Origin: Aminobacter sp. HY435
GTDB lineage: Bacteria; Pseudomonadota; Alphaproteobacteria; Rhizobiales; Rhizobiaceae
DNA: 64,000 nucleotides
NCBI RefSeq assembly: GCF_027568395.1
Contig: NZ_JANKZL010000013.1
Coordinates: forward strand, 62,001-126,000
Reading direction: 5' to 3'
Shown in pieces: positions 1 through 64,000 of the stretch. Both the position numbers and the translations under genes were made by a program. The notes below the pieces were generated by a model that was given only the letters and a program-made list of their open reading frames with translations, was not told where the DNA came from and ran no database searches. The number at the start of each line of letters is the position of its first letter. The stretch's first letter is position 1.

Positions 1-105
1 GTAGATGTCGGCTCGGCTGCCCCAGCGCAGCGTCTCTGCACTGACCGGACCGGCCATGGCGACTGCCGCCATTGCACCGAGGATGAGTTTCTTCAAGCGA
101 GCCAT
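1..105 (-). CDS. Dipeptide-family ABC transporter binding protein, N-terminal fragment
   Basis: Only the first 35 codons lie in the window; the gene runs off the left edge. The start ATG (103-105 on the minus strand) is preceded by a CCGGGAGG ribosome site. The translation begins MARLKKLILGAMAAVAMAGP and continues to an AlaXAla-type cleavage site followed by ETLRWGSRADIY. This is a classic Sec signal peptide followed by the start of a family-5 solute-binding protein. It is the obvious missing periplasmic partner for the permease/ATPase genes at 4110-10690, which lack a binding protein. It is divergent from the amidohydrolase at 298, with a perfect 18-bp palindrome between them. Family call from so short a stretch is inference. 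Confidence 0.7.
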   Translation of the reverse strand, partial: MARLKKLILGAMAAVAMAGPVSAETLRWGSRADIY

Positions 106-159
106 TGTTACCTCCCGGGGATCGCACTTCCTGCCTGCAGCATCGTAACGAATGACAGG

Positions 160-180
160 ATTGTCAACAATATTGTTGAC
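160..180. promoter_or_regulatory. Perfect 18-bp palindrome, candidate GntR operator
   Basis: GTCAACAATATTGTTGAC at 163-180 is its own reverse complement, and ATTGTCAACAAT occupies 160-171. It lies between the divergent binding-protein gene and amidohydrolase gene. Related elements occur at 3323-3334 (ATTGTCAGCAAT) and 11060-11070 (TTGTCGACAAT). The form resembles operators of FCD-type GntR regulators, and such a regulator is encoded at 3379. Regulator assignment is inference. Confidence 0.6.
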
Positions 181-297
181 GTAAATTGCCGACATCGGTA
201 GCAAAATGGTCGAATGCTGTGTGCGGTCCAGTTGCTGCCCGCCAGCCGGTCGGAGGCCGCGTTTGTGTAGCGCGCCGGCATTATGGGAGGGAACCGC

Positions 298-1773
298 TTG
301 AACGGCCTGCTACTGCTCCACGCCACCATCGTCACCGTAGACCCCGACAGGCGCATCATCGAGGATGGTGCAATCGCCATTTCCGGGGACAGGATTGTCG
401 ACATTGGTGCCAGCGCCGACCTCAAGGCGAGGCATCAAGACAAGAAGGTCATGGATTGCCGCGGCAAGCTCATCATTCCGGGCCTGATCGACGCGCACGG
501 ACATGCCGGCCACGTGCTGATCCGCAGCATCGCCGCCGACACCAATTCGATGTGGATGCGGATCGTAACGCCGGCCTACCATCACTATACGACCCGCGAT
601 TACTGGTACGCGGATGGACTGGTGTCGGGGCTCGAACGGCTCCGTGCCGGCGTCACCACGGGCGTCAGCATCATCTCGTCGATGCCCAGAAGCGACGATC
701 CGGTTTTCGCCAGCAACCATGCCAGGGCCTATGGCGAGATCGGCCTCCGGGAGATCATTTGCGTCGGCCCGGCCGGGCTGCCATGGCCGCACAGCGTGAC
801 CCGCTGGGAAACCGGAAGCCCGGTGCGCCGGCAGGTTTCGTTCGAGGAGATGATCGAGGGCGCGGAAGCGACGATCCAGGAACTGGACGGCAGCGCCGAC
901 GGGCGCATCAAAGTGTTCATCACGCCGTTTACCATCGTGCCGTCGCTCGACCCGTCGAACATGTCGACGCCCGATCAGGCGGTGAAGCTGACCGACAACG
1001 ACCGCATGCAGGCGCGGCGGGTGCGCGAGACGGCGCGCAAGTGGGGTGTGCGCATCCACTCCGACGCTTTCGCCGGCCAGATCCGCATGGCGTTCCAGGA
1101 CAAGGAAAATGCCCTTCTTGGCCCGGACGTGCACCTGCAGCATTGCTGGGGCATCTCGCACCAGGAGATCGACATCCTGGCCGAAACTGGCACCTTCGTG
1201 ACGCATGCGCCTCCCGGACGTTCCACGCCTATCCTCAACATGATCGCAAGGGGTGTTCCGGTAGCCATCACCACCGACGGCGTTTCTCCCAGCCGTCACT
1301 TCGACATGTTCCAGACAGCCCGGCTGGCCCAGTACACCCAGCACCTGCTGGCAAACCACGACCGCTATCTGCTGCCGCCAGGCAAGCTTTTCGAGATGAT
1401 CACCATCGAGGCGGCCCGGGCGCTCGGCATGGCCCACGAGATCGGGTCGCTGGAAGTCGGCAAGAAGGCCGACATCGCCATCATCAACATGCGCCAGCCG
1501 CATTTGACGCCGAACTGGATGGTGATCCATCGCCTAGCACATCAGGTTCTCGGCAGCGACGTCGAGACCGTCATCGTCGATGGCAAGATCCTGATGGAGG
1601 GTGGCAAGGTGCTGACGGCCGACGTCGATCAGGCGCTCGATTTCGGCGAGCGCGAAGCCCGTGCGCTGGTCGAACGCGCGGGCCTTCAGGCGCATATGCA
1701 CAGCCCCGGCTGGGGCCAGCTCAGCCGGACGTTCGACGAGCCGGTGGTGCCGCCAGCGCCTCCGGAAGTCTGA
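298..1773 (+). CDS. Amidohydrolase-superfamily metal-dependent hydrolase
   Basis: A cytoplasmic amidohydrolase/deaminase of the ATZ/TRZ-dihydroorotase superfamily. The metal set is visible: GLIDAHGH (HxH) near residue 60, a His in RIHSDAF, a His in LQHCWG and an Asp in ITTDGVSP. The usual C-terminal beta-sandwich return (DIAIINM...VIVDGK) is present. I prefer TTG at 298, because GGGAGG at 285-290 sits 7 bases upstream; an in-frame ATG at 283 would add five residues but has no ribosome site. It is transcribed away from the binding-protein gene, with a palindromic operator between them. A strong terminator follows. The substrate is unknown; a cyclic amide, amidine or guanine-like compound fits the family. 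Confidence 0.85.
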   Translation: MNGLLLLHATIVTVDPDRRIIEDGAIAISGDRIVDIGASADLKARHQDKKVMDCRGKLIIPGLIDAHGHAGHVLIRSIAADTNSMWMRIVTPAYHHYTTRDYWYADGLVSGLERLRAGVTTGVSIISSMPRSDDPVFASNHARAYGEIGLREIICVGPAGLPWPHSVTRWETGSPVRRQVSFEEMIEGAEATIQELDGSADGRIKVFITPFTIVPSLDPSNMSTPDQAVKLTDNDRMQARRVRETARKWGVRIHSDAFAGQIRMAFQDKENALLGPDVHLQHCWGISHQEIDILAETGTFVTHAPPGRSTPILNMIARGVPVAITTDGVSPSRHFDMFQTARLAQYTQHLLANHDRYLLPPGKLFEMITIEAARALGMAHEIGSLEVGKKADIAIINMRQPHLTPNWMVIHRLAHQVLGSDVETVIVDGKILMEGGKVLTADVDQALDFGEREARALVERAGLQAHMHSPGWGQLSRTFDEPVVPPAPPEV

Positions 1774-1782
1774 GTATCGGAC

Positions 1783-1819
1783 AAAAAGCCCGCCCAGGGG
1801 ACACCTTGGGTGGGCTTTT
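1783..1819. terminator. Bidirectional rho-independent terminator
   Basis: AAAAGCCCGCCCAGG pairs with CTTGGGTGGGCTTTT around a short loop, with A and T runs on both sides. It lies just after the amidohydrolase stop codon and before the convergent racemase gene, so it can serve both strands. Confidence 0.85.
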
Positions 1820-1880
1820 CATGTTCGGTGTTCCCGGAGAGTCGGAAGCGGCCGGCCCATCCTGCGATGAGCCGATGCTG

Positions 1881-2630
1881 TCAGCCGTTCACGGCCAGGC
1901 GCTGCGGTGCAGCGCTGCAGGCAGCGCCGGCATCCTTCTGGCGCGGATAGTTGTAGGCGTTGACCTTGGAGGTCGAATAGCCCGCGCCGACCAGCGCCTC
2001 GGCGATCTTCAGCGCGGCAGTCACGCCGTCGATGACAGGAACCCCCGTCGCCTTGGCGAGGCGCTCGCACAGGCTCGACATGCCGGCGCAGCCGAGGATG
2101 ATCGTTTCCGCGCGATCTTCGATCTTGGAGCGCTCGATCACCTCGATCAGCAAGCGTTCGGCGGTTTCAGGGTCTTCTTCCAGACCCAATACCGGCAGGT
2201 CGATGGCATGCACGGCGCGGCAATGATGTCCCGCGCCGTAGGCCTGGACGATGTCCTCGATGATCGGCACCGAGCGTGGCAGCGTGGTGACGACAGAAAA
2301 GCGGCGGCTGATCGTCATTGCAACCTGGACGGCCGCCTGGCAGATGCCGATCACCGGCCCCTTGGCCATCTCGCGCGCGGCATGCAGGCCGGGGTCATCG
2401 AAGCAGGCGATGACATAGGCGTCGACGCCCAGTTCCTCGCCGATGCGGATTTCCGACAGCATGTCCGGGACAGCGACCGCCTCGTCGACGCTGCCTTCGA
2501 TGCTGACCGGCGACCTTGTCGGGTTGACCGCGGTCACATGCGTTCCGGCGCTGGCGACACGTTGCGCGCTTTCCAGAACCTGACTGGTCATGGAAGCCGT
2601 TGAATTTGGGTTGATCAGGCGAATGTGCAC
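1881..2630 (-). CDS. Asp/Glu/hydantoin racemase family protein
   Basis: A 249-residue member of the Asp/Glu/hydantoin racemase superfamily, which interconverts enantiomers by a two-cysteine acid/base mechanism without cofactor. Both catalytic cysteines are present: Cys76 in IACFDDPG and Cys181 in LGCAGM. The N-terminus (IRLINPNST) is typical of the hydantoin racemase branch. It follows the flavin reductase-like gene by 12 bases, probably in one operon divergent from the GntR regulator. With three amidohydrolases in the same putative regulon, racemisation of a hydantoin-like ring or carbamoyl amino acid is plausible. The related maleate isomerase and allantoin racemase functions cannot be excluded. 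Confidence 0.85.
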   Translation of the reverse strand: MHIRLINPNSTASMTSQVLESAQRVASAGTHVTAVNPTRSPVSIEGSVDEAVAVPDMLSEIRIGEELGVDAYVIACFDDPGLHAAREMAKGPVIGICQAAVQVAMTISRRFSVVTTLPRSVPIIEDIVQAYGAGHHCRAVHAIDLPVLGLEEDPETAERLLIEVIERSKIEDRAETIILGCAGMSSLCERLAKATGVPVIDGVTAALKIAEALVGAGYSTSKVNAYNYPRQKDAGAACSAAPQRLAVNG

Positions 2631-2642
2631 GTTTTCTAATCC

Positions 2643-3278
2643 CTATTCGCCACTCTCGTCGGCCTTCAGCACGTCTGCGATCGCGGGCGCCTTGAGCACG
2701 AATTGGCGGTCGGATGTGATGTAGTTGTCGGCATGCAGCCGGGCGATCGGCTGATAGACCTCGGGGTTCACATAGCGCCCGGCCTCGTCCAGGCAATCGC
2801 GGCGCACATGCATGTGGACGACCTCGCCGAGCACCAGCACGCGGCGCGGGAACTCGATCAGCCGTTCGACCCGGCACTCGAAGGAACATGGTGCGCTCGT
2901 GATGCAGTCGACATCGATCTGCGCGCCCTTGGCGGTCGGCAGTCCGGCCACCTCGAGCTCGTCGACTTCGCTGTCGAAGCCAAGGCCGCAGACGAGCATC
3001 TGCTGCGACAGCGCCATGTCGACCATGGCCACCGCGAACTCACCGGTTCGCCTGATGTTGGCGACGGTGTCCTTCTCCTCACCCGACAGGCGCGGCTGGA
3101 TGCCAAGCACCACGATGGGCGGTTCGTGCGAGAAGACGTTGAAGAAACTCATCGGTGCGGCGTTGCTGCGCCCGCTCGGCGAGCGCGTGGTGACGAGCGC
3201 GATCGGCCGCGGACCAATGAAGTTGGTCAGCAGCCGATAGCGGCTGTCCATCTCCAGCTTTGTAAAATCGAACTCCAT
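2643..3278 (-). CDS. Flavin reductase-like FMN-binding protein
   Basis: A 211-residue protein of the DIM6/NTAB flavin reductase-like family. The signature GPRPIALVTT near residue 22 and the following NAAPMSFFNVFS form the FMN-binding split barrel. I start at ATG 3278 because GAGAGGAC lies just upstream; an upstream in-frame ATG at 3311 lacks a ribosome site. Proteins of this family either reduce flavin for a partner oxygenase or act directly on a substrate; no two-component monooxygenase is visible nearby, so the role is open. It is the first gene of a short operon with the hydantoin racemase, divergent from the GntR regulator. Confidence 0.82.
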   Translation of the reverse strand: MEFDFTKLEMDSRYRLLTNFIGPRPIALVTTRSPSGRSNAAPMSFFNVFSHEPPIVVLGIQPRLSGEEKDTVANIRRTGEFAVAMVDMALSQQMLVCGLGFDSEVDELEVAGLPTAKGAQIDVDCITSAPCSFECRVERLIEFPRRVLVLGEVVHMHVRRDCLDEAGRYVNPEVYQPIARLHADNYITSDRQFVLKAPAIADVLKADESGE

Positions 3279-3322
3279 TCGTCCTCTCAGTCCTGCATCA
3301 TTGGTACACAATCTGATAAATA

Positions 3323-3334
3323 ATTGTCAGCAAT
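3323..3334. promoter_or_regulatory. Candidate GntR operator between divergent genes
   Basis: ATTGTCAGCAAT differs at one of 12 positions from the ATTGTCAACAAT inside the palindrome at 160-180. It sits in the AT-rich 3279-3378 interval between the flavin reductase operon and the GntR gene, a normal place for autoregulation. Confidence 0.5.
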
Positions 3335-3378
3335 GAGCGATTCAGCTAATCTCTGTACATGTTGACTTTTTATTATGC

Positions 3379-4092
3379 ATGGCGAATGTCGGCCTTGGTG
3401 GGGGCATAGTTTTCATGACCGAGCAAGCAAGCGTTTCGACCCAGCAGATCGTCGAAAAAGTATGGCTCTCGATTGCCGAGCGCCGGCTGCGTCCTGGCGT
3501 TCAGCTGAAAGAGGGCCAGCTGGCCGCCATTTTCGACGTCAGTCGCGCCCGCATCCGCCAGGCCCTGACGGCGCTGGAGCGCGAGGGGCTCGTCACCATC
3601 ATTCCCAACCGTGGCGCGTTCGTCTGCCAGCCCTCCGTCGAGGAGGCCAAGGACGTGTTCGCTGTGCGCCGGTCGGTAGAGGCCTGCGTTGTCGAGCGGA
3701 TCGGGACCACCATCTCGAAGGCCGACATTGCACGCCTGCGCAACCACGTCGCCCAGGAGCGGATCGCCAGTGCCAAGGATGTTACCACCGACATCATCAA
3801 GCTGTCCGGCGGATTCCACCTGCTGCTGGCCGAGATTTCCGGCTCGGATTTCCTGTTCGGCATGATGCGCGACCTGATCTCGCGCACGTCGCTGATCACC
3901 GCCGTCTACCGCAACACGGCCCGCTTCAATTGCGGACCGGACGAACACGACGAAATCGTCGAGGCGATTGCCAAGGGCAATTTCGCCAAGGCGGGGGCGG
4001 TCATGGAACATCATCTCGAGCATGTGGAAGCCGAGCTCGATTTGAGGGAAGTGCGCGACATCTCCCACGACTTGCGGGCCGCCTTGGCATAG
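3379..4092 (+). CDS. GntR family (FCD domain) transcriptional regulator
   Basis: A 237-residue regulator with an N-terminal winged helix (QLAAIFDVSRARIRQALTALEREG, residues about 49-73) and a C-terminal all-helical FCD ligand domain with His and Asp/Asn metal-ligand candidates (FHLLLAEISG, DEHDEIVEAI). ATG 3379 gives MANVGLGG; a shorter start at 3415 (MTEQAS) is closer to the family and has a G-rich stretch upstream, so the first 12 residues are doubtful. It lies centrally in the left module, divergent from the flavin reductase/racemase operon and convergent with the ATPase genes. It is the best candidate for binding the TTGTCRRCAAT sites. Confidence 0.88.
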   Translation: MANVGLGGGIVFMTEQASVSTQQIVEKVWLSIAERRLRPGVQLKEGQLAAIFDVSRARIRQALTALEREGLVTIIPNRGAFVCQPSVEEAKDVFAVRRSVEACVVERIGTTISKADIARLRNHVAQERIASAKDVTTDIIKLSGGFHLLLAEISGSDFLFGMMRDLISRTSLITAVYRNTARFNCGPDEHDEIVEAIAKGNFAKAGAVMEHHLEHVEAELDLREVRDISHDLRAALA

Positions 4093-4109
4093 TCCGGCCC
4101 GCAGCCGCA

Positions 4110-5090
4110 TCATTCGTCTCCCACCAGATGGCAGGCCACGCGCGTTCCGCTGGCGAGCGTGCGCACTGCAGGCAGTTCGCTGGAGCACTGCGCGGTCGCA
4201 ATCGGGCACCGTGGATGGAACGGGCAGCCGGACGGCGGCTTGAGCGGGCTCGGCACCTCGCCACCGGCAACCTCGCGGTCCCGGTTCGGGTTGTCGATGT
4301 TCGGGATCGTCTGCAGAAGCAGCTGCGTGTAGGGGTGGCGAGGACGCGCGAAAAGCTCCTCCGTCTCGCCGTCCTCGACGATGCGGCCGAGATACATCAC
4401 CGCGATGCGGTCCGACATGTGGCGCACCACGCTCATGTCGTGGCTGATGAACAGATATGTCAGGCCGAACTCGTCCTGCAGGCGGCGCATCAGGTTGAGC
4501 ACCTGGGCCTGCACCGAGACGTCGAGCGCCGATGTCGGCTCGTCGCAGACGAGGAAGCGCGGCTCGCTTGCCAGTGCGCGGGCAATGGAAATACGCTGGC
4601 GCTGCCCGCCCGAGAACTCGTGCGGGAATTTTTCGCCATCGGAGGCCGACAGGCCGACCGTCTTCAACAGCTCCACCACCCGCTCGGAAACCTCGGCTGC
4701 GGAGTTGCGTAGCTTCAGTTCGCGGATAGGTTCGGCGATGATGTTCTTCACCCGCCAGCGCGGGTTCAGCGATGCATAGGGGTCCTGGAAGATCATCTGC
4801 GCCGACAGCGGTTCGCCGTCCTTGTCCAGCGCGAAGCTGATGTCGCCGCTGTTCGGGCGGTAGAGCCCGGTCACCAGGCGGGCGACAGTGGATTTGCCGC
4901 AGCCGCTTTCGCCGACCAGGCTCAGGCAGCCGCCCCTCGGCACTTCGAAGCTGATGTCGTTGACCGCCTGCAGGTATTGGCGCGGTTTGCGCTCGACGAC
5001 GCGATTGAGCCAGGGTGCCGAAACGTCGAACGTCTTGACGAGGCGGTCGACGCTGAGGGCCGAATTGGTCTGTTTGGACATGACGTTCAT
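4110..5090 (-). CDS. Oligopeptide-type ABC transporter ATP-binding protein (OppF/DppF-like)
   Basis: A 326-residue ATPase of the dipeptide/oligopeptide import family, the last gene of the minus-strand operon starting at 10690. Walker A GESGCGKST, the signature FSGGQRQR, Walker B FLVCDEPTSALD and the C-terminal oligopeptide extension with three cysteines (GCPFHPRCPIATAQC) are all present. The start at 5090 follows AGGAGG by six bases and overlaps the previous stop codon as ATGA, indicating translational coupling. It should pair with the 5087-6070 ATPase under the permeases at 8755-10690. Confidence 0.93.
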   Translation of the reverse strand: MNVMSKQTNSALSVDRLVKTFDVSAPWLNRVVERKPRQYLQAVNDISFEVPRGGCLSLVGESGCGKSTVARLVTGLYRPNSGDISFALDKDGEPLSAQMIFQDPYASLNPRWRVKNIIAEPIRELKLRNSAAEVSERVVELLKTVGLSASDGEKFPHEFSGGQRQRISIARALASEPRFLVCDEPTSALDVSVQAQVLNLMRRLQDEFGLTYLFISHDMSVVRHMSDRIAVMYLGRIVEDGETEELFARPRHPYTQLLLQTIPNIDNPNRDREVAGGEVPSPLKPPSGCPFHPRCPIATAQCSSELPAVRTLASGTRVACHLVGDE

Positions 5091-6070
5091 GCGGTGCCTC
5101 CTGCATTTATCCAGCACGCGCTCGCGCCGGAACCCGCCGGCAGCAGGTTTGGCCGCTCGCGCCGGCAACGGGGTCCGGCCTGCTTGCAGCGCGGGCCGAA
5201 GGCGCAGCCTTCGGGGATCGCATCGAGCCGCGGCATCGAGCCGTCGATCTGGTTAAGCCGCTCGACACGCGCGCCAAGCGCCGGGATCGAAGCCATCAGG
5301 CCGCGCGTGTAGGGATGTTGCGGCGCGTGCAGCACCTGCTCGACCAGCCCGATCTCGACGAGCCGGCCGGCATACATCACAGCGATCCTGTCCGCGGTTT
5401 CGGCGATCACGCCCATGTCGTGCGTCACCAGCATCACGGCGGTCTGCTTTTCCTTGCAAAGCTTGCGCAGCAGCGAGGTTATCTGCGCCTGGATCGAAAC
5501 GTCGAGCGCGGTTGTCGGCTCGTCGGCGATGATCAATTTCGGCGAGGCGGCGAGTGCCAGGGCAATCACCACGCGTTGGCGCATGCCACCGGAGAACTGG
5601 TGCGGATACTGGTTGATGCGTTCTTCGGGCGAGGGAATGCCGACGTCCTTGAGCAGCGAGATGGCGCGGGCGGTGGCCTCGGCCTTGTTCATCCCGAGAT
5701 GCAGGCGGATGGTCTCCGTCAACTGCGCGCCCACGGTGAACAACGGGTTGAGCGAGGTCAGCGGGTCCTGGAAGATGGCGCCGATCTCGCGGCCGCGGAT
5801 CTTCTCCATCTCGCGGTCGTTGAGTTGGTCGATGCGGCGGTCGGCGAGCCAGATTTCGCCGCCGGCGATCCGGCCGGGACGTTCGAGAAGACCGAGCACC
5901 GCAAGTCCGGTCATCGACTTGCCGGCGCCCGATTCGCCAACGACGCCCAGGATTTCGCCGGGGCGTATGGAGAGGCTCACGTCGGAAAGCGCGGTCGCGA
6001 TCCCCCGGCGACCCGGAAACTCCACCTTGAGGTTGCGAACCTCAAGCACTGCGTTTTCTGCTTCAGCCAT
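5087..6070 (-). CDS. Oligopeptide-type ABC transporter ATP-binding protein (OppD/DppD-like)
   Basis: A 327-residue ATPase with Walker A GESGAGKS, signature FSGGMRQR, Walker [13 protein letters not shown] and the cysteine-bearing C-terminal extension of the oligopeptide family (GCAFGPRCKQAGPRC). It overlaps the upstream amidohydrolase by 8 bases and the downstream ATPase by 4, so it lies inside a tightly coupled operon. The two ATPases probably form a heterodimer energising the DppBC-type permeases. The substrate is more likely the amidohydrolase substrate than a peptide, because hydrolase genes sit between the permease and ATPase genes. Confidence 0.93.
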   Translation of the reverse strand: MAEAENAVLEVRNLKVEFPGRRGIATALSDVSLSIRPGEILGVVGESGAGKSMTGLAVLGLLERPGRIAGGEIWLADRRIDQLNDREMEKIRGREIGAIFQDPLTSLNPLFTVGAQLTETIRLHLGMNKAEATARAISLLKDVGIPSPEERINQYPHQFSGGMRQRVVIALALAASPKLIIADEPTTALDVSIQAQITSLLRKLCKEKQTAVMLVTHDMGVIAETADRIAVMYAGRLVEIGLVEQVLHAPQHPYTRGLMASIPALGARVERLNQIDGSMPRLDAIPEGCAFGPRCKQAGPRCRRERPNLLPAGSGASACWINAGGTA

Positions 6071-7559
6071 TGCTGTTGACCTCGATGGGGTAGCTGGGCG
6101 GGAAGATTTCCGACACGGGCGGATTGCCCCAGCTGCGCTCGGGATACCTGGCGATCAGCCCGTCGAACTGCTGCTGCGCGCGTTGCCGGGCGGCCTTCAT
6201 GTCGATGCCGGCGACCTCGCCGAAACGCATCGACAGGCGACCGTCGACAAACACGGCTTGGGTAACCTTGCCCGAACCGCCGACCACCAAAGTCGTGATC
6301 GGGTCGATCGACGGCGCCATGGCGACGTCATCGAGCCCGAACACGGCGATGTCCGCACGTGCTCCGGCTGCCAGAATGCCAAGGTCGCTCCGGCCAAGCG
6401 CCTTTGCGCCTCCGAGCGTCGCCGCGTCGAACAGGTCGGCGCAGCGCACGCGGTCCGGCGCGCGGTCGTTGATACGGCAGGCGATCAGGCCGACGAGCAG
6501 GTTCATCAGCATGTCCGGCGGCGTCGTATCCGTGCCCATGGCGATGTTGATGCCACGCTCCTTGCACTTCGAAAACGAGTTCAGCGTGCTGCCGCCACGG
6601 GCCGAAACCAGTGGGCAATGCACGATCGACACGCCGTTCCCGGCGTAGAGACCGAGGTCCTCGTCGGTGGCGTTGGTGGCGTGCGGCGCGATCAGCCGGT
6701 CATTCAGCAGGCCATTGCGCGCCAGCCAGACCGGCGCCGTGGCGTCATGCAGCTTGCGCACGGTCTCGACTTCCATGGCGCCCTGCGCCATGTGCAGGCG
6801 AATCTTGCAGTCGAGTTCCGCAGCAGCGGCCTGGGTCTGGCGCAGCAGCTCTTCCGTGCAGGTCTCGACGCGATCGGGCACCAGAAGGCCGCGCACCAGA
6901 TCGCCATGGCGGCCGGTCTGGCGGCCGATGTAGTCGACAGCGTCGCGCAACCCGGCGAGGCCGCGCTTTTCGTCGAACACCGCTTCCGTGCGGCCGGGCG
7001 CCTCGAGCACCATGCCGCCGGCGCGGTAGGCCGGGCTGAGATAAACGCGAAGCCCGAGATCGCCGGCGGCGTCGGCCGCCGCGTCGAACTCGGCGACCGT
7101 CTCGCCCCACTCGCGATAGAAAAGCGAGGCGATGGGGGCGGCGGTGGTGATGCCGTTCAGCAGCAACTGGCCAAAGGCGAAGCGCTTCTGGAAGGCCAGC
7201 TCTTCCTGCGAGTACATCTCGTAGGGGCCGGCCTCGACATAGTGGCGTGGCCAGACACGGCCCTTGGCCCAGCCGGGATGATGGTCGATGCCGAGGATGG
7301 TGGTGTCGAGATCCGACAGGGCGTCGAGGTCGATCAGGCCCGGGCTGACAAGGGCGGCACCGAAATCGATGCGGCGTGCGACTTCGCCGGGGAAGCCGGC
7401 GCCGACATGGATGACCTCGCCGCCGTCGATGACGACCTCGCCGTTAGGGATCAGGCGGTGCCCGCCATCCTTGTGTGCCAGCACCCAGGCTGCGGTGATG
7501 AGCGTGCGCCCGTCGGGACGCTTGCCGAGTTCGAGTGTGTCGAGAACCTGTCTGGTCAT
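6063..7559 (-). CDS. Amidohydrolase-family protein lacking the canonical HxH motif
   Basis: A 498-residue amidohydrolase-superfamily protein related to ATZ/TRZ and cytosine-deaminase types. The position that normally reads D-x-H-x-H at the end of strand 1 reads GLIDLDALSDL here (Asp79 and Leu81 instead of histidines). Later motifs remain: His in IRLHMAQG, His in IAPHATNATDEDL and Asp in MGTDTTPPDM. It could therefore be a mononuclear variant using Asp, or a non-classical enzyme. It is coupled to the upstream deaminase by a 4-base ATGA overlap and to the downstream ATPase by 8 bases. Function beyond superfamily is unknown. Confidence 0.85.
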   Translation of the reverse strand: MTRQVLDTLELGKRPDGRTLITAAWVLAHKDGGHRLIPNGEVVIDGGEVIHVGAGFPGEVARRIDFGAALVSPGLIDLDALSDLDTTILGIDHHPGWAKGRVWPRHYVEAGPYEMYSQEELAFQKRFAFGQLLLNGITTAAPIASLFYREWGETVAEFDAAADAAGDLGLRVYLSPAYRAGGMVLEAPGRTEAVFDEKRGLAGLRDAVDYIGRQTGRHGDLVRGLLVPDRVETCTEELLRQTQAAAAELDCKIRLHMAQGAMEVETVRKLHDATAPVWLARNGLLNDRLIAPHATNATDEDLGLYAGNGVSIVHCPLVSARGGSTLNSFSKCKERGINIAMGTDTTPPDMLMNLLVGLIACRINDRAPDRVRCADLFDAATLGGAKALGRSDLGILAAGARADIAVFGLDDVAMAPSIDPITTLVVGGSGKVTQAVFVDGRLSMRFGEVAGIDMKAARQRAQQQFDGLIARYPERSWGNPPVSEIFPPSYPIEVNSNG

Positions 7560-8749
7560 GGCATTTCCACGGTGGCCTGGCCGTTGCGCGCGGTGACGCG
7601 ACCGCCCTTGACGACAAGCGGGCGCGGCGCGACGTCGACGACCGCATGGGCAAGCGTTTCGCCGGTCAGCAGCGTGAGATCGGCGTTGCAGCCTTGGGCA
7701 AGGCCGTAGCCTTCGAGGCGCATGACATCGGCGCCGCCCTGCGAAACGATGTGCAGCACGTGCTCAAGCTCGATGTCCGAACGCAGCCCGTTCTTCATGC
7801 CGACGATCTTGGCGCGGTCGAGCATGTCCGGCTGGCCCCATGGCCCCCAGGTGTCGCGGATGCCATCGCAACCGGCGCCAACGCGCACGCCGGCCTGCTT
7901 CAGGCGCATGATCGACGGCACCGTGGCCGATGGTGCGCCGGTCGTCAGGATCGCGACGTCGAGCTCGGCGATCTGCTCGATCAGCTGGCCGACGCGCAGA
8001 TAGTCGTTCATGCCGAGCGCAAAAGCGTGGCTGATGGCTACCTTGCCCTGCATGCCGTTGGCGCGGATGCGCTCGAACATCAGTTCCATGGTGAAGGCGC
8101 CGAGATCGCCCGCCTCATGCAGGTGGATGTCGATCGGGCGCTGGTGCTTGATGGCAAGCGCGAAGATGGCGTCGAGCTGACCCTTGGGGTCACGGTCGAT
8201 ACCGCAGGGGTCGATGCCGCCGAGAACCTCGCAGCCCTGGCCGAGCGCCTCGTCCAATAGCTCGAGCGTGCCGGGCATCACCATCAGGCCGGATTGCGGG
8301 AAGGCGACGATCTCGATGTCGATGACGCCCTTCAGCTTCTCGCGCGTCTCCATCACGCCGTCGACGATCGACAGGCCGTGCGTGGGATCGATGTCGACGT
8401 GGCTGCGGATGTGGGTCGCGCCGTGGGCGGCGAGGCCGATGGCGTGGCGCATCGACTGGCGGTGCGGGTCGATGCCGACGGTGACGCGGTTTTCGCGCTC
8501 GAAATCGATCCGCTCGCGCAGCACGGCGCGGCGGTTGTTTTCGTGCCAGGGCAAGCCCCAGGTGGTCTTGTCGAGATGGGTATGCGCGTCGATCAGTCCG
8601 GGGATGGCGATGGCGTCCTTGCCGTCTTCGACCGGCATGCCCGCTTCCGCTTCGAAATGACCGAGGCCGACAATCCGACCGTCGCGGATCAGGATGTCGC
8701 AGTTCTCGCGCCCGTAGGGGCGGACGTTGCGCAGCAACAGGTTGGTCAT
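7556..8749 (-). CDS. Cytosine deaminase-like amidohydrolase
   Basis: A 397-residue enzyme of the cytosine deaminase/isopropylammelide amidohydrolase type. The metal site is intact: LIDAHTHLDK with His56 and His58, His in IHLHEAGD, His in AISHAFALG and Asp in GAGCDGIRDTW. The start ATG at 8749 gives MTNLLLRNVRPYG; the reading frame stays open upstream inside the permease gene, but that part is not coding. It begins 5 bases after the DppC-like stop. The pairing of a canonical deaminase with a second, altered amidohydrolase suggests successive steps, such as deamination then ring opening; this is inference. Confidence 0.88.
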   Translation of the reverse strand: MTNLLLRNVRPYGRENCDILIRDGRIVGLGHFEAEAGMPVEDGKDAIAIPGLIDAHTHLDKTTWGLPWHENNRRAVLRERIDFERENRVTVGIDPHRQSMRHAIGLAAHGATHIRSHVDIDPTHGLSIVDGVMETREKLKGVIDIEIVAFPQSGLMVMPGTLELLDEALGQGCEVLGGIDPCGIDRDPKGQLDAIFALAIKHQRPIDIHLHEAGDLGAFTMELMFERIRANGMQGKVAISHAFALGMNDYLRVGQLIEQIAELDVAILTTGAPSATVPSIMRLKQAGVRVGAGCDGIRDTWGPWGQPDMLDRAKIVGMKNGLRSDIELEHVLHIVSQGGADVMRLEGYGLAQGCNADLTLLTGETLAHAVVDVAPRPLVVKGGRVTARNGQATVEMP

Positions 8750-8754
8750 GGCGC

Positions 8755-9705
8755 TTACCTCAGTTTCGGATTGAGCACGTCGCGCAGCCAGTCGCCCAGC
8801 AGGTTGACGACGACGACGAGCAGGCACAGCTGGAGCACCGGAAACAATACAATCCACCACGAGCCGGAGAACAGGAACTGGTTGCCGATGCGGATCAGCG
8901 TTCCCAATGACGGCTGGCCGGGCGGCATGCCGATGCCGAGGAACGACAGCGTTGCCTCGGTCAGGATCGCCATGCCGAAGTTGAGCGTGGCGGCGACCAG
9001 CACCGGCGTCAGCGTGTTGGGCAGGATGTGCAGCGCCAGGATACGGCGCGAGGGTACCTTCAGCAGCCTGGCTGCCTGCACGTATTCCTTGTTGCGCTCG
9101 ACGATGGTCTGGGCGCGCACCGTGCGGGCATATTGTACCCATGATGACAGCGAGATGGCCAGCACCAGCACGGCCGAGGCGCCGATCTCGCGCAAGTCGG
9201 CGGGAAGCAACTGGCGCACCACTGTTGACACCAGGATGGCGATCAGGATCGTCGGGATCGACAGTGTGATGTCGCCGATGCGCATCAGGATGTTGTCGAT
9301 GAAGCCGCCGAAGAAGCCGGCGACCAGACCGGCGGTCATGCCGATCAGCAGCGACAGGGCGACCGACACGAGGCCGATGACGATGGAAATGCGCGTGCCG
9401 TAGAGGATGGCGGACAGCATGTCGCGGCCTTGCGTATCGGTGCCCAGCAAGTAGGGCCATTCGCCGCCTTCCTGCCACAGCGGCGGCAGCTCCGCCTTCC
9501 ACATATCGAGCTGGGCGGCGTCATAGGGGTTCTGCGGGGCGATCAGCGGCGCCAGCACCGCCGTTGCGATAAGCAGGGCAAACACGCCCGCGGCGATCAT
9601 CGCGGACTTGTTGTGGGTAAAGGACCACCAGACATCGCTGTTGCGCATGCGCTGCAAAAGGCTGGGGCGGGGCGGGGCGGCGGTTTTCGAAACGTCGGTC
9701 GTCAT
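8755..9705 (-). CDS. Dipeptide-type ABC transporter permease (DppC/OppC-like)
   Basis: A 316-residue inner-membrane permease. It has the DppC-family N-terminal helix (AAGVFALLIATAVLAPLIAP), the LLGTDTQGRDMLSAILYGTR motif before the core helices, and five further hydrophobic segments. The EAA-type cytoplasmic loop is YVQAARLLKVPSRRILALHI. It is the second gene of the operon and lies 16 bases after the DppB-like gene. Confidence 0.93.
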   Translation of the reverse strand: MTTDVSKTAAPPRPSLLQRMRNSDVWWSFTHNKSAMIAAGVFALLIATAVLAPLIAPQNPYDAAQLDMWKAELPPLWQEGGEWPYLLGTDTQGRDMLSAILYGTRISIVIGLVSVALSLLIGMTAGLVAGFFGGFIDNILMRIGDITLSIPTILIAILVSTVVRQLLPADLREIGASAVLVLAISLSSWVQYARTVRAQTIVERNKEYVQAARLLKVPSRRILALHILPNTLTPVLVAATLNFGMAILTEATLSFLGIGMPPGQPSLGTLIRIGNQFLFSGSWWIVLFPVLQLCLLVVVVNLLGDWLRDVLNPKLR

Positions 9706-9721
9706 CGACTTGTCCCCGGGT

Positions 9722-10690
9722 TCAGTGTGCGGTGCGCAGGCGCGGATCGATGACCGCGTAAGCGATATCGACCAGCGTGTTCAGCGCGACAAAGATGAAG
9801 GAGATGATGCACAGGTAGGCGGCCATGACAGGGATGTCGAGGAAGGTCACGGCCTGGATGAACAGCATGCCCATGCCCGGCCACTGGAACACCGTCTCGG
9901 TGATCAGCGCAAACGCGATCAGCGAACCGACGTTCATCGCCGTCATGGTGACGACCGGCATCAGGCAGTTGCGGAGCGCATGGCGAAAGTAGACGCGCCA
10001 GCGCGGTATGCCCCGGGCTCGGGCGAACTTCACGTAGTCGGAGCGCAGCACCTCGAGCATCTCGGCGCGAACCAGGCGCATGGTCAGGGTGATCTGGTAG
10101 AGCGACAGCGCGATGGCCGGCAGGATCAGCGCCGCCCTGCCGGACGGGGTGAGCAGCCCGGTCGACCACCAGCCGATCTGGACGACGTCGCCGCGGCCGA
10201 AGGCGGGCGACCAGCCCAGGATGACCGAAAAGACAAGTATCAGCAGGATGCCGACGACGAAGCTTGGCAGCGAAACGCCGATGATCGACAGGAACTGCAG
10301 CGACTCCGTGTACCATCGCCCTCGCTTGATGGCGGTCAGCACACCCATCGGGATGCCGACCACCAGCGAGATCAGCGTCGCCACCAGCACCAACTCCAGC
10401 GTCGCCGGAAAACGCTCGCCGATCAGCGTCAGCACGTCCTGGCCGTTGCGGAACGAGATGCCGAAGTCGCCCTGCGCAGCATTGCCGACAAAGCGCGCGA
10501 ATTGGGTCGCGAGGCCGTCGTTGAGGCCCAGGCGCTGGCGCAGGTCGTCACGGTCGGCCTGGGTCATCTGTTCGTTGGCGATGAGCTCGACAGGGTCGCC
10601 GGCGAAGCGGAAAATGAGAAATGCAAGCATGGCAACCGCAAGCATGACCATGATGGCATTGGCGATGCGGCTGATGATGAAGACCAGCAT
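9722..10690 (-). CDS. Dipeptide-type ABC transporter permease (DppB/OppB-like)
   Basis: A 322-residue permease starting MLVFIISRIANAIMVMLAVA, the standard DppB first helix. It has the periplasmic loop with DPVELIANEQMT, five further membrane helices and the EAA loop YVKFARARGIPRWRVYFRHALRN. It is the first gene of the minus-strand operon that continues through DppC, deaminase, amidohydrolase and two ATPases down to 4110. No binding-protein gene is attached; the partial gene at 1-105 is the likely partner. Confidence 0.93.
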   Translation of the reverse strand: MLVFIISRIANAIMVMLAVAMLAFLIFRFAGDPVELIANEQMTQADRDDLRQRLGLNDGLATQFARFVGNAAQGDFGISFRNGQDVLTLIGERFPATLELVLVATLISLVVGIPMGVLTAIKRGRWYTESLQFLSIIGVSLPSFVVGILLILVFSVILGWSPAFGRGDVVQIGWWSTGLLTPSGRAALILPAIALSLYQITLTMRLVRAEMLEVLRSDYVKFARARGIPRWRVYFRHALRNCLMPVVTMTAMNVGSLIAFALITETVFQWPGMGMLFIQAVTFLDIPVMAAYLCIISFIFVALNTLVDIAYAVIDPRLRTAH

Positions 10691-11301
10691 GTTAAGCCTC
10701 TTCAGTTGGGCAGGGCGGCGGGCGTGGCGCCGCGCAGGCGAGCCGCCAGATGCGCCGGGCGCCCGGCGCTGGCGCGGACAGCTGTTTCAGGGCAGGCGCT
10801 GCGGGCGGCAGTGCCGAACCGGAGCCGCGTCGATGGCAAGGTCTTGAACATCCTCTATCCTCCCATGTGAGGTGGCGCCTCCGTTTCTCGAAGGTCGTTA
10901 TTGTCGGGCCGAAATGACTGAGGCGGTCTGCGAGGCGGCCGGTACCACGCGCCTCCTCATCACGCCTCTGTTGATCGGCCGTCCGATGGAGTTTCCACGC
11001 CAGGGCGCCCCATCCGTCATCCTGACATATTCAAAAGCCGGATCAAATTGTCAACTGCTTTGTCGACAATTTCGCCGTGCTTTGGGCGACTATTTGTGAG
11101 CGGTTGAAACGCCCGCAGCGGGAAATGACCCGCGGCGCACGTTGCGCATGGGTATTTGGGGAGGTGAAGCGTGCCGTGAAGGGAGGGCAGCGATTGCGCA
11201 TTGCCGGGACCGCCGGGGATGCTTGCCAATGAACGGCGCAGACTGTGGCGCGACTGCGTCCGGACTTGACGTCCCACTGCCTTGCCGCCTTGCGCGAGGA
11301 C
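10691..11301. other. Intergenic region with operon promoter
   Basis: About 610 bases with no convincing gene; short open frames here lack ribosome sites and family resemblance. It must contain the promoter of the transporter/amidohydrolase operon (toward lower coordinates) and the 3' end of the deformylase-like gene. The clearest internal structure is the palindromic block at 11045-11072. Confidence 0.6.
11045..11072. promoter_or_regulatory. Nested palindrome, candidate GntR operator
   Basis: AAATTGTC (11045-11052) and GACAATTT (11065-11072) form 8-base arms, and TTGTCGACAA at 11060-11069 is itself a perfect palindrome. The element matches the sites at 161-171 and 3324-3334 and lies upstream of the transporter operon. 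The distance of about 355 bases to the permease start implies a long leader or an unseen small gene. Confidence 0.5.
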
Positions 11302-11799
11302 TCAGGGCCTGAGCAGTTTCTCGTAGCGCTTGATCAGCCGGTCGCGCTTGAGCTTGGACAGGCGCTGGATCCAGAAGACGCCGTCCAGCTGGTCGATCTC
11401 GTGCTGGTGGCAGACGGCGAGGAAGCCTTCGGCCTTTTCCAGATGCGCGGTGCCGTCGAGGTCCTGGTAGGCGACTTCGACAGAGGCATGGCGCTCGATC
11501 TCGTCGGTTACGCCAGGCATCGAAACGCTGCCTTCGGTATGGCGGAGTTTCTCCTCCGAGGCTGAGACGATGTGTGGATTGACGTAGACGCGCGCGCCTT
11601 GCTGCGGCGACAGTTCGAGTACCACCAGCCGCTGCGGGATGCCGATATGCGGGGCGGTGATGCCGACGCCCGGCGCCGCGCGCATGGTGTCGAGCAGGTC
11701 GTCGGCCAGGGTGCGCAGGGCAGCGCCGAAATCGCTGACCGGGCTGGCGACGAGCTTCAGGCGAGGGTCAGGAAACCTGACGATCGGGCGAACGCTCAT
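11302..11799 (-). CDS. Peptide deformylase-like protein with altered metal site
   Basis: A 165-residue protein that aligns over the whole peptide deformylase fold. The three motifs are changed: GVGITAPH (residues 44-51) for GxGxAAxQ, EGSVSMPG with Ser91 for the metal-ligand Cys of EGCLS, and HEIDQ with Gln137 for the second His of HExDH. Catalytic Glu134 and His133 remain. Two of the three metal ligands are therefore absent, so normal deformylase activity is doubtful. Its start codon overlaps the stop of the frame-shifted GntR remnant upstream (ATGA). It may be a divergent paralog with another hydrolase or binding role; a housekeeping deformylase should exist elsewhere. Confidence 0.85.
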   Translation of the reverse strand: MSVRPIVRFPDPRLKLVASPVSDFGAALRTLADDLLDTMRAAPGVGITAPHIGIPQRLVVLELSPQQGARVYVNPHIVSASEEKLRHTEGSVSMPGVTDEIERHASVEVAYQDLDGTAHLEKAEGFLAVCHQHEIDQLDGVFWIQRLSKLKRDRLIKRYEKLLRP

Positions 11800-12006
11800 G
11801 TGGTTGGCCCGTCGGCAATGAAGGTGTCAGGCATCGCCTGCGGCTTTTCCTCGAGGAACGCGACCAGCGCGTAGCGCTGGGTGGTGATCAGGCCGTTCTG
11901 CTCGCCCTCGGCGGGGGTCGCCCTCGATGATCGCCTTGCGCAGCGCCTCATAGACGATATCGGCCGCCGATGCGGCTTGCCTGATATCGACGGTCTCCAG
12001 GTTCAT
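11796..12006 (-). pseudogene. Remnant of a GntR-type regulator, internally deleted and frameshifted
   Basis: ATG at 12006 opens a frame beginning MNLETVDIRQAASAADIVYE and running into ALRKAIIEG, the exact style of a GntR N-terminus before the winged helix. After about 30 codons the frame changes near a CCCCC run at about 11919. A second frame (AEGEQNGLITTQRYALVAFL and on) continues to a TGA at 11796-11798, overlapping the deformylase-like start. The helix-turn-helix and FCD domain are missing. It seems to be two gene ends joined by deletion, or a single short gene with a frameshift. It is divergent from the proline racemase-like gene, which its intact form may have controlled. Confidence 0.6.
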
Positions 12007-12234
12007 TGCGGTCCAAACCTTGCAGGATTGCGGCAAACGGCGAAGGCTCGGTGATAGGCGTTGCGGTGGCAGGGGGCAACATGCCCAGCATTTTCTTCCC
12101 GCACAATTGCATGTTCCAGATCATATGTTGGATCCGATTCTTCTATGGGTGCCAAACTCGCAGGATCGAGGCACGATGCGGGAACCTGGCATCGTAGCGG
12201 CCGGGAACATCGCGAATTCTCGAGGAGGCGAAGG

Positions 12235-13266
12235 ATGCGCACAAGCAAGGTGATCCACATCGTTTCGTGCCACGCCGAGGGCGAAGTCGGTGACGTCATC
12301 GTCGGCGGTGTCGCGCCACCGCCCGGCAACACTTTGTGGGAGCAGCGGCGCTTCATCGCCGAAGACAAGGCGCTGCGCAATTTCGTGCTCAACGAGCCGC
12401 GCGGTGGGGTGTTCCGCCACATCAATCTCCTGGTGCCGCCGAAGGATCCGCGCGCCGCGATGGGCTTCATCATCATGGAGCCGGAAGACACGCCGCCGAT
12501 GTCGGGTTCCAATTCGATCTGTGTTTCGACCGTGCTGCTCGACAGCGGCATCGTGCCGATGCAGGAGCCGGAAACGCGCTTTGTGCTTGAGGCGCCGGGC
12601 GGTCTCGTCGACGTCGTGGCGAGCTGCCGCAATGGCAAAGCCGAGCGGATCACGGTCACCAACGTGCCGTCCTTCGCCGACAGGCTGGACGCAAAGCTCG
12701 AAGTCGAGGGCCTGGGCACGCTGGCTGTCGACACAGCCTATGGCGGCGACAGCTTCGTCATTGCGGACGCGCGGGCGCTGGGCTTTTCCGTCACGCCCGA
12801 CGAGGCGCGCGAACTGGCTGAAACCGGCATCAGGATCACCCGCGCCGCCAATGAACAGCTCGGCTTCTCGCATCCCGAAAACCCCGAATGGGACCACATC
12901 TCGTTCTGCCAACTGGCACTTCCTGTAGAGGAAAAGGATGGCGTCCTGCATGGCCGCAACACCGTCGTCATCCAGCCCGCCAAGCTCGACCGCTCGCCCA
13001 CCGGCACCGGTTGCTCGGCGCGCATGGCCGTGCTGCACGCACGCGGGCTGATGAAGGTCGGCCAGCGTTTCAGCGGCCATTCGATCATCGGTTCGACCTT
13101 CGATTGCCGGATCATCGGCGAGACGTCTGTCGCCGGCCGGCCGGCGATCGTTCCGGAAATCTCGGGACGCGCCTGGATCACCGGCACGCACCAGGTGATG
13201 CTCGATCCCGACGATCCCTGGCCGGCGGGCTACCGGCTCGCCGACACCTGGCCGCGCAGGCAGTAG
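12235..13266 (+). CDS. Proline racemase superfamily protein, probable trans-3-hydroxy-L-proline dehydratase
   Basis: A 343-residue member of the proline racemase/4-hydroxyproline epimerase superfamily. Racemases and epimerases use two cysteines. Here the first catalytic position is Ser90 ([10 protein letters not shown]) and the second is Cys260 ([11 protein letters not shown]). In the known family the Ser/Thr plus Cys pair marks trans-3-hydroxy-L-proline dehydratases, which make pyrroline-2-carboxylate. GAGGAGGCGAAGG lies directly before the ATG at 12235. No pyrroline-2-carboxylate reductase is visible nearby. It stands alone, flanked by a broken GntR gene and an IclR gene. Confidence 0.85.
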
Positions 13267-13374
13267 GCTCAGGTCTCGGAGATGATGCGCGTCGGCCGCC
13301 GCTTTGATGGGGAACTGCACAATGCCTTCGCGGCAATCCGGACGCAAAGCAAATTGTCCCGGACGAGCCTGTGG

Positions 13375-14148
13375 TCAGGGCGTGTCAGGTTGTTTGCCAT
13401 ACAGCGCGACGCGGGCCTCGTCGGCGGCCTGCCTGAGCCGTCTTAGCGCACGCTCCATTGTTTCGTCGGTCATTCGGGACGCCGGGCCGAACACCGACAG
13501 GCCGGCGACCATCTTGCCGCCCCGCGCCAACAGCGGCACGGCCACCGCGCGAATACCTTCTTCGCGCTCGCCATCGTTGATCGCGTAGCCTGCCGCTCGG
13601 ACATCGATCAGGCTGCGCTCCAGGGCCGTGCGGTCGGCGATGGTGTTGCGGGTAAATGACGTACGCTCCACTGTCTCCAGATACTGCCGCCTCTGGCGTT
13701 CCGGCATGAAGGCGAGCCAGGTCTTGCCATGCGCCGTACACCAGGCTTCGAGCCGGCTGCCGACGCGGATGTCGACCGACAGCTGCCGGCCGGACATGGC
13801 GCGGGCGATGCAGACCACCATATCCGCCTGGAAGGCGGTGGCCATCGAAGCCTCCTGCAGGTCGGTGGTCATCGCATTGAGAACCGGCTGCAGGATGCGC
13901 CCGAGCGGGTCGCCCGCCGCCACGCGGTCGCCGAGGTCGACGAAGGCGTAGCTCAGCCGGTAGCGGCCCTTGGATACCGCGACCAGCGCACCGACATGCT
14001 CGAGCGTGCGCAGGAAGCGATGCGCGGTGACGAAATTCAGGTCGAGTTCGCCACTGACCTCGGCCGTGGTGACGTCGTTCCGGTCGGCGCTGAACAGGCG
14101 GAGTATGTCGAAGGCCTTGACCACTGAGCCGTTCAACTGGGTGACCAT
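13375..14148 (-). CDS. IclR family transcriptional regulator
   Basis: A 257-residue IclR protein with an N-terminal winged helix (VVKAFDILRLFSADRNDVTT, then SGELDLNFVTAHRFLRTLE) and the C-terminal GAF-like effector domain ending VAGLSVFGPASRM. It is divergent from the ThDP enzyme gene at 14271 with 122 bases between them, so it most likely controls the ThDP enzyme/cupin operon and its own expression. Possible effectors for this family are aromatic or organic acids. Confidence 0.9.
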   Translation of the reverse strand: MVTQLNGSVVKAFDILRLFSADRNDVTTAEVSGELDLNFVTAHRFLRTLEHVGALVAVSKGRYRLSYAFVDLGDRVAAGDPLGRILQPVLNAMTTDLQEASMATAFQADMVVCIARAMSGRQLSVDIRVGSRLEAWCTAHGKTWLAFMPERQRRQYLETVERTSFTRNTIADRTALERSLIDVRAAGYAINDGEREEGIRAVAVPLLARGGKMVAGLSVFGPASRMTDETMERALRRLRQAADEARVALYGKQPDTP

Positions 14149-14206
14149 CGCCGATACCTCAAAACGCCATCGAAAGCTTGACCAGTCGTTAGAAGGCTGG
14201 CAAACT

Positions 14207-14220
14207 TTATTCAGAAATAA
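14207..14220. promoter_or_regulatory. AT-rich inverted repeat in IclR/ThDP-enzyme divergent promoter
   Basis: TTATT (14207-14211) and AATAA (14216-14220) flank CAGA in an AT-rich stretch between two divergent genes. IclR operators are usually short AT-rich palindromes in this position. The element is short, so confidence is modest. Confidence 0.35.
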
Positions 14221-14270
14221 GATTTTAAATATAGCAATATAGCGCCGTGCGCAAGCGAGTTGGCTGAACG

Positions 14271-15998
14271 ATGGACACTGGTGAGGGAGTTGCAGGCGGC
14301 AGCCGGCGCATCACGGCGGGCGGTGCTCTTCTGGCGCGGCTGAAGGCGGTTGGTGTCGACTACATCTTCGCCAATTCGGGGACCGATTTCCCCCCGATCA
14401 TTGAGGGGCTGGCGGAAGCGGAAGCCCGCGGCGTGGCGCTGCCGCAGGCACTAGTGATGCCGCACGAGTCCGCCTCCATGGGCATGGCGCACGGCTACTT
14501 TCTCGCGACCGGGCGCGCCCAGGCGGTGATGGCCCACACCAATGTCGGCCTCGCCAATTGCGCCATCGGTGCAATCAACGCGGCGACCGAGCATGTCCCG
14601 ATGCTGCTGTTTTCGGGCCGCACGCCAACAACCGAAAAGGGGCGGCTCGGCTCGCGCACGGTTCCCATCGGCTGGGGCCAGGAGATGCGCGACCAGGCGG
14701 CGCTGGTGCGCGAGGCCTGCAAATGGGACTACGAGCTGCGCTTTCCCGAGCAGGTTGCCGAGGTGGTCGACCGCGCCATGGCGATTGCCGGCTCGGCGCC
14801 GCGCGGCCCGGTCTATGTCAGCCTGCCGCGCGAGGTGTTGTGCGAAACCTGTCCGATCGAGGGCCTGGACAAGCCATCGAGCGTTGCGCCGGCCAAGGCG
14901 GCCGCCCATCCGGACGATCTGGCGGCGGCGGCGGCGCTCCTGGCCGCTGCCCGCCATCCGGTGATCTTCGCGCAGCGCGGGGCCGGCGACGATGCAGGCT
15001 TTGCGGCCCTTGCCGCGCTGGCGCAGGAATGGGCCATCCCGGTGTGCCAATACTGGGCGGTGCAGCTGGCCATCGCGACCGATCATCCGATGTCGGCCGC
15101 ACCGGATCCGCGCCCGCTGCTCGAAGAGGCCGATGCCATCCTGGTCATCGACGCGCTGGCGCCGTGGTCGCCGAACCAGCAAGAGCCGCGTGCAGACTGC
15201 ACGATCGTCCATCTCGGCCAGGACCCGCTCTACTGCCGCGTCCCGGTGCGCCATTTCCGCTCCGACATCAGCATTGCCTGCGATGTCGGCGAAGGCATCG
15301 TCGCGCTGCGCGCCGCAATGGAGCCGAAACGTGCCGAATGCGCGGGAGTGATTGCTGCGCGTCGCGACAGGATCGCCGCCGCCAACGCCGGCACGCGGTC
15401 TGCGGCAATCGCCGCAGCCGAACGCGGCAACGGCGCGCCGATGAGCAAGGAGTGGGTCAGCCTGTGCCTGTCGCGCGCCATCGAAAACCGCGATGCCACC
15501 GTGCTTTCCGAGCTCGGCTGCCCATTGGCGCCGATGACGCTCAGTCGGCGCGGCAGCTGGTACCAGGAGCCGCATTCGGGCGGGCTCGGGTGGTCGTTTC
15601 CAGCCGCTCTCGGCATGCAACTCGCAGACCGGCGGCGGCTCGTCGTCGCCACAATGGGTGACGGTTCCTACATCTTCTCCAATCCCGTCGCCTGCCACCA
15701 GATATCAGAGGCGCTGGAGCTGCCACTGCTCGTCGTCATCCTCAACAATGCCGAATGGGGCGCGGTGCGCCAGTCGGTGCTCGGCATCTATCCTGACGGA
15801 CACGCCGCGCGCGCCAACGCCATGCCGCTGACCGGCCTGTCGCCGATCCCGGATTTCGCCCGAATCGCCGAGGCAAGCCGAGCCTATGCGCGCACCGTCA
15901 CTGATGGCGCCGATCTCGAACGGGCGCTGGACGACGCCATACGCCACATCGAAACACACCGGACACTCGCCTTGCTCGACGTCCGCGTCCGGCCCTGA
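14271..15998 (+). CDS. Thiamine diphosphate-dependent enzyme (acetolactate synthase/benzoylformate decarboxylase-like)
   Basis: A 575-residue three-domain ThDP enzyme. Glu66 in MPHESASMG is the cofactor-activating glutamate, and the ThDP-Mg motif runs from GDGSYIFSNP (about residue 463) to LNNAEWG. It lacks the FAD-site features of true acetolactate synthases, and the neighbours are catabolic, so a 2-ketoacid decarboxylase, carboligase or lyase role is more likely. It is followed after 31 bases by the cupin gene in the same direction. Together with the SDR and aldehyde dehydrogenase it suggests cleavage or formation of an alpha-hydroxyketone or aromatic 2-ketoacid. Confidence 0.88.
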   Translation: MDTGEGVAGGSRRITAGGALLARLKAVGVDYIFANSGTDFPPIIEGLAEAEARGVALPQALVMPHESASMGMAHGYFLATGRAQAVMAHTNVGLANCAIGAINAATEHVPMLLFSGRTPTTEKGRLGSRTVPIGWGQEMRDQAALVREACKWDYELRFPEQVAEVVDRAMAIAGSAPRGPVYVSLPREVLCETCPIEGLDKPSSVAPAKAAAHPDDLAAAAALLAAARHPVIFAQRGAGDDAGFAALAALAQEWAIPVCQYWAVQLAIATDHPMSAAPDPRPLLEEADAILVIDALAPWSPNQQEPRADCTIVHLGQDPLYCRVPVRHFRSDISIACDVGEGIVALRAAMEPKRAECAGVIAARRDRIAAANAGTRSAAIAAAERGNGAPMSKEWVSLCLSRAIENRDATVLSELGCPLAPMTLSRRGSWYQEPHSGGLGWSFPAALGMQLADRRRLVVATMGDGSYIFSNPVACHQISEALELPLLVVILNNAEWGAVRQSVLGIYPDGHAARANAMPLTGLSPIPDFARIAEASRAYARTVTDGADLERALDDAIRHIETHRTLALLDVRVRP

Positions 15999-16029
15999 AC
16001 AGGCATGCCCAGCAGAGAAAGGATCAAAG

Positions 16030-16563
16030 ATGCCCGAACTCGCCAGGAACGAATTCTGGAAAGACCTGAAGCCGATCAGCAAGGTGTTCCAGCCCGATGC
16101 GCTGCCCGAGGTCTACATGGCCGACGCCGCGACCGAGGACGAGCGCTTCTACGTGCCGTTCACCGATACGGTGTCCTCGCGCCCGCTGTGGATCTCGCCG
16201 ACACAGAACAAGTGGTGCGACATCCTGATGGCCAAGGGGCCGGGGCTGGTCAACCGCCACTATCATCCGCACGAGGTGTTCGCCTACACCATCTCCGGCA
16301 AGTGGGGCTATCTCGAGCACGACTGGACCGCGACCGCCGGCGATTTCGTCTATGAAACGCCGGGCGAGGGCCACACGCTCGTCGCCTATGAGCACCCCGA
16401 TCCGATGAAGGTGTTCTTCCAGGTCAAGGGGCCGCTGATCTGGCTCGACGAGACTGGCGAGCCTGACGGCTATTTCGACGTCCACAACTACATCGCCATG
16501 TGCCGCGACCACTACGACAAGGTCGGGCTCGGCCGGGGCTATATCGACAAGCTGTTCCGCTGA
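16030..16563 (+). CDS. Cupin dioxygenase, 2,4'-dihydroxyacetophenone dioxygenase-like
   Basis: A 177-residue single-domain cupin resembling 2,4'-dihydroxyacetophenone dioxygenase, a non-haem iron enzyme that splits an aryl alpha-hydroxyketone into carboxylic acid and formate. The metal motif is NRHYHPHEVF (His77, His79, His81, Glu82), with a second-motif His115 in GEGHTL. Start ATG 16030 follows AAAGGATC. It is co-transcribed with the ThDP enzyme. The substrate is inferred from the family only. Confidence 0.8.
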   Translation: MPELARNEFWKDLKPISKVFQPDALPEVYMADAATEDERFYVPFTDTVSSRPLWISPTQNKWCDILMAKGPGLVNRHYHPHEVFAYTISGKWGYLEHDWTATAGDFVYETPGEGHTLVAYEHPDPMKVFFQVKGPLIWLDETGEPDGYFDVHNYIAMCRDHYDKVGLGRGYIDKLFR

Positions 16564-16572
16564 GCGGGGGGC

Positions 16573-17334
16573 TCACACGTTCATGCCGCCGTCGACCATC
16601 AGGGTGGTGCCGGTGGTGAAGCTGCTCTGCTCGGAGGCGAGATAGAGCACCGAGCGCGCGATTTCCTCGGCCGTGCCATGGCGGCCGAGCGGGATAATGC
16701 CGTTGAAGAAGGCGGCGCCGTCGACGCCGGTGGCACGGCCCAGCCCGGCCTCGACGGCGTGCTGGAAGCCGTTGTCGATCGGCCCGGGATGGATGGTGTT
16801 GACGCGGATGCGGCGCGGAGCCAGCTCCTTGGCAAGGCAGCGCATCAGCCCGATCTGGGCATGCTTGGCGGTGATGTAGGCGTAGACGCCGGGGTCGCCG
16901 CGCATGCCGGCGACGCTGGAGGTGATGACGATGCTGCCGCCGTCGCGCATCTTGGGAACTGTGTATTTGGCGGCCAGGAAGGCGCCGCGCACATGCACCG
17001 CCTGCACCGCGTCGAAGACATCCTCGGGATAGTCGCCGATGGGGGCGACGACGCCGAAATTGCCGGCGTTGGAAAACAACACGTCGACGAGGCCGAAGCG
17101 TTCCACCGCCGCCGCCACGTAGGCCTCGCTGTCTGCGGCCTTCGACACGTCGGCCACGGCAAGGGCGATCCGCTCCGTCGGCAGGTCGGTGGCTGCCTGC
17201 TCCAGTGCGTGCCGATCACGGTCGACCAGCACGACGTTGGCTCCCTCGGCAAGGAACAGGCGCGCTGCCGCGAGGCCGAGACTGCCCGCCCCCCCAGTGA
17301 CGATGCAGTTCTTCTTCTCAAGCAGCGCGCCCAT
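16573..17334 (-). CDS. Short-chain dehydrogenase/reductase
   Basis: A 253-residue classical SDR. The NAD(P) motif is VTGGAGSLG near residue 12, with Asp38 after strand 2 favouring NAD. The catalytic set is Ser140, Tyr153 and Lys157 (ITSSVAG; YAYITAK). The C-terminus TTGTTLMVDGGMNV is typical. It is convergent with the cupin gene and is the fourth step of a minus-strand run led by the Liv genes and aldehyde dehydrogenase. It likely oxidises a secondary alcohol to a ketone in the same pathway. Confidence 0.9.
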   Translation of the reverse strand: MGALLEKKNCIVTGGAGSLGLAAARLFLAEGANVVLVDRDRHALEQAATDLPTERIALAVADVSKAADSEAYVAAAVERFGLVDVLFSNAGNFGVVAPIGDYPEDVFDAVQAVHVRGAFLAAKYTVPKMRDGGSIVITSSVAGMRGDPGVYAYITAKHAQIGLMRCLAKELAPRRIRVNTIHPGPIDNGFQHAVEAGLGRATGVDGAAFFNGIIPLGRHGTAEEIARSVLYLASEQSSFTTGTTLMVDGGMNV

Positions 17335-17373
17335 TCCCCACTCCCCCCTCCGGGACCATGAATGCAGTTCACA

Positions 17374-18825
17374 TCAGATCGGATAATGCAACGGACCGTC
17401 CTGGATGGTGATCCAGCGCAGCTCTGTGAACTCGGCGATGCCGGCCTTGCCGCCGAAACGGCCGTAGCCGGAATCCTTGACGCCGCCGAACGGCATCTGC
17501 GCCTCGTCGTGAACAGTCGGTCCGTTGATGTGGCAGATGCCGGATTCGATGCGCCGGGCCACTGCCATGGCGCGGTTGATGTCGCGGCTGAACACGGCGG
17601 ATGACAGCCCGTATTCGGTGTCGTTGGCGACCCTGACGGCCTCGTCGACGCTGCCGACCCGCACCACCGTCACCACCGGGCCGAAACTCTCCTCGCCATA
17701 GATGCGCATTGCGGGCGTCACCCGGTCGAGTAACGTCGCCTGGACGATAGTGCGGTCGATGCCGCCGCCGGCTGCAAGCACCGCGCCCTTGGCCACGGCG
17801 TCGCGGACGAGCTGGTCGATGCGGTTGGCCGCGCCGATGTCGACGACCGAACCGAGCGGCGTGTTGCCGTTGCGGGGATCGCCGGCTTCGAGCGTGCGCG
17901 CCTTGGCGGCGAGGGCGGTGACGAATTCGTCGGCGATCTTCTCGTCGACGACGATGCGCTCGGTCGACATGCAGATCTGGCCCTGGTTCATGTAGGCGCC
18001 GAAGGCGGCGGCGGCGACTGCCTGTTCGATGTCGGCGTCGTCCAGCACGATGAACGGCGCCTTGCCGCCGAGTTCCAGCAGCACAGGCTTGAGGTATCGG
18101 CCGGCGGTCTCGGCGATGACCCGGCCGACGCGGGTCGAGCCGGTGAAGTTGACGCGGCGCACGGCGGGATGTGCAATCAGCGACTCGACGATTTCGGGCG
18201 CATCGTCGGGCGCATTGGAAACCGCGTTCAGCACACCCGCCGGGAGCCCGGCCTCATGCAGCGCATCGACGATCAGCCGATGTGTGCGCGGGCAGATTTC
18301 GGAGGTCTTCATCACCACCGTATTGCCGCAGGCGAGCGGGGTGGCAAGCGAGCGCACGCCGAGGATGACGGGCGCGTTCCACGGCGCGATCGACAGCACC
18401 ACGCCGGCCGCCTGGCGGATGCCCATGGCGAGGCTGCCCGGACGGTTTGACGGAATGATCTCACCCGCGATCTGGGTCGTCAGCGAGGCCGCCTCGCGCA
18501 GCATGTCGGCGGCGAGGCCGACATTGAACATCGCCCATCCGGCGGTGGCGCCGGTTTCGGCGGCCATGGCGGCGACGAATTCGGGCGCCTTGGCCTGCAG
18601 GCGCTCTGCTGCAGCCAGCAGGATCTTGCGGCGCGCGCCCGGACCGGTTGCCGACCATGCCGGAAAGGCCTTGGCGGCGGCATTGGCGGCGCGCCGCGCG
18701 TCCTCGACGGTCGCCGCGGCGACCACGGTCGCGGTTTCGCCCGAAATCGGGTTGGCGCGTTCGAAGGTACGACCGTCAGAGGCGCCCTGGTCCTCGTTGG
18801 CAATTGAAAGTCCCAGCACTTCCAT
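17374..18825 (-). CDS. Aldehyde dehydrogenase (aromatic/salicylaldehyde-vanillin type)
   Basis: A 483-residue NAD-dependent aldehyde dehydrogenase. Asn150 (IAPWNAP), Glu251 (LELGGKAP) and the nucleophile Cys285 (QGQICMSTER) are in place. The QGQICMSTERIVV context is the form found in salicylaldehyde, benzaldehyde and vanillin dehydrogenases, so an aromatic aldehyde is the likely substrate. It lies 9 bases after the LivF-like gene and probably shares its operon. Confidence 0.88.
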   Translation of the reverse strand: MEVLGLSIANEDQGASDGRTFERANPISGETATVVAAATVEDARRAANAAAKAFPAWSATGPGARRKILLAAAERLQAKAPEFVAAMAAETGATAGWAMFNVGLAADMLREAASLTTQIAGEIIPSNRPGSLAMGIRQAAGVVLSIAPWNAPVILGVRSLATPLACGNTVVMKTSEICPRTHRLIVDALHEAGLPAGVLNAVSNAPDDAPEIVESLIAHPAVRRVNFTGSTRVGRVIAETAGRYLKPVLLELGGKAPFIVLDDADIEQAVAAAAFGAYMNQGQICMSTERIVVDEKIADEFVTALAAKARTLEAGDPRNGNTPLGSVVDIGAANRIDQLVRDAVAKGAVLAAGGGIDRTIVQATLLDRVTPAMRIYGEESFGPVVTVVRVGSVDEAVRVANDTEYGLSSAVFSRDINRAMAVARRIESGICHINGPTVHDEAQMPFGGVKDSGYGRFGGKAGIAEFTELRWITIQDGPLHYPI

Positions 18826-18834
18826 CTCAGGTCC

Positions 18835-19563
18835 TCACCTATTCTGCATTTCGGAGTTCTTTCCGAGGAACGCGCGCTGCACGGCCTCGTCTTCGAGCAG
18901 CGCTTGCGCGCTGTTTTCGCCAACGATCCGGCCCGCTTCCATCAGGTAGCCGCGGTCGGCGATGCCGAGGCTGACCTTGACGTTCTGCTCGACGATGACC
19001 AGCCCGACGCCGGTTTGCTGGACACGGCGCAACGTAGCGAACAGCTCGGTCACCACGACGGGAGCCAGGCCCAGGCTCGGCTCGTCCAGCATCAGGAAAT
19101 CGGGGTTCGACATCAGCGCGCGGCCAATCGCCACCATCTGTTGCTCGCCCCCCGACATCGTGTTGGCGTATTGCCCCCGCCGCTGCGCCAGTTTTGGAAA
19201 CAGCTCGTAGACAAAGGCGCGGCGCCTCGTTTCCTCCCCCCTGGCGCGCGGCGCATAGGCGCCGAGCAGAAGGTTCTCCTCGACCGTCAGGTCGCCGAAG
19301 ATACCGCGCCCTTCCGGAACCAGCGCGATGCCGACTTCGACGACCTCATGGGCGGGACGGCCGAGCAGTTGCTTGCCGTCGAGCGCGACGGACGATCCGG
19401 CATCCGGGCTTACCATTCCGGCCACGGCCTTCAGCAGCGACGACTTGCCGGCGCCGTTGGCTCCGAGGATGACGATGGTTTCGCCCTTGGCCGCGCGCAC
19501 GGAAATGCTGTCGAGGGCCAGGTGCTGGCCGTAGTGCAGGCAGAGATTGGCGACCTCAAGCAT
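18835..19563 (-). CDS. livF: Branched-chain amino acid-type ABC transporter ATPase (LivF-like)
   Basis: A 242-residue ATPase with Walker A GANGAGKSS, signature MSGGEQQM and Walker B FLMLDEPSLGL. It starts at ATG 19563, overlapping the LivG stop by 8 bases. It forms a heterodimer with LivG. The position beside aromatic catabolism genes suggests that this Liv system imports an aromatic or other carboxylate, as HAAT-family transporters often do, not leucine. Confidence 0.92.
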   Translation of the reverse strand: MLEVANLCLHYGQHLALDSISVRAAKGETIVILGANGAGKSSLLKAVAGMVSPDAGSSVALDGKQLLGRPAHEVVEVGIALVPEGRGIFGDLTVEENLLLGAYAPRARGEETRRRAFVYELFPKLAQRRGQYANTMSGGEQQMVAIGRALMSNPDFLMLDEPSLGLAPVVVTELFATLRRVQQTGVGLVIVEQNVKVSLGIADRGYLMEAGRIVGENSAQALLEDEAVQRAFLGKNSEMQNR

Positions 19564-20284
19564 GGTCCGCTCCGAGATAGGCGCGCACCACTTCCCGGTC
19601 GGCGAGCACGTCCGAGGTCGCGCCGTCGGCAATCGTGCGACCGGCGTTCATCACCACGCAGCGGCCGCACAGCGCGCGCACGGCGTCCATGACGTGTTCG
19701 ACCAGGAGAACGGTCACGCCGCGCTCGGCGAGCGAGCCGACGAGGTCGATACCGATGCGCAATTCCGTAGGGTTCAACCCGGCCAGCCACTCGTCGAGCA
19801 GCAGAAGCTCCGGTTCGGCGGCCAGCGCCCGCGCCAGCTCCATCCGCTTCTGGTCGATATAGGTCAGTTGCTCCGCCGTTTCGTCGGCGCGGCCGGCCAG
19901 CCCGACCTGCTCGAGACGCTTCATCGCTTCCTGACGCGCGGCCTCGCCCCACAGCCGGCGACGCCCGAAGGCAAGGGCGGCGACGACGTTTTCGACAACG
20001 CTGAGCGAAGGCAGGATACGCACCAGCTGGAACGTCCGCGCCACACCCTTCAGCGCGATGCGGTTGGCCGGAAGGCCGGTCAGTGGCTCGCCGCGCAGGC
20101 TGATTTTGCCCTGGCTCGCCGGCAGCAGGCCGGAGACCATGTTCAGCACGGTGGTCTTGCCCGAGCCGTTGGGGCCGAGCAGGCCGACGACCTCGCCCTC
20201 AGCGATCTTGAACGACACGCCGTCCACGGCCGTCAGCCCGCCGAAGCGTTTGGTCAGGCCGGAGAGCTCGAGAAGCGCGGTCAT
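19556..20284 (-). CDS. livG: Branched-chain amino acid-type ABC transporter ATPase (LivG-like)
   Basis: A 242-residue ATPase with Walker A GPNGSGKTT and Walker B LLLLDEWLAGLNPTE. The signature region reads LTYIDQKRMELARAL, differing from the canonical LSGGQ in the first residues as is usual in LivG. The start at 20284 overlaps the LivM stop as ATGA. It is an internal gene of a five-gene transporter set. Confidence 0.92.
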   Translation of the reverse strand: MTALLELSGLTKRFGGLTAVDGVSFKIAEGEVVGLLGPNGSGKTTVLNMVSGLLPASQGKISLRGEPLTGLPANRIALKGVARTFQLVRILPSLSVVENVVAALAFGRRRLWGEAARQEAMKRLEQVGLAGRADETAEQLTYIDQKRMELARALAAEPELLLLDEWLAGLNPTELRIGIDLVGSLAERGVTVLLVEHVMDAVRALCGRCVVMNAGRTIADGATSDVLADREVVRAYLGADHA

Positions 20285-21213
20285 GGCGCAGCCTCCGCGC
20301 TCTTGCCTTTCCACTGCTTCTCGGCGAAGGCCACAATGCCCTTCGGCAGCACGAAGACGATGGCGATGAACAGCAGCCCGAGGATGATCGAGTAGTGGTT
20401 GGGGAAGTTGGCCGACAGCCATTCGAACAGCAGGAACAGCGGCACCGCCCCGAGCAGCGGTCCCCATAGCCGATTTGCCCCGCCGAGCAGCGCCATGATC
20501 AGCGTCAGGAACGAGATCGTCGGATTGAACACGATCGCCGGCTCGACATAGGTCCAGCGCGGCGCCTGGATGGCGCCGACCAGGGTGATGATGACGGCGC
20601 TTGCCGCAAACAGCGCGAGCTTCACCCTGGCGATGTCGATGCCGCAATGGGCTGCCACCACCTCGTCGTCGCCGATCACCCTCAGCGCCAGGCCGATACG
20701 GCTGCGCCCGATCCACCAGGCGAGCAAGATCGTCGTCGCGCCAAGCGCCAGCAGCTGCCAGTAGATATCCTCCGATCCGAGATCGAGGAAGATGTAGCGG
20801 CCGAGCGTGCCGGTGACATTGACCTCGTACCACGTCACCAGCTGGCGGATGAGTTCTGCCAGGCCGAAGGTGAAGATGACGAAATAGACGCCGGCGAGAC
20901 GCAAGGTGGACAGGCCGACGACCAGCGCCACGACCAGCCCGATCAGCGCCGCGACCAGCAGCACGAGCGGATAGGGCAGCGTCTCGCTGAGCACGGCGAC
21001 CGTGTAGGCGCCGATGCCGAAGAACGCCACCGTGGCGAGCGAGACATACCGCGTCGGCCCCGAAAATAGCGCCCAGGCGGTCGCAAGCGTGACGTAGCCG
21101 GCGATGCCGATCATCAAGCCGAGGCCGTAGGCGTCGAGGTAGACGGGGGCCAGTGCCAGCGCCGCGAGCGTGGCAAGCGCCGCCGCCCAGCCGGCAAGGT
21201 CTCTTGCGGTCAT
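20281..21213 (-). CDS. livM: Branched-chain amino acid-type ABC transporter permease (LivM-like)
   Basis: A 310-residue membrane permease with 8-9 hydrophobic helices and the LivM conserved block around ALRVIGDDEVVAAHCGID, followed by the KLALFAASAVI helix. The start at 21213 overlaps the LivH stop as ATGA. It pairs with LivH. Confidence 0.93.
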   Translation of the reverse strand: MTARDLAGWAAALATLAALALAPVYLDAYGLGLMIGIAGYVTLATAWALFSGPTRYVSLATVAFFGIGAYTVAVLSETLPYPLVLLVAALIGLVVALVVGLSTLRLAGVYFVIFTFGLAELIRQLVTWYEVNVTGTLGRYIFLDLGSEDIYWQLLALGATTILLAWWIGRSRIGLALRVIGDDEVVAAHCGIDIARVKLALFAASAVIITLVGAIQAPRWTYVEPAIVFNPTISFLTLIMALLGGANRLWGPLLGAVPLFLLFEWLSANFPNHYSIILGLLFIAIVFVLPKGIVAFAEKQWKGKSAEAAP

Positions 21214-22082
21214 CGCGACGCCCTCCCGAACAGGCCGGACGGGCGCCACAGCAGGATGGCGAGGAATATCAGGTATGTGGCAGCCAAGGTCAGTCCCGGA
21301 TCGAGATAGGTGGCGACGAAGGTCTCGACGAGGCCGAGGATGAGGCCGGCGCTGAGCGCGCCGAGCACGTTGCCGACACCGCCCATGATGACAACGATCA
21401 GCGCCTTCATGGTGAAGACCACGCCGGAGGCGGCGGTGAATGTCTGGTACATCGAGATCGCCACGCCGCCAGCGGCGGCCAGCGCGCTGCCGAGCGCGAA
21501 GGCGAAGCGGGCCTGGCGGTTGACGTCGATGCCGACCAGCGAGGCGGCGGCCGGGGACACGCCGACGGCGCGCAGCGCGGTGCCCCACCGGGTGCGGGTG
21601 AGCGCAAGATAGAGCCCGCCGCCGATCAGCACGGCAAGGGCGAAGGCGAGGAGCCTGTTGGCGGCGATGTTGGTCCCGAGGATCGTCACCGGCACGTTAA
21701 GATAGGTGTAGCTGGTGTAATTGGCGCCAAAAATGACGAAAAGCGTGCCCTGAATGACGAAAAGCAGGCCGAAAGTCGCGAGAATCGAATCGATTTCCAG
21801 GCTCGCCTTGTCCTTGGCGCGCGCCACCAGCGGCCGCATCATCAGTGAATAGACGACATAACCGAAGGCGAAGCCGGCGGGCACGGCGATCGCCAGCCCG
21901 ACGACGGGATTGATGCCCGCTCCGCTGTAGAGCGCGAAGGCGAGGAAGGAGGCAGTGACGATGGTGTCGCCAAAGGCCAGGTTCATGATGCGCGCGATGC
22001 CGTATTGCAGGGTCAATCCCATGGCGACGAGCGCGTATGTACCCCCGAGCACGAGCCCGGTGAGAATGGCTGTTACCAGCAT
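21210..22082 (-). CDS. livH: Branched-chain amino acid-type ABC transporter permease (LivH-like)
   Basis: A 290-residue permease that opens LVTAILTGLVLGGTYALVAM and carries the LivH motif ALRAVGVSPAAASLVGIDV and the conserved VIMGGVGNVLGAL. It lies 24 bases after the binding-protein gene and overlaps LivM by 4. Confidence 0.93.
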   Translation of the reverse strand: MLVTAILTGLVLGGTYALVAMGLTLQYGIARIMNLAFGDTIVTASFLAFALYSGAGINPVVGLAIAVPAGFAFGYVVYSLMMRPLVARAKDKASLEIDSILATFGLLFVIQGTLFVIFGANYTSYTYLNVPVTILGTNIAANRLLAFALAVLIGGGLYLALTRTRWGTALRAVGVSPAAASLVGIDVNRQARFAFALGSALAAAGGVAISMYQTFTAASGVVFTMKALIVVIMGGVGNVLGALSAGLILGLVETFVATYLDPGLTLAATYLIFLAILLWRPSGLFGRASR

Positions 22083-22106
22083 CGACTGCCTCCCTGTTTC
22101 AGCCGC

Positions 22107-23336
22107 TTACTGCGACTTCCAGGGCTGACGCGGCAGCACCGGCTTGCTTGCGCCGGCGCGGTCGCCCGGGGCGACGCCGACGAACTGGCCATTCTGCCAC
22201 TGGCCGGTCCACCACAACTGGCGCAACTGGTTGTCCTCGAGCTTGGTCTCGCCGAGAACGGTCTTGAACGTACCGGTCGACAGTTCCTCCGACACCGCGT
22301 CGCGGTCGAGGCCCTTGCGCTTGATTGCCTCCTGCAGCATCTGCAGGCTGGCATAGGTGATCACGCTGCCCCAGTAGTCCGGGCCCTGGCCGGTGACTTC
22401 CTCATGGCGCTTGCGGTAGGCGGCGTTCTCGGCATTGTTCGGGTCGATGCCGCCAAGGCTCATGATGCCGGCGGCGTTGTCGCCGTTGTTCTTGGAATAG
22501 ACCGGGAAGCCGGTGCCGACGCCGAGATAGAGTACCTTCGGGTTGAAGGCGGCGACCTGCGACTGCTGCGTCAGCGCGAATGTATCCGGCGGATAGGAGA
22601 AGGCGACGAAGGTGTCGGCGCCGCTGGCCTTGGCCTCGTTGATCAGCGGGGTGAAGTCGGACGTGCCGATCGGATAGGTCTTGTCGTAGGCGATCTCGAT
22701 GCCCGCTTCCTGGAAGGCCGGGCGTGCCGCCGTGACGAGGTCGATGCCGAAACCGTCGGCGATCGAGATCATCGCGACCTTGTTGTTGATCGTGCCGGCC
22801 TTGTTGGCGTCGACCAGGACCTGGGCCAGCGCTTTCGCATAGTCATGACCGCCGCCGAGCATCCAGAAGCTCTTCTTCCAGCGCTTGACGAAATCGGGCG
22901 CCTTGTCGGTCACGGCAGAGACGGCGAGCTGGGGATAGCCATAGCGGTCGAACATCGGCGCGACTGCGAGGTTGAAGCCGGTGCCCCACGGCACCAGCAT
23001 GAAATCGACCTTGTCCTGCGTGGCCAGGCGTTCGACCGCGCGCACCACTTCCTCGGCCGACGAACGGTCGTCATATTCGACCACTTCGATCGGCAGCTTC
23101 TTGCCGTCGGGCATTTCGAGCCCGCCAGCGTCGTTGACGTCCTTGACCCACAGCACGTAGTTCGGAATCGTGGTGATGCCGGCGCCGCCAGCATTGGGGC
23201 CGGTCTTGGACACGGCGTAACCGATGCGGACCGATTTCCGCTCCTCCGCCGACGAAACGGTGATCCCGCCGGCCGCGAGGGCTGCCAGCGCAATGCCGAG
23301 CGTGTGCAGGAACTGCCTGCGCTTGAACAGTGTCAT
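22107..23336 (-). CDS. Branched-chain amino acid-type ABC transporter substrate-binding protein (LivK-like, Tat signal)
   Basis: A 409-residue type-1 periplasmic binding protein of the HAAT family. I start at ATG 23336 because GGGAGGAGGAAG lies just upstream. The N-terminus MTLFKRRQFLHTLGIALAAL has a twin-arginine motif (KRRQFL) and hydrophobic core, suggesting Tat export. The mature part begins KSVRIGYAVSKTGPNAGG. It is the first gene of the operon continuing to the SDR at 16573 and is divergent from the AraC regulator. Confidence 0.9.
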   Translation of the reverse strand: MTLFKRRQFLHTLGIALAALAAGGITVSSAEERKSVRIGYAVSKTGPNAGGAGITTIPNYVLWVKDVNDAGGLEMPDGKKLPIEVVEYDDRSSAEEVVRAVERLATQDKVDFMLVPWGTGFNLAVAPMFDRYGYPQLAVSAVTDKAPDFVKRWKKSFWMLGGGHDYAKALAQVLVDANKAGTINNKVAMISIADGFGIDLVTAARPAFQEAGIEIAYDKTYPIGTSDFTPLINEAKASGADTFVAFSYPPDTFALTQQSQVAAFNPKVLYLGVGTGFPVYSKNNGDNAAGIMSLGGIDPNNAENAAYRKRHEEVTGQGPDYWGSVITYASLQMLQEAIKRKGLDRDAVSEELSTGTFKTVLGETKLEDNQLRQLWWTGQWQNGQFVGVAPGDRAGASKPVLPRQPWKSQ

Positions 23337-23511
23337 GAACTTCCTCCTCCCAGATGGCATCCTTGGCGGACGCGCTTGTCGGCCGATCGGAAACTGCAGC
23401 CATTCTCCTCCAGGCGCATTTTCCAGCCGATGCGAGACGTTACGACGGCTCTCATACGATACAAATAGACTTTTTCAGGAGATAATTGCACTTTACACGG
23501 GCAGGGGAGAG

Positions 23512-24429
23512 ATGATGGAGCGACTGCAGCGAGCTTTGGCGGGTGCTGGCCAGCCACGTCCGGTTGCCGGCCTGTCTTCGGCCATGCCGGACACCGAGGC
23601 GCGGATGTTCCGGTCGGCGCTGACGGCGTCCGAATGGGTGCTGCACGGGCGGCGCCATCGCGTATTCGTGTTGCTGTCGGGTGCCGGCCGCATAAAGCTG
23701 GAAAAGACCCATGCCCCGCTGGCGGGACCATGCGTGGTGTGGCTGCCAGCCGGCAATTCCGCGAAGCTGACGCTCGACGCCGGCTCCGAAGGCGCGCAGC
23801 TGACCATTTCCGAACTGTCGCTTGGGCGCGCCATTCCGGCTGGGCCGGTGGCGGCACAGATCCGCGAGGCGATGTTCGATCCGGCGCTCGGCACGCGCGT
23901 TTCGGCGGGCGTCGCGCGCAAGCTGACGGCGATGGTCGAGGCGATCGAGGCCGAACTGAAGGACGATGCGCCCGGCGCGCAGGATGCGGTGCGCCACCAC
24001 ATCGCGCTGCTGGTCATCGCGCTGTGGCGGCTGTCGAGTCCGGCCGCGGCCAAGCCACAGCCGTCGCCGCGGACAATAGTCCACGGCTTCCTGCAACTGG
24101 TCGAGCTGCATGCCCGCGATCATTGGAGCGTCGCCCAATATGCGCGCCTGCTCGGCGTCACCGCCGACCGGCTCAACACGGCGATCCGCCGCGCCACCGG
24201 ACGCTCGCCGCTGATGCTGATGCACACCCGCCTGATCGCCGAGGCCGAAACCCTGCTCGACAGCTCGACGCTGCAGGTGGCCGAGGTCGCCGAGGCGCTG
24301 GGCTTTCGCGACCCGGCCTATTTCAACCGCTTCTTCAAGCGCATGACCGGGATCGCGCCCGGGCGGCGGCGCAGCCAGCCGTTCCAGAATGCGCCGGGTC
24401 CGGCGCGCTCCTTCGCCGCCTGGCCGTGA
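23512..24429 (+). CDS. AraC family transcriptional regulator
   Basis: A 305-residue AraC-type regulator with an N-terminal cupin-like sensing domain (HRVFVLLSGAGRIKL, WLPAGNSAKL) and two C-terminal helix-turn-helix motifs (WSVAQYARLLGVTADRLNTA; LQVAEVAEALGFRDPAYFNR). GGGGAGAG precedes ATG 23512; a second ATG at 23515 is equally placed. It is divergent from the LivK-like gene with 175 bases between, so it probably activates the transporter/ALDH/SDR operon. Confidence 0.9.
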   Translation: MMERLQRALAGAGQPRPVAGLSSAMPDTEARMFRSALTASEWVLHGRRHRVFVLLSGAGRIKLEKTHAPLAGPCVVWLPAGNSAKLTLDAGSEGAQLTISELSLGRAIPAGPVAAQIREAMFDPALGTRVSAGVARKLTAMVEAIEAELKDDAPGAQDAVRHHIALLVIALWRLSSPAAAKPQPSPRTIVHGFLQLVELHARDHWSVAQYARLLGVTADRLNTAIRRATGRSPLMLMHTRLIAEAETLLDSSTLQVAEVAEALGFRDPAYFNRFFKRMTGIAPGRRRSQPFQNAPGPARSFAAWP

Positions 24430-24439
24430 AGCGCCGGGC

Positions 24440-25843
24440 TCAGACGGATGGAGAGAAAATCTTCCCGGGATTGAGCAGATCCCGTGGGTCGAGCAAAGCC
24501 TTGATGGCGCTGGCCAGTTCCCGCTTCACGGGGTCGACGTGACGTTCATAGGCTTCGCGCTTGTCGAGGCCGACGCCGTGCTCGGCTGAGAACGAGCCGC
24601 CGCTTTCGGCGAGGCCAACGTAAAGCACGTCTTCGATCGCCAGATGCCTGTCGTGCGGCAAGGGGCCGTCGCAGTTGATCGAAATGTGCAGGTTGCCGTC
24701 GGCGAGATGGCCGAAGACGTATGGCGCATAGGATGGGTCGATCGACTTGAGGCCGGCCTCGATGGCGCAGACGTAGGCATCGAGATTGCCGCCCGGCACC
24801 GAGACGTCGAAGGACGGCGGCAGTTTGTGTATCCGTTCGATGAGCTCGGTTTCCTCGCGCAAGCGCCAGATCGCCCTCGCCTGCTGCAGCGACGTGGCGA
24901 CGAGCCCGTCAACGATGCCCGCCTCTTCCCACAGGGCTGCGAGACCTTCCTCAAGCGCCGTAGTCGCGGCGTCGACGGTGTCTGCGCCGAGCTCGAGCAC
25001 CAGCAGGCAGGGCGCGTCCAATGGCAACTGCCCCGGCGCGAAGCCGAGCATCTTGTTCATCGCCACGGCAAAGCCGCGCCACATGATTTCGGCGGCGCGC
25101 AGCGACGTACCGGTCTGGCCGAGGAAATGCCTGACGAGGCGCTGCGCGGCGGCGGCGTCGTTGATGCCGACGAGGGCCGTGGCGCTCGCGCCGGCGACCG
25201 GATCGAGCCGCATGGCAACGCGGGTGACGATGCCAAGTGTGCCTTCGGCGCCGACAAACAGGTGCTTGAGGTCGTAGCCCGCGCTGGTCTTGAGTACGCG
25301 CGTCAGGTCGGAAAAGATGCGGCCGTCGGGCAGCACCGCTTCAAGCCCCAGGATGCGGTGGCGCATCGTGCCGTTGCGAAAGGCCATGATGCCGCCGGCG
25401 TTGGTCGAGACCATGCCGCCGATGGTGCAGCTGCCGCGCGCCGCAAGGTCGATGCCGGGGTCGAGCCCATCTGCCAGCGCAGCGTTCTGCAACGTGGCAA
25501 GCGTCGTCCCTGCCTGGACGATCGCCACACGTGCGAAAGGATCGATTTCCTCGATCCGGTTCATTGCGCCGAGGTCGCAGATGATCTGACCCACATGGCT
25601 GGTAGCGGCACCGGTGAGGCCGGTTCGTCCACCCTGCGGCACGAGGCTGACGTTGTTGTCGGCGCAGAATTTGACGAGGGCAGCCACTGCTGCCGTGTCT
25701 GCCGGCCGCACCAGGGCCGATGCGCCGAAGTTTCGCTCGTCAAAGCCCGGATCGCGGTGCGAAAGTTCGGCGTGACCCCAAACCGCCGCGTTGCAGCCCA
25801 AGCCGCGCAGCGCGTCGACGAGCGTTTTTTCGTCGGTCACCAT
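24440..25843 (-). CDS. FAD-linked 2-hydroxyacid dehydrogenase (GlcD/D-2-hydroxyglutarate dehydrogenase-like)
   Basis: A 467-residue flavoprotein of the VAO/PCMH family. The FAD-binding segment is VPQGGRTGLTGAA, with GSCTIGGMVSTNAGG further on. The C-terminal FAD-oxidase domain ends with the metal-site style HLADGNLHISIN and SFSAEHGVGLDK. I start at ATG 25843 because GGAG lies six bases upstream; an upstream ATG at 25861 is also in frame. Likely substrates are D-lactate, glycolate or D-2-hydroxyglutarate. It is convergent with the AraC gene and divergent from gabT. If it acts on D-2-hydroxyglutarate, it would fit beside a 2-oxoglutarate-using aminotransferase. Confidence 0.88.
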   Translation of the reverse strand: MVTDEKTLVDALRGLGCNAAVWGHAELSHRDPGFDERNFGASALVRPADTAAVAALVKFCADNNVSLVPQGGRTGLTGAATSHVGQIICDLGAMNRIEEIDPFARVAIVQAGTTLATLQNAALADGLDPGIDLAARGSCTIGGMVSTNAGGIMAFRNGTMRHRILGLEAVLPDGRIFSDLTRVLKTSAGYDLKHLFVGAEGTLGIVTRVAMRLDPVAGASATALVGINDAAAAQRLVRHFLGQTGTSLRAAEIMWRGFAVAMNKMLGFAPGQLPLDAPCLLVLELGADTVDAATTALEEGLAALWEEAGIVDGLVATSLQQARAIWRLREETELIERIHKLPPSFDVSVPGGNLDAYVCAIEAGLKSIDPSYAPYVFGHLADGNLHISINCDGPLPHDRHLAIEDVLYVGLAESGGSFSAEHGVGLDKREAYERHVDPVKRELASAIKALLDPRDLLNPGKIFSPSV

Positions 25844-26079
25844 GGTACACTCCATCGGCATGCGGATCAGCTGCGAGCCTATGCCAAAACTGGCTTGCGC
25901 TGTAGCCGAACATTGTCCCGGCGGCGACGAATCCGACGAGATGTCGTCGACTGCATCGGAACGGAGCGCAGGAGGGCAGGTCGTCGCGATTTTTTCCAGC
26001 GCATCGCGATTGACGAGCCGGGCTATTTGGACTTCGCTTCGGCAGGACGCCTGACATCATCCGTTTTGGAGAGTTCGCC

Positions 26080-27357
26080 GTGACGACAAACGCTGAAATC
26101 TTTGCCCGCCGCCAGAACGCCGTGCCGCGCGGCATCGGCCATGCCACACCCATTTCCGCGGCGCGCGCGCTGAACTCGGAAATCTGGGATGTCGAAGGCA
26201 AGCGCTACGTCGATTTTGCCGGAGGCATTGCGGTGCTCAACACTGGGCATTGCCATCCCAAGGTCATGGCGGCGGTGCGTGAGCAGATGGAGCGCTTCAC
26301 GCATTCCTGCTTCCAGGTTCTGCTCTACGAACCCTATGTCGAGCTCGCCGAGCGTATCAACGCGCTCGCCCCGATCGATGGGCCTGCCAAGACCGGCTTC
26401 TTCACCACCGGGGCGGAAGCCACCGAAAACGCCATCAAGATCGCGCGCGCCGCGACCGGCCGCGCCGGCGTCATCGCATTCACCGGCGGTTTCCATGGCC
26501 GCACCATCATGGCGATGGCGATGACCGGAAAGGTAGTGCCCTACAAGAAGGGTCTCGGCCCGACACAACCCGAGACCTGGCATGTGCCGTTTCCAACCGC
26601 GCAGAACGACGTCACAGTCGAGGAGTCGCTGAAGTACCTGCAATTCCTGTTCAAGGCCGACATCGATCCGGCCCGCGTCGCTTCGATCATCATCGAGCCG
26701 GTGCAGGGCGAGGGCGGCTTCCATCAGGCACCAGCTGAGCTGATGCGCGCGCTGCGCAAGATCTGCGACGACCACGGCATCCTGCTCATCGCCGACGAGG
26801 TGCAGACCGGCTACGGCCGCACCGGCAAGATGTTCGCCATGGAGCATTACGATGTGAAGGCGGACCTGATCTGCGTCGCCAAGAGCCTTGCGGGCGGCCT
26901 CCCGCTCTCGGGCGTGATCGGCCGGGCCGAGGTGATGGATGCCGCCGAGGCCGGCGGCCTTGGCGGAACCTATGCCGGCAATCCGCTGGCCTGCGCCGCC
27001 GCACTCGCCGTGCTCGATGTGTTTGCCGAAGAAAAGCTGCTCGAGCGTTCCAACGGCATCGGCAAGCGCATCAGGTCCCGGCTGGAAACGTTGAAGACCC
27101 GCAACGATCTGTTGCCGATTGCCGCCGTTCGCGGTCCGGGGGCCATGGTAGCCTTCGATATCGTCCAGGACCGCGCCGGTGAGGTGCCCGATGCGGAAGC
27201 CACCAAGCGCGTGACAAAGGCAGCCTATGAGAACGGGTTGGTGCTGCTGTCCTGCGGCACCAACGCCAACACGATCCGCATCCTGGTGCCGCTGACGGCA
27301 TCGGACGCCATCGTCGACGAAGGGCTGGACCTGCTCGAAAAGGCGCTGTCGCTCTAG
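26080..27357 (+). CDS. gabT: 4-aminobutyrate aminotransferase (class III)
   Basis: A 425-residue PLP enzyme transferring the omega-amino group of 4-aminobutyrate or a similar omega-amino acid to 2-oxoglutarate. GFFTTGAEATENAIK, LIADEVQTGYGRTG and the PLP lysine Lys268 in CVAKSLAGG are diagnostic. The start is GTG at 26080 with GGAGAG seven bases upstream. No succinate semialdehyde dehydrogenase lies beside it. A 236-base gap to the divergent FAD enzyme shows no other feature. Confidence 0.9.
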   Translation: MTTNAEIFARRQNAVPRGIGHATPISAARALNSEIWDVEGKRYVDFAGGIAVLNTGHCHPKVMAAVREQMERFTHSCFQVLLYEPYVELAERINALAPIDGPAKTGFFTTGAEATENAIKIARAATGRAGVIAFTGGFHGRTIMAMAMTGKVVPYKKGLGPTQPETWHVPFPTAQNDVTVEESLKYLQFLFKADIDPARVASIIIEPVQGEGGFHQAPAELMRALRKICDDHGILLIADEVQTGYGRTGKMFAMEHYDVKADLICVAKSLAGGLPLSGVIGRAEVMDAAEAGGLGGTYAGNPLACAAALAVLDVFAEEKLLERSNGIGKRIRSRLETLKTRNDLLPIAAVRGPGAMVAFDIVQDRAGEVPDAEATKRVTKAAYENGLVLLSCGTNANTIRILVPLTASDAIVDEGLDLLEKALSL

Positions 27358-27446
27358 ATTTTCTGCATCCGTGCTCGGATGCCGGCGCAGCAAGCGAGCC
27401 ACGGGGACCGCTGCGCTTTGCGTTTCCTCGATCGCCTTGCAATGGG

Positions 27447-27480
27447 GCGCGCTTCCGTGACGGAAGCGCCTTGTTCGTTC
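27447..27480 (+). terminator. Terminator hairpin after gabT
   Basis: GCGCTTCCG (27449-27457) and CGGAAGCGC (27461-27469) form a perfect 9-bp stem with a TGA loop, followed by a T-rich CTTGTTCGTTC. Confidence 0.7.
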
Positions 27481-27490
27481 AATTATTGTC

Positions 27491-27517
27491 GGATATAGGT
27501 AATCCACTTATCCTACA
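27491..27517. promoter_or_regulatory. Candidate NanR-like operator upstream of oxidoreductase pair
   Basis: GGATATAGGTAATCCACTT (27491-27509) shares GGATAT-N7-CCACTT with 36867-36885 in the nanM/repressor divergent promoter. TATCCTACA (27509-27517) is the exact inverse of TGTAGGATA at 36848-36856. Two matching elements in two promoter regions suggest a common FadR-type regulator. Confidence 0.5.
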
Positions 27518-27534
27518 TCTGGTGGATTGTCTTG

Positions 27535-28500
27535 ATGAGACTGGCCTTTCTCGGTGTTAGCCACTGGCATTCGACAATGCATGGCGAGGCGGCGTTGGCG
27601 GCCGGCGCGAAAATTGCGACTGCCTGGGATCCTTCGCCGGACGCAGCACGCCGGTTTGCCGACAGGTTCGGCTGCGCCGTGGCGGACAGCCTCCAGCAGG
27701 CGCTGGAAACGGCGGATTTCGCAGTCGTCATGGGGCGGCCGTTTGAAATCGCCGAGCGCGGCCGCGCCGTCATCGAGGCGGGCCTGCCGCTGCTCATCGA
27801 AAAGCCGATCGGCATTTCCGCCGCGGCCACCGACCCGCTGATAGAGGCTGCCGCCGCCAGGAACGGCTTTGTCGCCGTGGCGCTGCCGCACGTGCTTGGC
27901 ATGACCGCCGCGCTTCGCGATCTTGACGCGGCTGGCCGCCTCGGGCCGGTCTCGCATTCGCATTTCCGTCTCATCAACGGCCCGCCGCAGCGTTATGTCG
28001 ACGACGGTGTCGCCTGGGTGCTGGACCCGGCGATTGGCGGCGGCGGAGCGCTGCGCAACCTGGGCATCCACGGCATCAACGCCTTTCTCACGCTGGCGGG
28101 TGAACAGCCGGTCGAAGTGGTCAGTGCTTCGCTTGGCCGCCCGCTCCATAACACCGAGGTCGAGGATTATGCGGCAGTGGTGTTGCGCGCCGCCGACGGC
28201 ATGCTCGGCCTCGTCGAGGCCGGCTACACCTTCGCGTCGATGAAGCGCGGCATCTTCGAATGGCGCGTCTCGTCACGGAACGCGACGCTCAGCGACTTCG
28301 GCGACCGCATCGCGCTTTCGACGCTCGACGACGAGGGCCAGCGCGACCTGCCGGTCACCCCGCCAGCCCGCCGCTACGAAGACGTCATGGCCGACACGCT
28401 GAAGCGGCTTGCCGAGGGTCGGCCGCCGGCCGTGTCGCTCGCCGACTGCCGCCGGGCAATGGCGATCATCGACCAATGCTATGCACTACAGGGAGCCTGA
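27535..28500 (+). CDS. Gfo/Idh/MocA family oxidoreductase, atypical nucleotide motif
   Basis: A 321-residue oxidoreductase of the Gfo/Idh/MocA family. The dinucleotide fold starts MRLAFLGVSHWHSTMHG, where the canonical GxGxxG is replaced. The EKP motif (LLIEKPIGI) and the conserved DPAIGGGGALRNLGIHGIN segment of the catalytic domain are present. ATG 27535 is preferred; a TTG three bases upstream is also in frame. It is followed by a second family member after a one-base gap. Family members act on sugars, inositols and, as in E. coli YjhC, on anhydro- or dehydro-sialic acid. The context with nanM makes such a role plausible but unproven. Confidence 0.85.
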   Translation: MRLAFLGVSHWHSTMHGEAALAAGAKIATAWDPSPDAARRFADRFGCAVADSLQQALETADFAVVMGRPFEIAERGRAVIEAGLPLLIEKPIGISAAATDPLIEAAAARNGFVAVALPHVLGMTAALRDLDAAGRLGPVSHSHFRLINGPPQRYVDDGVAWVLDPAIGGGGALRNLGIHGINAFLTLAGEQPVEVVSASLGRPLHNTEVEDYAAVVLRAADGMLGLVEAGYTFASMKRGIFEWRVSSRNATLSDFGDRIALSTLDDEGQRDLPVTPPARRYEDVMADTLKRLAEGRPPAVSLADCRRAMAIIDQCYALQGA

Positions 28501-28501
28501 C

Positions 28502-29491
28502 ATGCTGAAGGTTGGAATAATCGGCGCCGGACATTTCGGTGCGGCACATGCTCAAGCGCTGCGCTCGGTCGACGGCGCGAAACTCGTGGCCGCATGCCGC
28601 AACGATGCCGATGGGCTGAAGTCCTTCACCGACGAATATGGCGGCAAGGGCTATCTCGACTATCGTGACATGTTGGCCGACCCCGAGGTCGACGCAGTGG
28701 TGGTGGCGCTGCCGCATCACTTGCACACCGACGTCGCCATCGCCTGCGCCGAGGCTGGCAAGCACATCATGATAGAGAAGCCGCTGGCCCCGACAGTCGC
28801 CGAGTGCCGCAGGATACTTGCCGCCGCCGACAAGGCCGGCGTGACGCTGATGCCGAGCCACACCATGCGCTTTTCGCTGCCGTTCCTGGCGGCAAAGCGG
28901 GTGATCGATGAAGGCCAGCTCGGCGCCATGCGTTATGGCTCGAGCCGGATGATCAAGCTGTGGATGGAGGGCAACCGCCGTGACTGGCACCTCGATCCGG
29001 CCACTGGCGGTGGCATGCTGTTCACCGCCGGCATCCATGCGCTCGACCGGCTGCTGGCTTTTGCCGGGCGTCGCGCCACCCATGTCAGCGCGATCACCGC
29101 AACGACCTTTCACGAGCAGAAGGCTGATGATGCAGCGCTGCTGCTGATCCGCTTCGGCGACGACGCCGCGGGCCAGGTGGCCAGCATCGGCTACGCCAAC
29201 GGCGCCTTCATTTCCGGCGACGAGCTTGTCTTCGACAATGGTGTTCTGGCCGTGGACTTCTTCAAGGGCGTGACCCTGGGCAAGGACCTCAAGTGGCAAA
29301 AGGTCGAGAACTCGATCGAGCACGATGTCGCCGGCCAGGCGCTGGTCCGGCAGTGGCAGGCCTTCGTTGGGGCAATCGCCACGGGAGCAAAGCCGCCGCT
29401 GACCGGCGAGGACGGCATGCATGTCGTTGCCTGCATCGAGGCCGCATTCAAGGCATCGCGCGAACGCCGCGAAGTGGCGGTCGAAGCGTAA
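28502..29491 (+). CDS. Gfo/Idh/MocA family oxidoreductase
   Basis: A 329-residue oxidoreductase with a canonical nucleotide motif (VGIIGAGHFGAAHA), EKP (IMIEKPLAP) and catalytic-domain segment HLDPATGGGMLFTAGIHALD, with His and Asp positions typical of the family. ATG 28502 follows GGAGCCTGAC and abuts the first oxidoreductase. The pair may act in sequence, for example in redox-neutral epimerisation. Transcription ends at a strong shared terminator with the convergent transporter operon. Confidence 0.9.
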   Translation: MLKVGIIGAGHFGAAHAQALRSVDGAKLVAACRNDADGLKSFTDEYGGKGYLDYRDMLADPEVDAVVVALPHHLHTDVAIACAEAGKHIMIEKPLAPTVAECRRILAAADKAGVTLMPSHTMRFSLPFLAAKRVIDEGQLGAMRYGSSRMIKLWMEGNRRDWHLDPATGGGMLFTAGIHALDRLLAFAGRRATHVSAITATTFHEQKADDAALLLIRFGDDAAGQVASIGYANGAFISGDELVFDNGVLAVDFFKGVTLGKDLKWQKVENSIEHDVAGQALVRQWQAFVGAIATGAKPPLTGEDGMHVVACIEAAFKASRERREVAVEA

Positions 29492-29511
29492 GCAAACAAC
29501 CGACGGGATAC

Positions 29512-29549
29512 AAAAGTCCCCGCCTTCCGAAAGGAGGGCGGGGACTTTT
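29512..29549. terminator. Bidirectional rho-independent terminator
   Basis: AAAAGTCCCCGCC and GGCGGGGACTTTT form a long stem between the converging oxidoreductase pair and transporter operon, with A and T runs on both sides. Confidence 0.9.
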
Positions 29550-29600
29550 GATTTGCCTTGGGAGGCGGTTGGTCGATCGCTGCAAGCAGTGGCAGCGCGT

Positions 29601-30584
29601 TCAGGTGCCTGCCAGTGCCAGGCTTCCTTCAAGATCGTCGCGGATGCATGCCTTGAAATGTCCGGGCGCGACCTCGCGCAGTTCGGGCACGGTGGTTGCG
29701 CAGGCGTCGAGCGCCTTGGGGCAGCGGGTGCGGAAGACGCAGCCGCTCGGCGGGTTGGCGGGGCTTGGAATATCGCCCTTGAGCAACTGGCGCTCGGTCT
29801 TGGCGTTTGGATCGGGCGAGGGGATCGCCGCCATCAGCGCCCGCGTGTAGGGGTGCTGCGGCCTGGCGTAGAGCTCCTCGCTCGATGCGATTTCCATGAT
29901 GCGGCCGAGATAGAGCACGATGACGCGGTCGCAGATGTATTCGACCACGGCGAGGTCATGCGAGATGAACAGCATGGTCAGCCCAAGCTTCTGCTGCAGG
30001 TCGCGCAGCAGGTTGACGACCTGCGCCTGGATCGACACGTCCAGCGCCGAGACCGGCTCATCGGCAACGATGAAGTCGGGGGCAAGCGTCAGCGCCCGGG
30101 CGATGCCGATGCGCTGACGTTGGCCGCCTGAGAACTCGTGAGCGTAGCGGTTGATGGCGTCGGGCGGCAACTCGACCTGCTCAAGCGCCTTTCGCGCGCG
30201 TTCGACGCGCTCCTTCTTGGTGCCGATGCCCTGGATCTTCAGCCCTTCGGTCAGGATTTCGCCGATCGTCATGCGCGGCGACAGCGAGGCGTAGGGGTCC
30301 TGGAAAATATACTGCATGCGCGGACGCTTGCGCCGCATTTCGCTGTTGGAGAGCTTGGTCAGATCCGCGCCGTCGAAGACGATCTCGCCAGAGGTCGGCT
30401 CGATCAGCCGGAGCACGGAGCGGCCGATGGTCGTCTTGCCGCTGCCGGATTCGCCGACCAGCCCGACAACCTCGCCCTTGGCGATGTCGAAGGAGATGTT
30501 TTCGAGGATCTTCAGCGTGGTGCCGCGCGTCGCATAATGCTTGGCGAGGCCACGAACCGAGAGAAGGGGAGCTGGGCTCGTCAT
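29601..30584 (-). CDS. Dipeptide-type ABC transporter ATPase (DppF/SatD-like)
   Basis: A 327-residue ATPase with Walker [10 protein letters not shown], signature FSGGQRQR, Walker [13 protein letters not shown] and the oligopeptide-family C-terminal cysteines ([15 protein letters not shown]). Start ATG 30584 shares its A with the upstream TGA stop. It is the last gene of the operon led by the NanR-like repressor. Confidence 0.93.
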
Positions 30585-31597
30585 CAGGCGATCTCCTGCC
30601 AGCGGATGCAGCGGCTGCCGTGGCGCTCGTTGACGGCGGCCAGTTCGGGCATCGCCGCGCGGCATGCGTCGGTGGCATAGGCGCAGCGCGGTGCAAAGGC
30701 GCAACCCGTGGGCATGTTGGCGAGGCTCGGCACCATGCCGGGGATTGCGTTGAGCTTCTCGCCGCTGCGCTTCATGGCGGTGGCCGTACCGAGCCTCGGC
30801 ATCGATTTGAGCAGGCCCATCGTGTAGGGGTGGCGCGGATTGCGGAAGACGTCGGCGACAGGGCCGAACTCGACGATGCGGCCGGCATACATCACCGCCA
30901 CCCGGTGGGCGATTTCGGCCACGACGCCGAGATTGTGGGTGACGAACAACATGCCCATGCCGCGCTCGCGCTGCAGCTTCTGCATCAGGTCGAGGATCTG
31001 CGCCTGGATGGTGACGTCGAGCGCGGTCGTCGGCTCGTCGGCGATCAGAAGCGTCGGGTCGCAGGCCAGCGCCATGGCGATGGTGGCGCGCTGGCGCATG
31101 CCGCCCGACATCTCGTGCGGATACTGGCTGGCGCGGCGGCGCGCGTCGGGGATGCCGACCTTGTCGAGCAAGCCGACGGCCGCTTCCAGCGCCTCGCGTT
31201 TTCCGATTCCCCGATGAACGCGCAAGGACTCGGATATCTGGTCACCCACGGTGTAGACCGGATTGAGGCTGGTCATCGGTTCCTGGAAGACCATGCCGAT
31301 GTCGTTGCCGCGGATCTGGCGCATCGCCTCCTCGTCGAGCTTGACGAGGTCCTTCAGCTTGCCATCCTTGCCGCGAAACAAAAGCTCCCCAGCGTCGATC
31401 GAGCCGACCTTGCGGGCCAGAAGCCGCATCACCGAAAGGCTGGTCACCGACTTGCCCGAACCCGACTCGCCGACAAGCGCCACGGTCTCGCCGGGGTTGA
31501 CGACTAGGTCGATGCCGTTGACCGCGGCAATCTCCCGGTCGCGCACCCGAAAGACGGTCCGCAGGCCCTTGATCTCGAGAATGGGTTCAGGCGTCAT
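30584..31597 (-). CDS. Dipeptide-type ABC transporter ATPase (DppD/SatD-like)
   Basis: A 337-residue ATPase with Walker A GESGSGKS, signature MSGGMRQR, Walker [13 protein letters not shown] and C-terminal cysteines ([15 protein letters not shown]). It lies ten bases after the DHDPS-family aldolase gene. With the next gene it forms the ATPase pair of the importer; Haemophilus ducreyi SatABCD shows that dipeptide-family transporters can import sialic acid. Confidence 0.93.
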
Positions 31598-31607
31598 CGG
31601 CAGAACC

Positions 31608-32525
31608 TCAGTTCAGCAGGCCGACCGAACGCAGGATCTCGTCGACCTTGCGCGCTTCGGCATCGTTGAGCGGGGCGCGCGGACGCGCCATGACGTTGGT
31701 CGAGATGACGCCGAGGCTGCGCATCGCGGTCTTGAAACCGCCGACGCCGGTGGCGCCGCCGCTGACGCGGCCAGCCGCCACCCAAACGATCTCGAACAGG
31801 CGGCAAAGACGCTCCTGTTCCTTGCGCGCCGCATCCCAGTCGCCACGCTGGGCAGCATCCCAGAGGCGGACATAACCGGCCGGATCGACATTGGCGAGGC
31901 CGGGCACCACGCCATGCGCGCCCATCTGCAACGCGTTGTCGACGACGATCTCCGAGCCGGTCATCAGGAACACGTCCTTGTTGCCGGCGAGGTCGCTCAG
32001 CGCATAACGGAAGTTGCCGTCGTCGCCCGAGGAGTCCTTGAGGCCGATGATGGTGCCTTCCTTGGCCAGCGTCACGACCGTCTGGCGCGACAGCTTGGTA
32101 TGCACGCAGACCGGGATGTCATAGGCGATCAGCGGTACGTCGACGGCGTCGCGGATCATGCGGAAGTGGTCGAGCGTTTCTGCCTGGCTGGTCAGGGTGT
32201 AGAAGGGGGCGGTGACGACAATGGCATCGACGCCGACGGACTTTGCCGTCTGGGCATGGCGGATGACGCGATCGGTCGTCGGGTCGATGACGCCGGCGAT
32301 GACAGGCACGCGCCCGTTGGCGACTTTGACGGTGTGCTCGAGGATCTTGCGACGCTCGGCGTCGTCGTAAAACACCACTTCGCTGGTCGAACCGAGGGCG
32401 AACAGGCCGTGGCAGCCGCCGTCGATCAGGTATTCGAGAACGCGGGTGTAGGACGCGTAGTCGACGGAGAAGTCGTCATTGAGGGGTGTGACGACCGGAG
32501 GAACGACACCAAAGAATTTTGACAT
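31608..32525 (-). CDS. DHDPS/N-acetylneuraminate lyase family aldolase
   Basis: A 305-residue class I aldolase-fold protein of the DapA/NanA family. The Schiff-base Lys is in GLKDSSGD, the catalytic Tyr in AYDIPV, and the carboxylate-binding loop reads GSTSE instead of the usual GSTGE. The 305-residue length matches NanA. Downstream, [10 protein letters not shown] places a Glu roughly where NanA has its sugar-binding Glu. Inside an operon with a NanR-like repressor and beside nanM, N-acetylneuraminate (or other nonulosonate) lyase is the leading guess. A 2-keto-3-deoxy-sugar acid aldolase or dehydratase remains possible. Confidence 0.82.
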
Positions 32526-32544
32526 TTCAGTTCTCTTTCAGGGT

Positions 32545-33417
32545 TCAATTGAGTTCAGCGCGGGGATCGAAGGCATCCCTCAGGCCGTCGCCGATAAAGT
32601 TGATGGCAAGCACTGCGATCACCAGCGCGCCGCCCGGAAACAGCCATTGCCAGGGGAACTGCTCGAGCACCGCGGTAGAGCGTGCCGCATTCAGCATGTT
32701 GCCCCAGCTGGCGGCGGGCGGCGGCACGCCGAGCCCGAGGAAGGACAGGCCAGCCTCGAGCAGGATGGCGTTGGCGACCTGCAGCGTGGCGTAGACCACC
32801 AGGATGTCGATCGAGTTGGACAGTCCGTGGCGGAACAGCAGGTGGCCGAGGCCAGCACCCATGCCACGAGAGGCCATGACGAACTCGCGTTCGCGCAGTT
32901 CGAGCAAACGGGCGCGGATCATGCGCGACAGCACTGGCCAGGACAAAAGCGCAATGACAAATACGGTCGACCAGATGCCCGAGCCGACGATCGAGGCGAG
33001 CACCAGGAGGAAGATGACCGGTGGCAGCGTCATGGCGAGATCGACGGTGCGCATGGCCACCGCGTCGGTCCAGCGACCGCCAAAGGCCGACAAGGCGCCC
33101 ACGATGAAGCCGATCGCCGTCGAGATGACCACTGAAGAGACGGCGACCAAAAGCGAGATGCGGCCGCCTTCAAGGGTGCGGGCCAGCACGTCGCGGCCGA
33201 CGCCATCGGTGCCAAACCAGTGTTTCCACGAAGGTCCAGCGTTCATCGCCAAAAGGTCGATGTCGTTTGGCTTGTAGGGCAGCCACAGCGGATAGGTCAG
33301 CACGGCAAACAGCAGCGGCGTCAGGAGGAACAACCCGAACATGGCGGCGCGGTTCTGGACAAAACGGCCGGCGGCACGCGCCATTGGACCTGAAGAAGAA
33401 ATGGTCAGCACGCTCAT
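32545..33417 (-). CDS. Dipeptide-type ABC transporter permease (DppC/SatC-like)
   Basis: A 290-residue permease with an N-terminal helix ([20 protein letters not shown]), the [19 protein letters not shown] motif and the EAA loop [23 protein letters not shown] 33417 is one base after the upstream stop. The C-terminus [16 protein letters not shown] is typical of the family. Confidence 0.92.
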
Positions 33418-33418
33418 G

Positions 33419-34378
33419 TCAGGCCACCTTGATGCGCGGGTCGATGACCGCATAGGCAAGGTCGGTCAGGATGTTGACGATGATGACGCACGCGCCGATC
33501 ACCAGCGTCGCACCCATGATGACCGGATAGTCGCGGGTTTCGACGGCACTGATCAGCAAAAGGCCCATGCCCGGCCAGTTGAACACGCTCTCGATGAAGA
33601 TCGCGCCGCCAACGGCGAGGCCGATGGTCGAGCCGATGAGGGTGACGACGGGCAGCAGCGCGTTGCGCAGCGCGTGCTTGGTCACCACCCAGAACTCCTT
33701 GACGCCCTTGGCGCGGGCCGTGCGAACGTAGTCCTGGTTGAGCACTTCGAGCATCGAGGCGCGCATGTAGCGCATGATGAGCGCGGCATGCCCGATCGAC
33801 AGCACGACGGCCGGCAGGATGAGATGATGCAGAAGATCGCCGATCGAGAAATCGGTGGCCGGTGTCAGCATGCCGCCCGACGGCGCCCATTTCAGCCGCA
33901 CCGAGAAAACGTAGAGGCCGAGCAGGGCGGTGAGGAAGGCCGGGCTCGAAATGCCGAGCATGGCGAGCACCGAGAACGAGTAGTCCGGCAGCGAGTTGCG
34001 GCGTACGGCGCTGACGATGCCCGAGGCGATGCCAATGACGATGGCGATGGAAAGGCCAGCGCCCATCAGCAAAAGGGTCGGGCCGATGCGCGCGGCGATC
34101 AGGCCGGACACGGTCTCATTGAAGCGCTGCAGCGAGTGCCCGAGATTGCCCTGCACGGCTTGCGATAGCCAGGCGAGATACTGGATCGGCAGCGGCCGGT
34201 CGAGGCCGAGCTGGGTGCGCAGCGCATCCATCGCCTCCTTCGACATGGCGACGTTGGGGTCGATATAGGCGTCGATCGGGTCGCCCGGCGTCAGCTGCAG
34301 CAGCACGAAGATGAGTATCGTCAGCGCGAGCAGCATGCCGAGCCCGATCAACAGGCGATGGAGGCAATAGCGAAGCAT
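33419..34378 (-). CDS. Dipeptide-type ABC transporter permease (DppB/SatB-like)
   Basis: A 319-residue permease beginning [20 protein letters not shown], with the periplasmic loop after [10 protein letters not shown], five further helices and the EAA loop [20 protein letters not shown]. It is separated from the binding-protein gene by 93 bases holding an attenuator-like hairpin. Confidence 0.93.
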
Positions 34379-34419
34379 ATGGGTTCAGCGCCCTTTCCAG
34401 GGAGATGATCTGACTTCCG

Positions 34420-34455
34420 AAAAAAGTGGGGACGACCACTGGGATAGCCGTCCCC
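34420..34455 (-). terminator. Attenuator-type hairpin between binding protein and permease genes
   Basis: On the minus strand GGGGACG (34455-34449) pairs with CGTCCCC (34434-34428) and is followed by a run of six T (34425-34420). This is a complete intrinsic terminator shape inside the operon. It would favour binding protein over permease expression through partial read-through. Confidence 0.7.
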
Positions 34456-34471
34456 CGGGAGGGAAGTTGGC

Positions 34472-36058
34472 CTATTCGGCGATCGACCACTTTTCAGGGT
34501 GGGCCTGGTAGGGGCCGCCGGCGGGGGCCGGGGTCCAGACGAAGTCCTTGAGCTTGTCGGAAGCCACGCCGTAGCGGTTGGCCACCCACATCGTGCCCCA
34601 GGGCAGGTTGGCGTTGGTCGCCTTGCAGACGTCCTGGTAGCGCGCGTCGCGCTTGGCCGCGTCGGTCTCGGCCAATGCTGCATCGAGCGCGTTGGTGACG
34701 TCAGGCATGCGGATGCGCATCAGGTTGGCGCCTGCCGGCGGGATCTGCTTCTCGTTCAGGCCGATGTTGATGTTGGACGCATCGGGGCCGTTCTGCAGGC
34801 CGGCATAGATCAGCGGGAAGTCGCCGGCATTGCCCGACTGCTGATAGACGATCGAGTTGTAGGTCGGCGTGTCGACGGCGCGCGGCACGATGTTGATGCC
34901 GACCTGGGCAAGCATCGCCTGCATCGCGGCCAGCACGTTGGTCGCCAGCGGCGAGGTGTAGTAGGTCAGGATGGTGATCGGCTTGTCGCCGTTGATCTTG
35001 TCCCAGCCGGCCTCCGCCAGCAGCTGCTTGGCCTTCTCGGGATCGTAGGCGTACTGGTCGATGCCTTCCGGCACCAGGCGGTCGGCGACATAGACGCAGT
35101 TGGCGGGCTTGGCCGCGCCGCCGTAGAGGCTCTGGATGATGGCGTTGCGGTCGATGGCGTGCATGAAGGCCTGGCGAACCTTCAGGTCCTTCCAGATCGG
35201 CACTTCCTGGTTGAAGCCGACATAGTTGACGACATAGGAGTCGCCCTCGATGACCTTGAAGGCGTTGTCGCCGTTGAAGGTCGAGACGTCGTTGGAATCG
35301 ACGTAGGTGAACTGGATTTCGCCCGAACGAAGGGCTGCGATCGCTGCGGCCGGGTTGGCGAAGTAGCGGTTGATCAGCTTCTCGGCCGCTGGCTTGCCAC
35401 CGCGGAAATCGGGGTTGGCGGCGAGCTCGACATACTGGTCGGCGACGTATTTGGTGAACTTGAACGGACCGGTGCCAACAGGCGAGGTCGACCACCAGGC
35501 GTTCTTGGCGATCTGCTCGGCCGGGATCGCAGCGAGCGCGTGCTCGGGCAGCATCATCAGCTTGGTCAGCGTGTCGAGCATGCTCGGCGTCGGCGTGCTG
35601 AGCTTCACCACGACGGTATGCTCATCGGGGGTTTCGACGGCTTCGATCGCACCGAGGCGGGCAGCGAACACGGAGCCGGCCTTCTCGTTCTTGGCGAGGT
35701 CGATGGTGAACTTGACGTCCTTCGAGGTGAACGGCTTGCCGTCGTGCCATTTGGTGTCGGCCAGCTTGAAGGTATAGGCCTTCTGGTCGGGGCTGATTTC
35801 GTACGACTCGGCAAGCGCGCCGATCACATTGGCGAGCTTGTCGTCATAGATCACCAGCGGCTCGAAATAGGTGACAAGCCAGGTGAAGCCGCCCGTTGCG
35901 GCGAGCGGGTTGAAATTGCCCTGGAAACCGCCGGGACCAACGTCAAACCCGCCGGAGATGGTGGCGCCTTGCGACATTGCGGGTAGCGTGGTGGCGGCCA
36001 TGCCGCCAAACAGCGCTGCCGAAAGGGCAAGCGCCGAGATCATTGTTCTCAATTTCAT
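34472..36058 (-). CDS. Dipeptide-family ABC transporter substrate-binding protein (SatA-like candidate)
   Basis: A 528-residue family-5 solute-binding protein with a Sec signal peptide (MKLRTMISALALSAALFGGM, cleavage near AMSQG). The family-typical TFKLADTKWHDGKPFTSKDV and the WWSTSPVGTGPFKF block are present. Start ATG 36058 follows GGGAGGAG and overlaps the repressor stop as ATGA. It captures the periplasmic substrate, presumably a nonulosonic acid given the operon content. Confidence 0.9.
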   Translation of the reverse strand: MKLRTMISALALSAALFGGMAATTLPAMSQGATISGGFDVGPGGFQGNFNPLAATGGFTWLVTYFEPLVIYDDKLANVIGALAESYEISPDQKAYTFKLADTKWHDGKPFTSKDVKFTIDLAKNEKAGSVFAARLGAIEAVETPDEHTVVVKLSTPTPSMLDTLTKLMMLPEHALAAIPAEQIAKNAWWSTSPVGTGPFKFTKYVADQYVELAANPDFRGGKPAAEKLINRYFANPAAAIAALRSGEIQFTYVDSNDVSTFNGDNAFKVIEGDSYVVNYVGFNQEVPIWKDLKVRQAFMHAIDRNAIIQSLYGGAAKPANCVYVADRLVPEGIDQYAYDPEKAKQLLAEAGWDKINGDKPITILTYYTSPLATNVLAAMQAMLAQVGINIVPRAVDTPTYNSIVYQQSGNAGDFPLIYAGLQNGPDASNINIGLNEKQIPPAGANLMRIRMPDVTNALDAALAETDAAKRDARYQDVCKATNANLPWGTMWVANRYGVASDKLKDFVWTPAPAGGPYQAHPEKWSIAE

Positions 36059-36789
36059 GTACTCCTCCCATTGGATGCGTTGGTCTTATTATGGGCGATC
36101 ACGCGATTGATCCCCGCATAATGCTTGTCGAGCCGGTCCTTGGCGCCGGCGAGATCACGAGCCTCGACCGCATCGACGATGGCCGCGTGGTCGCGCCAGG
36201 TCTGCATGGGGTCGGAATTGTCGAGATTGACGAAGTCGGATGCCTTGTAGAACGCCAGCCAGAACACCTCGATCAGGCGCGACAGCACGTCATTGTCCTG
36301 GCAGCGGAACAGAAGCTGGTGGAAGTGCCGGTCCTCGTTCGGGAAGCTCTCGCCGCGTTCCGCATGCGTCCGCATCTTGCCCAAAGTCTCGCGCAGTTCG
36401 CGGATGTCCTCGGGCCCGATCATCTCAATCGTCTTTTCGATCAGCCCCACCTCGAGAGTCTGGCGGATAACAATCACTTCTTCGATCTGCTTGAGTGCGC
36501 TGCCCAAGCCATAGGCGAGGTTCTCGAGCAGGGGCTCGAAGGAGAAGGCCTTGACGAAGACGCCGATGCCGCGGCGCGACTCCAGGACGCCCACCGATTC
36601 CAGCGCCTTGATGCCCTCGCGAACCGAATTGCGGCTGACACCCAGCTGGACCGCCAGGTCGCCCTCGGGCGGCAGCGGCGCGCCAGCCTCAAGTCCGTTG
36701 TCGTCGATATAGGCGCGAAGGCTCTCCTGCACGGATACATGCAGAAGGGGGGCTCGTTTCAGCGGCTTGATCGATTTCAGGCTCATCAT
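36055..36789 (-). CDS. FadR-subfamily GntR regulator (NanR-like)
   Basis: A 244-residue GntR protein with N-terminal winged helix (EGDLAVQLGVSRNSVREGIK) and a C-terminal FCD domain with metal-ligand candidates (DEDRHFHQLLF region, DHAAIVDAVEARD). E. coli NanR is in the same subfamily and binds repeated GGTATA boxes; here GGATAT boxes lie in the region upstream of this gene. Start at 36789 or the adjacent ATG 36786; GGAG is better spaced for 36786. It is the first gene of the transporter/aldolase operon and divergent from nanM, implying autoregulation. Confidence 0.87.
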   Translation of the reverse strand: MMSLKSIKPLKRAPLLHVSVQESLRAYIDDNGLEAGAPLPPEGDLAVQLGVSRNSVREGIKALESVGVLESRRGIGVFVKAFSFEPLLENLAYGLGSALKQIEEVIVIRQTLEVGLIEKTIEMIGPEDIRELRETLGKMRTHAERGESFPNEDRHFHQLLFRCQDNDVLSRLIEVFWLAFYKASDFVNLDNSDPMQTWRDHAAIVDAVEARDLAGAKDRLDKHYAGINRVIAHNKTNASNGRST

Positions 36790-36841
36790 CGTCTCCGGTT
36801 GCCTGCGGGCGGTCCGAAAAACAGCTACAGGCGGGAAATTA

Positions 36842-36885
36842 CCCACTTGTAGGATATCTGTCAATTGGATATTAGATGCCCACTT
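36842..36885. promoter_or_regulatory. Repeated operator region between NanR-like gene and nanM
   Basis: The block contains two CCCACTTGT repeats (36842-36850 and 36879-36887) and two GGATAT boxes (36852-36857 and 36867-36872), plus TGTAGGATA at 36848-36856. The same elements recur upstream of the oxidoreductase pair at 27491-27517. The rest of the 363-base interval to nanM shows no gene. Confidence 0.55.
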
Positions 36886-37152
36886 GTTGTCACACAGCAT
36901 CATGGATAGCGCGGATGCTTGACCGACCGAAGTGCAATCGCCGCAGCAACGCCCTGCCGGGCCTCTCCTCCACAACTCTTGGAGGCAGCAGCGCCGCATT
37001 CCACGCCGCCATGTCCGCGGCGGCTTCCCGCCTGATGGCACGGGCCTATCGCCTTTCACCCGAATTCGGAGCGTTCGAGCCGGCAGCGCAGCAGCGCGTG
37101 CCAGGGTTCGCGCTGCGTCAGCCCGCAAGCAACACAATGGAGGAATGCCTGC

Positions 37153-38319
37153 ATGTCCCAGTCTTCAATCGCGAGAACCCTGGCAATGAGCGCCACTGTA
37201 CTTACCCTGTCGACGGCGGCCGCCATGGCCGCTGACGCCTGGCCGGACCTGCCCGTCGGCATCAAGAGCGGTGTCGCCGCCCGCGTCGGCGACACGGCCT
37301 ATGTCGGCCTCGGCTCGGCTGGCACCGACTTCTATTCGCTCGACCTCGCCAATCCCGCCGCAGGCTGGGTGAAGCGTGCGGCCTTTGCCGGCCCGGCCAC
37401 CAACGGCGCGGCGGCAGCCGTTTCCGGCGGCAAGATCTTCGTCTTCAGTGGCAACGGAAAGGCAAGCGCGGACGCCAAGTCGCCGATCATCTTCGACACG
37501 GTCTTCGCCTACGACACCGCATCCGACAGCTGGTCCAAGGTCGACACGGCGACCCCGGTCGGCCTGTCGGGCGCCAAGGCGCTGCCGCTGAAGGACGGCC
37601 GCATCGCGATCGTCGGCGGCTACAACAAGGAATTGTTCGACAAGTATCTCGCCGACGTCGCCGCCACCGACAAGGAGAAGAACCCGGAGGGCTTCAAGAA
37701 GCTCGTCAACGGCTACATGGGCATGGAACCCAAGGAGTATCGCTGGAACACCAAGGTGCTGTCCTACGACCCCTCGGCCAACAGCTGGGGCACGCTGGGC
37801 GACAACCCGTTCCTGCCCAACTGCGATTCCGCCGTCGTAGCTCGGGGCGACGACGCCTTCATGGTGATCAGCGGCGAGGTCAAGCCGGGCCTGCGCACGC
37901 CCGAGGTCAAGCAGGTCAAGGTCGATGCCCAGGCGGATGACTGGCACAAGCTGGCCGACCTGCCCAAGCCTTCGGCCAATGAGCGCCAGGAAGGCGTTGC
38001 CGGCGCTTTCGCCGGTGAGGCGGGAGGGGCCGTGCTGGTTGCCGGCGGCGCCAATTTCGTCGGCGCCCAGGCCAATGCCGAAGCCGGCAAATGGTTTGCC
38101 CATGACGGTCTCAAGAAGGGCTGGCGTGACGAGGTCTACGCCTTTGACGGCAAGGGCTGGAAGGAAGCGGGCAAGCTGCCGCACGGCCTTGCCTATGGCG
38201 CTTCCTTCTCGACAGCTGAAGGCCTGGTCATCGTCGGCGGCGAGGACGGCGAGGGCAAGCCGCGCAGCGAGGTCTTCCTGCTGAAATGGGACGGCAAGGC
38301 GGTCTCCGTGGACAACTGA
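37153..38319 (+). CDS. nanM: N-acetylneuraminate epimerase (mutarotase), kelch beta-propeller
   Basis: A 388-residue secreted kelch-repeat protein closely matching E. coli NanM, which equilibrates sialic acid anomers in the periplasm. The signal peptide is residues 1-27 (cleavage after MAADA-type site). Family hallmarks appear in order: [70 protein letters not shown] and [15 protein letters not shown] lies upstream of the ATG. It is divergent from the NanR-like repressor and is the anchor for reading this region as sialic acid metabolism. Confidence 0.9.
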
Positions 38320-38334
38320 TCCGCTTCCTGGTGC

Positions 38335-38364
38335 CTGCCGCCGTCCCGTGGATGGCGGCAGTTT
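38335..38364 (+). terminator. Terminator hairpin after nanM
   Basis: CTGCCGCC (38335-38342) pairs with GGCGGCAG (38354-38361), followed by TTT. The stem is strong but the T run is short. Confidence 0.6.
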
Positions 38365-38466
38365 CGCGGCTCGCGCGCTTGCCAGTCCGGCCCCTGTCAT
38401 ACCGTGGGGCAGCGGACCGCCGCAAAAATAACCAAAGCGATCGTGCCAATAGCTTGAGCATCGCAA

Positions 38467-39624
38467 ATGGATTATTCCATGGCGATGGAATATCGCATCC
38501 ACCCGTTGCCGCTGGATCGGCTCGTCGGCCCCGCGTCGCGCGCCACCGAAACGCTTGTCCGCCTCGATGAGCGCATCGCCCGCTCGCCTGTCGGCCAAGG
38601 GTTCGTCGAGCGTAGCCATTTCATGGACGCAGCGTCGTCGCTGTGGCTCGACGGCGAGCTCGTGCATCTCGAGGACCTGGTCCTGCACGATGCCCGGATG
38701 GACATCCGCACGCCGACTCATGAACTGAGCCGGGCGCATGAAATCCTGCGCCTGCGGCGCCAGATGCTCGGCAACAAGCCGGACTGGGCGCTTGGCCGCG
38801 AGGGGTTGTCCATCCTGTGCGGGCGAGGGGCGGCAACGGCGGTGCATGAGGACAAGCCGCAGTCGTCCGCGCGCGTGGCCGAACTTGCCGATGATGACGA
38901 CGACGATGCAGATGGCGACAACAGTCTGAGTGTCGAAATGGCTGCGCTGGACGCCGCCCTGGCGCGCGCCCAGGCTGTCGTGGAGCGCGCCCTCGACGAG
39001 ACGGCTTCCGTTGTCGCGAGCAGGTCGGCCAAGGCAGCTTCGAACGACCGCAACCCGCTGATCTACGACCTCGAATGGGACGAGAGCGAGCGCCTTGCCG
39101 AGTGGACGCTGCGGGTAGCGGAAACCGCGGGCTTGCCCGCGGTGCTTCGCGCGGCGGTCGCGTTCGAAGCCTGGAATGTGATTGCGCCGTTGCAGCATGC
39201 GCCCTGGCTGGGGCGTCTTCTCATCGCCGCCTTGCTGCGCGAGGCGGGGCTCACATCGGCGCATCTGAGCGCCCTCAACATCGGCGCCCGCATGATCCCG
39301 CGTGACAGGCGCAACGCTCCCGAACGCGCCGCCCGGCTGATCGCCTTTCTGGACGGCGTCCATGAAACCGCGGCTGCGGGGCTGAAGGAACACGACCGGC
39401 TGATACTCGCCAAGACACAGATGGAACGCCGGCTCAAGGGGCGGCGGTCGACCTCCAAGCTGCCGGAGGTGATCGAATTCGTGCTGTCGCGGCCGCTGGT
39501 TACGTCCGGCATGGTGGAAAAGCAGGTCGGCGTTACCGCTGCCGGCGCGCTCGGCCTGATTGCCCAGCTCGACCTGCGCGAAGTCACCGGACGCGGCCGG
39601 TATCGTGCCTGGGGCATCCTCTGA
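38467..39624 (+). CDS. RHE_PE00001 family protein (DUF1612 plus helix-turn-helix)
   Basis: A 385-residue protein of a family seen mainly on rhizobial plasmids and accessory regions. The conserved N-terminal part includes GFVERSHFMDAASSLWLDGE, LVHLEDLVLHDARMDIRTPT and HELSRAHEILRLRR. An acidic linker (DDDDDDADGD) divides it from a helical domain and a C-terminal winged-helix-like segment (VTSGMVEKQVGVTAAGALGL). Start may be 38467, 38479 or 38485; no clear ribosome site decides. Function is unknown, probably DNA-binding. It has no operon partner here. Confidence 0.8.
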   Translation: MDYSMAMEYRIHPLPLDRLVGPASRATETLVRLDERIARSPVGQGFVERSHFMDAASSLWLDGELVHLEDLVLHDARMDIRTPTHELSRAHEILRLRRQMLGNKPDWALGREGLSILCGRGAATAVHEDKPQSSARVAELADDDDDDADGDNSLSVEMAALDAALARAQAVVERALDETASVVASRSAKAASNDRNPLIYDLEWDESERLAEWTLRVAETAGLPAVLRAAVAFEAWNVIAPLQHAPWLGRLLIAALLREAGLTSAHLSALNIGARMIPRDRRNAPERAARLIAFLDGVHETAAAGLKEHDRLILAKTQMERRLKGRRSTSKLPEVIEFVLSRPLVTSGMVEKQVGVTAAGALGLIAQLDLREVTGRGRYRAWGIL

Positions 39625-39672
39625 CGCGTGCAATAAATTTCACGAACTGTGCTTGCTTGATGTCTTTTGACA

Positions 39673-39686
39673 TGAAATATATTTCA
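39673..39686. promoter_or_regulatory. Perfect 14-bp palindrome in the sugar operon promoter
   Basis: TGAAATATATTTCA equals its reverse complement. A TTGACA (39667-39672) touches its left side, placing the palindrome in the spacer of a possible -35/-10 pair upstream of the operon starting at 39836. The SorC regulator in the same operon is the natural candidate to bind it. Confidence 0.6.
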
Positions 39687-39835
39687 GTTGATGAATTTTA
39701 TTGACATGCCTCATCCGGGCTGCAATTCTCACTACACCGGGCTTCGGGAGGAAGGCCGGACAAATCAATCCACATGGCGCGGCGCTGCGGCGGCCGGCAA
39801 TGATTGTTGATCTGGCTTCGGCCAAGGGAGGGAAC

Positions 39836-40864
39836 TTGCGTAAATTTCTGAGCACGCTCGCGCTTGCCGCGGCGACCACGACCATTCTCGGCTCGGGTTA
39901 TGCCCAGTCTGCCGAAAATCCATTCAAGTGCGCACCCGGCGAAAAATACGTCATGAACGTCATGGTGTCTGGCGTCGAATACTGGTTCCCGGTCTACGAG
40001 ATGTTCAAGCAGGCCGGCCAGCAGTTCGGCTGCGAGACCGAATACACCGGCACGCCGGAATATGACGTCAACAAGCAGATTGCGACCTTCGACCAGGCGC
40101 TTGCCCAGAAGCCGGCTGGCATCCTGGTTCATCCGATGAATTCCGATCCGTTCATCGAGCCGATCAACCGCGCCATCGACCAGGGCACGGCGGTTGTGAC
40201 CTTTGCTGCCGACTCGCCCAATTCCAAGCGTACCTCGTTCATCACCTCCGACAATCTGGCTGAAGGCACCTATGCCGCTGATGCCGTCGCCAAGGCGATG
40301 GACGGCAAGGGCGAATACGCCGTCCTCGAAAACCCCGGCCAGGACAATCACGACAAGCGCGTCTCGGCCTTCATCGCCCGCATGGAAGCCAAGTGGCCGG
40401 ACATGAAGCTGGTTGGTCGCGCGGCCTCCAACCAGGATCCGACCAAGGCCTATCAGGCGGTGCTCAGCCTGGCCCAGGCGCACCCTGAACTGGGCGCGGT
40501 GTTCATGCCCGAGGCCAACTCGGCCATCGGCGCCGCACAGGCGGCCAAGGAAGGCGGCGGCAAGATCAAGGTCATGCTCGCTGACGTCAACGCCAAGATC
40601 CTCGACATGATCAAGGCCGGCGAGATCTACGGGTCGGTCAACCCCAACCAGGGCATGCAGGGCTACATGGGCTTCATGCTTTTGTGGCTGGCCAAGCATC
40701 CCGAACTGATCGACCCGATGAACGACACCAAGCGTTCGGGCGCCAACGGCATGAGCGTGCCCTTCGTCGACAACGGCTTCTCCATCGTCACGGCCGAAAA
40801 CGCCGACGACTTCTACTGGGACAAGTACCTGCAGCGTCGCGGCACCAAGGGCATCGAGGAATAA
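39836..40864 (+). CDS. Sugar ABC transporter substrate-binding protein (RbsB-like)
   Basis: A 342-residue periplasmic binding protein of the ribose/autoinducer type. I start at TTG 39836, with GGGAGGGA just upstream, giving a compact signal peptide (RKFLSTLALAAATTTILGSG) with cleavage near AQSAEN. An in-frame ATG lies at 39800. The mature chain has the type-1 fold pattern (PEYDVNKQIATFDQALAQKP, ILVHPMNSDP). It is the first gene of the large operon; a hairpin follows it. Confidence 0.88.
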   Translation: MRKFLSTLALAAATTTILGSGYAQSAENPFKCAPGEKYVMNVMVSGVEYWFPVYEMFKQAGQQFGCETEYTGTPEYDVNKQIATFDQALAQKPAGILVHPMNSDPFIEPINRAIDQGTAVVTFAADSPNSKRTSFITSDNLAEGTYAADAVAKAMDGKGEYAVLENPGQDNHDKRVSAFIARMEAKWPDMKLVGRAASNQDPTKAYQAVLSLAQAHPELGAVFMPEANSAIGAAQAAKEGGGKIKVMLADVNAKILDMIKAGEIYGSVNPNQGMQGYMGFMLLWLAKHPELIDPMNDTKRSGANGMSVPFVDNGFSIVTAENADDFYWDKYLQRRGTKGIEE

Positions 40865-40900
40865 GCAACCCTCGGTCATTCGTGCTTGACTGCGATATCG

Positions 40901-40924
40901 TGACGGGGCGTTTGCGCCCCGTCA
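40901..40924 (+). other. Intercistronic hairpin after binding-protein gene
   Basis: TGACGGGGCG (40901-40910) and CGCCCCGTCA (40915-40924) form a perfect 10-bp stem with a TTTG loop and no T run. Such structures usually protect the upstream binding-protein mRNA from 3' decay and lower downstream expression. Confidence 0.7.
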
Positions 40925-40966
40925 TCCAGCCTTGAACCTCTCCCTTGCGCCAGTGAAAGTTGACAG

Positions 40967-42499
40967 ATGTCGACGCCCATCCTCGAGATCAGGAACATTT
41001 CGAAGTCGTTCGGCCCGGTAAAGGCTCTGACCGGCATCGACTTTGCGCTCGCCGAGGGTGAGATTCATGCGCTGTGCGGCGAAAATGGCGCCGGCAAGTC
41101 GACGCTGATGAACATCATCGCCGGCGTCCTGCAGCCCGACGAAGGCGACATCCGCATTGCCGGCGACAAGGTTGTGGTTGCCTCGCCGGCCGCGGCCCAG
41201 AAGCTTGGCATCGCGCTCGTCCACCAGGAGATCGCGCTTTGCCCGGACGCGACGGTGGCCGAGAACATCTACATGTCCGCCATCAACGGTCGGCGTGCTC
41301 CGCTGATGAATTTCAATCGGCTCCACGCCGATGCGCAGAAGGTCATGGACCTCCTGGCGCCGATCCCCGTGCGGACCAAGGTCGCTGATCTTTCCATTTC
41401 CAACCAGCAGCTCGTCGAGATCGCCAAGGCGCTGACGCTCGACTGCCGCGTGCTCATCCTCGACGAGCCCACCGCGGCACTGACCGAGCCTGAGGCGCAG
41501 CGCCTGTTCGGCATTGTCCGCGGTCTCAAGGCACGCGGCATCTCCGTTGTCTACATCAGCCATCGCATGGCCGAGATCTTTTCGCTGTGCGACCGTGTGA
41601 CGGTTTTCCGCGACGGCCGTTACGTCGCCACAGATGACATCGCGGCGGTGACGCCCGACGATGTCGTGCGCAAGATGGTTGGCCGCGAGATCACCCAGCT
41701 TTACCCCGACAAGTTGCAAGGAACCCCAGGGACCTCGCTGTTGTCGGTCAGGCGCCTGTCGGACGGTTCGCGCTGCGACGATGTCAGCTTCGAGCTGCGC
41801 GCCGGCGAGATTCTCGGCATTGGCGGGCTGATCGGTTCGGGCCGCAGCGAAATCGCGCAAGCCTTGTGCGGCCTTCGCGCCGCCAGGTCAGGCGACGTGA
41901 CCATCGGCGGCGCGCCCGTCCGCGTCTCCAGCTATTCCGACGCCGTCAAGGCAGGGCTGGTCTACCTCTCCGAAGACCGCAAGGGCTCGGGCGTGTTTCT
42001 CGACATGTCGATTGCCGCCAACGTCTCGGCTCTCGACCTTGCCAAGCTGACCGGCGCGAGCGGTCTGCTCGACCGGCGCGCCGAAAACGCCCAGGCGCAG
42101 GACCTGACAAAACGCCTTGGCGTGCGCATGGCCGGCGTCGGCGCAGCCGTGTCGACGCTGAGCGGCGGCAACCAGCAGAAGGTGGCCATCGCCAAGCAGC
42201 TTTCGGTCGACCCCAAGGTGATGATCATGGACGAGCCGACGCGCGGCATCGACGTCGGCGCCAAGGCCGAGATCCATCGCCTGTTGCGCGACCTGTCTCG
42301 GCGCGGAGTCGGCATCATCGTCATCTCGTCGGAAATGCCCGAACTGATCGGCCTGTGCGACCGCGTGCTGGTTGTCCGGGAAGGCCGGATAGCCGGCGAA
42401 CTGGCATCGGACGAATTGAGCGAGGAAGCGATCATCATGCTCGCGTCGGGCGTCCAGCCAACAGCCCATATCAATCAGCAGGCCCACAATGTCGCCTAG
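40967..42499 (+). CDS. Sugar ABC transporter double-ATPase (RbsA/LsrA-like)
   Basis: A 510-residue fusion of two ABC domains. The first has Walker [10 protein letters not shown], Walker [14 protein letters not shown], and [13 protein letters not shown] in place of the LSGGQ signature. The second has LIGSGRSE in the degenerate Walker A place, [15 protein letters not shown] and [13 protein letters not shown]. This layout is diagnostic of CUT2 carbohydrate importers. It overlaps the permease gene by 11 bases. Confidence 0.94.
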
Positions 42500-43505
42500 A
42501 GAAGCGGAAGCACAGACCATGCCGGCGGAGACGAATGTTCAAGCGCAGGGCGCTCAGTGGAACCTCGCGCGGCTCGGCTCGATGCGCGAGGCGGGGCTGA
42601 TCGTCATCATCCTGGCGCTATGCATCGCCATGTCGTTCGCCTCGCCGCATTTCCTGACATGGGGCAATTTCCGCGCCATGCTGATGAGCTTTTCGATCGA
42701 GGGCATCGTCGTCGTCGGCATGACCATCCTGCTCATCGTCGGCGGTATCGATCTCTCGGTCGGCTCGGTGGTCTGCTTTTCCATGGTGGTGTCGGGCGCG
42801 CTGTTTCTCGCCGGGCTCGACCCGTGGACGGCCAGCCTGATCGGCATCGCCGTCAGCGCGCTGATCGGCGCGGTCATGGGCTTTTTCGTCACCGTGGTCG
42901 GGCTCAATCATTTCATCACCTCGCTTGCCGCGATGGTGATCGTGCGCGGACTATGCCTGGTCATCACCAAAGGTACGCCGCTGTCGCTGTTCACTCTGCC
43001 GCCGGCGTTCAAGGCGATCGGCCAGGGCAGCTTCCAGGGCGTGCCATATGTCATCATCATCTTCGTGGTGGTGGTCGCGATCTTCGACTTCCTGCTGCGC
43101 CGGGCAACCGCGTTCCGCAAGGTGTTCTACACCGGCTCCAACGAGAAGGCGGCGCAGTATTCGGGCATCCGCACCAAGCAGGTGAAGTTCTGGGTGACGG
43201 TGCTGTGCTCGACGCTGGCCGGATTTGCGGGCGTCATCTACATGTCCCGCTTCGGGGCGGCGACGCCCACCTTCGGCGCCGGCATGGAGCTCAACATCAT
43301 CGCAGCCGCGGTGATCGGCGGCGCCTCGCTCAACGGCGGGTCGGGCACGATCTTCGGCGCAATCCTCGGCATGGCCCTGCTGTCGGTCGTCACCAGCTCG
43401 CTGATTCTGCTCGACATCTCCGTGTACTGGCAGGACATGATCAAGGGCTGCATCCTGCTCGCCGCAGTCTCAATCGACCACTTGCTTCACCGCAAGAAGG
43501 CCTGA
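42489..43505 (+). CDS. Sugar ABC transporter permease (RbsC/LsrC-like)
   Basis: A 338-residue CUT2 permease with about nine membrane helices and the family stretch [17 protein letters not shown]. The later [20 protein letters not shown] and [20 protein letters not shown] segments are equally typical. Starts at 42489 and 42519 are both possible; the latter has GGAAG upstream. A single permease gene implies a homodimer. Confidence 0.93.
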
Positions 43506-43516
43506 GGGAGACGAAC

Positions 43517-44500
43517 ATGGCAAGCAACAGCAATTCCCGCGACGACACCACCATTGCGCGGCAGATGCACCAGGCACTGGTTCTTCACTATATGGAGGGC
43601 AAGACCCAGGCCGAGATCGCGCACGAGCTTGGTATCTCGCATGCCACCGTCAACCGCCTGATCAAGCGCGGCCATCAGATGGGCCTCGTCGAGATCAAGA
43701 TCAAGTCGCCGATCGAGCACCTGGTCGGCATCGAAGCCCGGCTCGTGGCGCTTGGCGGCATCGAGCGCGCCATCGTCGTGCCCTCGCTCGGCGACAATCC
43801 GCAGACCGCTCTGCAGCGTGTCGGCGAGGCGGCTGCCGGCCTGCTCGAGGAAACGATCAAGGACGGCGACACCATTTCCATCACCGGCGGCAAGGGCGTT
43901 TCGGCCGTCGTTGCCGGCATGAGCTCAAACAAGCAATGCCAGGTCGAAGTGATCCCGGCGACCGGACTGGTGCAGGGCAAGCATTACACCGACGTCAACC
44001 ACGTCGCATCGCTGATGGCCGACAAGCTCGGTGGCAGGGCCTACCAGATCCATGCGCCGCTGTTTGCCGACAGCCCCGAGCAGCGCAACATGCTGATGGG
44101 CGTCAGCTCCGTCTCCGACGTCTTCCGCAAGGCGCGCGAGGCAAGCATCGCCGTGGTTGGCATCGGTTCGATCCTGACCGACGACTCGAGTTACTACGAC
44201 CTGCACCCGACATCGAGCACCGACAGGCAAGCCATCGAGCGGTCCGGAGCGGCGGGCGAGCTGCTCGCCAACCTGATCGATGCCGATGGCAAGGTCTGCG
44301 ACTACAACCTCAACCGCTGTCTGGTTTCGCTGACGCTTGAGGAATTCGCCACCATTCCGCGTTCCATCGGCATTGCCAGCGGCGCGAGCAAGGTGGCGCC
44401 GATCCTCAGCGCCATGCGCGGCAATCATCTCGACATCATCGTTACCGACGAAGCCACAGCCTTGAAGGTTCTGGAACTCGCCGAGGGGAAACCAGCATGA
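43517..44500 (+). CDS. SorC/DeoR-type sugar-binding transcriptional regulator (EryD/LsrR-like)
   Basis: A 327-residue regulator: helix-turn-helix KTQAEIAHELGISHATVNRL (about residues 29-48) followed by a sugar-phosphate isomerase-like effector domain (ISITGGKGVSAVV, VVGIGSILTDDS, and IASGASKVAPILSAMRG). LsrR and EryD belong to this family and respond to phosphorylated ligands made by the co-encoded kinase. Here an FGGY kinase is in the same operon, so its product may be the inducer. It overlaps the aldo-keto reductase gene by 4 bases. Confidence 0.9.
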   Translation: MASNSNSRDDTTIARQMHQALVLHYMEGKTQAEIAHELGISHATVNRLIKRGHQMGLVEIKIKSPIEHLVGIEARLVALGGIERAIVVPSLGDNPQTALQRVGEAAAGLLEETIKDGDTISITGGKGVSAVVAGMSSNKQCQVEVIPATGLVQGKHYTDVNHVASLMADKLGGRAYQIHAPLFADSPEQRNMLMGVSSVSDVFRKAREASIAVVGIGSILTDDSSYYDLHPTSSTDRQAIERSGAAGELLANLIDADGKVCDYNLNRCLVSLTLEEFATIPRSIGIASGASKVAPILSAMRGNHLDIIVTDEATALKVLELAEGKPA

Positions 44501-45492
44501 ATTCTGGCCAGATTATCCGCAGGATCGGTAAGTCCGACGTCTCCGCTTCAGCCGTAGGTCTCGGCACCTGGGCGATCGGCGGCTGGATGTGGGGTGGGAC
44601 CGACGAGCAGGCCTCCATCGGAGCCATCCATGCTTCCATCGACGCCGGCGTCTCGCTGATCGACACCGCGCCAGCCTATGGTCTCGGCCGTAGCGAGGAG
44701 ATCGTCGGCAAGGCGATCAAGGGCCGCCGAGACAAGGTGATGATCGCCACCAAATGCGGCCTCAACTGGCAGACGGGCAAGGGCAACTATTTCTTCGACC
44801 AGGACGGCTTGCCGGTGCATCGCTATCTCGGCGCCGACGGCATCACCCACGAGGTCGAGCAGAGCCTGCGCCGCCTCGGCACCGATCATATCGATCTCTA
44901 CATCACGCATTGGCAGGACCCGACGACGCCGATCGCCGAAACGATGGAAGCGCTTGCCAGCCTGAAGAAAGCCGGCAAGATCCGCGCCATCGGGGCGAGC
45001 AATATCAGCGTTGCCGAGCTTGAGTCCTATGTCGCAGCGGGGCAGATCGACGCCATCCAGGAGCGCTATTCGATGCTCGACCGCGAGATCGAACAGACGC
45101 TTCTGCCGGTGACCACGGCGAATGATGTCGCGACGCTGAGCTATTCTTCGCTGGCCCTTGGCCTGCTTTCGGGCGCCATCGACCCGGCGCGCCAGTTCAC
45201 CGGCGACGATCAGCGTAAGGACAATCCACGTTTCTCCGAGGCCAACAGGCACAAGGTCGCCGCCTTCAAGGCAGCGATTGCCCCTGTCATCGACCAGCAC
45301 GGGGCGACGATGGCGCAGATCGCCATCGCCTGGACGCTGACGCAGCCGGGGATCACCTTCGGGCTGTGCGGCGCGCGCAATGCGGAGCAGGCGCTGGACA
45401 ATGCCAAAGCTGGGCGGATCGTGCTCGATGCGGACGATCTGGCGCTCATCGATGCGGCGATCACGCGGCATCTCGTGGCCATGGACGCCTGA
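44497..45492 (+). CDS. Aldo/keto reductase
   Basis: A 331-residue NADP-type oxidoreductase with the TIM-barrel tetrad: Asp56 and Tyr61 (DTAPAYGLG), Lys86 (IATKCG) and His in LYITHWQDP. Cofactor-binding features near the C-terminus (LCGARNAEQALDNA) fit the family. It starts in the regulator stop (ATGA). Within the operon it probably interconverts a sugar or ketone with a polyol. Confidence 0.92.
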   Translation: MNSGQIIRRIGKSDVSASAVGLGTWAIGGWMWGGTDEQASIGAIHASIDAGVSLIDTAPAYGLGRSEEIVGKAIKGRRDKVMIATKCGLNWQTGKGNYFFDQDGLPVHRYLGADGITHEVEQSLRRLGTDHIDLYITHWQDPTTPIAETMEALASLKKAGKIRAIGASNISVAELESYVAAGQIDAIQERYSMLDREIEQTLLPVTTANDVATLSYSSLALGLLSGAIDPARQFTGDDQRKDNPRFSEANRHKVAAFKAAIAPVIDQHGATMAQIAIAWTLTQPGITFGLCGARNAEQALDNAKAGRIVLDADDLALIDAAITRHLVAMDA

Positions 45493-45513
45493 TCGAAGAG
45501 GCCGGCTAACATC

Positions 45514-47247
45514 ATGACCCGCAGCGAAATCATAGCTGGCCTGCGTGGCCGGCCCGGCCCAGCCGTGCTCATCATCGGCGGCGGCATCAACGGCATCAGC
45601 GTTTTTCGCGAGCTGGCGTTGCAGGGCGTCGACGTGCTCCTGGCCGAGAAGGACGATTTTTGCTCTGGCGCCAGCGCAGCACTTTCGCGCATGGTGCATG
45701 GCGGGCTGCGCTACCTTGAAAACGGCGAATTCAAGCTGGTGCGGGAATCCCTGCTCGAGCGCGACCGGCTGCTGGAAAACGCCCCGCATTTCGTCGGTCC
45801 GCTGCCGACGACGGTGCCGATCTTCGACCTGTTTTCAGGTGTCGCCAACGGGGCATTCCGCTTTCTCGGCTTCTCGCGCCGGCCGAGCCGCCGCGGCGCG
45901 GTGGTAATCAAGGCGGGTCTCACGCTCTATGACATCTTCACCGCCGGGCGGCGGCTGATGCCCAAGCACGAATTCCGGAGCAGGCGCCAGACGCTCGATG
46001 CCTGGCCGGCGATCAACCCCGACGTCCGCAACTCCGCCACCTATTTCGACGCCTGGGTCAGCCGCCCCGAGCGGCTTGGCGTCGAGATGCTCAACGATGC
46101 GATGGCTGCCAACCCGGAGGCGCGCGCGCTGAACTACACGCGGGTCAGCGGCGACGGCGGTGGCGTCGTTCTCACAGACGAACTGACCGGCGAAGCGCTG
46201 CCTGTTGCTCCAAGGCTCATCATCAACGCGACAGGCGGCTGGATAGACCTCACCAACGCAGCCGTCGGTGCCGAAGCGCCGAAGATGATGGGCGGCACCA
46301 AGGGCTCGCACCTGGTCATCGCCAATCGCGAGCTCTACGAGGCGCTTGCCGGCCACATGATCTATTACGAGAACGAGGACGGGCGCATCTGCATCCTGTT
46401 CCCCTATCTCGGCAATGTGCTTGTCGGCTCGACCGACATTCGCGTCGACGATCCCGGTCAGGTCCGCTGCGAAGCAGATGAGCGCGACTACATCCTGCAG
46501 TCGCTGGCCTTCGTGTTTCCGGGTTTGCGCATCGCCGACGAGGAGATCGTTTTCCAGTTTTCCGGCGTGCGTCCGCTGCCCGCCAGCGACGACAGCTTTA
46601 CCGGCCGCATCCCGCGCGACCATTTCTGCGAGCAGATCGCCGCGAACGGCCCGCTGCCGCCGATGCTGTGCATGATCGGCGGCAAGTGGACGACGTTCCG
46701 CTCGTTCGGCGAAATGGCCGCCGACATGGCGCTCGATCAGCTCGGATTGAAACGGCAACTCGGCACCGAAACGCTGGCGATCGGCGGCGGCCGCGATTTC
46801 CCGAGGTCGCCATTGCTGTGGTGCGCCGACCAGGCCGACGCGCTTGGGGTCTCGCGCGAGCGCATGGGCGAGCTGCTCGAACGCTATGGCACGCAGGCGC
46901 CTGTGGTCGCCGGCCATGAGGTGCGGCACGGGACGGCGATGCTTTCCGGCTGCCGCTATTCGGCGGCCGAACTGCATCGTCTTGTCGTCCACGAGCATGT
47001 CGAGCGGCTGTCCGACCTGTTGCTGCGCCGTACGACCCTGGCGGTCACCGGACGGTTGTCGCTCGAACTGATCGACGAGGCGCTCGACGTCCTGGCCGTG
47101 GCCAAGGGATGGGACGCGGCCAGGCGGCTCGGCGAGCGCAACGATTTCCTCGCCCTGCTGGAGCATCGGCATGGGCTTGATTCAACACGATTGTCACTGA
47201 CATCAGGAAGGAGCGCCCAATGCGCATCAGCAAGAAAGTCCGCATGA
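45514..47247 (+). CDS. FAD-dependent glycerol-3-phosphate dehydrogenase-like (GlpD/EryB family)
   Basis: A 577-residue flavoprotein with the N-terminal FAD motif LIIGGGINGISVFRELALQG, the DAO-domain block FCSGASAALSRMVHGGLRYL, and the C-terminal GlpD-type helical domain. EryB, which oxidises erythritol 4-phosphate in rhizobia and Brucella, is in the same family, so a polyol phosphate is the likely substrate. Its end overlaps the aldolase start by 28 bases. Confidence 0.88.
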   Translation: MTRSEIIAGLRGRPGPAVLIIGGGINGISVFRELALQGVDVLLAEKDDFCSGASAALSRMVHGGLRYLENGEFKLVRESLLERDRLLENAPHFVGPLPTTVPIFDLFSGVANGAFRFLGFSRRPSRRGAVVIKAGLTLYDIFTAGRRLMPKHEFRSRRQTLDAWPAINPDVRNSATYFDAWVSRPERLGVEMLNDAMAANPEARALNYTRVSGDGGGVVLTDELTGEALPVAPRLIINATGGWIDLTNAAVGAEAPKMMGGTKGSHLVIANRELYEALAGHMIYYENEDGRICILFPYLGNVLVGSTDIRVDDPGQVRCEADERDYILQSLAFVFPGLRIADEEIVFQFSGVRPLPASDDSFTGRIPRDHFCEQIAANGPLPPMLCMIGGKWTTFRSFGEMAADMALDQLGLKRQLGTETLAIGGGRDFPRSPLLWCADQADALGVSRERMGELLERYGTQAPVVAGHEVRHGTAMLSGCRYSAAELHRLVVHEHVERLSDLLLRRTTLAVTGRLSLELIDEALDVLAVAKGWDAARRLGERNDFLALLEHRHGLDSTRLSLTSGRSAQCASARKSA

Positions 47248-48062
47248 ACCGGCTGTTCGCCAACGGGCGCTGCCTCGACGTCGCGATCGATCACGGCGTC
47301 TGCAACGAGCCATCCTTCCTCGACGGGCTGGAAGATGTTGCAGCTGTTGTCGACCAACTTGTTGCAGCCGGCCCCGACGCCATCCAGATGAACTACGGCC
47401 AGGCCGACCTGCTGCAGGAACGGCCGGGCAAGGACAAGCCGGCGCTCGTGATGCGCATCGACATGGGCAATCCCTACAACAAGACGCGTCACCGTCACAT
47501 GTGGGCGCTGCTGCAGAACGAGGCCGAGCCATTGATCGGCGCGCTCGAGATGGATGCGGCCTGCGTGGTGGTCAACCTGTTCATGCTGCCCGACGAGCCG
47601 GACCTGTTTCGCCAGTGCGTGCAGAACATCGCCCGTGTCCGGGCCGACTGCGAAAAGTACGGCATGCCGCTGATGATCGAGCCGCTGGCGATGCTGCCTA
47701 ACTCCGAGCGCGGCGGCTACATGGTCGATGGCGATCCCGAAAAGATCGTGACTTTGACCCGCCTTGCCCGCGAGATGGGCGCGGACATCGTCAAGGCTGA
47801 TCCGACGACCGAGGCCGGCGATTTCCACAAGGTGGTCGAGGCGGCGCGCTGCCCGGTCCTGGTGCGTGGCGGCGGCAAGGTAGACCTGCGCGTGGTCTTC
47901 GACAAGTCGGCGGCCTTGATGGCGCAGGGCGCGCACGGCATGGTCTATGGCCGCAACATCTACCAGCATGCCAACCCCAAAGCCGTGGTCAACGGCCTGA
48001 TGGCGATCATCCACGAGGGCGCCGACGGTGCGGCCGCGTGGGACCGCTACCGGCAATCGTAA
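47220..48062 (+). CDS. DeoC/LsrF/FbaB-type aldolase
   Basis: A 280-residue class I aldolase-fold enzyme. Asp24 in VAIDHGVCNE, the Schiff-base lysine Lys192 in DIVKADPTT and the phosphate-binding glycines in VLVRGGGKVD and MVYGRNIYQH match LsrF and archaeal-type FbaB. AGGAAGG precedes the ATG. It probably cleaves a phosphorylated keto sugar generated by the kinase and the GlpD-like dehydrogenase. Confidence 0.87.
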   Translation: MRISKKVRMNRLFANGRCLDVAIDHGVCNEPSFLDGLEDVAAVVDQLVAAGPDAIQMNYGQADLLQERPGKDKPALVMRIDMGNPYNKTRHRHMWALLQNEAEPLIGALEMDAACVVVNLFMLPDEPDLFRQCVQNIARVRADCEKYGMPLMIEPLAMLPNSERGGYMVDGDPEKIVTLTRLAREMGADIVKADPTTEAGDFHKVVEAARCPVLVRGGGKVDLRVVFDKSAALMAQGAHGMVYGRNIYQHANPKAVVNGLMAIIHEGADGAAAWDRYRQS

Positions 48063-48081
48063 GCTACCCTAGGAGGGGACA

Positions 48082-49596
48082 ATGGGTGGATACGTTCTCG
48101 GCCTCGATGCCGGCAACACCGTCATCAAGGCGGTCCTGTTCGACCTGAGCGGCGGCGAGCTCGCGCTTGCCGCCAAGGACGGACATTCGTGCATGGCCAG
48201 GCCCGGTCATGTCGAGCGCGACCTCGGCGAGTTGTGGCGCAACGCGGTCGCCGTCATTCGTGAGTGCCTCGACAAGGCCGGCGTCGAGGGCAAGGACGTG
48301 CTGGCGCTTGGTTGCGCAGGCCATGGCAACGGGCTCTATGCGCTCGACCGCGATGGCGAGCCGCTGCTCGGCATCCAGTCGCTCGACACCCGCGCCAATG
48401 GACTTGTCGCCGAGTGGGCGGAAAACGGCGTCGGCGAGCGCAGCCACGCGCATTGCCTGCAGCGCCCGTGGGCGGCGCAGACGCCGACGCTGCTGGCCTG
48501 GCTCAAGCGCCACGACCCGGCACTTTTCGCGCGCATTGGCACGGTGTTCCTGAGCAAGGACTTTGTCGTCAACCGGCTGACCGGGGCGCGCTCGACCGAC
48601 ACCACCGACATGTCGGGCTGCGGCTTGCTGGGCATGCCGGGCAGACGCTACGTACCCGAGCTTTTGGAAGCGTACGGCCTGGAAGACTGCGCAAGCCTGC
48701 TGCCGCCGGTGCTGGAATCGGCCGAGATAGCGGGCCGGATTTCGCCCGAGGTTGCCGGCCTGACCGGTCTGGCCGCCGGCACGCCCGTCGTTGCCGGTCT
48801 CTTCGACGTGGTCGCCAGCGCCATCGGCTCGGGCGTCACCAGCACCGGGGCTGCCTCGATCATCGCCGGCACCTGGAGCATCAACCAGGTGATCACGGAC
48901 GAACCGCTGCACGATCCCAATATCTTCATGCAGTCGACCTTCGATCCCAAGCGTTATCTGGCGATCGAATCGAGTGCCACGTCGGCGGCCAATCTCGAAT
49001 GGATCGTGCGCGAGTTCTTCGAGCATGGACCGGAAGGCGGCCGCTCGCCGTTCGACCTCTGCGGCGAGCTTGTCGCTTCGGTCGATCCCGACGCCGACGT
49101 GCCGATCTATCATCCGTTCCTCTACGGCGCGCAGGGCAACGGCCAGGCGCGCGCCGGCTTCTACGGCATCGCTGGCTGGCACACCCGCGCTCACATGCTG
49201 CGCGCCCTGTTCGAGGGCGTCGCCTTCGAACATCGCCGCCACGTCGAGACGCTGCGCCGGGCCGGCGCCGGCATCGCCGAGGCGGTGCTGTCGGGGGGCG
49301 GGTCGCGCAGTGCGGTGTGGCCACAGATATTCGCGGACGTGCTGGGCCTGCCGGTCACGGTGGCGAGAAGCCGCGAGACCGGGGCGCTTGGTGCAGCGAT
49401 TGCAGCGGCTACCGGGGTTGGGGTGTTCGCAAGCTTTGCCGAAGGGGCCGAGGCCATGACGGCGGTGGCACGCCACTACAGTCCCAATTGCGCGATTGCG
49501 CCTGTCTACGAGCGGCGCTATCGCCTGTACTGCGAGATCAACAATGCCATGGGCCCGATCTGGGCACGGATGGCGAGCGAACGGGCCGAGGCATGA
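48082..49596 (+). CDS. FGGY carbohydrate kinase (LyxK/EryA-like)
   Basis: A 504-residue kinase of the FGGY family. The N-terminal ATPase loop is [15 protein letters not shown], with the sugar-site QPGHVERD-like segment ([13 protein letters not shown]), the [11 protein letters not shown] block and the C-terminal adenosine motif [20 protein letters not shown]. The closest recognisable relatives are L-xylulose kinase LyxK and erythritol kinase EryA. AGGAGG precedes the ATG. It activates the imported polyol or ketose. Confidence 0.9.
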
Positions 49597-51221
49597 CCGA
49601 CGCTGGGCAGTTTGGCGCTGAGGATTTTGGCGAATACGATTTCGTCATCGTGGGGGCGGGATCCGCTGGCTGCGTGCTGGCCAACCGCTTGTCGGCCAAT
49701 CCCGGGCACAAGGTGCTGTTGCTGGAAGCCGGCGGCAGCGATCGCTACCATTGGGTCGACATACCTATCGGCTACCTCTACTGCATGGGCAATCCGCGCA
49801 CCGACTGGCTGATGAAGACCGAACCGGAAGCCGGGCTCAACGGCCGCGCCCTCAACTATCCACGCGGCAAGGTGCTGGGCGGGTGCTCGTCGATCAACGG
49901 CATGATCTACATGCGCGGCCAGGCAGCCGACTATGACGGCTGGCGCCAGGCCGGCAACGCCGGCTGGGGCTGGGACGACGTGCTGCCCTACTTCCTGAAA
50001 TCGGAAGACTATCACGGCAAGCCGGGGGCCGCGGGCCACGGTTCCGGCGGTGAGTGGCGCGTCGAGCGGCAGCGCCTGTCATGGCCGATCCTCGACGCGT
50101 TCCGCGACGCGGCGGAAGAAATCGGCGTTCCGCGTACCGACGATTTCAACCAGGGCAGCAATGAAGGCTCCGGCTACTTCGAGGTCAACCAGAAGAAGGG
50201 TGTGCGCTGGAACACGTCGAAAGCGTTTCTGCGCCCGATCCTCGGCCGCCCCAATCTGCGCGTCGTGACCGGCGCTGAAACCGAGCGGCTGCTGCTCGAC
50301 GGCAAGCGGGTGAAGGGCGTGGTGTTCCGGATGGACGGCAAGCTGCATCTGGCGCGTGCCGGCGAGACCATCCTCGCCGCCGGTGCGATCAACTCGCCGA
50401 AGATCCTGGAGCTGTCGGGCATCGGCAGCCCCAGCCACCTCGCCGATATCGGCGTTGCCACAGCTCATGCGCTACATGGCGTAGGCGAGGGGCTGCAGGA
50501 CCATCTGCAAATCCGCACCGTGTTCAAGGTCTCGAATGCGATGACCCTCAACCAGCGCTACCACAATCTGTTCAGCCGGGCGGCGATGGGAGTCGAATAC
50601 GCGCTGCGGCGCTCCGGTCCGCTGTCGATGGCCCCGAGCCAGCTCGGCATCTTCGCGCGCAGCGACCCACGGCTTGCAACGCCCGATCTGGAGTATCACG
50701 TCCAGCCGCTCAGTACCGACCGGCTCGGCGAGCCGCTGCATCGCTTCCCGGCCGTCACCGTGTCGGTGTGTAACCTGAGGCCCGAAAGCCGCGGCACGGT
50801 GCATGCCGCTTCCAGCGACCCCAAGGCTGCGGCCAGCATCCGGCCCAATTATCTGTCGACCGAAAACGACCGCTCGGTGGCTATAGCCTCGATCCGGCAC
50901 GTCCGCCGCCTGATGGCGAGCAAGGCGATTGCCCGCTTTGCCCCGGAAGAGATATTGCCCGGGCCAGCGGTCGAGAGCGACAGCGACGTGTTGCGCAAGG
51001 TCGGCGACATCGCCACCACGATCTTCCACCCCGTCGGCACCTGTAAGATGGGCGACGATCCCATGGCGGTGGTCGACGCGCGTCTCAGGGTGCATGGCCT
51101 CGCTGGCCTGCGCGTCGTCGACGCCTCGATCATGCCGTCGATCGTCTCTGGCAACACCAATTCGCCGGTGATCATGATCGCCGAGAAGGCGTCGGAGATG
51201 ATCCTCGCCGACGCCGCCTGA
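49593..51221 (+). CDS. GMC family FAD oxidoreductase (alcohol/choline dehydrogenase-like)
   Basis: A 542-residue flavoprotein. GAGSAG (residues 21-26) binds [21 protein letters not shown] is GMC signature 1, and [15 protein letters not shown] is signature 2. The catalytic His is in [10 protein letters not shown], with Asn in SGNTNSPV. It overlaps the kinase stop as ATGA, so it belongs to the operon. It may oxidise the polyol before phosphorylation, offering a second entry route. Confidence 0.92.
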
Positions 51222-51573
51222 GGCAAATCTGTTCGCGGCCTTTCAGATCTCAGCCGCCCTGGAAGCTGAGCTGCATCCCGTTGAGCGGCGTTTCGGTGTT
51301 TTGCTCTGCGATTCCCCGGCGGGCTCGGCGGCGCCACGGGGCGTACACGGCTGCCGGGAATCGAGAGCACCGGCGACGCGCTTGACGGGCTTTGATGTGC
51401 CGATACCGGCGACGAAAAATATTCCGGGCGGATCGGCACGCGGAACCCCCTGACAATGCTGGGCCTCTTTGCCACAGCGCCCTTCAAACCGCGCGTCCGG
51501 GGCCACGATCGGAAGGAACTGTTAACCATCGGTTCCTATTGCTCAGGGGACGTTTCACCGGCGAGTCTTGAGT
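51222..51573. other. Intergenic region before ftsK
   Basis: No gene is evident in these 350 bases. An imperfect inverted repeat (GATTCCCCGGC near 51311 and GCCGGGAATC near 51353) is the only notable structure. The promoter of ftsK presumably lies near the right end. Confidence 0.45.
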
Positions 51574-54117
51574 ATGGCATCGATGCGCTTTCCACGTACC
51601 AATCATTCGAACACAACCTCGCAGGGTGACGCCAAGTCGGGTGTATTCGACGACCGCGCCAACAAGTCTGGCGGGCAGCCTTTGTCGGCCGCTGACGGCC
51701 CAGGCTGGCAGGATTATTTCTTCCTTGCCCCGAATGTGCGCTTCACGCGCACGCCCGACTACGATGCTGCAAAGCGCGGCCTGCGCGAGGAACACGACGC
51801 CGAGTGCCCGGAAGCGCAGGCCCCCGAGCCCACGGTTGCCCAAGCGCCGGTCGTCCCGGCCGCGCCAATCGTTGCTGCCGTGCCACAGAACCCGGTGACC
51901 GCCGCGCCGGCGCCGGCTGTCCGCCAGCCGTTCAGCCCGGCGCGTCCGCAGGTCCAGCACAGGGAAACTGCTGCCCCGGTGGGCCTGCCATATCAGGCGC
52001 CGACGGTCAGGCCGAGTGTGGCGACGCCAGTCATGCCCGCAGCGCGGCATCCTTCGCCGGCCGTCGACGGTCAGACACAGCCAGAAACGCCGTCACACTG
52101 GGCCTATCTTTCCGACCACGCATTCTTCGAGTTCGGTGCGCCGTGCGGCGCGGAGGCCGCTGCACCGCCAAGCGCTGCACCTGTTGCCCCGGCGCCGCGC
52201 GTTGCGCCCGTGCTGCAGCCAACCAGGTCCGCTGCGGCCATGCCAGCCGCAGCCGGGCAGGTTCCAGCCGTTCCCGCGGTAATCCATCCAGCCGAGATCA
52301 CGGCAATGTTCCGCGTGATCGAGTGCACACCGGGAGCACAGCCAGCGCCTGCCGCCGAGCCGATTGCAAAAGCGGAAGCCGAACCGGCAGCGCCGGCTGA
52401 AACCGTTATCGAGCAGCCCGTCGCCGCGCTGGCAACGCCGCGCGTCGTCTCGCGCGTGGCCGCCAACGACGCAGCCCCTGTTGCGCCTGCCGCAAAGAGC
52501 GTCGAGATCACCATGCCGGCGCCGCGCGCGCCTTCGTTGCCCGTTGCCGGGCGCGTCGTTCAAGCCGGCTATGGCGATGACTACACGTTGCCGCCGGAAG
52601 AGCTTCTGCAACTGCCGCCGGAAGGGCAGGGCTTCTACATGTCGCAGGAGCGGCTCGAGCAGAATGCCGATCTTCTGGAGAGCGTTCTCGAGGATTTCGG
52701 GGTGCGCGGCGAGATCATCCATGTCCGGCCCGGTCCTGTCGTCACGCTGTACGAGTTCGAACCGGCTCCTGGCGTCAAGTCGTCGCGCGTCATCGGCCTG
52801 GCCGACGACATCGCCCGGTCCATGTCGGCGGTTTCAGCGCGCGTGGCTGTCATTCCGGGCCGCAATGTCATCGGCATCGAGCTGCCAAACGAAACGCGGG
52901 AAACGGTGTATTTCCGCGAGCTGATCGAATCCGCCAATTTCCGCGAAAGCAGCTGCAAGCTGGCGCTGTGCCTTGGCAAGACCATCGGCGGTGAACCGGT
53001 CATCGCCGAACTCGCCAAGATGCCGCATCTTCTGGTTGCCGGCACCACCGGGTCCGGCAAGTCGGTCGCCATCAACACCATGATCCTGTCCTTGCTCTAC
53101 CGGCTGAAGCCGGAGGAATGCCGCCTGATCATGGTCGACCCGAAGATGCTCGAGCTGTCGATCTATGACGGCATTCCGCATCTTCTGACACCGGTCGTCA
53201 CCGATCCGAAAAAGGCGGTCACCGCGCTCAAGTGGGCGGTGCGCGAGATGGAAGACCGCTATCGCAAGATGGCTCGGCTCGGCGTGCGCAACATCGACGG
53301 CTACAACGAGCGCGCCGCCGTCGCCCGCGACAAGGGCGAGACCGTGGTGATGCAGGTGCAGACCGGCTTCGAGAAGGGCACCGGCGAGCCGCTGTTCGAG
53401 GAGCAGGAAATCGACTTGGCGCCGATGCCCTATATCGTCGTCATCGTCGACGAGATGGCTGACCTGATGATGGTCGCCGGCAAGGAGATCGAAGGCGCCA
53501 TCCAGCGGCTGGCGCAGATGGCGCGCGCTGCCGGCATCCATCTGATCATGGCCACCCAGCGCCCGTCCGTGGACGTCATCACCGGCACCATCAAGGCCAA
53601 CTTCCCCACCCGCATCTCGTTCCAGGTGACGTCGAAGATCGACAGCCGCACCATCCTGGGCGAACAGGGCGCCGAACAGCTGCTCGGCCAGGGCGACATG
53701 CTGCACATGGCTGGCGGCGGCCGCATCGCCCGCGTCCACGGGCCGTTCGTTTCGGACGCCGAGGTCGAACATGTCGTCGCGCACCTCAAGGCGCAGGGCC
53801 GCCCCGAATATCTGGAAACGGTGACGGCCGACGAAGAGGAAGAAGAAGCCGATCAGGGTCCTGTTTTCGACAAGGGCGCCGTCGCGTCCGAAGATGGCGA
53901 CACGACCTATGAGGAGGCAGTGAAGGTGGTGCAGCGCGACAAGAAGTGCTCGACCTCCTATATCCAGCGCCGCCTCGGCATCGGCTACAACCGTGCCGCG
54001 TCACTGGTCGAACGGATGGAAAAGGAAGGCCTCGTCGGTGCGCCGAACCATGTCGGCAAGCGCGAGATCATGACCGGCCGCCGCGATGTCGGCAATCCGA
54101 CCGATCGTGAGGATTGA
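51574..54117 (+). CDS. ftsK: FtsK/SpoIIIE-type DNA translocase without membrane domain
   Basis: An 847-residue DNA translocase. Residues 1-330 are Ala/Pro-rich and disordered-looking, with no transmembrane helices. Then come the alpha/beta motor (Walker A GTTGSGKS near 490, Walker [11 protein letters not shown] near 622) and the C-terminal gamma winged helix ([20 protein letters not shown], near 790-815) that reads KOPS-like sequences. Canonical FtsK has four N-terminal membrane helices, so this is a soluble paralog of the kind found beside the main FtsK in rhizobia. ATG 51574 is chosen; a TTG two codons upstream is in frame. It has no operon partner. Confidence 0.9.
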
Positions 54118-54141
54118 GCGAAGCCGCAGGCTGTTTGCGGA

Positions 54142-54423
54142 TTAGTGGACGGTTTCGGTTGCTACACTGGCGCAGACGCTGCGAAGCGCATTGAGCTGTT
54201 CCCGCGCTTCCTTGCGCGCCTCGGCCATGGTGTGGGCCGGGGCATCCATGCCGGCAAAAAAGCACAGCAGCGCGAAACTCTCGTGGAAACGTTTGATTGC
54301 CGACGAACCTGGTGCGCATGTACGGCACACCAGTTGCATCACTCGCTTGATCGTTTCCTGCAGCGGGGCTGAAGGATTTTCGATTTGCCGTTCCAGTTCG
54401 GCGAATACATCATGATATTTCAT
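54142..54423 (-). CDS. Small hypothetical protein
   Basis: A possible 93-residue protein (MKYHDVFAELERQIENPSAP start), mainly helical with four cysteines and an Ala-rich C-terminus. It is convergent with ftsK. ATG 54423 has no obvious ribosome site; a longer form from 54474 is in frame. No family recognised. Codon use is ordinary for the window, so it is probably real but unproven. Confidence 0.45.
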   Translation of the reverse strand: MKYHDVFAELERQIENPSAPLQETIKRVMQLVCRTCAPGSSAIKRFHESFALLCFFAGMDAPAHTMAEARKEAREQLNALRSVCASVATETVH

Positions 54424-54600
54424 AAGCTTACAAAAGACCGCAGCCTGTCCTGGGAAGTTGTGGTTCGTGCCCACAGGTCGACAAGATTGCGGGCATGTGT
54501 TGCCAAGGATAGCTTCAACATAAAAGCAAATCTGTCCAAAGCATGATTGTTGGGCGAGCCTCCCTGCTCGCGCAACATAAGCTGGTGCCGCCGGGTCTGT

Positions 54601-55599
54601 TCAGGCCTGGGCGGCCTGGACGACCGTTACTGCGATCATATGGAACGCATCATCCGCCGAACAGCCGCGCGACAGATCGTTCGCAGGCTTGGCCAGGCCT
54701 TGCAGGATCGGGCCGATGGCATCCGCACCGCCGATGCGCTGGGCGATCTTGTAGCCGATATTGGCGGCGTCGAGATTGGGGAAGACGAAGACATTGGCTT
54801 CGCCATGCAGCGCAGAGTTGGGCGCCTTGGAGGCACTGACTGCTTCGACGAAGGCGGTGTCGAACTGCAATTCGCCGTCGATGACGAGGTCCGGGTCGGC
54901 GGCATGTGCCAGCCGGGTCGCCTCGACCACCTTGGACACGCGTTCATGGGCGGCGCTGCCGTTGGTCGAGAACGACAGCATCGCCACCTTGGCTGGCGCC
55001 GCCGCGAGCGCCTCGTAGGAGCGTGCCGACATGCGGGCGATGTCGGCGAGGCCCGACGCATCCGGGTCGACGACCAGGCCGCAATCGGCAAACACGAACG
55101 CGCCCTTCCTGGCGTGGTGCGGCTGGCACAGCATCATCAGGAAGAAGCTCGAGACGAGGCCGACGCCGGGCGCGCGGCCGATGGTCTGAAGCGCCGCCCG
55201 CACGGTATCGGCGGTGGTGGCAACGGCGCCGCCGACTGTCCCATCGGCCTCGCCCTCGCGCACCATCATGGCGGCAAAGATCAATGGCGAGCGCAGCGCT
55301 TCCGCTGCCGCAGCGGCATCGACGCCCTTGGCTTTGCGCAGCTCGTGGTAGGCAGCAGCCAGCCGGGAGGCGAGGGGCGAAGCTTCCGGGTCCTCGATAC
55401 GGAATTCCTGCGGGTCCGCACCAACGTCGGCCAGCCGCCGTTCGATGACGCCGCGATTGCCGACCAGGGTGATTTCGGCGATGTCTTCGCGCCTGGCCCG
55501 GACCGCCGCCTCGACGATGCGCGGGTCCTCGCCCTCGGCGAGCACGATGCGCCTGGGTGCCTGTTTCGCGGTGGCGATGATGCGTTCGAGCGGTTTCAT
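54601..55599 (-). CDS. pta: Phosphate acetyltransferase (Pta)
   Basis: A 332-residue single-domain phosphotransacetylase converting acetyl phosphate to acetyl-CoA. Typical segments are RIVLAEGEDPRIVEAA, VGGAVATTADTVRAAL, FADCGLVVDPDA and the C-terminal GCSADDAFHMIAVTV. It is the last gene of the taurine operon and takes up the product of Xsc. Its ATG shares its A with the exporter stop. Confidence 0.93.
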   Translation of the reverse strand: MKPLERIIATAKQAPRRIVLAEGEDPRIVEAAVRARREDIAEITLVGNRGVIERRLADVGADPQEFRIEDPEASPLASRLAAAYHELRKAKGVDAAAAAEALRSPLIFAAMMVREGEADGTVGGAVATTADTVRAALQTIGRAPGVGLVSSFFLMMLCQPHHARKGAFVFADCGLVVDPDASGLADIARMSARSYEALAAAPAKVAMLSFSTNGSAAHERVSKVVEATRLAHAADPDLVIDGELQFDTAFVEAVSASKAPNSALHGEANVFVFPNLDAANIGYKIAQRIGGADAIGPILQGLAKPANDLSRGCSADDAFHMIAVTVVQAAQA

Positions 55600-56633
55600 C
55601 AGGCGTGCCCCAGATAGTAGATTCCGGCGAGGATGAAGAGGCCGATGAAGATTGTCTCGGCGACGATCAGGGCGACCGCGTCGCCGCCGACGTCGAGCAC
55701 CCGGCGCAGCGAGGTCTTCATGCCGACGGCGACGATGCCGGCGAGCAGCGCCCAGCGCGACGCTTCCATGCCGACCTTCGAGGCAGCTTCGGGCACGAGG
55801 CCGAAGGAGTTGGCTGCGGCGAGGATCAGGAAGGCGATGACGAAGCCCGGCAGCAGCGGCGGGCGCTTGCCGGTCTCGCCGACCGAACCGACGTTGCGGG
55901 TGGCGAGCGAGAAGACCAGAACCACCGGCGCCAGCATGGTGACGCGGATGAGCTTGACCAGCGTGGCGGCTTCGCCGGCCTCGGGAGAAACCGAAAAACC
56001 GGCGCCGACGACCTGGGCGACGTCGTGGATGGTGCCGCCGAAAAAGATGCCGGTTGCCCGCGCGTCGAGGCCGATGGCCTCGGCGATCATCGGATAGCCG
56101 ATCATGGCGAGCGTCGACAGCACCGTCACCGACAGCACGGTGAAGATCAGGTTGCGTTCGGAGAACTCGTTCTTGGGCAGCACGGCGGCGATCGCCATGG
56201 CGGCGGAGGCGCCGCAGATGGCGACCGAGCCGCTGGTGATCAGCGCCAGTCGCCAGCCGCGCCCGAGCAGTCTCGCGGCGATCAGGCCGAAGACGATGGT
56301 CGCGGCAATCGCCGAGACGAGCAGCAGGATGGTGCCGGCGCCGAGCCCGATCAGCAGGTCGACGCTGATGCGCATGCCGAGCAGCGCGACACCGATGCGC
56401 AGCACCTTCTTGGCGCACAGGTCGACGCCGGCGACGCAGCGGCCTTCCTCCGACAGGAAGTTGAAGGCGATGCCGAGCAGCAGCGCCATCAGCATTGCGG
56501 GTGCGCCGTAGTGGTCGGACAGGAACTGCGCCGCAAGCGCAACAGCTGCGGTGACCGCCACGCCAGGCCAGTAGGTGGCGAAGGCAGTGGGCATGCCGTT
56601 CAGTCGTTGGGTCGCGGCAGCGGTATTCATCAT
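55599..56633 (-). CDS. tauZ: YeiH/PF03601 family transporter, probable sulfite/sulfate exporter (TauZ-like)
   Basis: A 344-residue inner-membrane protein with about ten hydrophobic helices (GTILLLVSAIAATIVFGLIA and others) and the family block SGSVAICGASAAMAIAAV, FFGGTIHDVAQVVGAG. The same family is called TauZ in Paracoccus taurine clusters, where it is proposed to export sulfite or sulfate released by Xsc. It sits between xsc and pta, which supports that role. Confidence 0.87.
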   Translation of the reverse strand: MMNTAAATQRLNGMPTAFATYWPGVAVTAAVALAAQFLSDHYGAPAMLMALLLGIAFNFLSEEGRCVAGVDLCAKKVLRIGVALLGMRISVDLLIGLGAGTILLLVSAIAATIVFGLIAARLLGRGWRLALITSGSVAICGASAAMAIAAVLPKNEFSERNLIFTVLSVTVLSTLAMIGYPMIAEAIGLDARATGIFFGGTIHDVAQVVGAGFSVSPEAGEAATLVKLIRVTMLAPVVLVFSLATRNVGSVGETGKRPPLLPGFVIAFLILAAANSFGLVPEAASKVGMEASRWALLAGIVAVGMKTSLRRVLDVGGDAVALIVAETIFIGLFILAGIYYLGHA

Positions 56634-56699
56634 GTCATTCCCGTCATTGTTGCTGCAGGCTTTGGCCCGCCCGGCTCCCGGGCAGGCCAGTCTTCAAGC

Positions 56700-58475
56700 T
56701 CAGGCGCGCTGTTGCGGGCGCATGTCCGAGCGGTCGATGCCGGCGACGGCCACGGGCTTCTTCATCGCGTCGCGGCGGAAGGGTTCGCCGAGTTCCTGGT
56801 TGAGGATGACCTCGACGAAGGTCGTCACGCCCTTGGCCTGGTCCTCGATGGCCTTGCCGAGTGCGGCGGTCAGTGCTGCCGGCGAGTCGGCGACGACGCC
56901 CTTCAGCCCGCAGCCCTCGGCCACCTTGGCGTAGCTGAGGTTCGGGTTGAGCTCGGTGCCGACGAAGTTGTTGTCGTACCAAAGCGTCGTGTTGCGCTTT
57001 TCCGCACCCCACTGGTAGTTGCGGAAGATCACCATGGTGATCGCCGGCCAGCCCTTGCGGCCGATGGCGCCCATTTCGTTCATCGATATGCCGAAGGCGC
57101 CGTCGCCGGCAAAGCCGACCACCGGCACGTCGGGACGGCCGATCTTGGCGCCGACGATCGACGGGAAACCGTAGCCGCAAGGGCCGAACATGCCGGGCGC
57201 AAGGTATTTGCGGCCCTTCTCGAAGCTCGGATAGGCGTTGCCGATGGCGCAGTTGTTGCCGATGTCGGTCGAGATGATCGCTTCCTTGGGCAGGGCCGCC
57301 TGGATCGCTCGCCAGGCCTGGCGCGGCGACATGCGGTCGGCCTCGCGGCGGCGCACGCTGGCGTTCCATTCAGTGCCCTGGTCGTCGTCCTCGTGGTCCA
57401 TCGACGACAGCTGCTGCAGCCACGCCGAACGCGTCTGGTGGATGGCTGCCTTGCGCTCCTCGCGACCCTGATTGCCGGCCGACGGTGTCAGCTGTTCGAG
57501 GATCTGGCGCGCCACCTGCTTGGCGTCGCCGCAAATGCCGACGGAGACCTTCTTGGTCAGGCCGATGCGGTCGGCATTGATGTCGACCTGGATGATCGCG
57601 GCGTTCTTCGGCCAGTAGTCGATGCCGTAGCCGGGGAGGGTGGAGAACGGATTGAGGCGGGTGCCGAGCGCCAGCACCACGTCGGCCTTGGCGATCAGTT
57701 CCATCGCCGCCTTCGAGCCATTGTAGCCGAGCGGGCCGGCGGCGAGGCGATGGCTGCCGGGGAAGGCGTCGTTGTGCTGGTAGCCGCAGCAGACCGGCGC
57801 GTCGAGCCGTTCGGCAAGTGCGATCGATTCCGGGATGGCGTCGCCGATGACGACGCCGGCGCCGTTGAGGATGACCGGGAACCTGGCCTCGGACAGGAGC
57901 TTCGCCGCCTCGGCGATCGCCTTTTGTCCGCCTGACGGCCGCTCCAGCCTGACGATGCTCGGCAGGTCGACGTCGATGACGTGGGTCCAGTAGTCGCGCG
58001 GGATGTTGATCTGCGCGGGGGCACAGCCGCGCCATGCCTTCTCGATCACCCGGTTGAGCACTTCGGGAATGCGTGAGGGATCGCGGACCTCTTCCTGGTA
58101 GCAGACCATTTCCTCGAACATGGCCATCTGGTCGACTTCCTGGAAGCCGCCCTGGCCGATGGTCTTGTTGGCCGCCTGCGGGGTGACCATGAGCAGCGGC
58201 GTGTGGTTCCAGTAGGCCGTCTTCATGGCAGTGATGAAGCCGGTGACGCCCGGGCCGTTCTGGCCGATGGCCATGGCCATGGTGCCGGTGGCGCGGCTGA
58301 AGCCGTCCGCCATCATGCCGGCATTGGTCTCGTGGGCGCAGTCCCAGAAGCTGATGCCAGCCTTGGGAAACAGGTCCGACACCGGCATCATCGCCGAGCC
58401 GATGATGCCGAACGCATGCTCGATGCCATGCATCTGCAACACTTTGACGAATGCTTCTTCGGTGGTCATTTTCAT
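56700..58475 (-). CDS. xsc: Sulfoacetaldehyde acetyltransferase
   Basis: A 591-residue ThDP enzyme that splits sulfoacetaldehyde with phosphate to acetyl phosphate and sulfite. Glu49 (CAHETNAGMM) activates the cofactor, and the ThDP motif starts GDGAFGISMNEMG. Xsc-specific stretches include QEVDQMAMFEEMV and LWYDNNFVGTEL. The start follows AAGGAACC. It lies after tauY, with a palindromic repeat in the gap. Confidence 0.95.
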   Translation of the reverse strand: MKMTTEEAFVKVLQMHGIEHAFGIIGSAMMPVSDLFPKAGISFWDCAHETNAGMMADGFSRATGTMAMAIGQNGPGVTGFITAMKTAYWNHTPLLMVTPQAANKTIGQGGFQEVDQMAMFEEMVCYQEEVRDPSRIPEVLNRVIEKAWRGCAPAQINIPRDYWTHVIDVDLPSIVRLERPSGGQKAIAEAAKLLSEARFPVILNGAGVVIGDAIPESIALAERLDAPVCCGYQHNDAFPGSHRLAAGPLGYNGSKAAMELIAKADVVLALGTRLNPFSTLPGYGIDYWPKNAAIIQVDINADRIGLTKKVSVGICGDAKQVARQILEQLTPSAGNQGREERKAAIHQTRSAWLQQLSSMDHEDDDQGTEWNASVRRREADRMSPRQAWRAIQAALPKEAIISTDIGNNCAIGNAYPSFEKGRKYLAPGMFGPCGYGFPSIVGAKIGRPDVPVVGFAGDGAFGISMNEMGAIGRKGWPAITMVIFRNYQWGAEKRNTTLWYDNNFVGTELNPNLSYAKVAEGCGLKGVVADSPAALTAALGKAIEDQAKGVTTFVEVILNQELGEPFRRDAMKKPVAVAGIDRSDMRPQQRA

Positions 58476-58573
58476 TTCTTGGTTCCTTTCGATGGGGCAG
58501 GTCCGGCCTTGGGAGGATTAGAGCACCGTGCATCCGAATGGACGCACCAAGGACGCTCTGACTTACTGAGTTG

Positions 58574-58621
58574 GCGCATCGTGCTTTCCGAAAATCGGGT
58601 CCGATTTTCGGATCGATGCGC
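58574..58621. repeat. Rhizobial-style intergenic palindrome
   Basis: CCGAAAATCGG (58588-58598) and CCGATTTTCGG (58601-58611) form a near-perfect stem, extended by GCGCATCG (58574-58581) and CGATGCGC (58614-58621). It sits exactly between tauY and xsc and touches the tauY stop codon. The style is that of dispersed palindromic elements in rhizobia; it may act in mRNA processing here. Confidence 0.7.
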
Positions 58622-60021
58622 TAGAGGATTTCGTCCTTGAGGTAATACCAGCGGTACATTCCCCACTGGCCTAGGCGCCTGAACGGCGTCAGCAGGCCGT
58701 GGCTGGGCAGAGGCGAGGCGAAGATCGGCAGGTCGAGGGTGCCGCCCTTGCCGGCCACCATCTGGGCCATGCGCCGTCCGGCCTGGGCCGAGTACATGAC
58801 GCCGTTGCCGCCATAGCCCAGCGCGTAGAACAGCTGTTGTTTGGGGTCGGGCCGGAAGATGCGGGGCATCATGTCGTGACTGACATCGACCCAGCCCCAC
58901 CAGGAGTAGTCGACCTCGATGCCGCGCAGCACCGGGAATTTGCGGTAGAGCCCTTCAACGAGGCGGTCGAGATGCTTCGAATTGACCGCGTCTCTCCCGG
59001 TGATGGCGCTGCGACTGCCGATCTGCACACGCCCATCTGGGAGCATGCGATAGTAGTGGCGCAACGTGCGCGTGTCGGTGAGCGGAATGCGGGTCTGGAA
59101 GTTGAGCGCTTCCTGCTCGCTTTTGGACAGCGGGCGCGTGACGATCGAGTTCGACAGGATCGGCATCAGCCGGTGCCTGGTCAGGTCATGCAGGCCGGGC
59201 GAGGTGTAGCCGCCGGTGGCGATGCACACCGCGCGCGCCCGCACGGTCCCCCCGGGCGTCCGCAACAGATAAGCACCGCCCTTCTGCCGGCAGTCGAGCA
59301 CGGGGCTGGCCGTGTGGACCTTCGCGCCGAGAGCGCGCGCCAGCCTGAGATAGCCGAAGGCGAGCTTGGCGGCATGCACGCCCATGCCGTCGGGCTCGTA
59401 CATCGCCCCCTTCGCTTCGGCGTCGCGGACGAAATCGCGATGGATCTCGTCGCGTCCGACGATGCGGGTCGGGTAGCCGAAGACCTCGTTGAGCAGCCGC
59501 GATTCCTTTTCCAGCGACGGCATCACCTTGTCGCGATGGGCGATGTAGAGGTGGCCGCCATCCTGTGGGTCGCAATCGATCTCAGGCAAGCGGATCAGGT
59601 CGCGAAACAGGTCGAAGCCTTCGGCGATCTCGGCATGCATCTTCTTGGCAACGTCGACGCCCCAGCGATCGATCCACTGCGAGCGCTTGAGCCGGCCGGC
59701 GGAAATCTGCGCCTGGCCGCCGTTGCGTGTCGAACAGCCCCAGGCGACGCCGTTGGCCTCCAGAACGGTCGCCTTGATGCCATGCTCCCTGGCCAGGTGG
59801 ATGGCGCAGGACAGGCCGGTGTAGCCCGAGCCGATGACCACGACATCGACGTCGATGTCCTGCGTGACGGGGCCGTCGTCTTCGGGCGGCACGCCTGCGG
59901 TGGCGATCCAGTAGGTCGGCGCATAGTCCTTGCCGTCGCCGGGGGTGGCCGCGTGAACCGGATCGTAGGCCGGATCGAACGGCTTCCTGGCGGGGCTTGG
60001 CCGTGTCAGCTGATGTTCCAT
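58621..60021 (-). CDS. tauY: Taurine dehydrogenase large subunit (FAD-dependent, TauY-like)
   Basis: A 466-residue flavoprotein of the DAO family. The FAD motif is VVIGSGYTGLSCAIHLA near residue 62, followed by GCSTRNGGQAQISAG. The C-terminus contains the FAD-contact FYALGYGGNGVMYSAQAG. In Paracoccus, TauXY oxidatively deaminates taurine to sulfoacetaldehyde, passing electrons to a carrier. Position between tauX and xsc supports this role. Confidence 0.87.
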   Translation of the reverse strand: MEHQLTRPSPARKPFDPAYDPVHAATPGDGKDYAPTYWIATAGVPPEDDGPVTQDIDVDVVVIGSGYTGLSCAIHLAREHGIKATVLEANGVAWGCSTRNGGQAQISAGRLKRSQWIDRWGVDVAKKMHAEIAEGFDLFRDLIRLPEIDCDPQDGGHLYIAHRDKVMPSLEKESRLLNEVFGYPTRIVGRDEIHRDFVRDAEAKGAMYEPDGMGVHAAKLAFGYLRLARALGAKVHTASPVLDCRQKGGAYLLRTPGGTVRARAVCIATGGYTSPGLHDLTRHRLMPILSNSIVTRPLSKSEQEALNFQTRIPLTDTRTLRHYYRMLPDGRVQIGSRSAITGRDAVNSKHLDRLVEGLYRKFPVLRGIEVDYSWWGWVDVSHDMMPRIFRPDPKQQLFYALGYGGNGVMYSAQAGRRMAQMVAGKGGTLDLPIFASPLPSHGLLTPFRRLGQWGMYRWYYLKDEIL

Positions 60022-60043
60022 CTGCCGCTCCTTTCGACCTTGC

Positions 60044-60436
60044 TCAGCTCTTGGCCGGCGCCGGAATCAGCGGCCGGTTCTTGCGGAAGGCCTGCTTGCG
60101 CACGATCTTGCCACCGCGCAGCGTGAACAGGTCGCAGCCCTCGGCCTCGACGCGGCTGCCGTCGGCATTGGTACCGGTGAACGTCCATTCCGAAGCGGCG
60201 CGGTCGCCGTGGACGAAGTGGCCGTGATGCGCCCAGTGCGCGTCGGACATCGCCGTCCAGACGCCGCTGAAGGCGGCGGCGATCGGGGCGGTTCCAACAA
60301 AGCGCGTGCCGTACGCTTCAGGGCCTGCCACGCCGTTGAAGACGCAGTCCTCGGCGAAGAAGCTCATCACGCCGTCGATGTCGTGCCGGTTGAAGGCATC
60401 GAACAGCTTGGCAAGGTCGTCGGCGGTGATCACCAT
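60044..60436 (-). CDS. tauX: Taurine dehydrogenase small subunit (SnoaL/NTF2-like fold, TauX-like)
   Basis: A 130-residue NTF2/SnoaL-fold protein (LFDAFNRHDIDGVMSFFAED; RVEAEGCDLFTLRGGKIVRK). By position, directly before tauY with 22 bases between, it is the TauX small subunit. The fold alone would not reveal this, so the name rests on context. Confidence 0.8.
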   Translation of the reverse strand: MVITADDLAKLFDAFNRHDIDGVMSFFAEDCVFNGVAGPEAYGTRFVGTAPIAAAFSGVWTAMSDAHWAHHGHFVHGDRAASEWTFTGTNADGSRVEAEGCDLFTLRGGKIVRKQAFRKNRPLIPAPAKS

Positions 60437-60472
60437 GTCGTGGGTCCTCGTATCTCTGGCGGCCTGCCTTCG

Positions 60473-60504
60473 GGCATGGCTCCGCCATGGCCGGCAAGCC
60501 GGCC
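60473..60504 (-). other. Two adjacent hairpins between tauC and tauX
   Basis: GGCATGGC/GCCATGGCC (60473-60492) and GGCCGGC/GCCGGCC (60489-60504) are overlapping GC-rich stems that could pair alternately. They fill the 147-base gap that divides transporter from enzyme genes, without a T run, suggesting mRNA stabilisation or processing. Confidence 0.5.
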
Positions 60505-60583
60505 GATTGCAGTTCTGGTGTTCCGGGGCGTTCGGGTCTTGCCTAGCCGGGTGGCGAGGTCGCCAGGTGCGCGTTTCCTGCCA

Positions 60584-61411
60584 TCAGATCTTGCCTTTCC
60601 AGGGGATCAGGATCTTTTCGAGATAGCGGAGCATAAGGTCGAAGGCGAAGGCGAAGATGCCGATGACGATGATGCCCATGATGACGGTGTCGCTGGCCAG
60701 GTATTCGGCGGCATTCAGCACCATGAAGCCAAGACCCCTGTGAGCGGCGACCATCTCGGCGGCCACCAGCGTGGTCCAGCCGACGCCGATGCCGATGCGC
60801 ATGCCGGTGAAGATCTCGGGCAGCGCCGCCTTCAGGATCACATGGGTGATGACCTGCATGCGCGTTGCGCCCATGGCATAGGCGGCGTGGATTTGTTCGG
60901 TCGACACCGAACGGACGCCGGCGCGGGCGGCGATCGCCATCGGCGCAAAGATCGCCAGGTAGATCAGGAAGACCTTCGGAAATTCGCCGATGCCGAGCCA
61001 GATGATGATCAGCGGCAGGTAGGCAAGCGGCGGCAGCGGCCGGTAGAACTCGATGATCGGGTCGAACAGGCCGCGTACGGTGCGGTTGACGCCCATCAGG
61101 ATGCCGACCGGCACGGCGGTCACCAGCGCCAGGAAGAAGGCGCCGAGCACGCGGCCGAGGCTCGCCAGCGTATGCTGGATGAGGGTCGAATTGGACACGC
61201 CCTCGGTCATGGCGACGACGAACTTGTCCCAGACGGCTAGCGGCGAGGGCAGGAACAGTGGCTTGACCCAGCCCATTTCGGTGACAAGCAGCCATAGGCC
61301 AAACAACACGAGTGCGGTGATCAGGCTGATGTGCCCGCTCATGCCTTCACCGGGGGCGCCGTAGATCTTGCCGGGGCGAGCGGATTTTGCCCGGGAAATG
61401 CGCTCAAGCAT
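60584..61411 (-). CDS. tauC: Taurine ABC transporter permease
   Basis: A 275-residue SsuC/TauC-type permease with about six helices and the EAA loop [23 protein letters not shown] 61411 overlaps the tauB stop by 8 bases; the frame stays open further upstream within tauB but is not coding. The C-terminus [18 protein letters not shown] is typical. Confidence 0.92.
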
Positions 61412-62216
61412 GGATGAGTTCCGGATTGCCGGACTGGCGCTCGTCGCCATAGATGATGCCGAGGATTTGTTCGCGCATGTCGATGAAATCGCGGCTGGAC
61501 TTGATTGCACGTGCGTTGCCCTCCTCAAGGAAGCGCCGATTGAAATCGAGCTCATAGGTGTGGGTGATGCGGCCCGGGCGCGGCGACATGACGATCAGCC
61601 GGGAGCCGAGGAACAGCGCCTCTTCGACGCTGTGGGTGATGAAGAAGAACATCTTGTTGGTCAGCTGCCAGACCTTGAGCAGCAACTCCTGGATGGTCTC
61701 GCGGGTCAGCGCGTCGAGCGCTGCCATCGGCTCGTCCATCAACAGCATCGCCGGGTCGCAGGTCAGCGCGCGGGCGATGCCGACGCGTTGCTGCATGCCG
61801 CCTGACAGGTGGTAGATCATGTGGCGGTGGAAATCCTGCAGGCCGACCAGCGCCAGGTTCTTGGTGGCGAGCTCGCGCCGGGTCGCCTTGTCCACGCCGC
61901 GCAGCTTGAGCCCGAATTCGGTGTTGTCGATGACGTTGAGCCACGGCAGCAGCGCGTGCTTCTGGAAGACGACGCCGCGGTCCGCGCCGGGGCCGACGAC
62001 CTGGCGCCCGCCGAGCGTGATGTCGCCTGCCGTCGGCGACATGAACCCGGCCATCAGGTTGAGCAAGGTGGTCTTGCCACAGCCCGAGGCGCCGAGCGCG
62101 ACGACGAAATCGCCGCTTTTGACTTCGAGATTCACGCCCTTGAGGGCAATGACCGCCTGGTCGGTGTAGAGGCCTGGATAGGTCAGGCTGACATTGCTGA
62201 CATTGAGCGTTTCCAT
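61404..62216 (-). CDS. tauB: Taurine ABC transporter ATP-binding protein
   Basis: A 270-residue ATPase with Walker [10 protein letters not shown], signature [15 protein letters not shown], Walker [13 protein letters not shown] and the TauB/SsuB-type switch [16 protein letters not shown] 62216 starts [13 protein letters not shown]. It energises TauC. Confidence 0.93.
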
Positions 62217-62263
62217 CGCGTCGAGCCTTTCAGAACTGATGCAGCAGATATCCGGGGAAGCCA

Positions 62264-62282
62264 CCGGCCGGCATGCGGCCGG
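62264..62282 (-). other. Hairpin between tauA and tauB
   Basis: CCGGCCG (62264-62270) and CGGCCGG (62276-62282) form a 7-bp stem in the 80-base gap, with no T run. It is likely an mRNA-stabilising element giving more binding protein than ATPase. Confidence 0.5.
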
Positions 62283-62296
62283 CGGCCAATCCAATG

Positions 62297-63316
62297 CTAC
62301 TTGGATGCGTCCTTGGCGTAGCTGCTGTTGACGAAGGGCGCGTAGTCGTCGAGCGCCTTGTCGATCTGCTTCTGGGCGACCAGGAACTTGGCGCTTTCGT
62401 TGAGCGCGCGGACCGCGCCGCCGCCCAGCCAGGTGTCCGAAGCCTGCTCGTCGGCATTCGGGAACGACAGCAGGTTGAGCGCTTCGACAGCGCCGGCGCC
62501 GTCGCCGCCGATCAGCTTGACGATGCCTGCGACCTGCGGCGAGTCAGCCGTCCACGCCGCCTTGTTCTTGTTGTAGTCGGCATAGGAGTCGGCCAGCACC
62601 TTGGTGAAGGCGGCCATGAACTTCGGATTTTCCGCAGCCCACTTCTTGTCGGCGACAAGGCCGTCGAAGGTCGGAACCGAGGCTGCGCCGATGACTTCGG
62701 AATCCGAGATCACCTTGCCGTTCTTGAGCAGTTCCGACAGGGCCGGCGGCCAGACATAGGCCGCGTCGATGTCGCCGCGCTGCCAGGCTGCGATGATCTG
62801 CGGCGGCTTCATGTTGAGGATGTTGACCTCGCGGGGGTCGACTTTCCACACCTTTTCGAGACCGACGAGCAGGTGGAAGTGCGAGGTCGAGACGAACGGC
62901 ACGCCGACATTCTTGCCCTTCAGGTCTTCGGGCTTTTCGATGCCTGAGCCATTGCGCACGGCAAGCGCTTCCGACTTGCCGATATTGTCGAGGATCCAGA
63001 ACAGTTCGAGATCGACGCCGCGGGTCGCGGCGGCGGTGGTACCGGTCGAGCCGATGACACCGATCGGCACGTTGCCCGAGGCGAGTGCGGTCGAGATGTC
63101 GCCGCCCGAGCTGAACTGGCGCCAGTCGATGGTGTAGCCCGCCTCCTTCGCGGCTGCATCGAAACGGCCGTCGGCGATGGCCGTGACGAACGGCCCGACG
63201 ATCTGCTGGTAGCCGACCACGACGGATGTTTCCGCATAGGCGAGGCAGGAAGTGAAGACGCCTGCCGCTACTGTAACGGCGCCAGCTAAACGCTTGAAAT
63301 GCTTAAAGTGTATCAT
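62297..63316 (-). CDS. tauA: Taurine ABC transporter substrate-binding protein
   Basis: A 339-residue TauA/SsuA-type periplasmic protein with signal peptide ([20 protein letters not shown], cleavage near AYA-ET). The family pattern [27 protein letters not shown] and [19 protein letters not shown] is clear. It is the first gene of the tau operon and divergent from tauR. Confidence 0.93.
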
Positions 63317-63426
63317 CGTTACCCTCTTGTTTTGTTAGCCACCGGTTGTTCCGGAAACTTGCCGGCTTTGATGCCGGTCTTGGTTCTGACTAACAGGGTT
63401 AGATTAGACACACCGATTGCCTTATA

Positions 63427-63457
63427 TCCAGATTGGAAGTTGAATGAATCCAGATTG
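63427..63457. promoter_or_regulatory. Direct repeats, candidate TauR binding site
   Basis: TCCAGATTG occurs at 63427-63435 and again at 63449-63457, starts 22 bases apart (two helical turns), in the tauA/tauR divergent region. MocR regulators such as TauR bind direct repeats, and the reverse form CTGGA resembles the known Rhodobacter TauR box. Confidence 0.6.
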
Positions 63458-63476
63458 AACATGCGTGCGGGGAGCC

Positions 63477-64000
63477 ATGGCGCAGGCGATTGTTTCGGAG
63501 ACGGTCTTCTTTCTCGACCGGACAAGCCGCATCGGGCTTCAGGCGCAGGTTCGCGAAACAGTGGTCTCGGCAGTGCTGTCGGGGCGGCTGCAGCCGGGCG
63601 CGCAGCTGCCTTCGACACGCAAGCTGGCGGAATACCTGAACATTTCGCGCATCACCGTGACGCTGGCCTACCAGGAGCTGGCGTCGCAAGGCTATGTCGA
63701 GACCGCCAGCCGCAGCGCCTATCGCGTCGCCGGCAATCCGCCGACAAGCGGCCTGGAGGCGACGGCCGCAGAGGCGGGAAGCGAGGAGATCGACTGGTCG
63801 TCCAAGCTGCGCTCCAGCTACATCGTCGCCAAGCAGATGCGCAAGCCGCTCGACTGGCGGCGCTACCCCTATCCGTTCCTCTACGGCCAGATGGACCCCT
63901 CGCTCTTCGACCTGGGAGCCTGGCGCGACTGCGCCCGCCGGGCCCTGGCGCGCGAGGATTTCGAGCTGATGGCGGGTGATTTCGCTGCGGCCGACGACGT
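63477..64000 (+). CDS. tauR: MocR/GntR-aminotransferase regulator TauR, N-terminal part
   Basis: The gene runs off the right edge; 174 codons are present. The N-terminal winged helix (QLPSTRKLAEYLNISRITVT, near residue 43) is followed by a linker and the start of an aminotransferase-like domain (YPYPFLYGQMDPSLFDLGAW). This layout is MocR. Divergent position from tauABC and the direct repeats make it TauR. GGGGAGCC precedes the ATG. Confidence 0.9.
   Translation, partial: MAQAIVSETVFFLDRTSRIGLQAQVRETVVSAVLSGRLQPGAQLPSTRKLAEYLNISRITVTLAYQELASQGYVETASRSAYRVAGNPPTSGLEATAAEAGSEEIDWSSKLRSSYIVAKQMRKPLDWRRYPYPFLYGQMDPSLFDLGAWRDCARRALAREDFELMAGDFAAADD

Follow-up and report, generated by a model that had tools for sequence, protein, structure and literature searches.

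We propose with considerable confidence that a cluster of ten genes in Aminobacter sp. HY435 would serve the scavenging and catabolism of sialic acid, most likely Neu5Ac; activities, substrate and regulation are read here from sequence and gene company. For this Aminobacter-related, soil-type bacterium, the gene set for importing and using sialic acid is very probably complete. The pathway is of a known kind and the host is unusual; gut and mucosal bacteria are the usual focus of work on sialic-acid catabolism. All ten genes are intact and lie where an earlier note on this DNA had placed them (Table 1), within a window (the whole stretch of DNA analysed) of 64,000 nucleotides. The layout described in that note also stands: an FCD/GntR regulator lies opposite NanM and heads an operon for a dipeptide-family importer and an aldolase, with a pair of Gfo oxidoreductases at the far end. 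The sialic-acid reading, which the note had already put forward as Neu5Ac-type uptake and catabolism, is strongly supported because the cluster is conserved across phyla and its aldolase is related to CgNal of Corynebacterium glutamicum.

Table 1. Features of the putative sialic-acid cluster (positions in the window, 27532-38319).
Feature	Position	Strand	Basis
Gfo1, divergent-type Gfo/Idh/MocA oxidoreductase	27532..28500	+	PF22725 65 bits, PF01408 45 bits
Gfo2, Gfo/Idh/MocA oxidoreductase	28496..29491	+	PF01408 112 bits
OppF-type importer ATPase	29601..30587	-	NCBIfam OppF/DppF-type models 377-393 bits, under cut-offs
OppD-type importer ATPase	30584..31597	-	NCBIfam OppD/DppD-type models 350-365 bits, under cut-offs
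DHDPS/NAL-family aldolase, putative CgNal-type N-acetylneuraminate lyase	31608..32525	-	PF00701 180 bits
OppC-type permease	32545..33429	-	NCBIfam Opp4C 321 bits, cut-off 350
OppB-type permease	33419..34378	-	NCBIfam Opp2B 303 bits, cut-off 350
Family-5 solute-binding protein	34472..36058	-	PF00496 291 bits; signal-like N-terminus (by eye)
FCD/GntR (FadR-type) regulator	36055..36786	-	PF07729 86 bits, PF00392 57 bits; NanR-like by position
Predicted operator	36846..36865		16/20 match to consensus CTTGTAGGATATCCTACAAG
NanM, N-acetylneuraminate mutarotase/epimerase	37153..38319	+	NF010730 487 bits; signal-like N-terminus (by eye)

The NanM call of the earlier note is confirmed by two models, NF010730 (487.2 bits, cut-off 416) and PF24996 (444 bits, cut-off 45). 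Identity to E. coli NanM is 35.9% across 365 positions, and the two proteins share a GE-x-KPGLRT stretch in the region of Glu209 and Arg215, which we take to be residues with known roles in NanM. In a sample of 394 Rhizobiaceae genomes, nine carry NanM family matches, eight of them over the 45-bit cut-off, and full-length matches above 400 bits are found in five. Kelch matches in other genera were rejected as NanM: in a scan of 385 genomes, 37 have a match and 20 pass the cut-off when pieces are summed, and the best single piece in that scan, leaving aside this genome's NanM, reaches 39.6 bits.

The closest solved relative of the aldolase is CgNal (5c54 and 5c55, 259 and 258 bits; 46.4% identity to the 5c54 stretch), a demonstrated Neu5Ac lyase according to the available part of PMC5380162; identity to E. 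coli NanA is 29%. In the alignment, Y135, the catalytic Tyr, corresponds to CgNal Tyr138 and K163, the Schiff-base Lys, to Lys166, and at CgNal Ser143, Gly196, Glu198, Thr199 and Val212 the aldolase has Cys, Gly, Glu, Ile and Val, three of the five being the same. The GXXGE carboxylate motif reads GSTSE, its second Gly replaced by Ser, as in all 16 aligned orthologues. Run on this protein, the NanA models stay under their cut-offs (NF003164, 111 bits against 281; TIGR00683, 96 bits against 382). Across the 17 family genomes that carry it, the aldolase is identical at 11 of 13 compared positions, the exceptions being Thr47 to Ser (G361) and Val206 to Ile (G343).

Five of these 17 genomes have NanM and 12 do not, and the family sample has no strong NanM gene outside these five. 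Every NanM genome and 11 of the NanM-less genomes share one gene order (regulator, binding protein, OppB, OppC, aldolase, OppD, OppF); in the remaining NanM-less genome (G128, L099) the regulator is followed at once by the aldolase and the contig ends, with no importer gene up to there. Full-length NanE is present in 5/5 NanM genomes versus 56/394 overall, co-occurrence figures that, like those for NanM and the aldolase, ignore kinship, three of the five NanM genomes belonging to one genus. A sulfatase is found at three loci, assigned by family scan at one and by clustering at the others.

The NanM-less genomes could be taken to mean that importer and aldolase handle another nonulosonate or a 3-deoxy-2-keto sugar acid (KDN, Kdo or some further acid of plants or bacteria), that NanM is only a ring-opener and that the product is not ManNAc. 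Nine of the 12 are without full-length NanE, a point against Neu5Ac, and in nine of the 12 a second DHDPS-family gene adjoins the operon (assigned by family scan at two of the nine loci, by clustering at the others); the changed GXXGE motif points the same way, and KDN is also a substrate of NanM and of the anomerase YhcH, as stated in the excerpt of PMC8141875. However, NanE and a ROK kinase lie inside the cluster in four Deinococcus plasmids and in Microvirga, and beside it in Shinella and in G263 and G308, where a fused NanE-ROK gene sits between regulator and NanM; in Deinococcus sp. D7000 a sialidase adjoins NanM. In addition, the aldolases of Deinococcus and Microvirga fall outside most Rhizobium ones, and therefore the common NanM-less form looks derived (G281, G322 and G343 branch before Microvirga, in a tree with long branches among distant rows and 80/78 support where CgNal joins the clade). 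All five NanM genomes, to which that search was limited, carry genes of the GlcNAc 2-epimerase family, and therefore the absence of NanE alone need not exclude use of ManNAc. We thus regard a different acid as improbable and favour Neu5Ac.

Is the rest of a Neu5Ac pathway encoded? The earlier note had reported nanK, nanE and nagAB to be absent, which is true of the stretch and untrue of the genome. NanE passes its cut-off at G000:C22 (NF002231, 270 bits versus 189), where a ROK protein has N-acetylmannosamine kinase as its best model (219 bits, under the cut-off of 283). At G000:C1, NagA exceeds its cut-off and a gene resembling NagB-II stays under that of its model. The genome therefore has candidates for NanA, NanK and NanE, NanE by cut-off and the aldolase and ROK by relation, and for the later steps as well. 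Because these candidates are encoded elsewhere in the genome, the downstream route need not differ from the known one, and the suggestion that it may was rejected. The note's idea that surface nonulosonates are recycled is disfavoured for the host's own: NeuB has no match in this genome (it is found in one of the five NanM genomes), so we discarded self-recycling as unlikely. No PF13088 sialidase was found in this genome.

In this genus nanE and nanK are clustered apart from the NanM region, next to a GntR regulator and an importer of their own, an arrangement also present in a NanM-less congener (G143). Among 14 stretches around NanE in other genomes, chosen from the 56 with the full-length gene, GntR, NanE-ROK and importer lie together in ten, and an eleventh (L109) has the same neighbours, its NanE having been missed by gene calling. 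We considered whether this separate cluster is specific for sialic acid; aldolase probes matched in none of the 14 stretches, and ManNAc may be what the cluster serves. The Shinella copy is divergent and adjoins the aldolase operon.

Family (PF00496) and gene company suggest that the solute-binding protein is the sialic-acid receptor. Its solved relatives have peptides, opines, nickel, haem or sugars as ligands, and none of the 60 listed among 94 carries a sialic-acid label. The many peptide and opine binders among them, and the dipeptide/opine family of the importer, would fit an everyday importer operon for peptides or opines with NanM as an accidental neighbour; this is most improbable, given that the arrangement of importer, aldolase and NanM recurs in two phyla, accompanied by nanE and a ROK kinase, and that strong NanM genes keep to the aldolase genomes. 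A sialic-acid importer is the reading that we retain.

The Gfo pair, present as such in 5/5 NanM genomes of the family sample, had been likened to YjhC, a comparison that the sequences weaken. Where NanY reads YHH-IH, Gfo2 has FTAGIH and Gfo1 RNLGIH, so that the HXXH His pair of NanOx/YjhC (His175, His176), adjacent to the catalytic His, is absent; both residues are essential for NanOx activity, according to the part of PMC7535918 available. Gfo2 is 28.9% identical to E. coli NanY/YjhC and retains the EKP lysine and one His; YjhC is a middling match to it (74 bits versus 117 for the best), and Gfo1, more distant still, has no close solved relative (best 43 bits). Even so, the pair stands beside NanM, importer and aldolase in the five family genomes, in Microvirga and in two of four Deinococcus clusters, and it is conceivable, if rather doubtful, that it converts 2,7-anhydro-Neu5Ac or Neu5Ac2en to Neu5Ac as NanOx/YjhC does. 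We consider it unlikely, as a joint proposal, that Gfo1-Gfo2 converts a modified sialic acid in an NAD-dependent reaction unlike that of NanOx/YjhC and that the Rhizobium operon without NanM, which has a second DHDPS-family enzyme, is a derived form handling another nonulosonate or keto-sugar acid near plants. These conserved helper enzymes thus pose a concrete biochemical question.

The regulator scores 89.8 bits with the NanR model NF003011 (under the cut-off of 260) and is 24.6% identical to E. coli NanR. Upstream of its gene, an operator-like palindrome overlaps a TTGACA-N17-TAATTT promoter (assigned by eye) of the regulator operon. The palindrome is conserved, scoring 15-18/20 in all 20 alphaproteobacterial regulator upstream regions examined against a maximum of 13 in 1,985 window fragments, with a consensus composed after viewing the sequences, promoters related by descent and a null drawn from this window only. 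The regulator probably binds this CTTG-N12-CAAG palindrome, a predicted site at its own promoter. A 15-mer from it, with up to three mismatches, has three matches in the window versus 0.23 expected: itself, a site ahead of Gfo1 (27508-27522) and a site elsewhere (16291), the latter two with three mismatches each. The similar promoter elements of the earlier note are thus only partly supported, by the 15-mer match before Gfo1; the full palindrome there scores 11/20, which is chance level.

We envision that free sialic acid would cross the outer membrane and that periplasmic NanM would interconvert its anomeric (possibly anhydro) forms before uptake through the family-5 binding protein and the OppBCDF-type ABC importer. 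The Gfo pair may convert an anhydro or otherwise modified form to Neu5Ac, which the CgNal-type aldolase would split into ManNAc and pyruvate; ManNAc could then reach fructose-6-phosphate via the NanK-like kinase, NanE, NagA and the NagB-II-like deaminase.

A cluster common to Rhizobiales and Deinococcus, plasmid-borne in Deinococcus and Microvirga, supports a soil and plant-surface niche for sialic-acid catabolism and names strains in which it can be tested. The common Rhizobium NanM-less operon, annotated in the records examined merely as dihydrodipicolinate synthase and ABC importer, thereby gains a testable substrate class. The earlier note knew of no description of such a system; the parts of two papers available report sialic-acid catabolism in soil bacteria (PMC8754123) and Rhizobiales sialic-acid gene clusters (PMC10570557). 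The open-access literature searched yielded nothing on Aminobacter and sialic acid, on sialic-acid catabolism in Deinococcus or on the operon of R. leguminosarum 3841.

The Deinococcus clusters share the core genes in a nearly identical divergent order. On four plasmids (D. psychrotolerans, D. sp. D7000, D. deserti, D. ficus) NanM is divergent to FadR-SBP-OppB-OppC-DHDPS-NanE-ROK; OppD, OppF and two Gfo genes are added in two and missing from the other two, nagA is added in one and a SIS-domain gene in three (the one sialidase and one SIS gene, both of D7000, were checked). On the Microvirga lotononidis plasmid all parts, nanE and a nanK-like gene included, form a single run. Identities are 56-59% (Deinococcus) and 74% (M. 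lotononidis) for the aldolase and 39-41% and 61% for NanM; both differ from this genome in having nanE and the ROK kinase inside the cluster, whereas here they lie on another contig. The R. johnstonii 3841 pRL12 operon (RL_RS34550-RL_RS34585) is 71-82% identical to ours across its regulator, binding protein, permeases, aldolase and ATPases, but its 25-kb stretch holds no NanM or nanEK match, and a second DHDPS-family gene comes after it. C. glutamicum is likewise a soil bacterium, although an actinobacterium; its CgNal belongs to the same DHDPS-like lyase branch (46% identity), and its sialic-acid importer is presumably also a dipeptide-family ABC system. SAT-type transporters, which we take to be dipeptide-family members, resemble our importer as ABC systems, a likeness judged by family (PF00496) and gene company. 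In the excerpts available, C. glutamicum is said to have the full gene set and to grow on Neu5Ac (PMC8754123), and satABCD importers are named Neu5Ac transporters next to nan genes (PMC7535918). Finally, the E. coli nan regulon (nanATEK-nanQ, nanCMS, nanXY) also combines NanM, lyase, NanE, NanK, a GntR-type NanR and a Gfo oxidoreductase, whereas Aminobacter has an ABC importer in place of NanT/NanX, a CgNal-type lyase and two Gfo proteins that lack the His pair of NanY.

All ten genes that the earlier note had claimed for this stretch are present and intact (Table). Two Gfo/Idh/MocA oxidoreductases, Gfo1 and Gfo2, lie at the far end of the locus on the + strand, while the - strand carries a run of OppF, OppD, a DHDPS/NAL-family aldolase, OppC, OppB, a family-5 binding protein and an FCD/GntR regulator, which NanM faces from the + strand. 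NanM scores 487 bits against a curated cut-off of 416, matches E. coli YjhT (2uvk) across almost its full length in a solved-structure search, and is the sole PF24996 match in a profile search of its genome (G000; 4.6 Mb, 29 contigs).

Table. Coordinates of features in the window, in the Aminobacter genome (G000) and in related genomes (G, genome; C, contig; L, stretch read).
Feature	Location	Strand	Remark
Gfo1	window 27532-28500	+	
Gfo2	window 28496-29491	+	
Aldolase	window 31608-32525	-	
NanM	window 37153-38319	+	
DUF1612/HTH_13 protein	window 38467-39624		directly after NanM; outside conserved cluster
Sugar-type ABC importer genes	window 39755-42499		Peripla_BP_4 protein, ABC ATPase; downstream of cluster
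NanE	G000:C22:128705-129271		full length
GntR, NanE, ROK, ABC importer cluster	L065 8781-15576 (G000:C22)		similar in 10 of 14 other stretches (L107-L120)
Sialidase-type BNR_2 protein	G306:C2:122901-123875 (L128)		strong, 219 bits; contig other than NanM locus
NeuB-family protein	G308:C3:293408-294142 (L130)		221 bits; sole one among five NanM genomes
Second DHDPS-family gene	L127 14924-15859		R. johnstonii 3841 pRL12
Second DHDPS-family gene	L093 12436-13365		
Sulfatase	L103 17823-19286		beside second DHDPS-family gene; also L104, L102; family scan on L103 alone
NanM-less locus	G128:C33:1-14000 (L099)		aldolase directly after regulator, no importer genes between; contig end

NanM was found in few relatives. 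In the family sample, PF24996 has any match in 9/394 genomes and passes its low family cut-off in 8, and full-length NanM at 428 bits or more occurs in five (G000, G306, G376, G263, G308). In the class sample, 37/385 genomes hold some match and 20 pass the cut-off with pieces summed, the best single piece, G000 aside, reaching 39.6 bits. All five NanM genomes keep the gene order from regulator to OppF, and in all five the Gfo pair adjoins the operon, co-directional with it in G306 and G376 and opposed in G000, G263 and G308. In G263 and G308, one protein fusing NanE and a ROK kinase (232 and 147 bits, respectively, in G263) sits between regulator and NanM.

A search of 72,556 plasmid records gave 50 matches to NanM, the nearest being Microvirga lotononidis (63%), followed by four Deinococcus plasmids (38-41%). 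These plasmids of another phylum (D. psychrotolerans, D. sp. D7000, D. deserti, D. ficus) carry NanM divergent to a run of FadR, binding protein, OppB, OppC, DHDPS, NanE and ROK genes. Of the four stretches, two also hold OppD, OppF and two Gfo genes, one holds nagA and three encode a SIS-domain protein. In D. sp. D7000, a sialidase (Pfam BNR_2 plus a sialidase lectin insertion) adjoins NanM, and the SIS protein matches NagB-II best, at 317 bits, under the cut-off of 430. Between Deinococcus and the window, the aldolases are 56-59% identical, the binding proteins 45-48%, the NanM proteins 39-41% and the Gfo pair 36-40%. Microvirga lotononidis holds everything in a single run, with ROK, NanE, Gfo2 and Gfo1 divergent to FadR, binding protein, OppB, OppC, aldolase, OppD, OppF and NanM. 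A Shinella sp. HZN7 plasmid carries the aldolase operon in divergent orientation to GntR-NanE-ROK plus a sugar importer, with NanE and ROK 79% and 78% identical to their counterparts on G000 contig C22. The Deinococcus, Microvirga and Shinella copies are all on named plasmids, and the G306 locus lies on a plasmid-sized contig of 310,190 bases (C3, L041; genome in 5 contigs), which fits a horizontal spread of the locus.

G000 has 7 DHDPS-family genes, the window's aldolase among them. The best solved relatives of this aldolase are 5c54 (259 bits) and 5c55 (258 bits), the third scoring only 156. An excerpt of PMC5380162 gives Tyr138, Ser143, Lys166, Gly196, Glu198, Thr199 and Val212 for the Corynebacterium glutamicum N-acetylneuraminate lyase (CgNal); these match the expected letters of 5c54, which we therefore take to be CgNal. 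According to the same excerpt, CgNal cleaves and makes Neu5Ac despite its DHDPS-like sequence. In the alignment, the window's aldolase keeps the catalytic Tyr and Lys, the Gly, Glu and Val, and differs from CgNal by Ser143 to Cys, Thr199 to Ile and GSSGE to GSTSE. In a tree of 34 rows, CgNal joins the 24 cluster aldolases with support 80/78, Deinococcus falling outside the alphaproteobacterial ones.

The earlier note placed the Gfo pair in the family of YjhC; the NanOx/YjhC signature is not borne out. RgNanOx requires Lys93, Lys163, His175, His176 and His178, as an excerpt of PMC7535918 states. In an alignment with NanY (YjhC of E. coli), the EKP lysine and the last His are conserved in Gfo2, which has no His at the NanY His pair; Gfo1 also misses this pair and, by eye, the usual GXGXXG. 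Thus, by signature, the two are no NanOx pair. Given the genes around them, they are likely to take part in sialic-acid use.

Where would the lyase products go? The search for nanK and nanE elsewhere in the genome, advised by the earlier note, turned up on C22 a NanE directly followed by a ROK gene that matches N-acetylmannosamine kinase best (219 bits, under the cut-off of 283). On contig C1, NagA is above its cut-off and the SIS protein just before it matches NagB-II best (309 bits, under 430). Each step from Neu5Ac to fructose-6-phosphate therefore has a candidate in G000. With two GlcNAc 2-epimerase-family genes in the genome, a second ManNAc route is possible. The GntR-NanE-ROK-importer cluster occurs together in 10/14 other stretches read, often with a single NanE-ROK frame, and aldolase probes found no match within these 14 stretches; it possibly serves ManNAc use. 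Genome searches of G000 found neither a PF13088 sialidase nor NeuB, which makes recycling of its own nonulosonates unlikely; judging by gene content, the strain would need other organisms to supply it with free sialic acid. Of the four other NanM genomes, one holds a strong and another a weak PF13088 match.

Upstream of the regulator, CTTGTAGGATATCCTACAAG is matched at 15-18/20 positions in 20/20 alphaproteobacterial loci examined (maximum 13/20 among 1,985 random fragments, drawn from the window only) and at only 10-11/20 in the four Deinococcus loci. In G000, the predicted operator site lies inside a TTGACA-N17-TAATTT promoter, identified by eye. The similar element claimed before Gfo1 stood in part: it matches a 15-mer of the regulator palindrome with 3 mismatches, but not the full palindrome, so a shared regulatory site there is only suggestive. 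The window holds 3 such 15-mer matches including the exact one (0.23 expected), one of the two inexact ones lying elsewhere.

Operons lacking NanM weigh against the sialic-acid reading. The orthologous aldolase (E up to 1e-80) is present in 17/394 family genomes, and NanM is missing in 12/17. Full-length NanE occurs in 3 of these 12 (G128, G349, G361), near the background of 56/394. In the stretches read, a second DHDPS-family gene adjoins the operon in 9/12, as in R. johnstonii 3841 pRL12, a sulfatase is present in 3/12 and the Gfo pair in 2/12. The 17 aldolases are identical at 11/13 compared positions, the exceptions being Thr47 to Ser in G361 and Val206 to Ile in G343. Strains without NanM either metabolise sialic acid too, through a different downstream route, or have redirected the operon to another substrate. 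Judging by the aldolase tree, the common NanM-less form is more likely the derived one; three NanM-less rows (G281, G322, G343) branch before Microvirga.

Searches of an open-access library found no paper on the window's locus for rhizobia, Aminobacter or Deinococcus. The kind of system is already known: excerpts of PMC10570557 report Rhizobiales sialic-acid clusters in a phycosphere sample and Rhizobiales nanE in many environments, one of PMC8754123, citing another paper, states growth of C. glutamicum on Neu5Ac, and the literature covered also included PMC7315737, PMC7535918 and PMC8141875.
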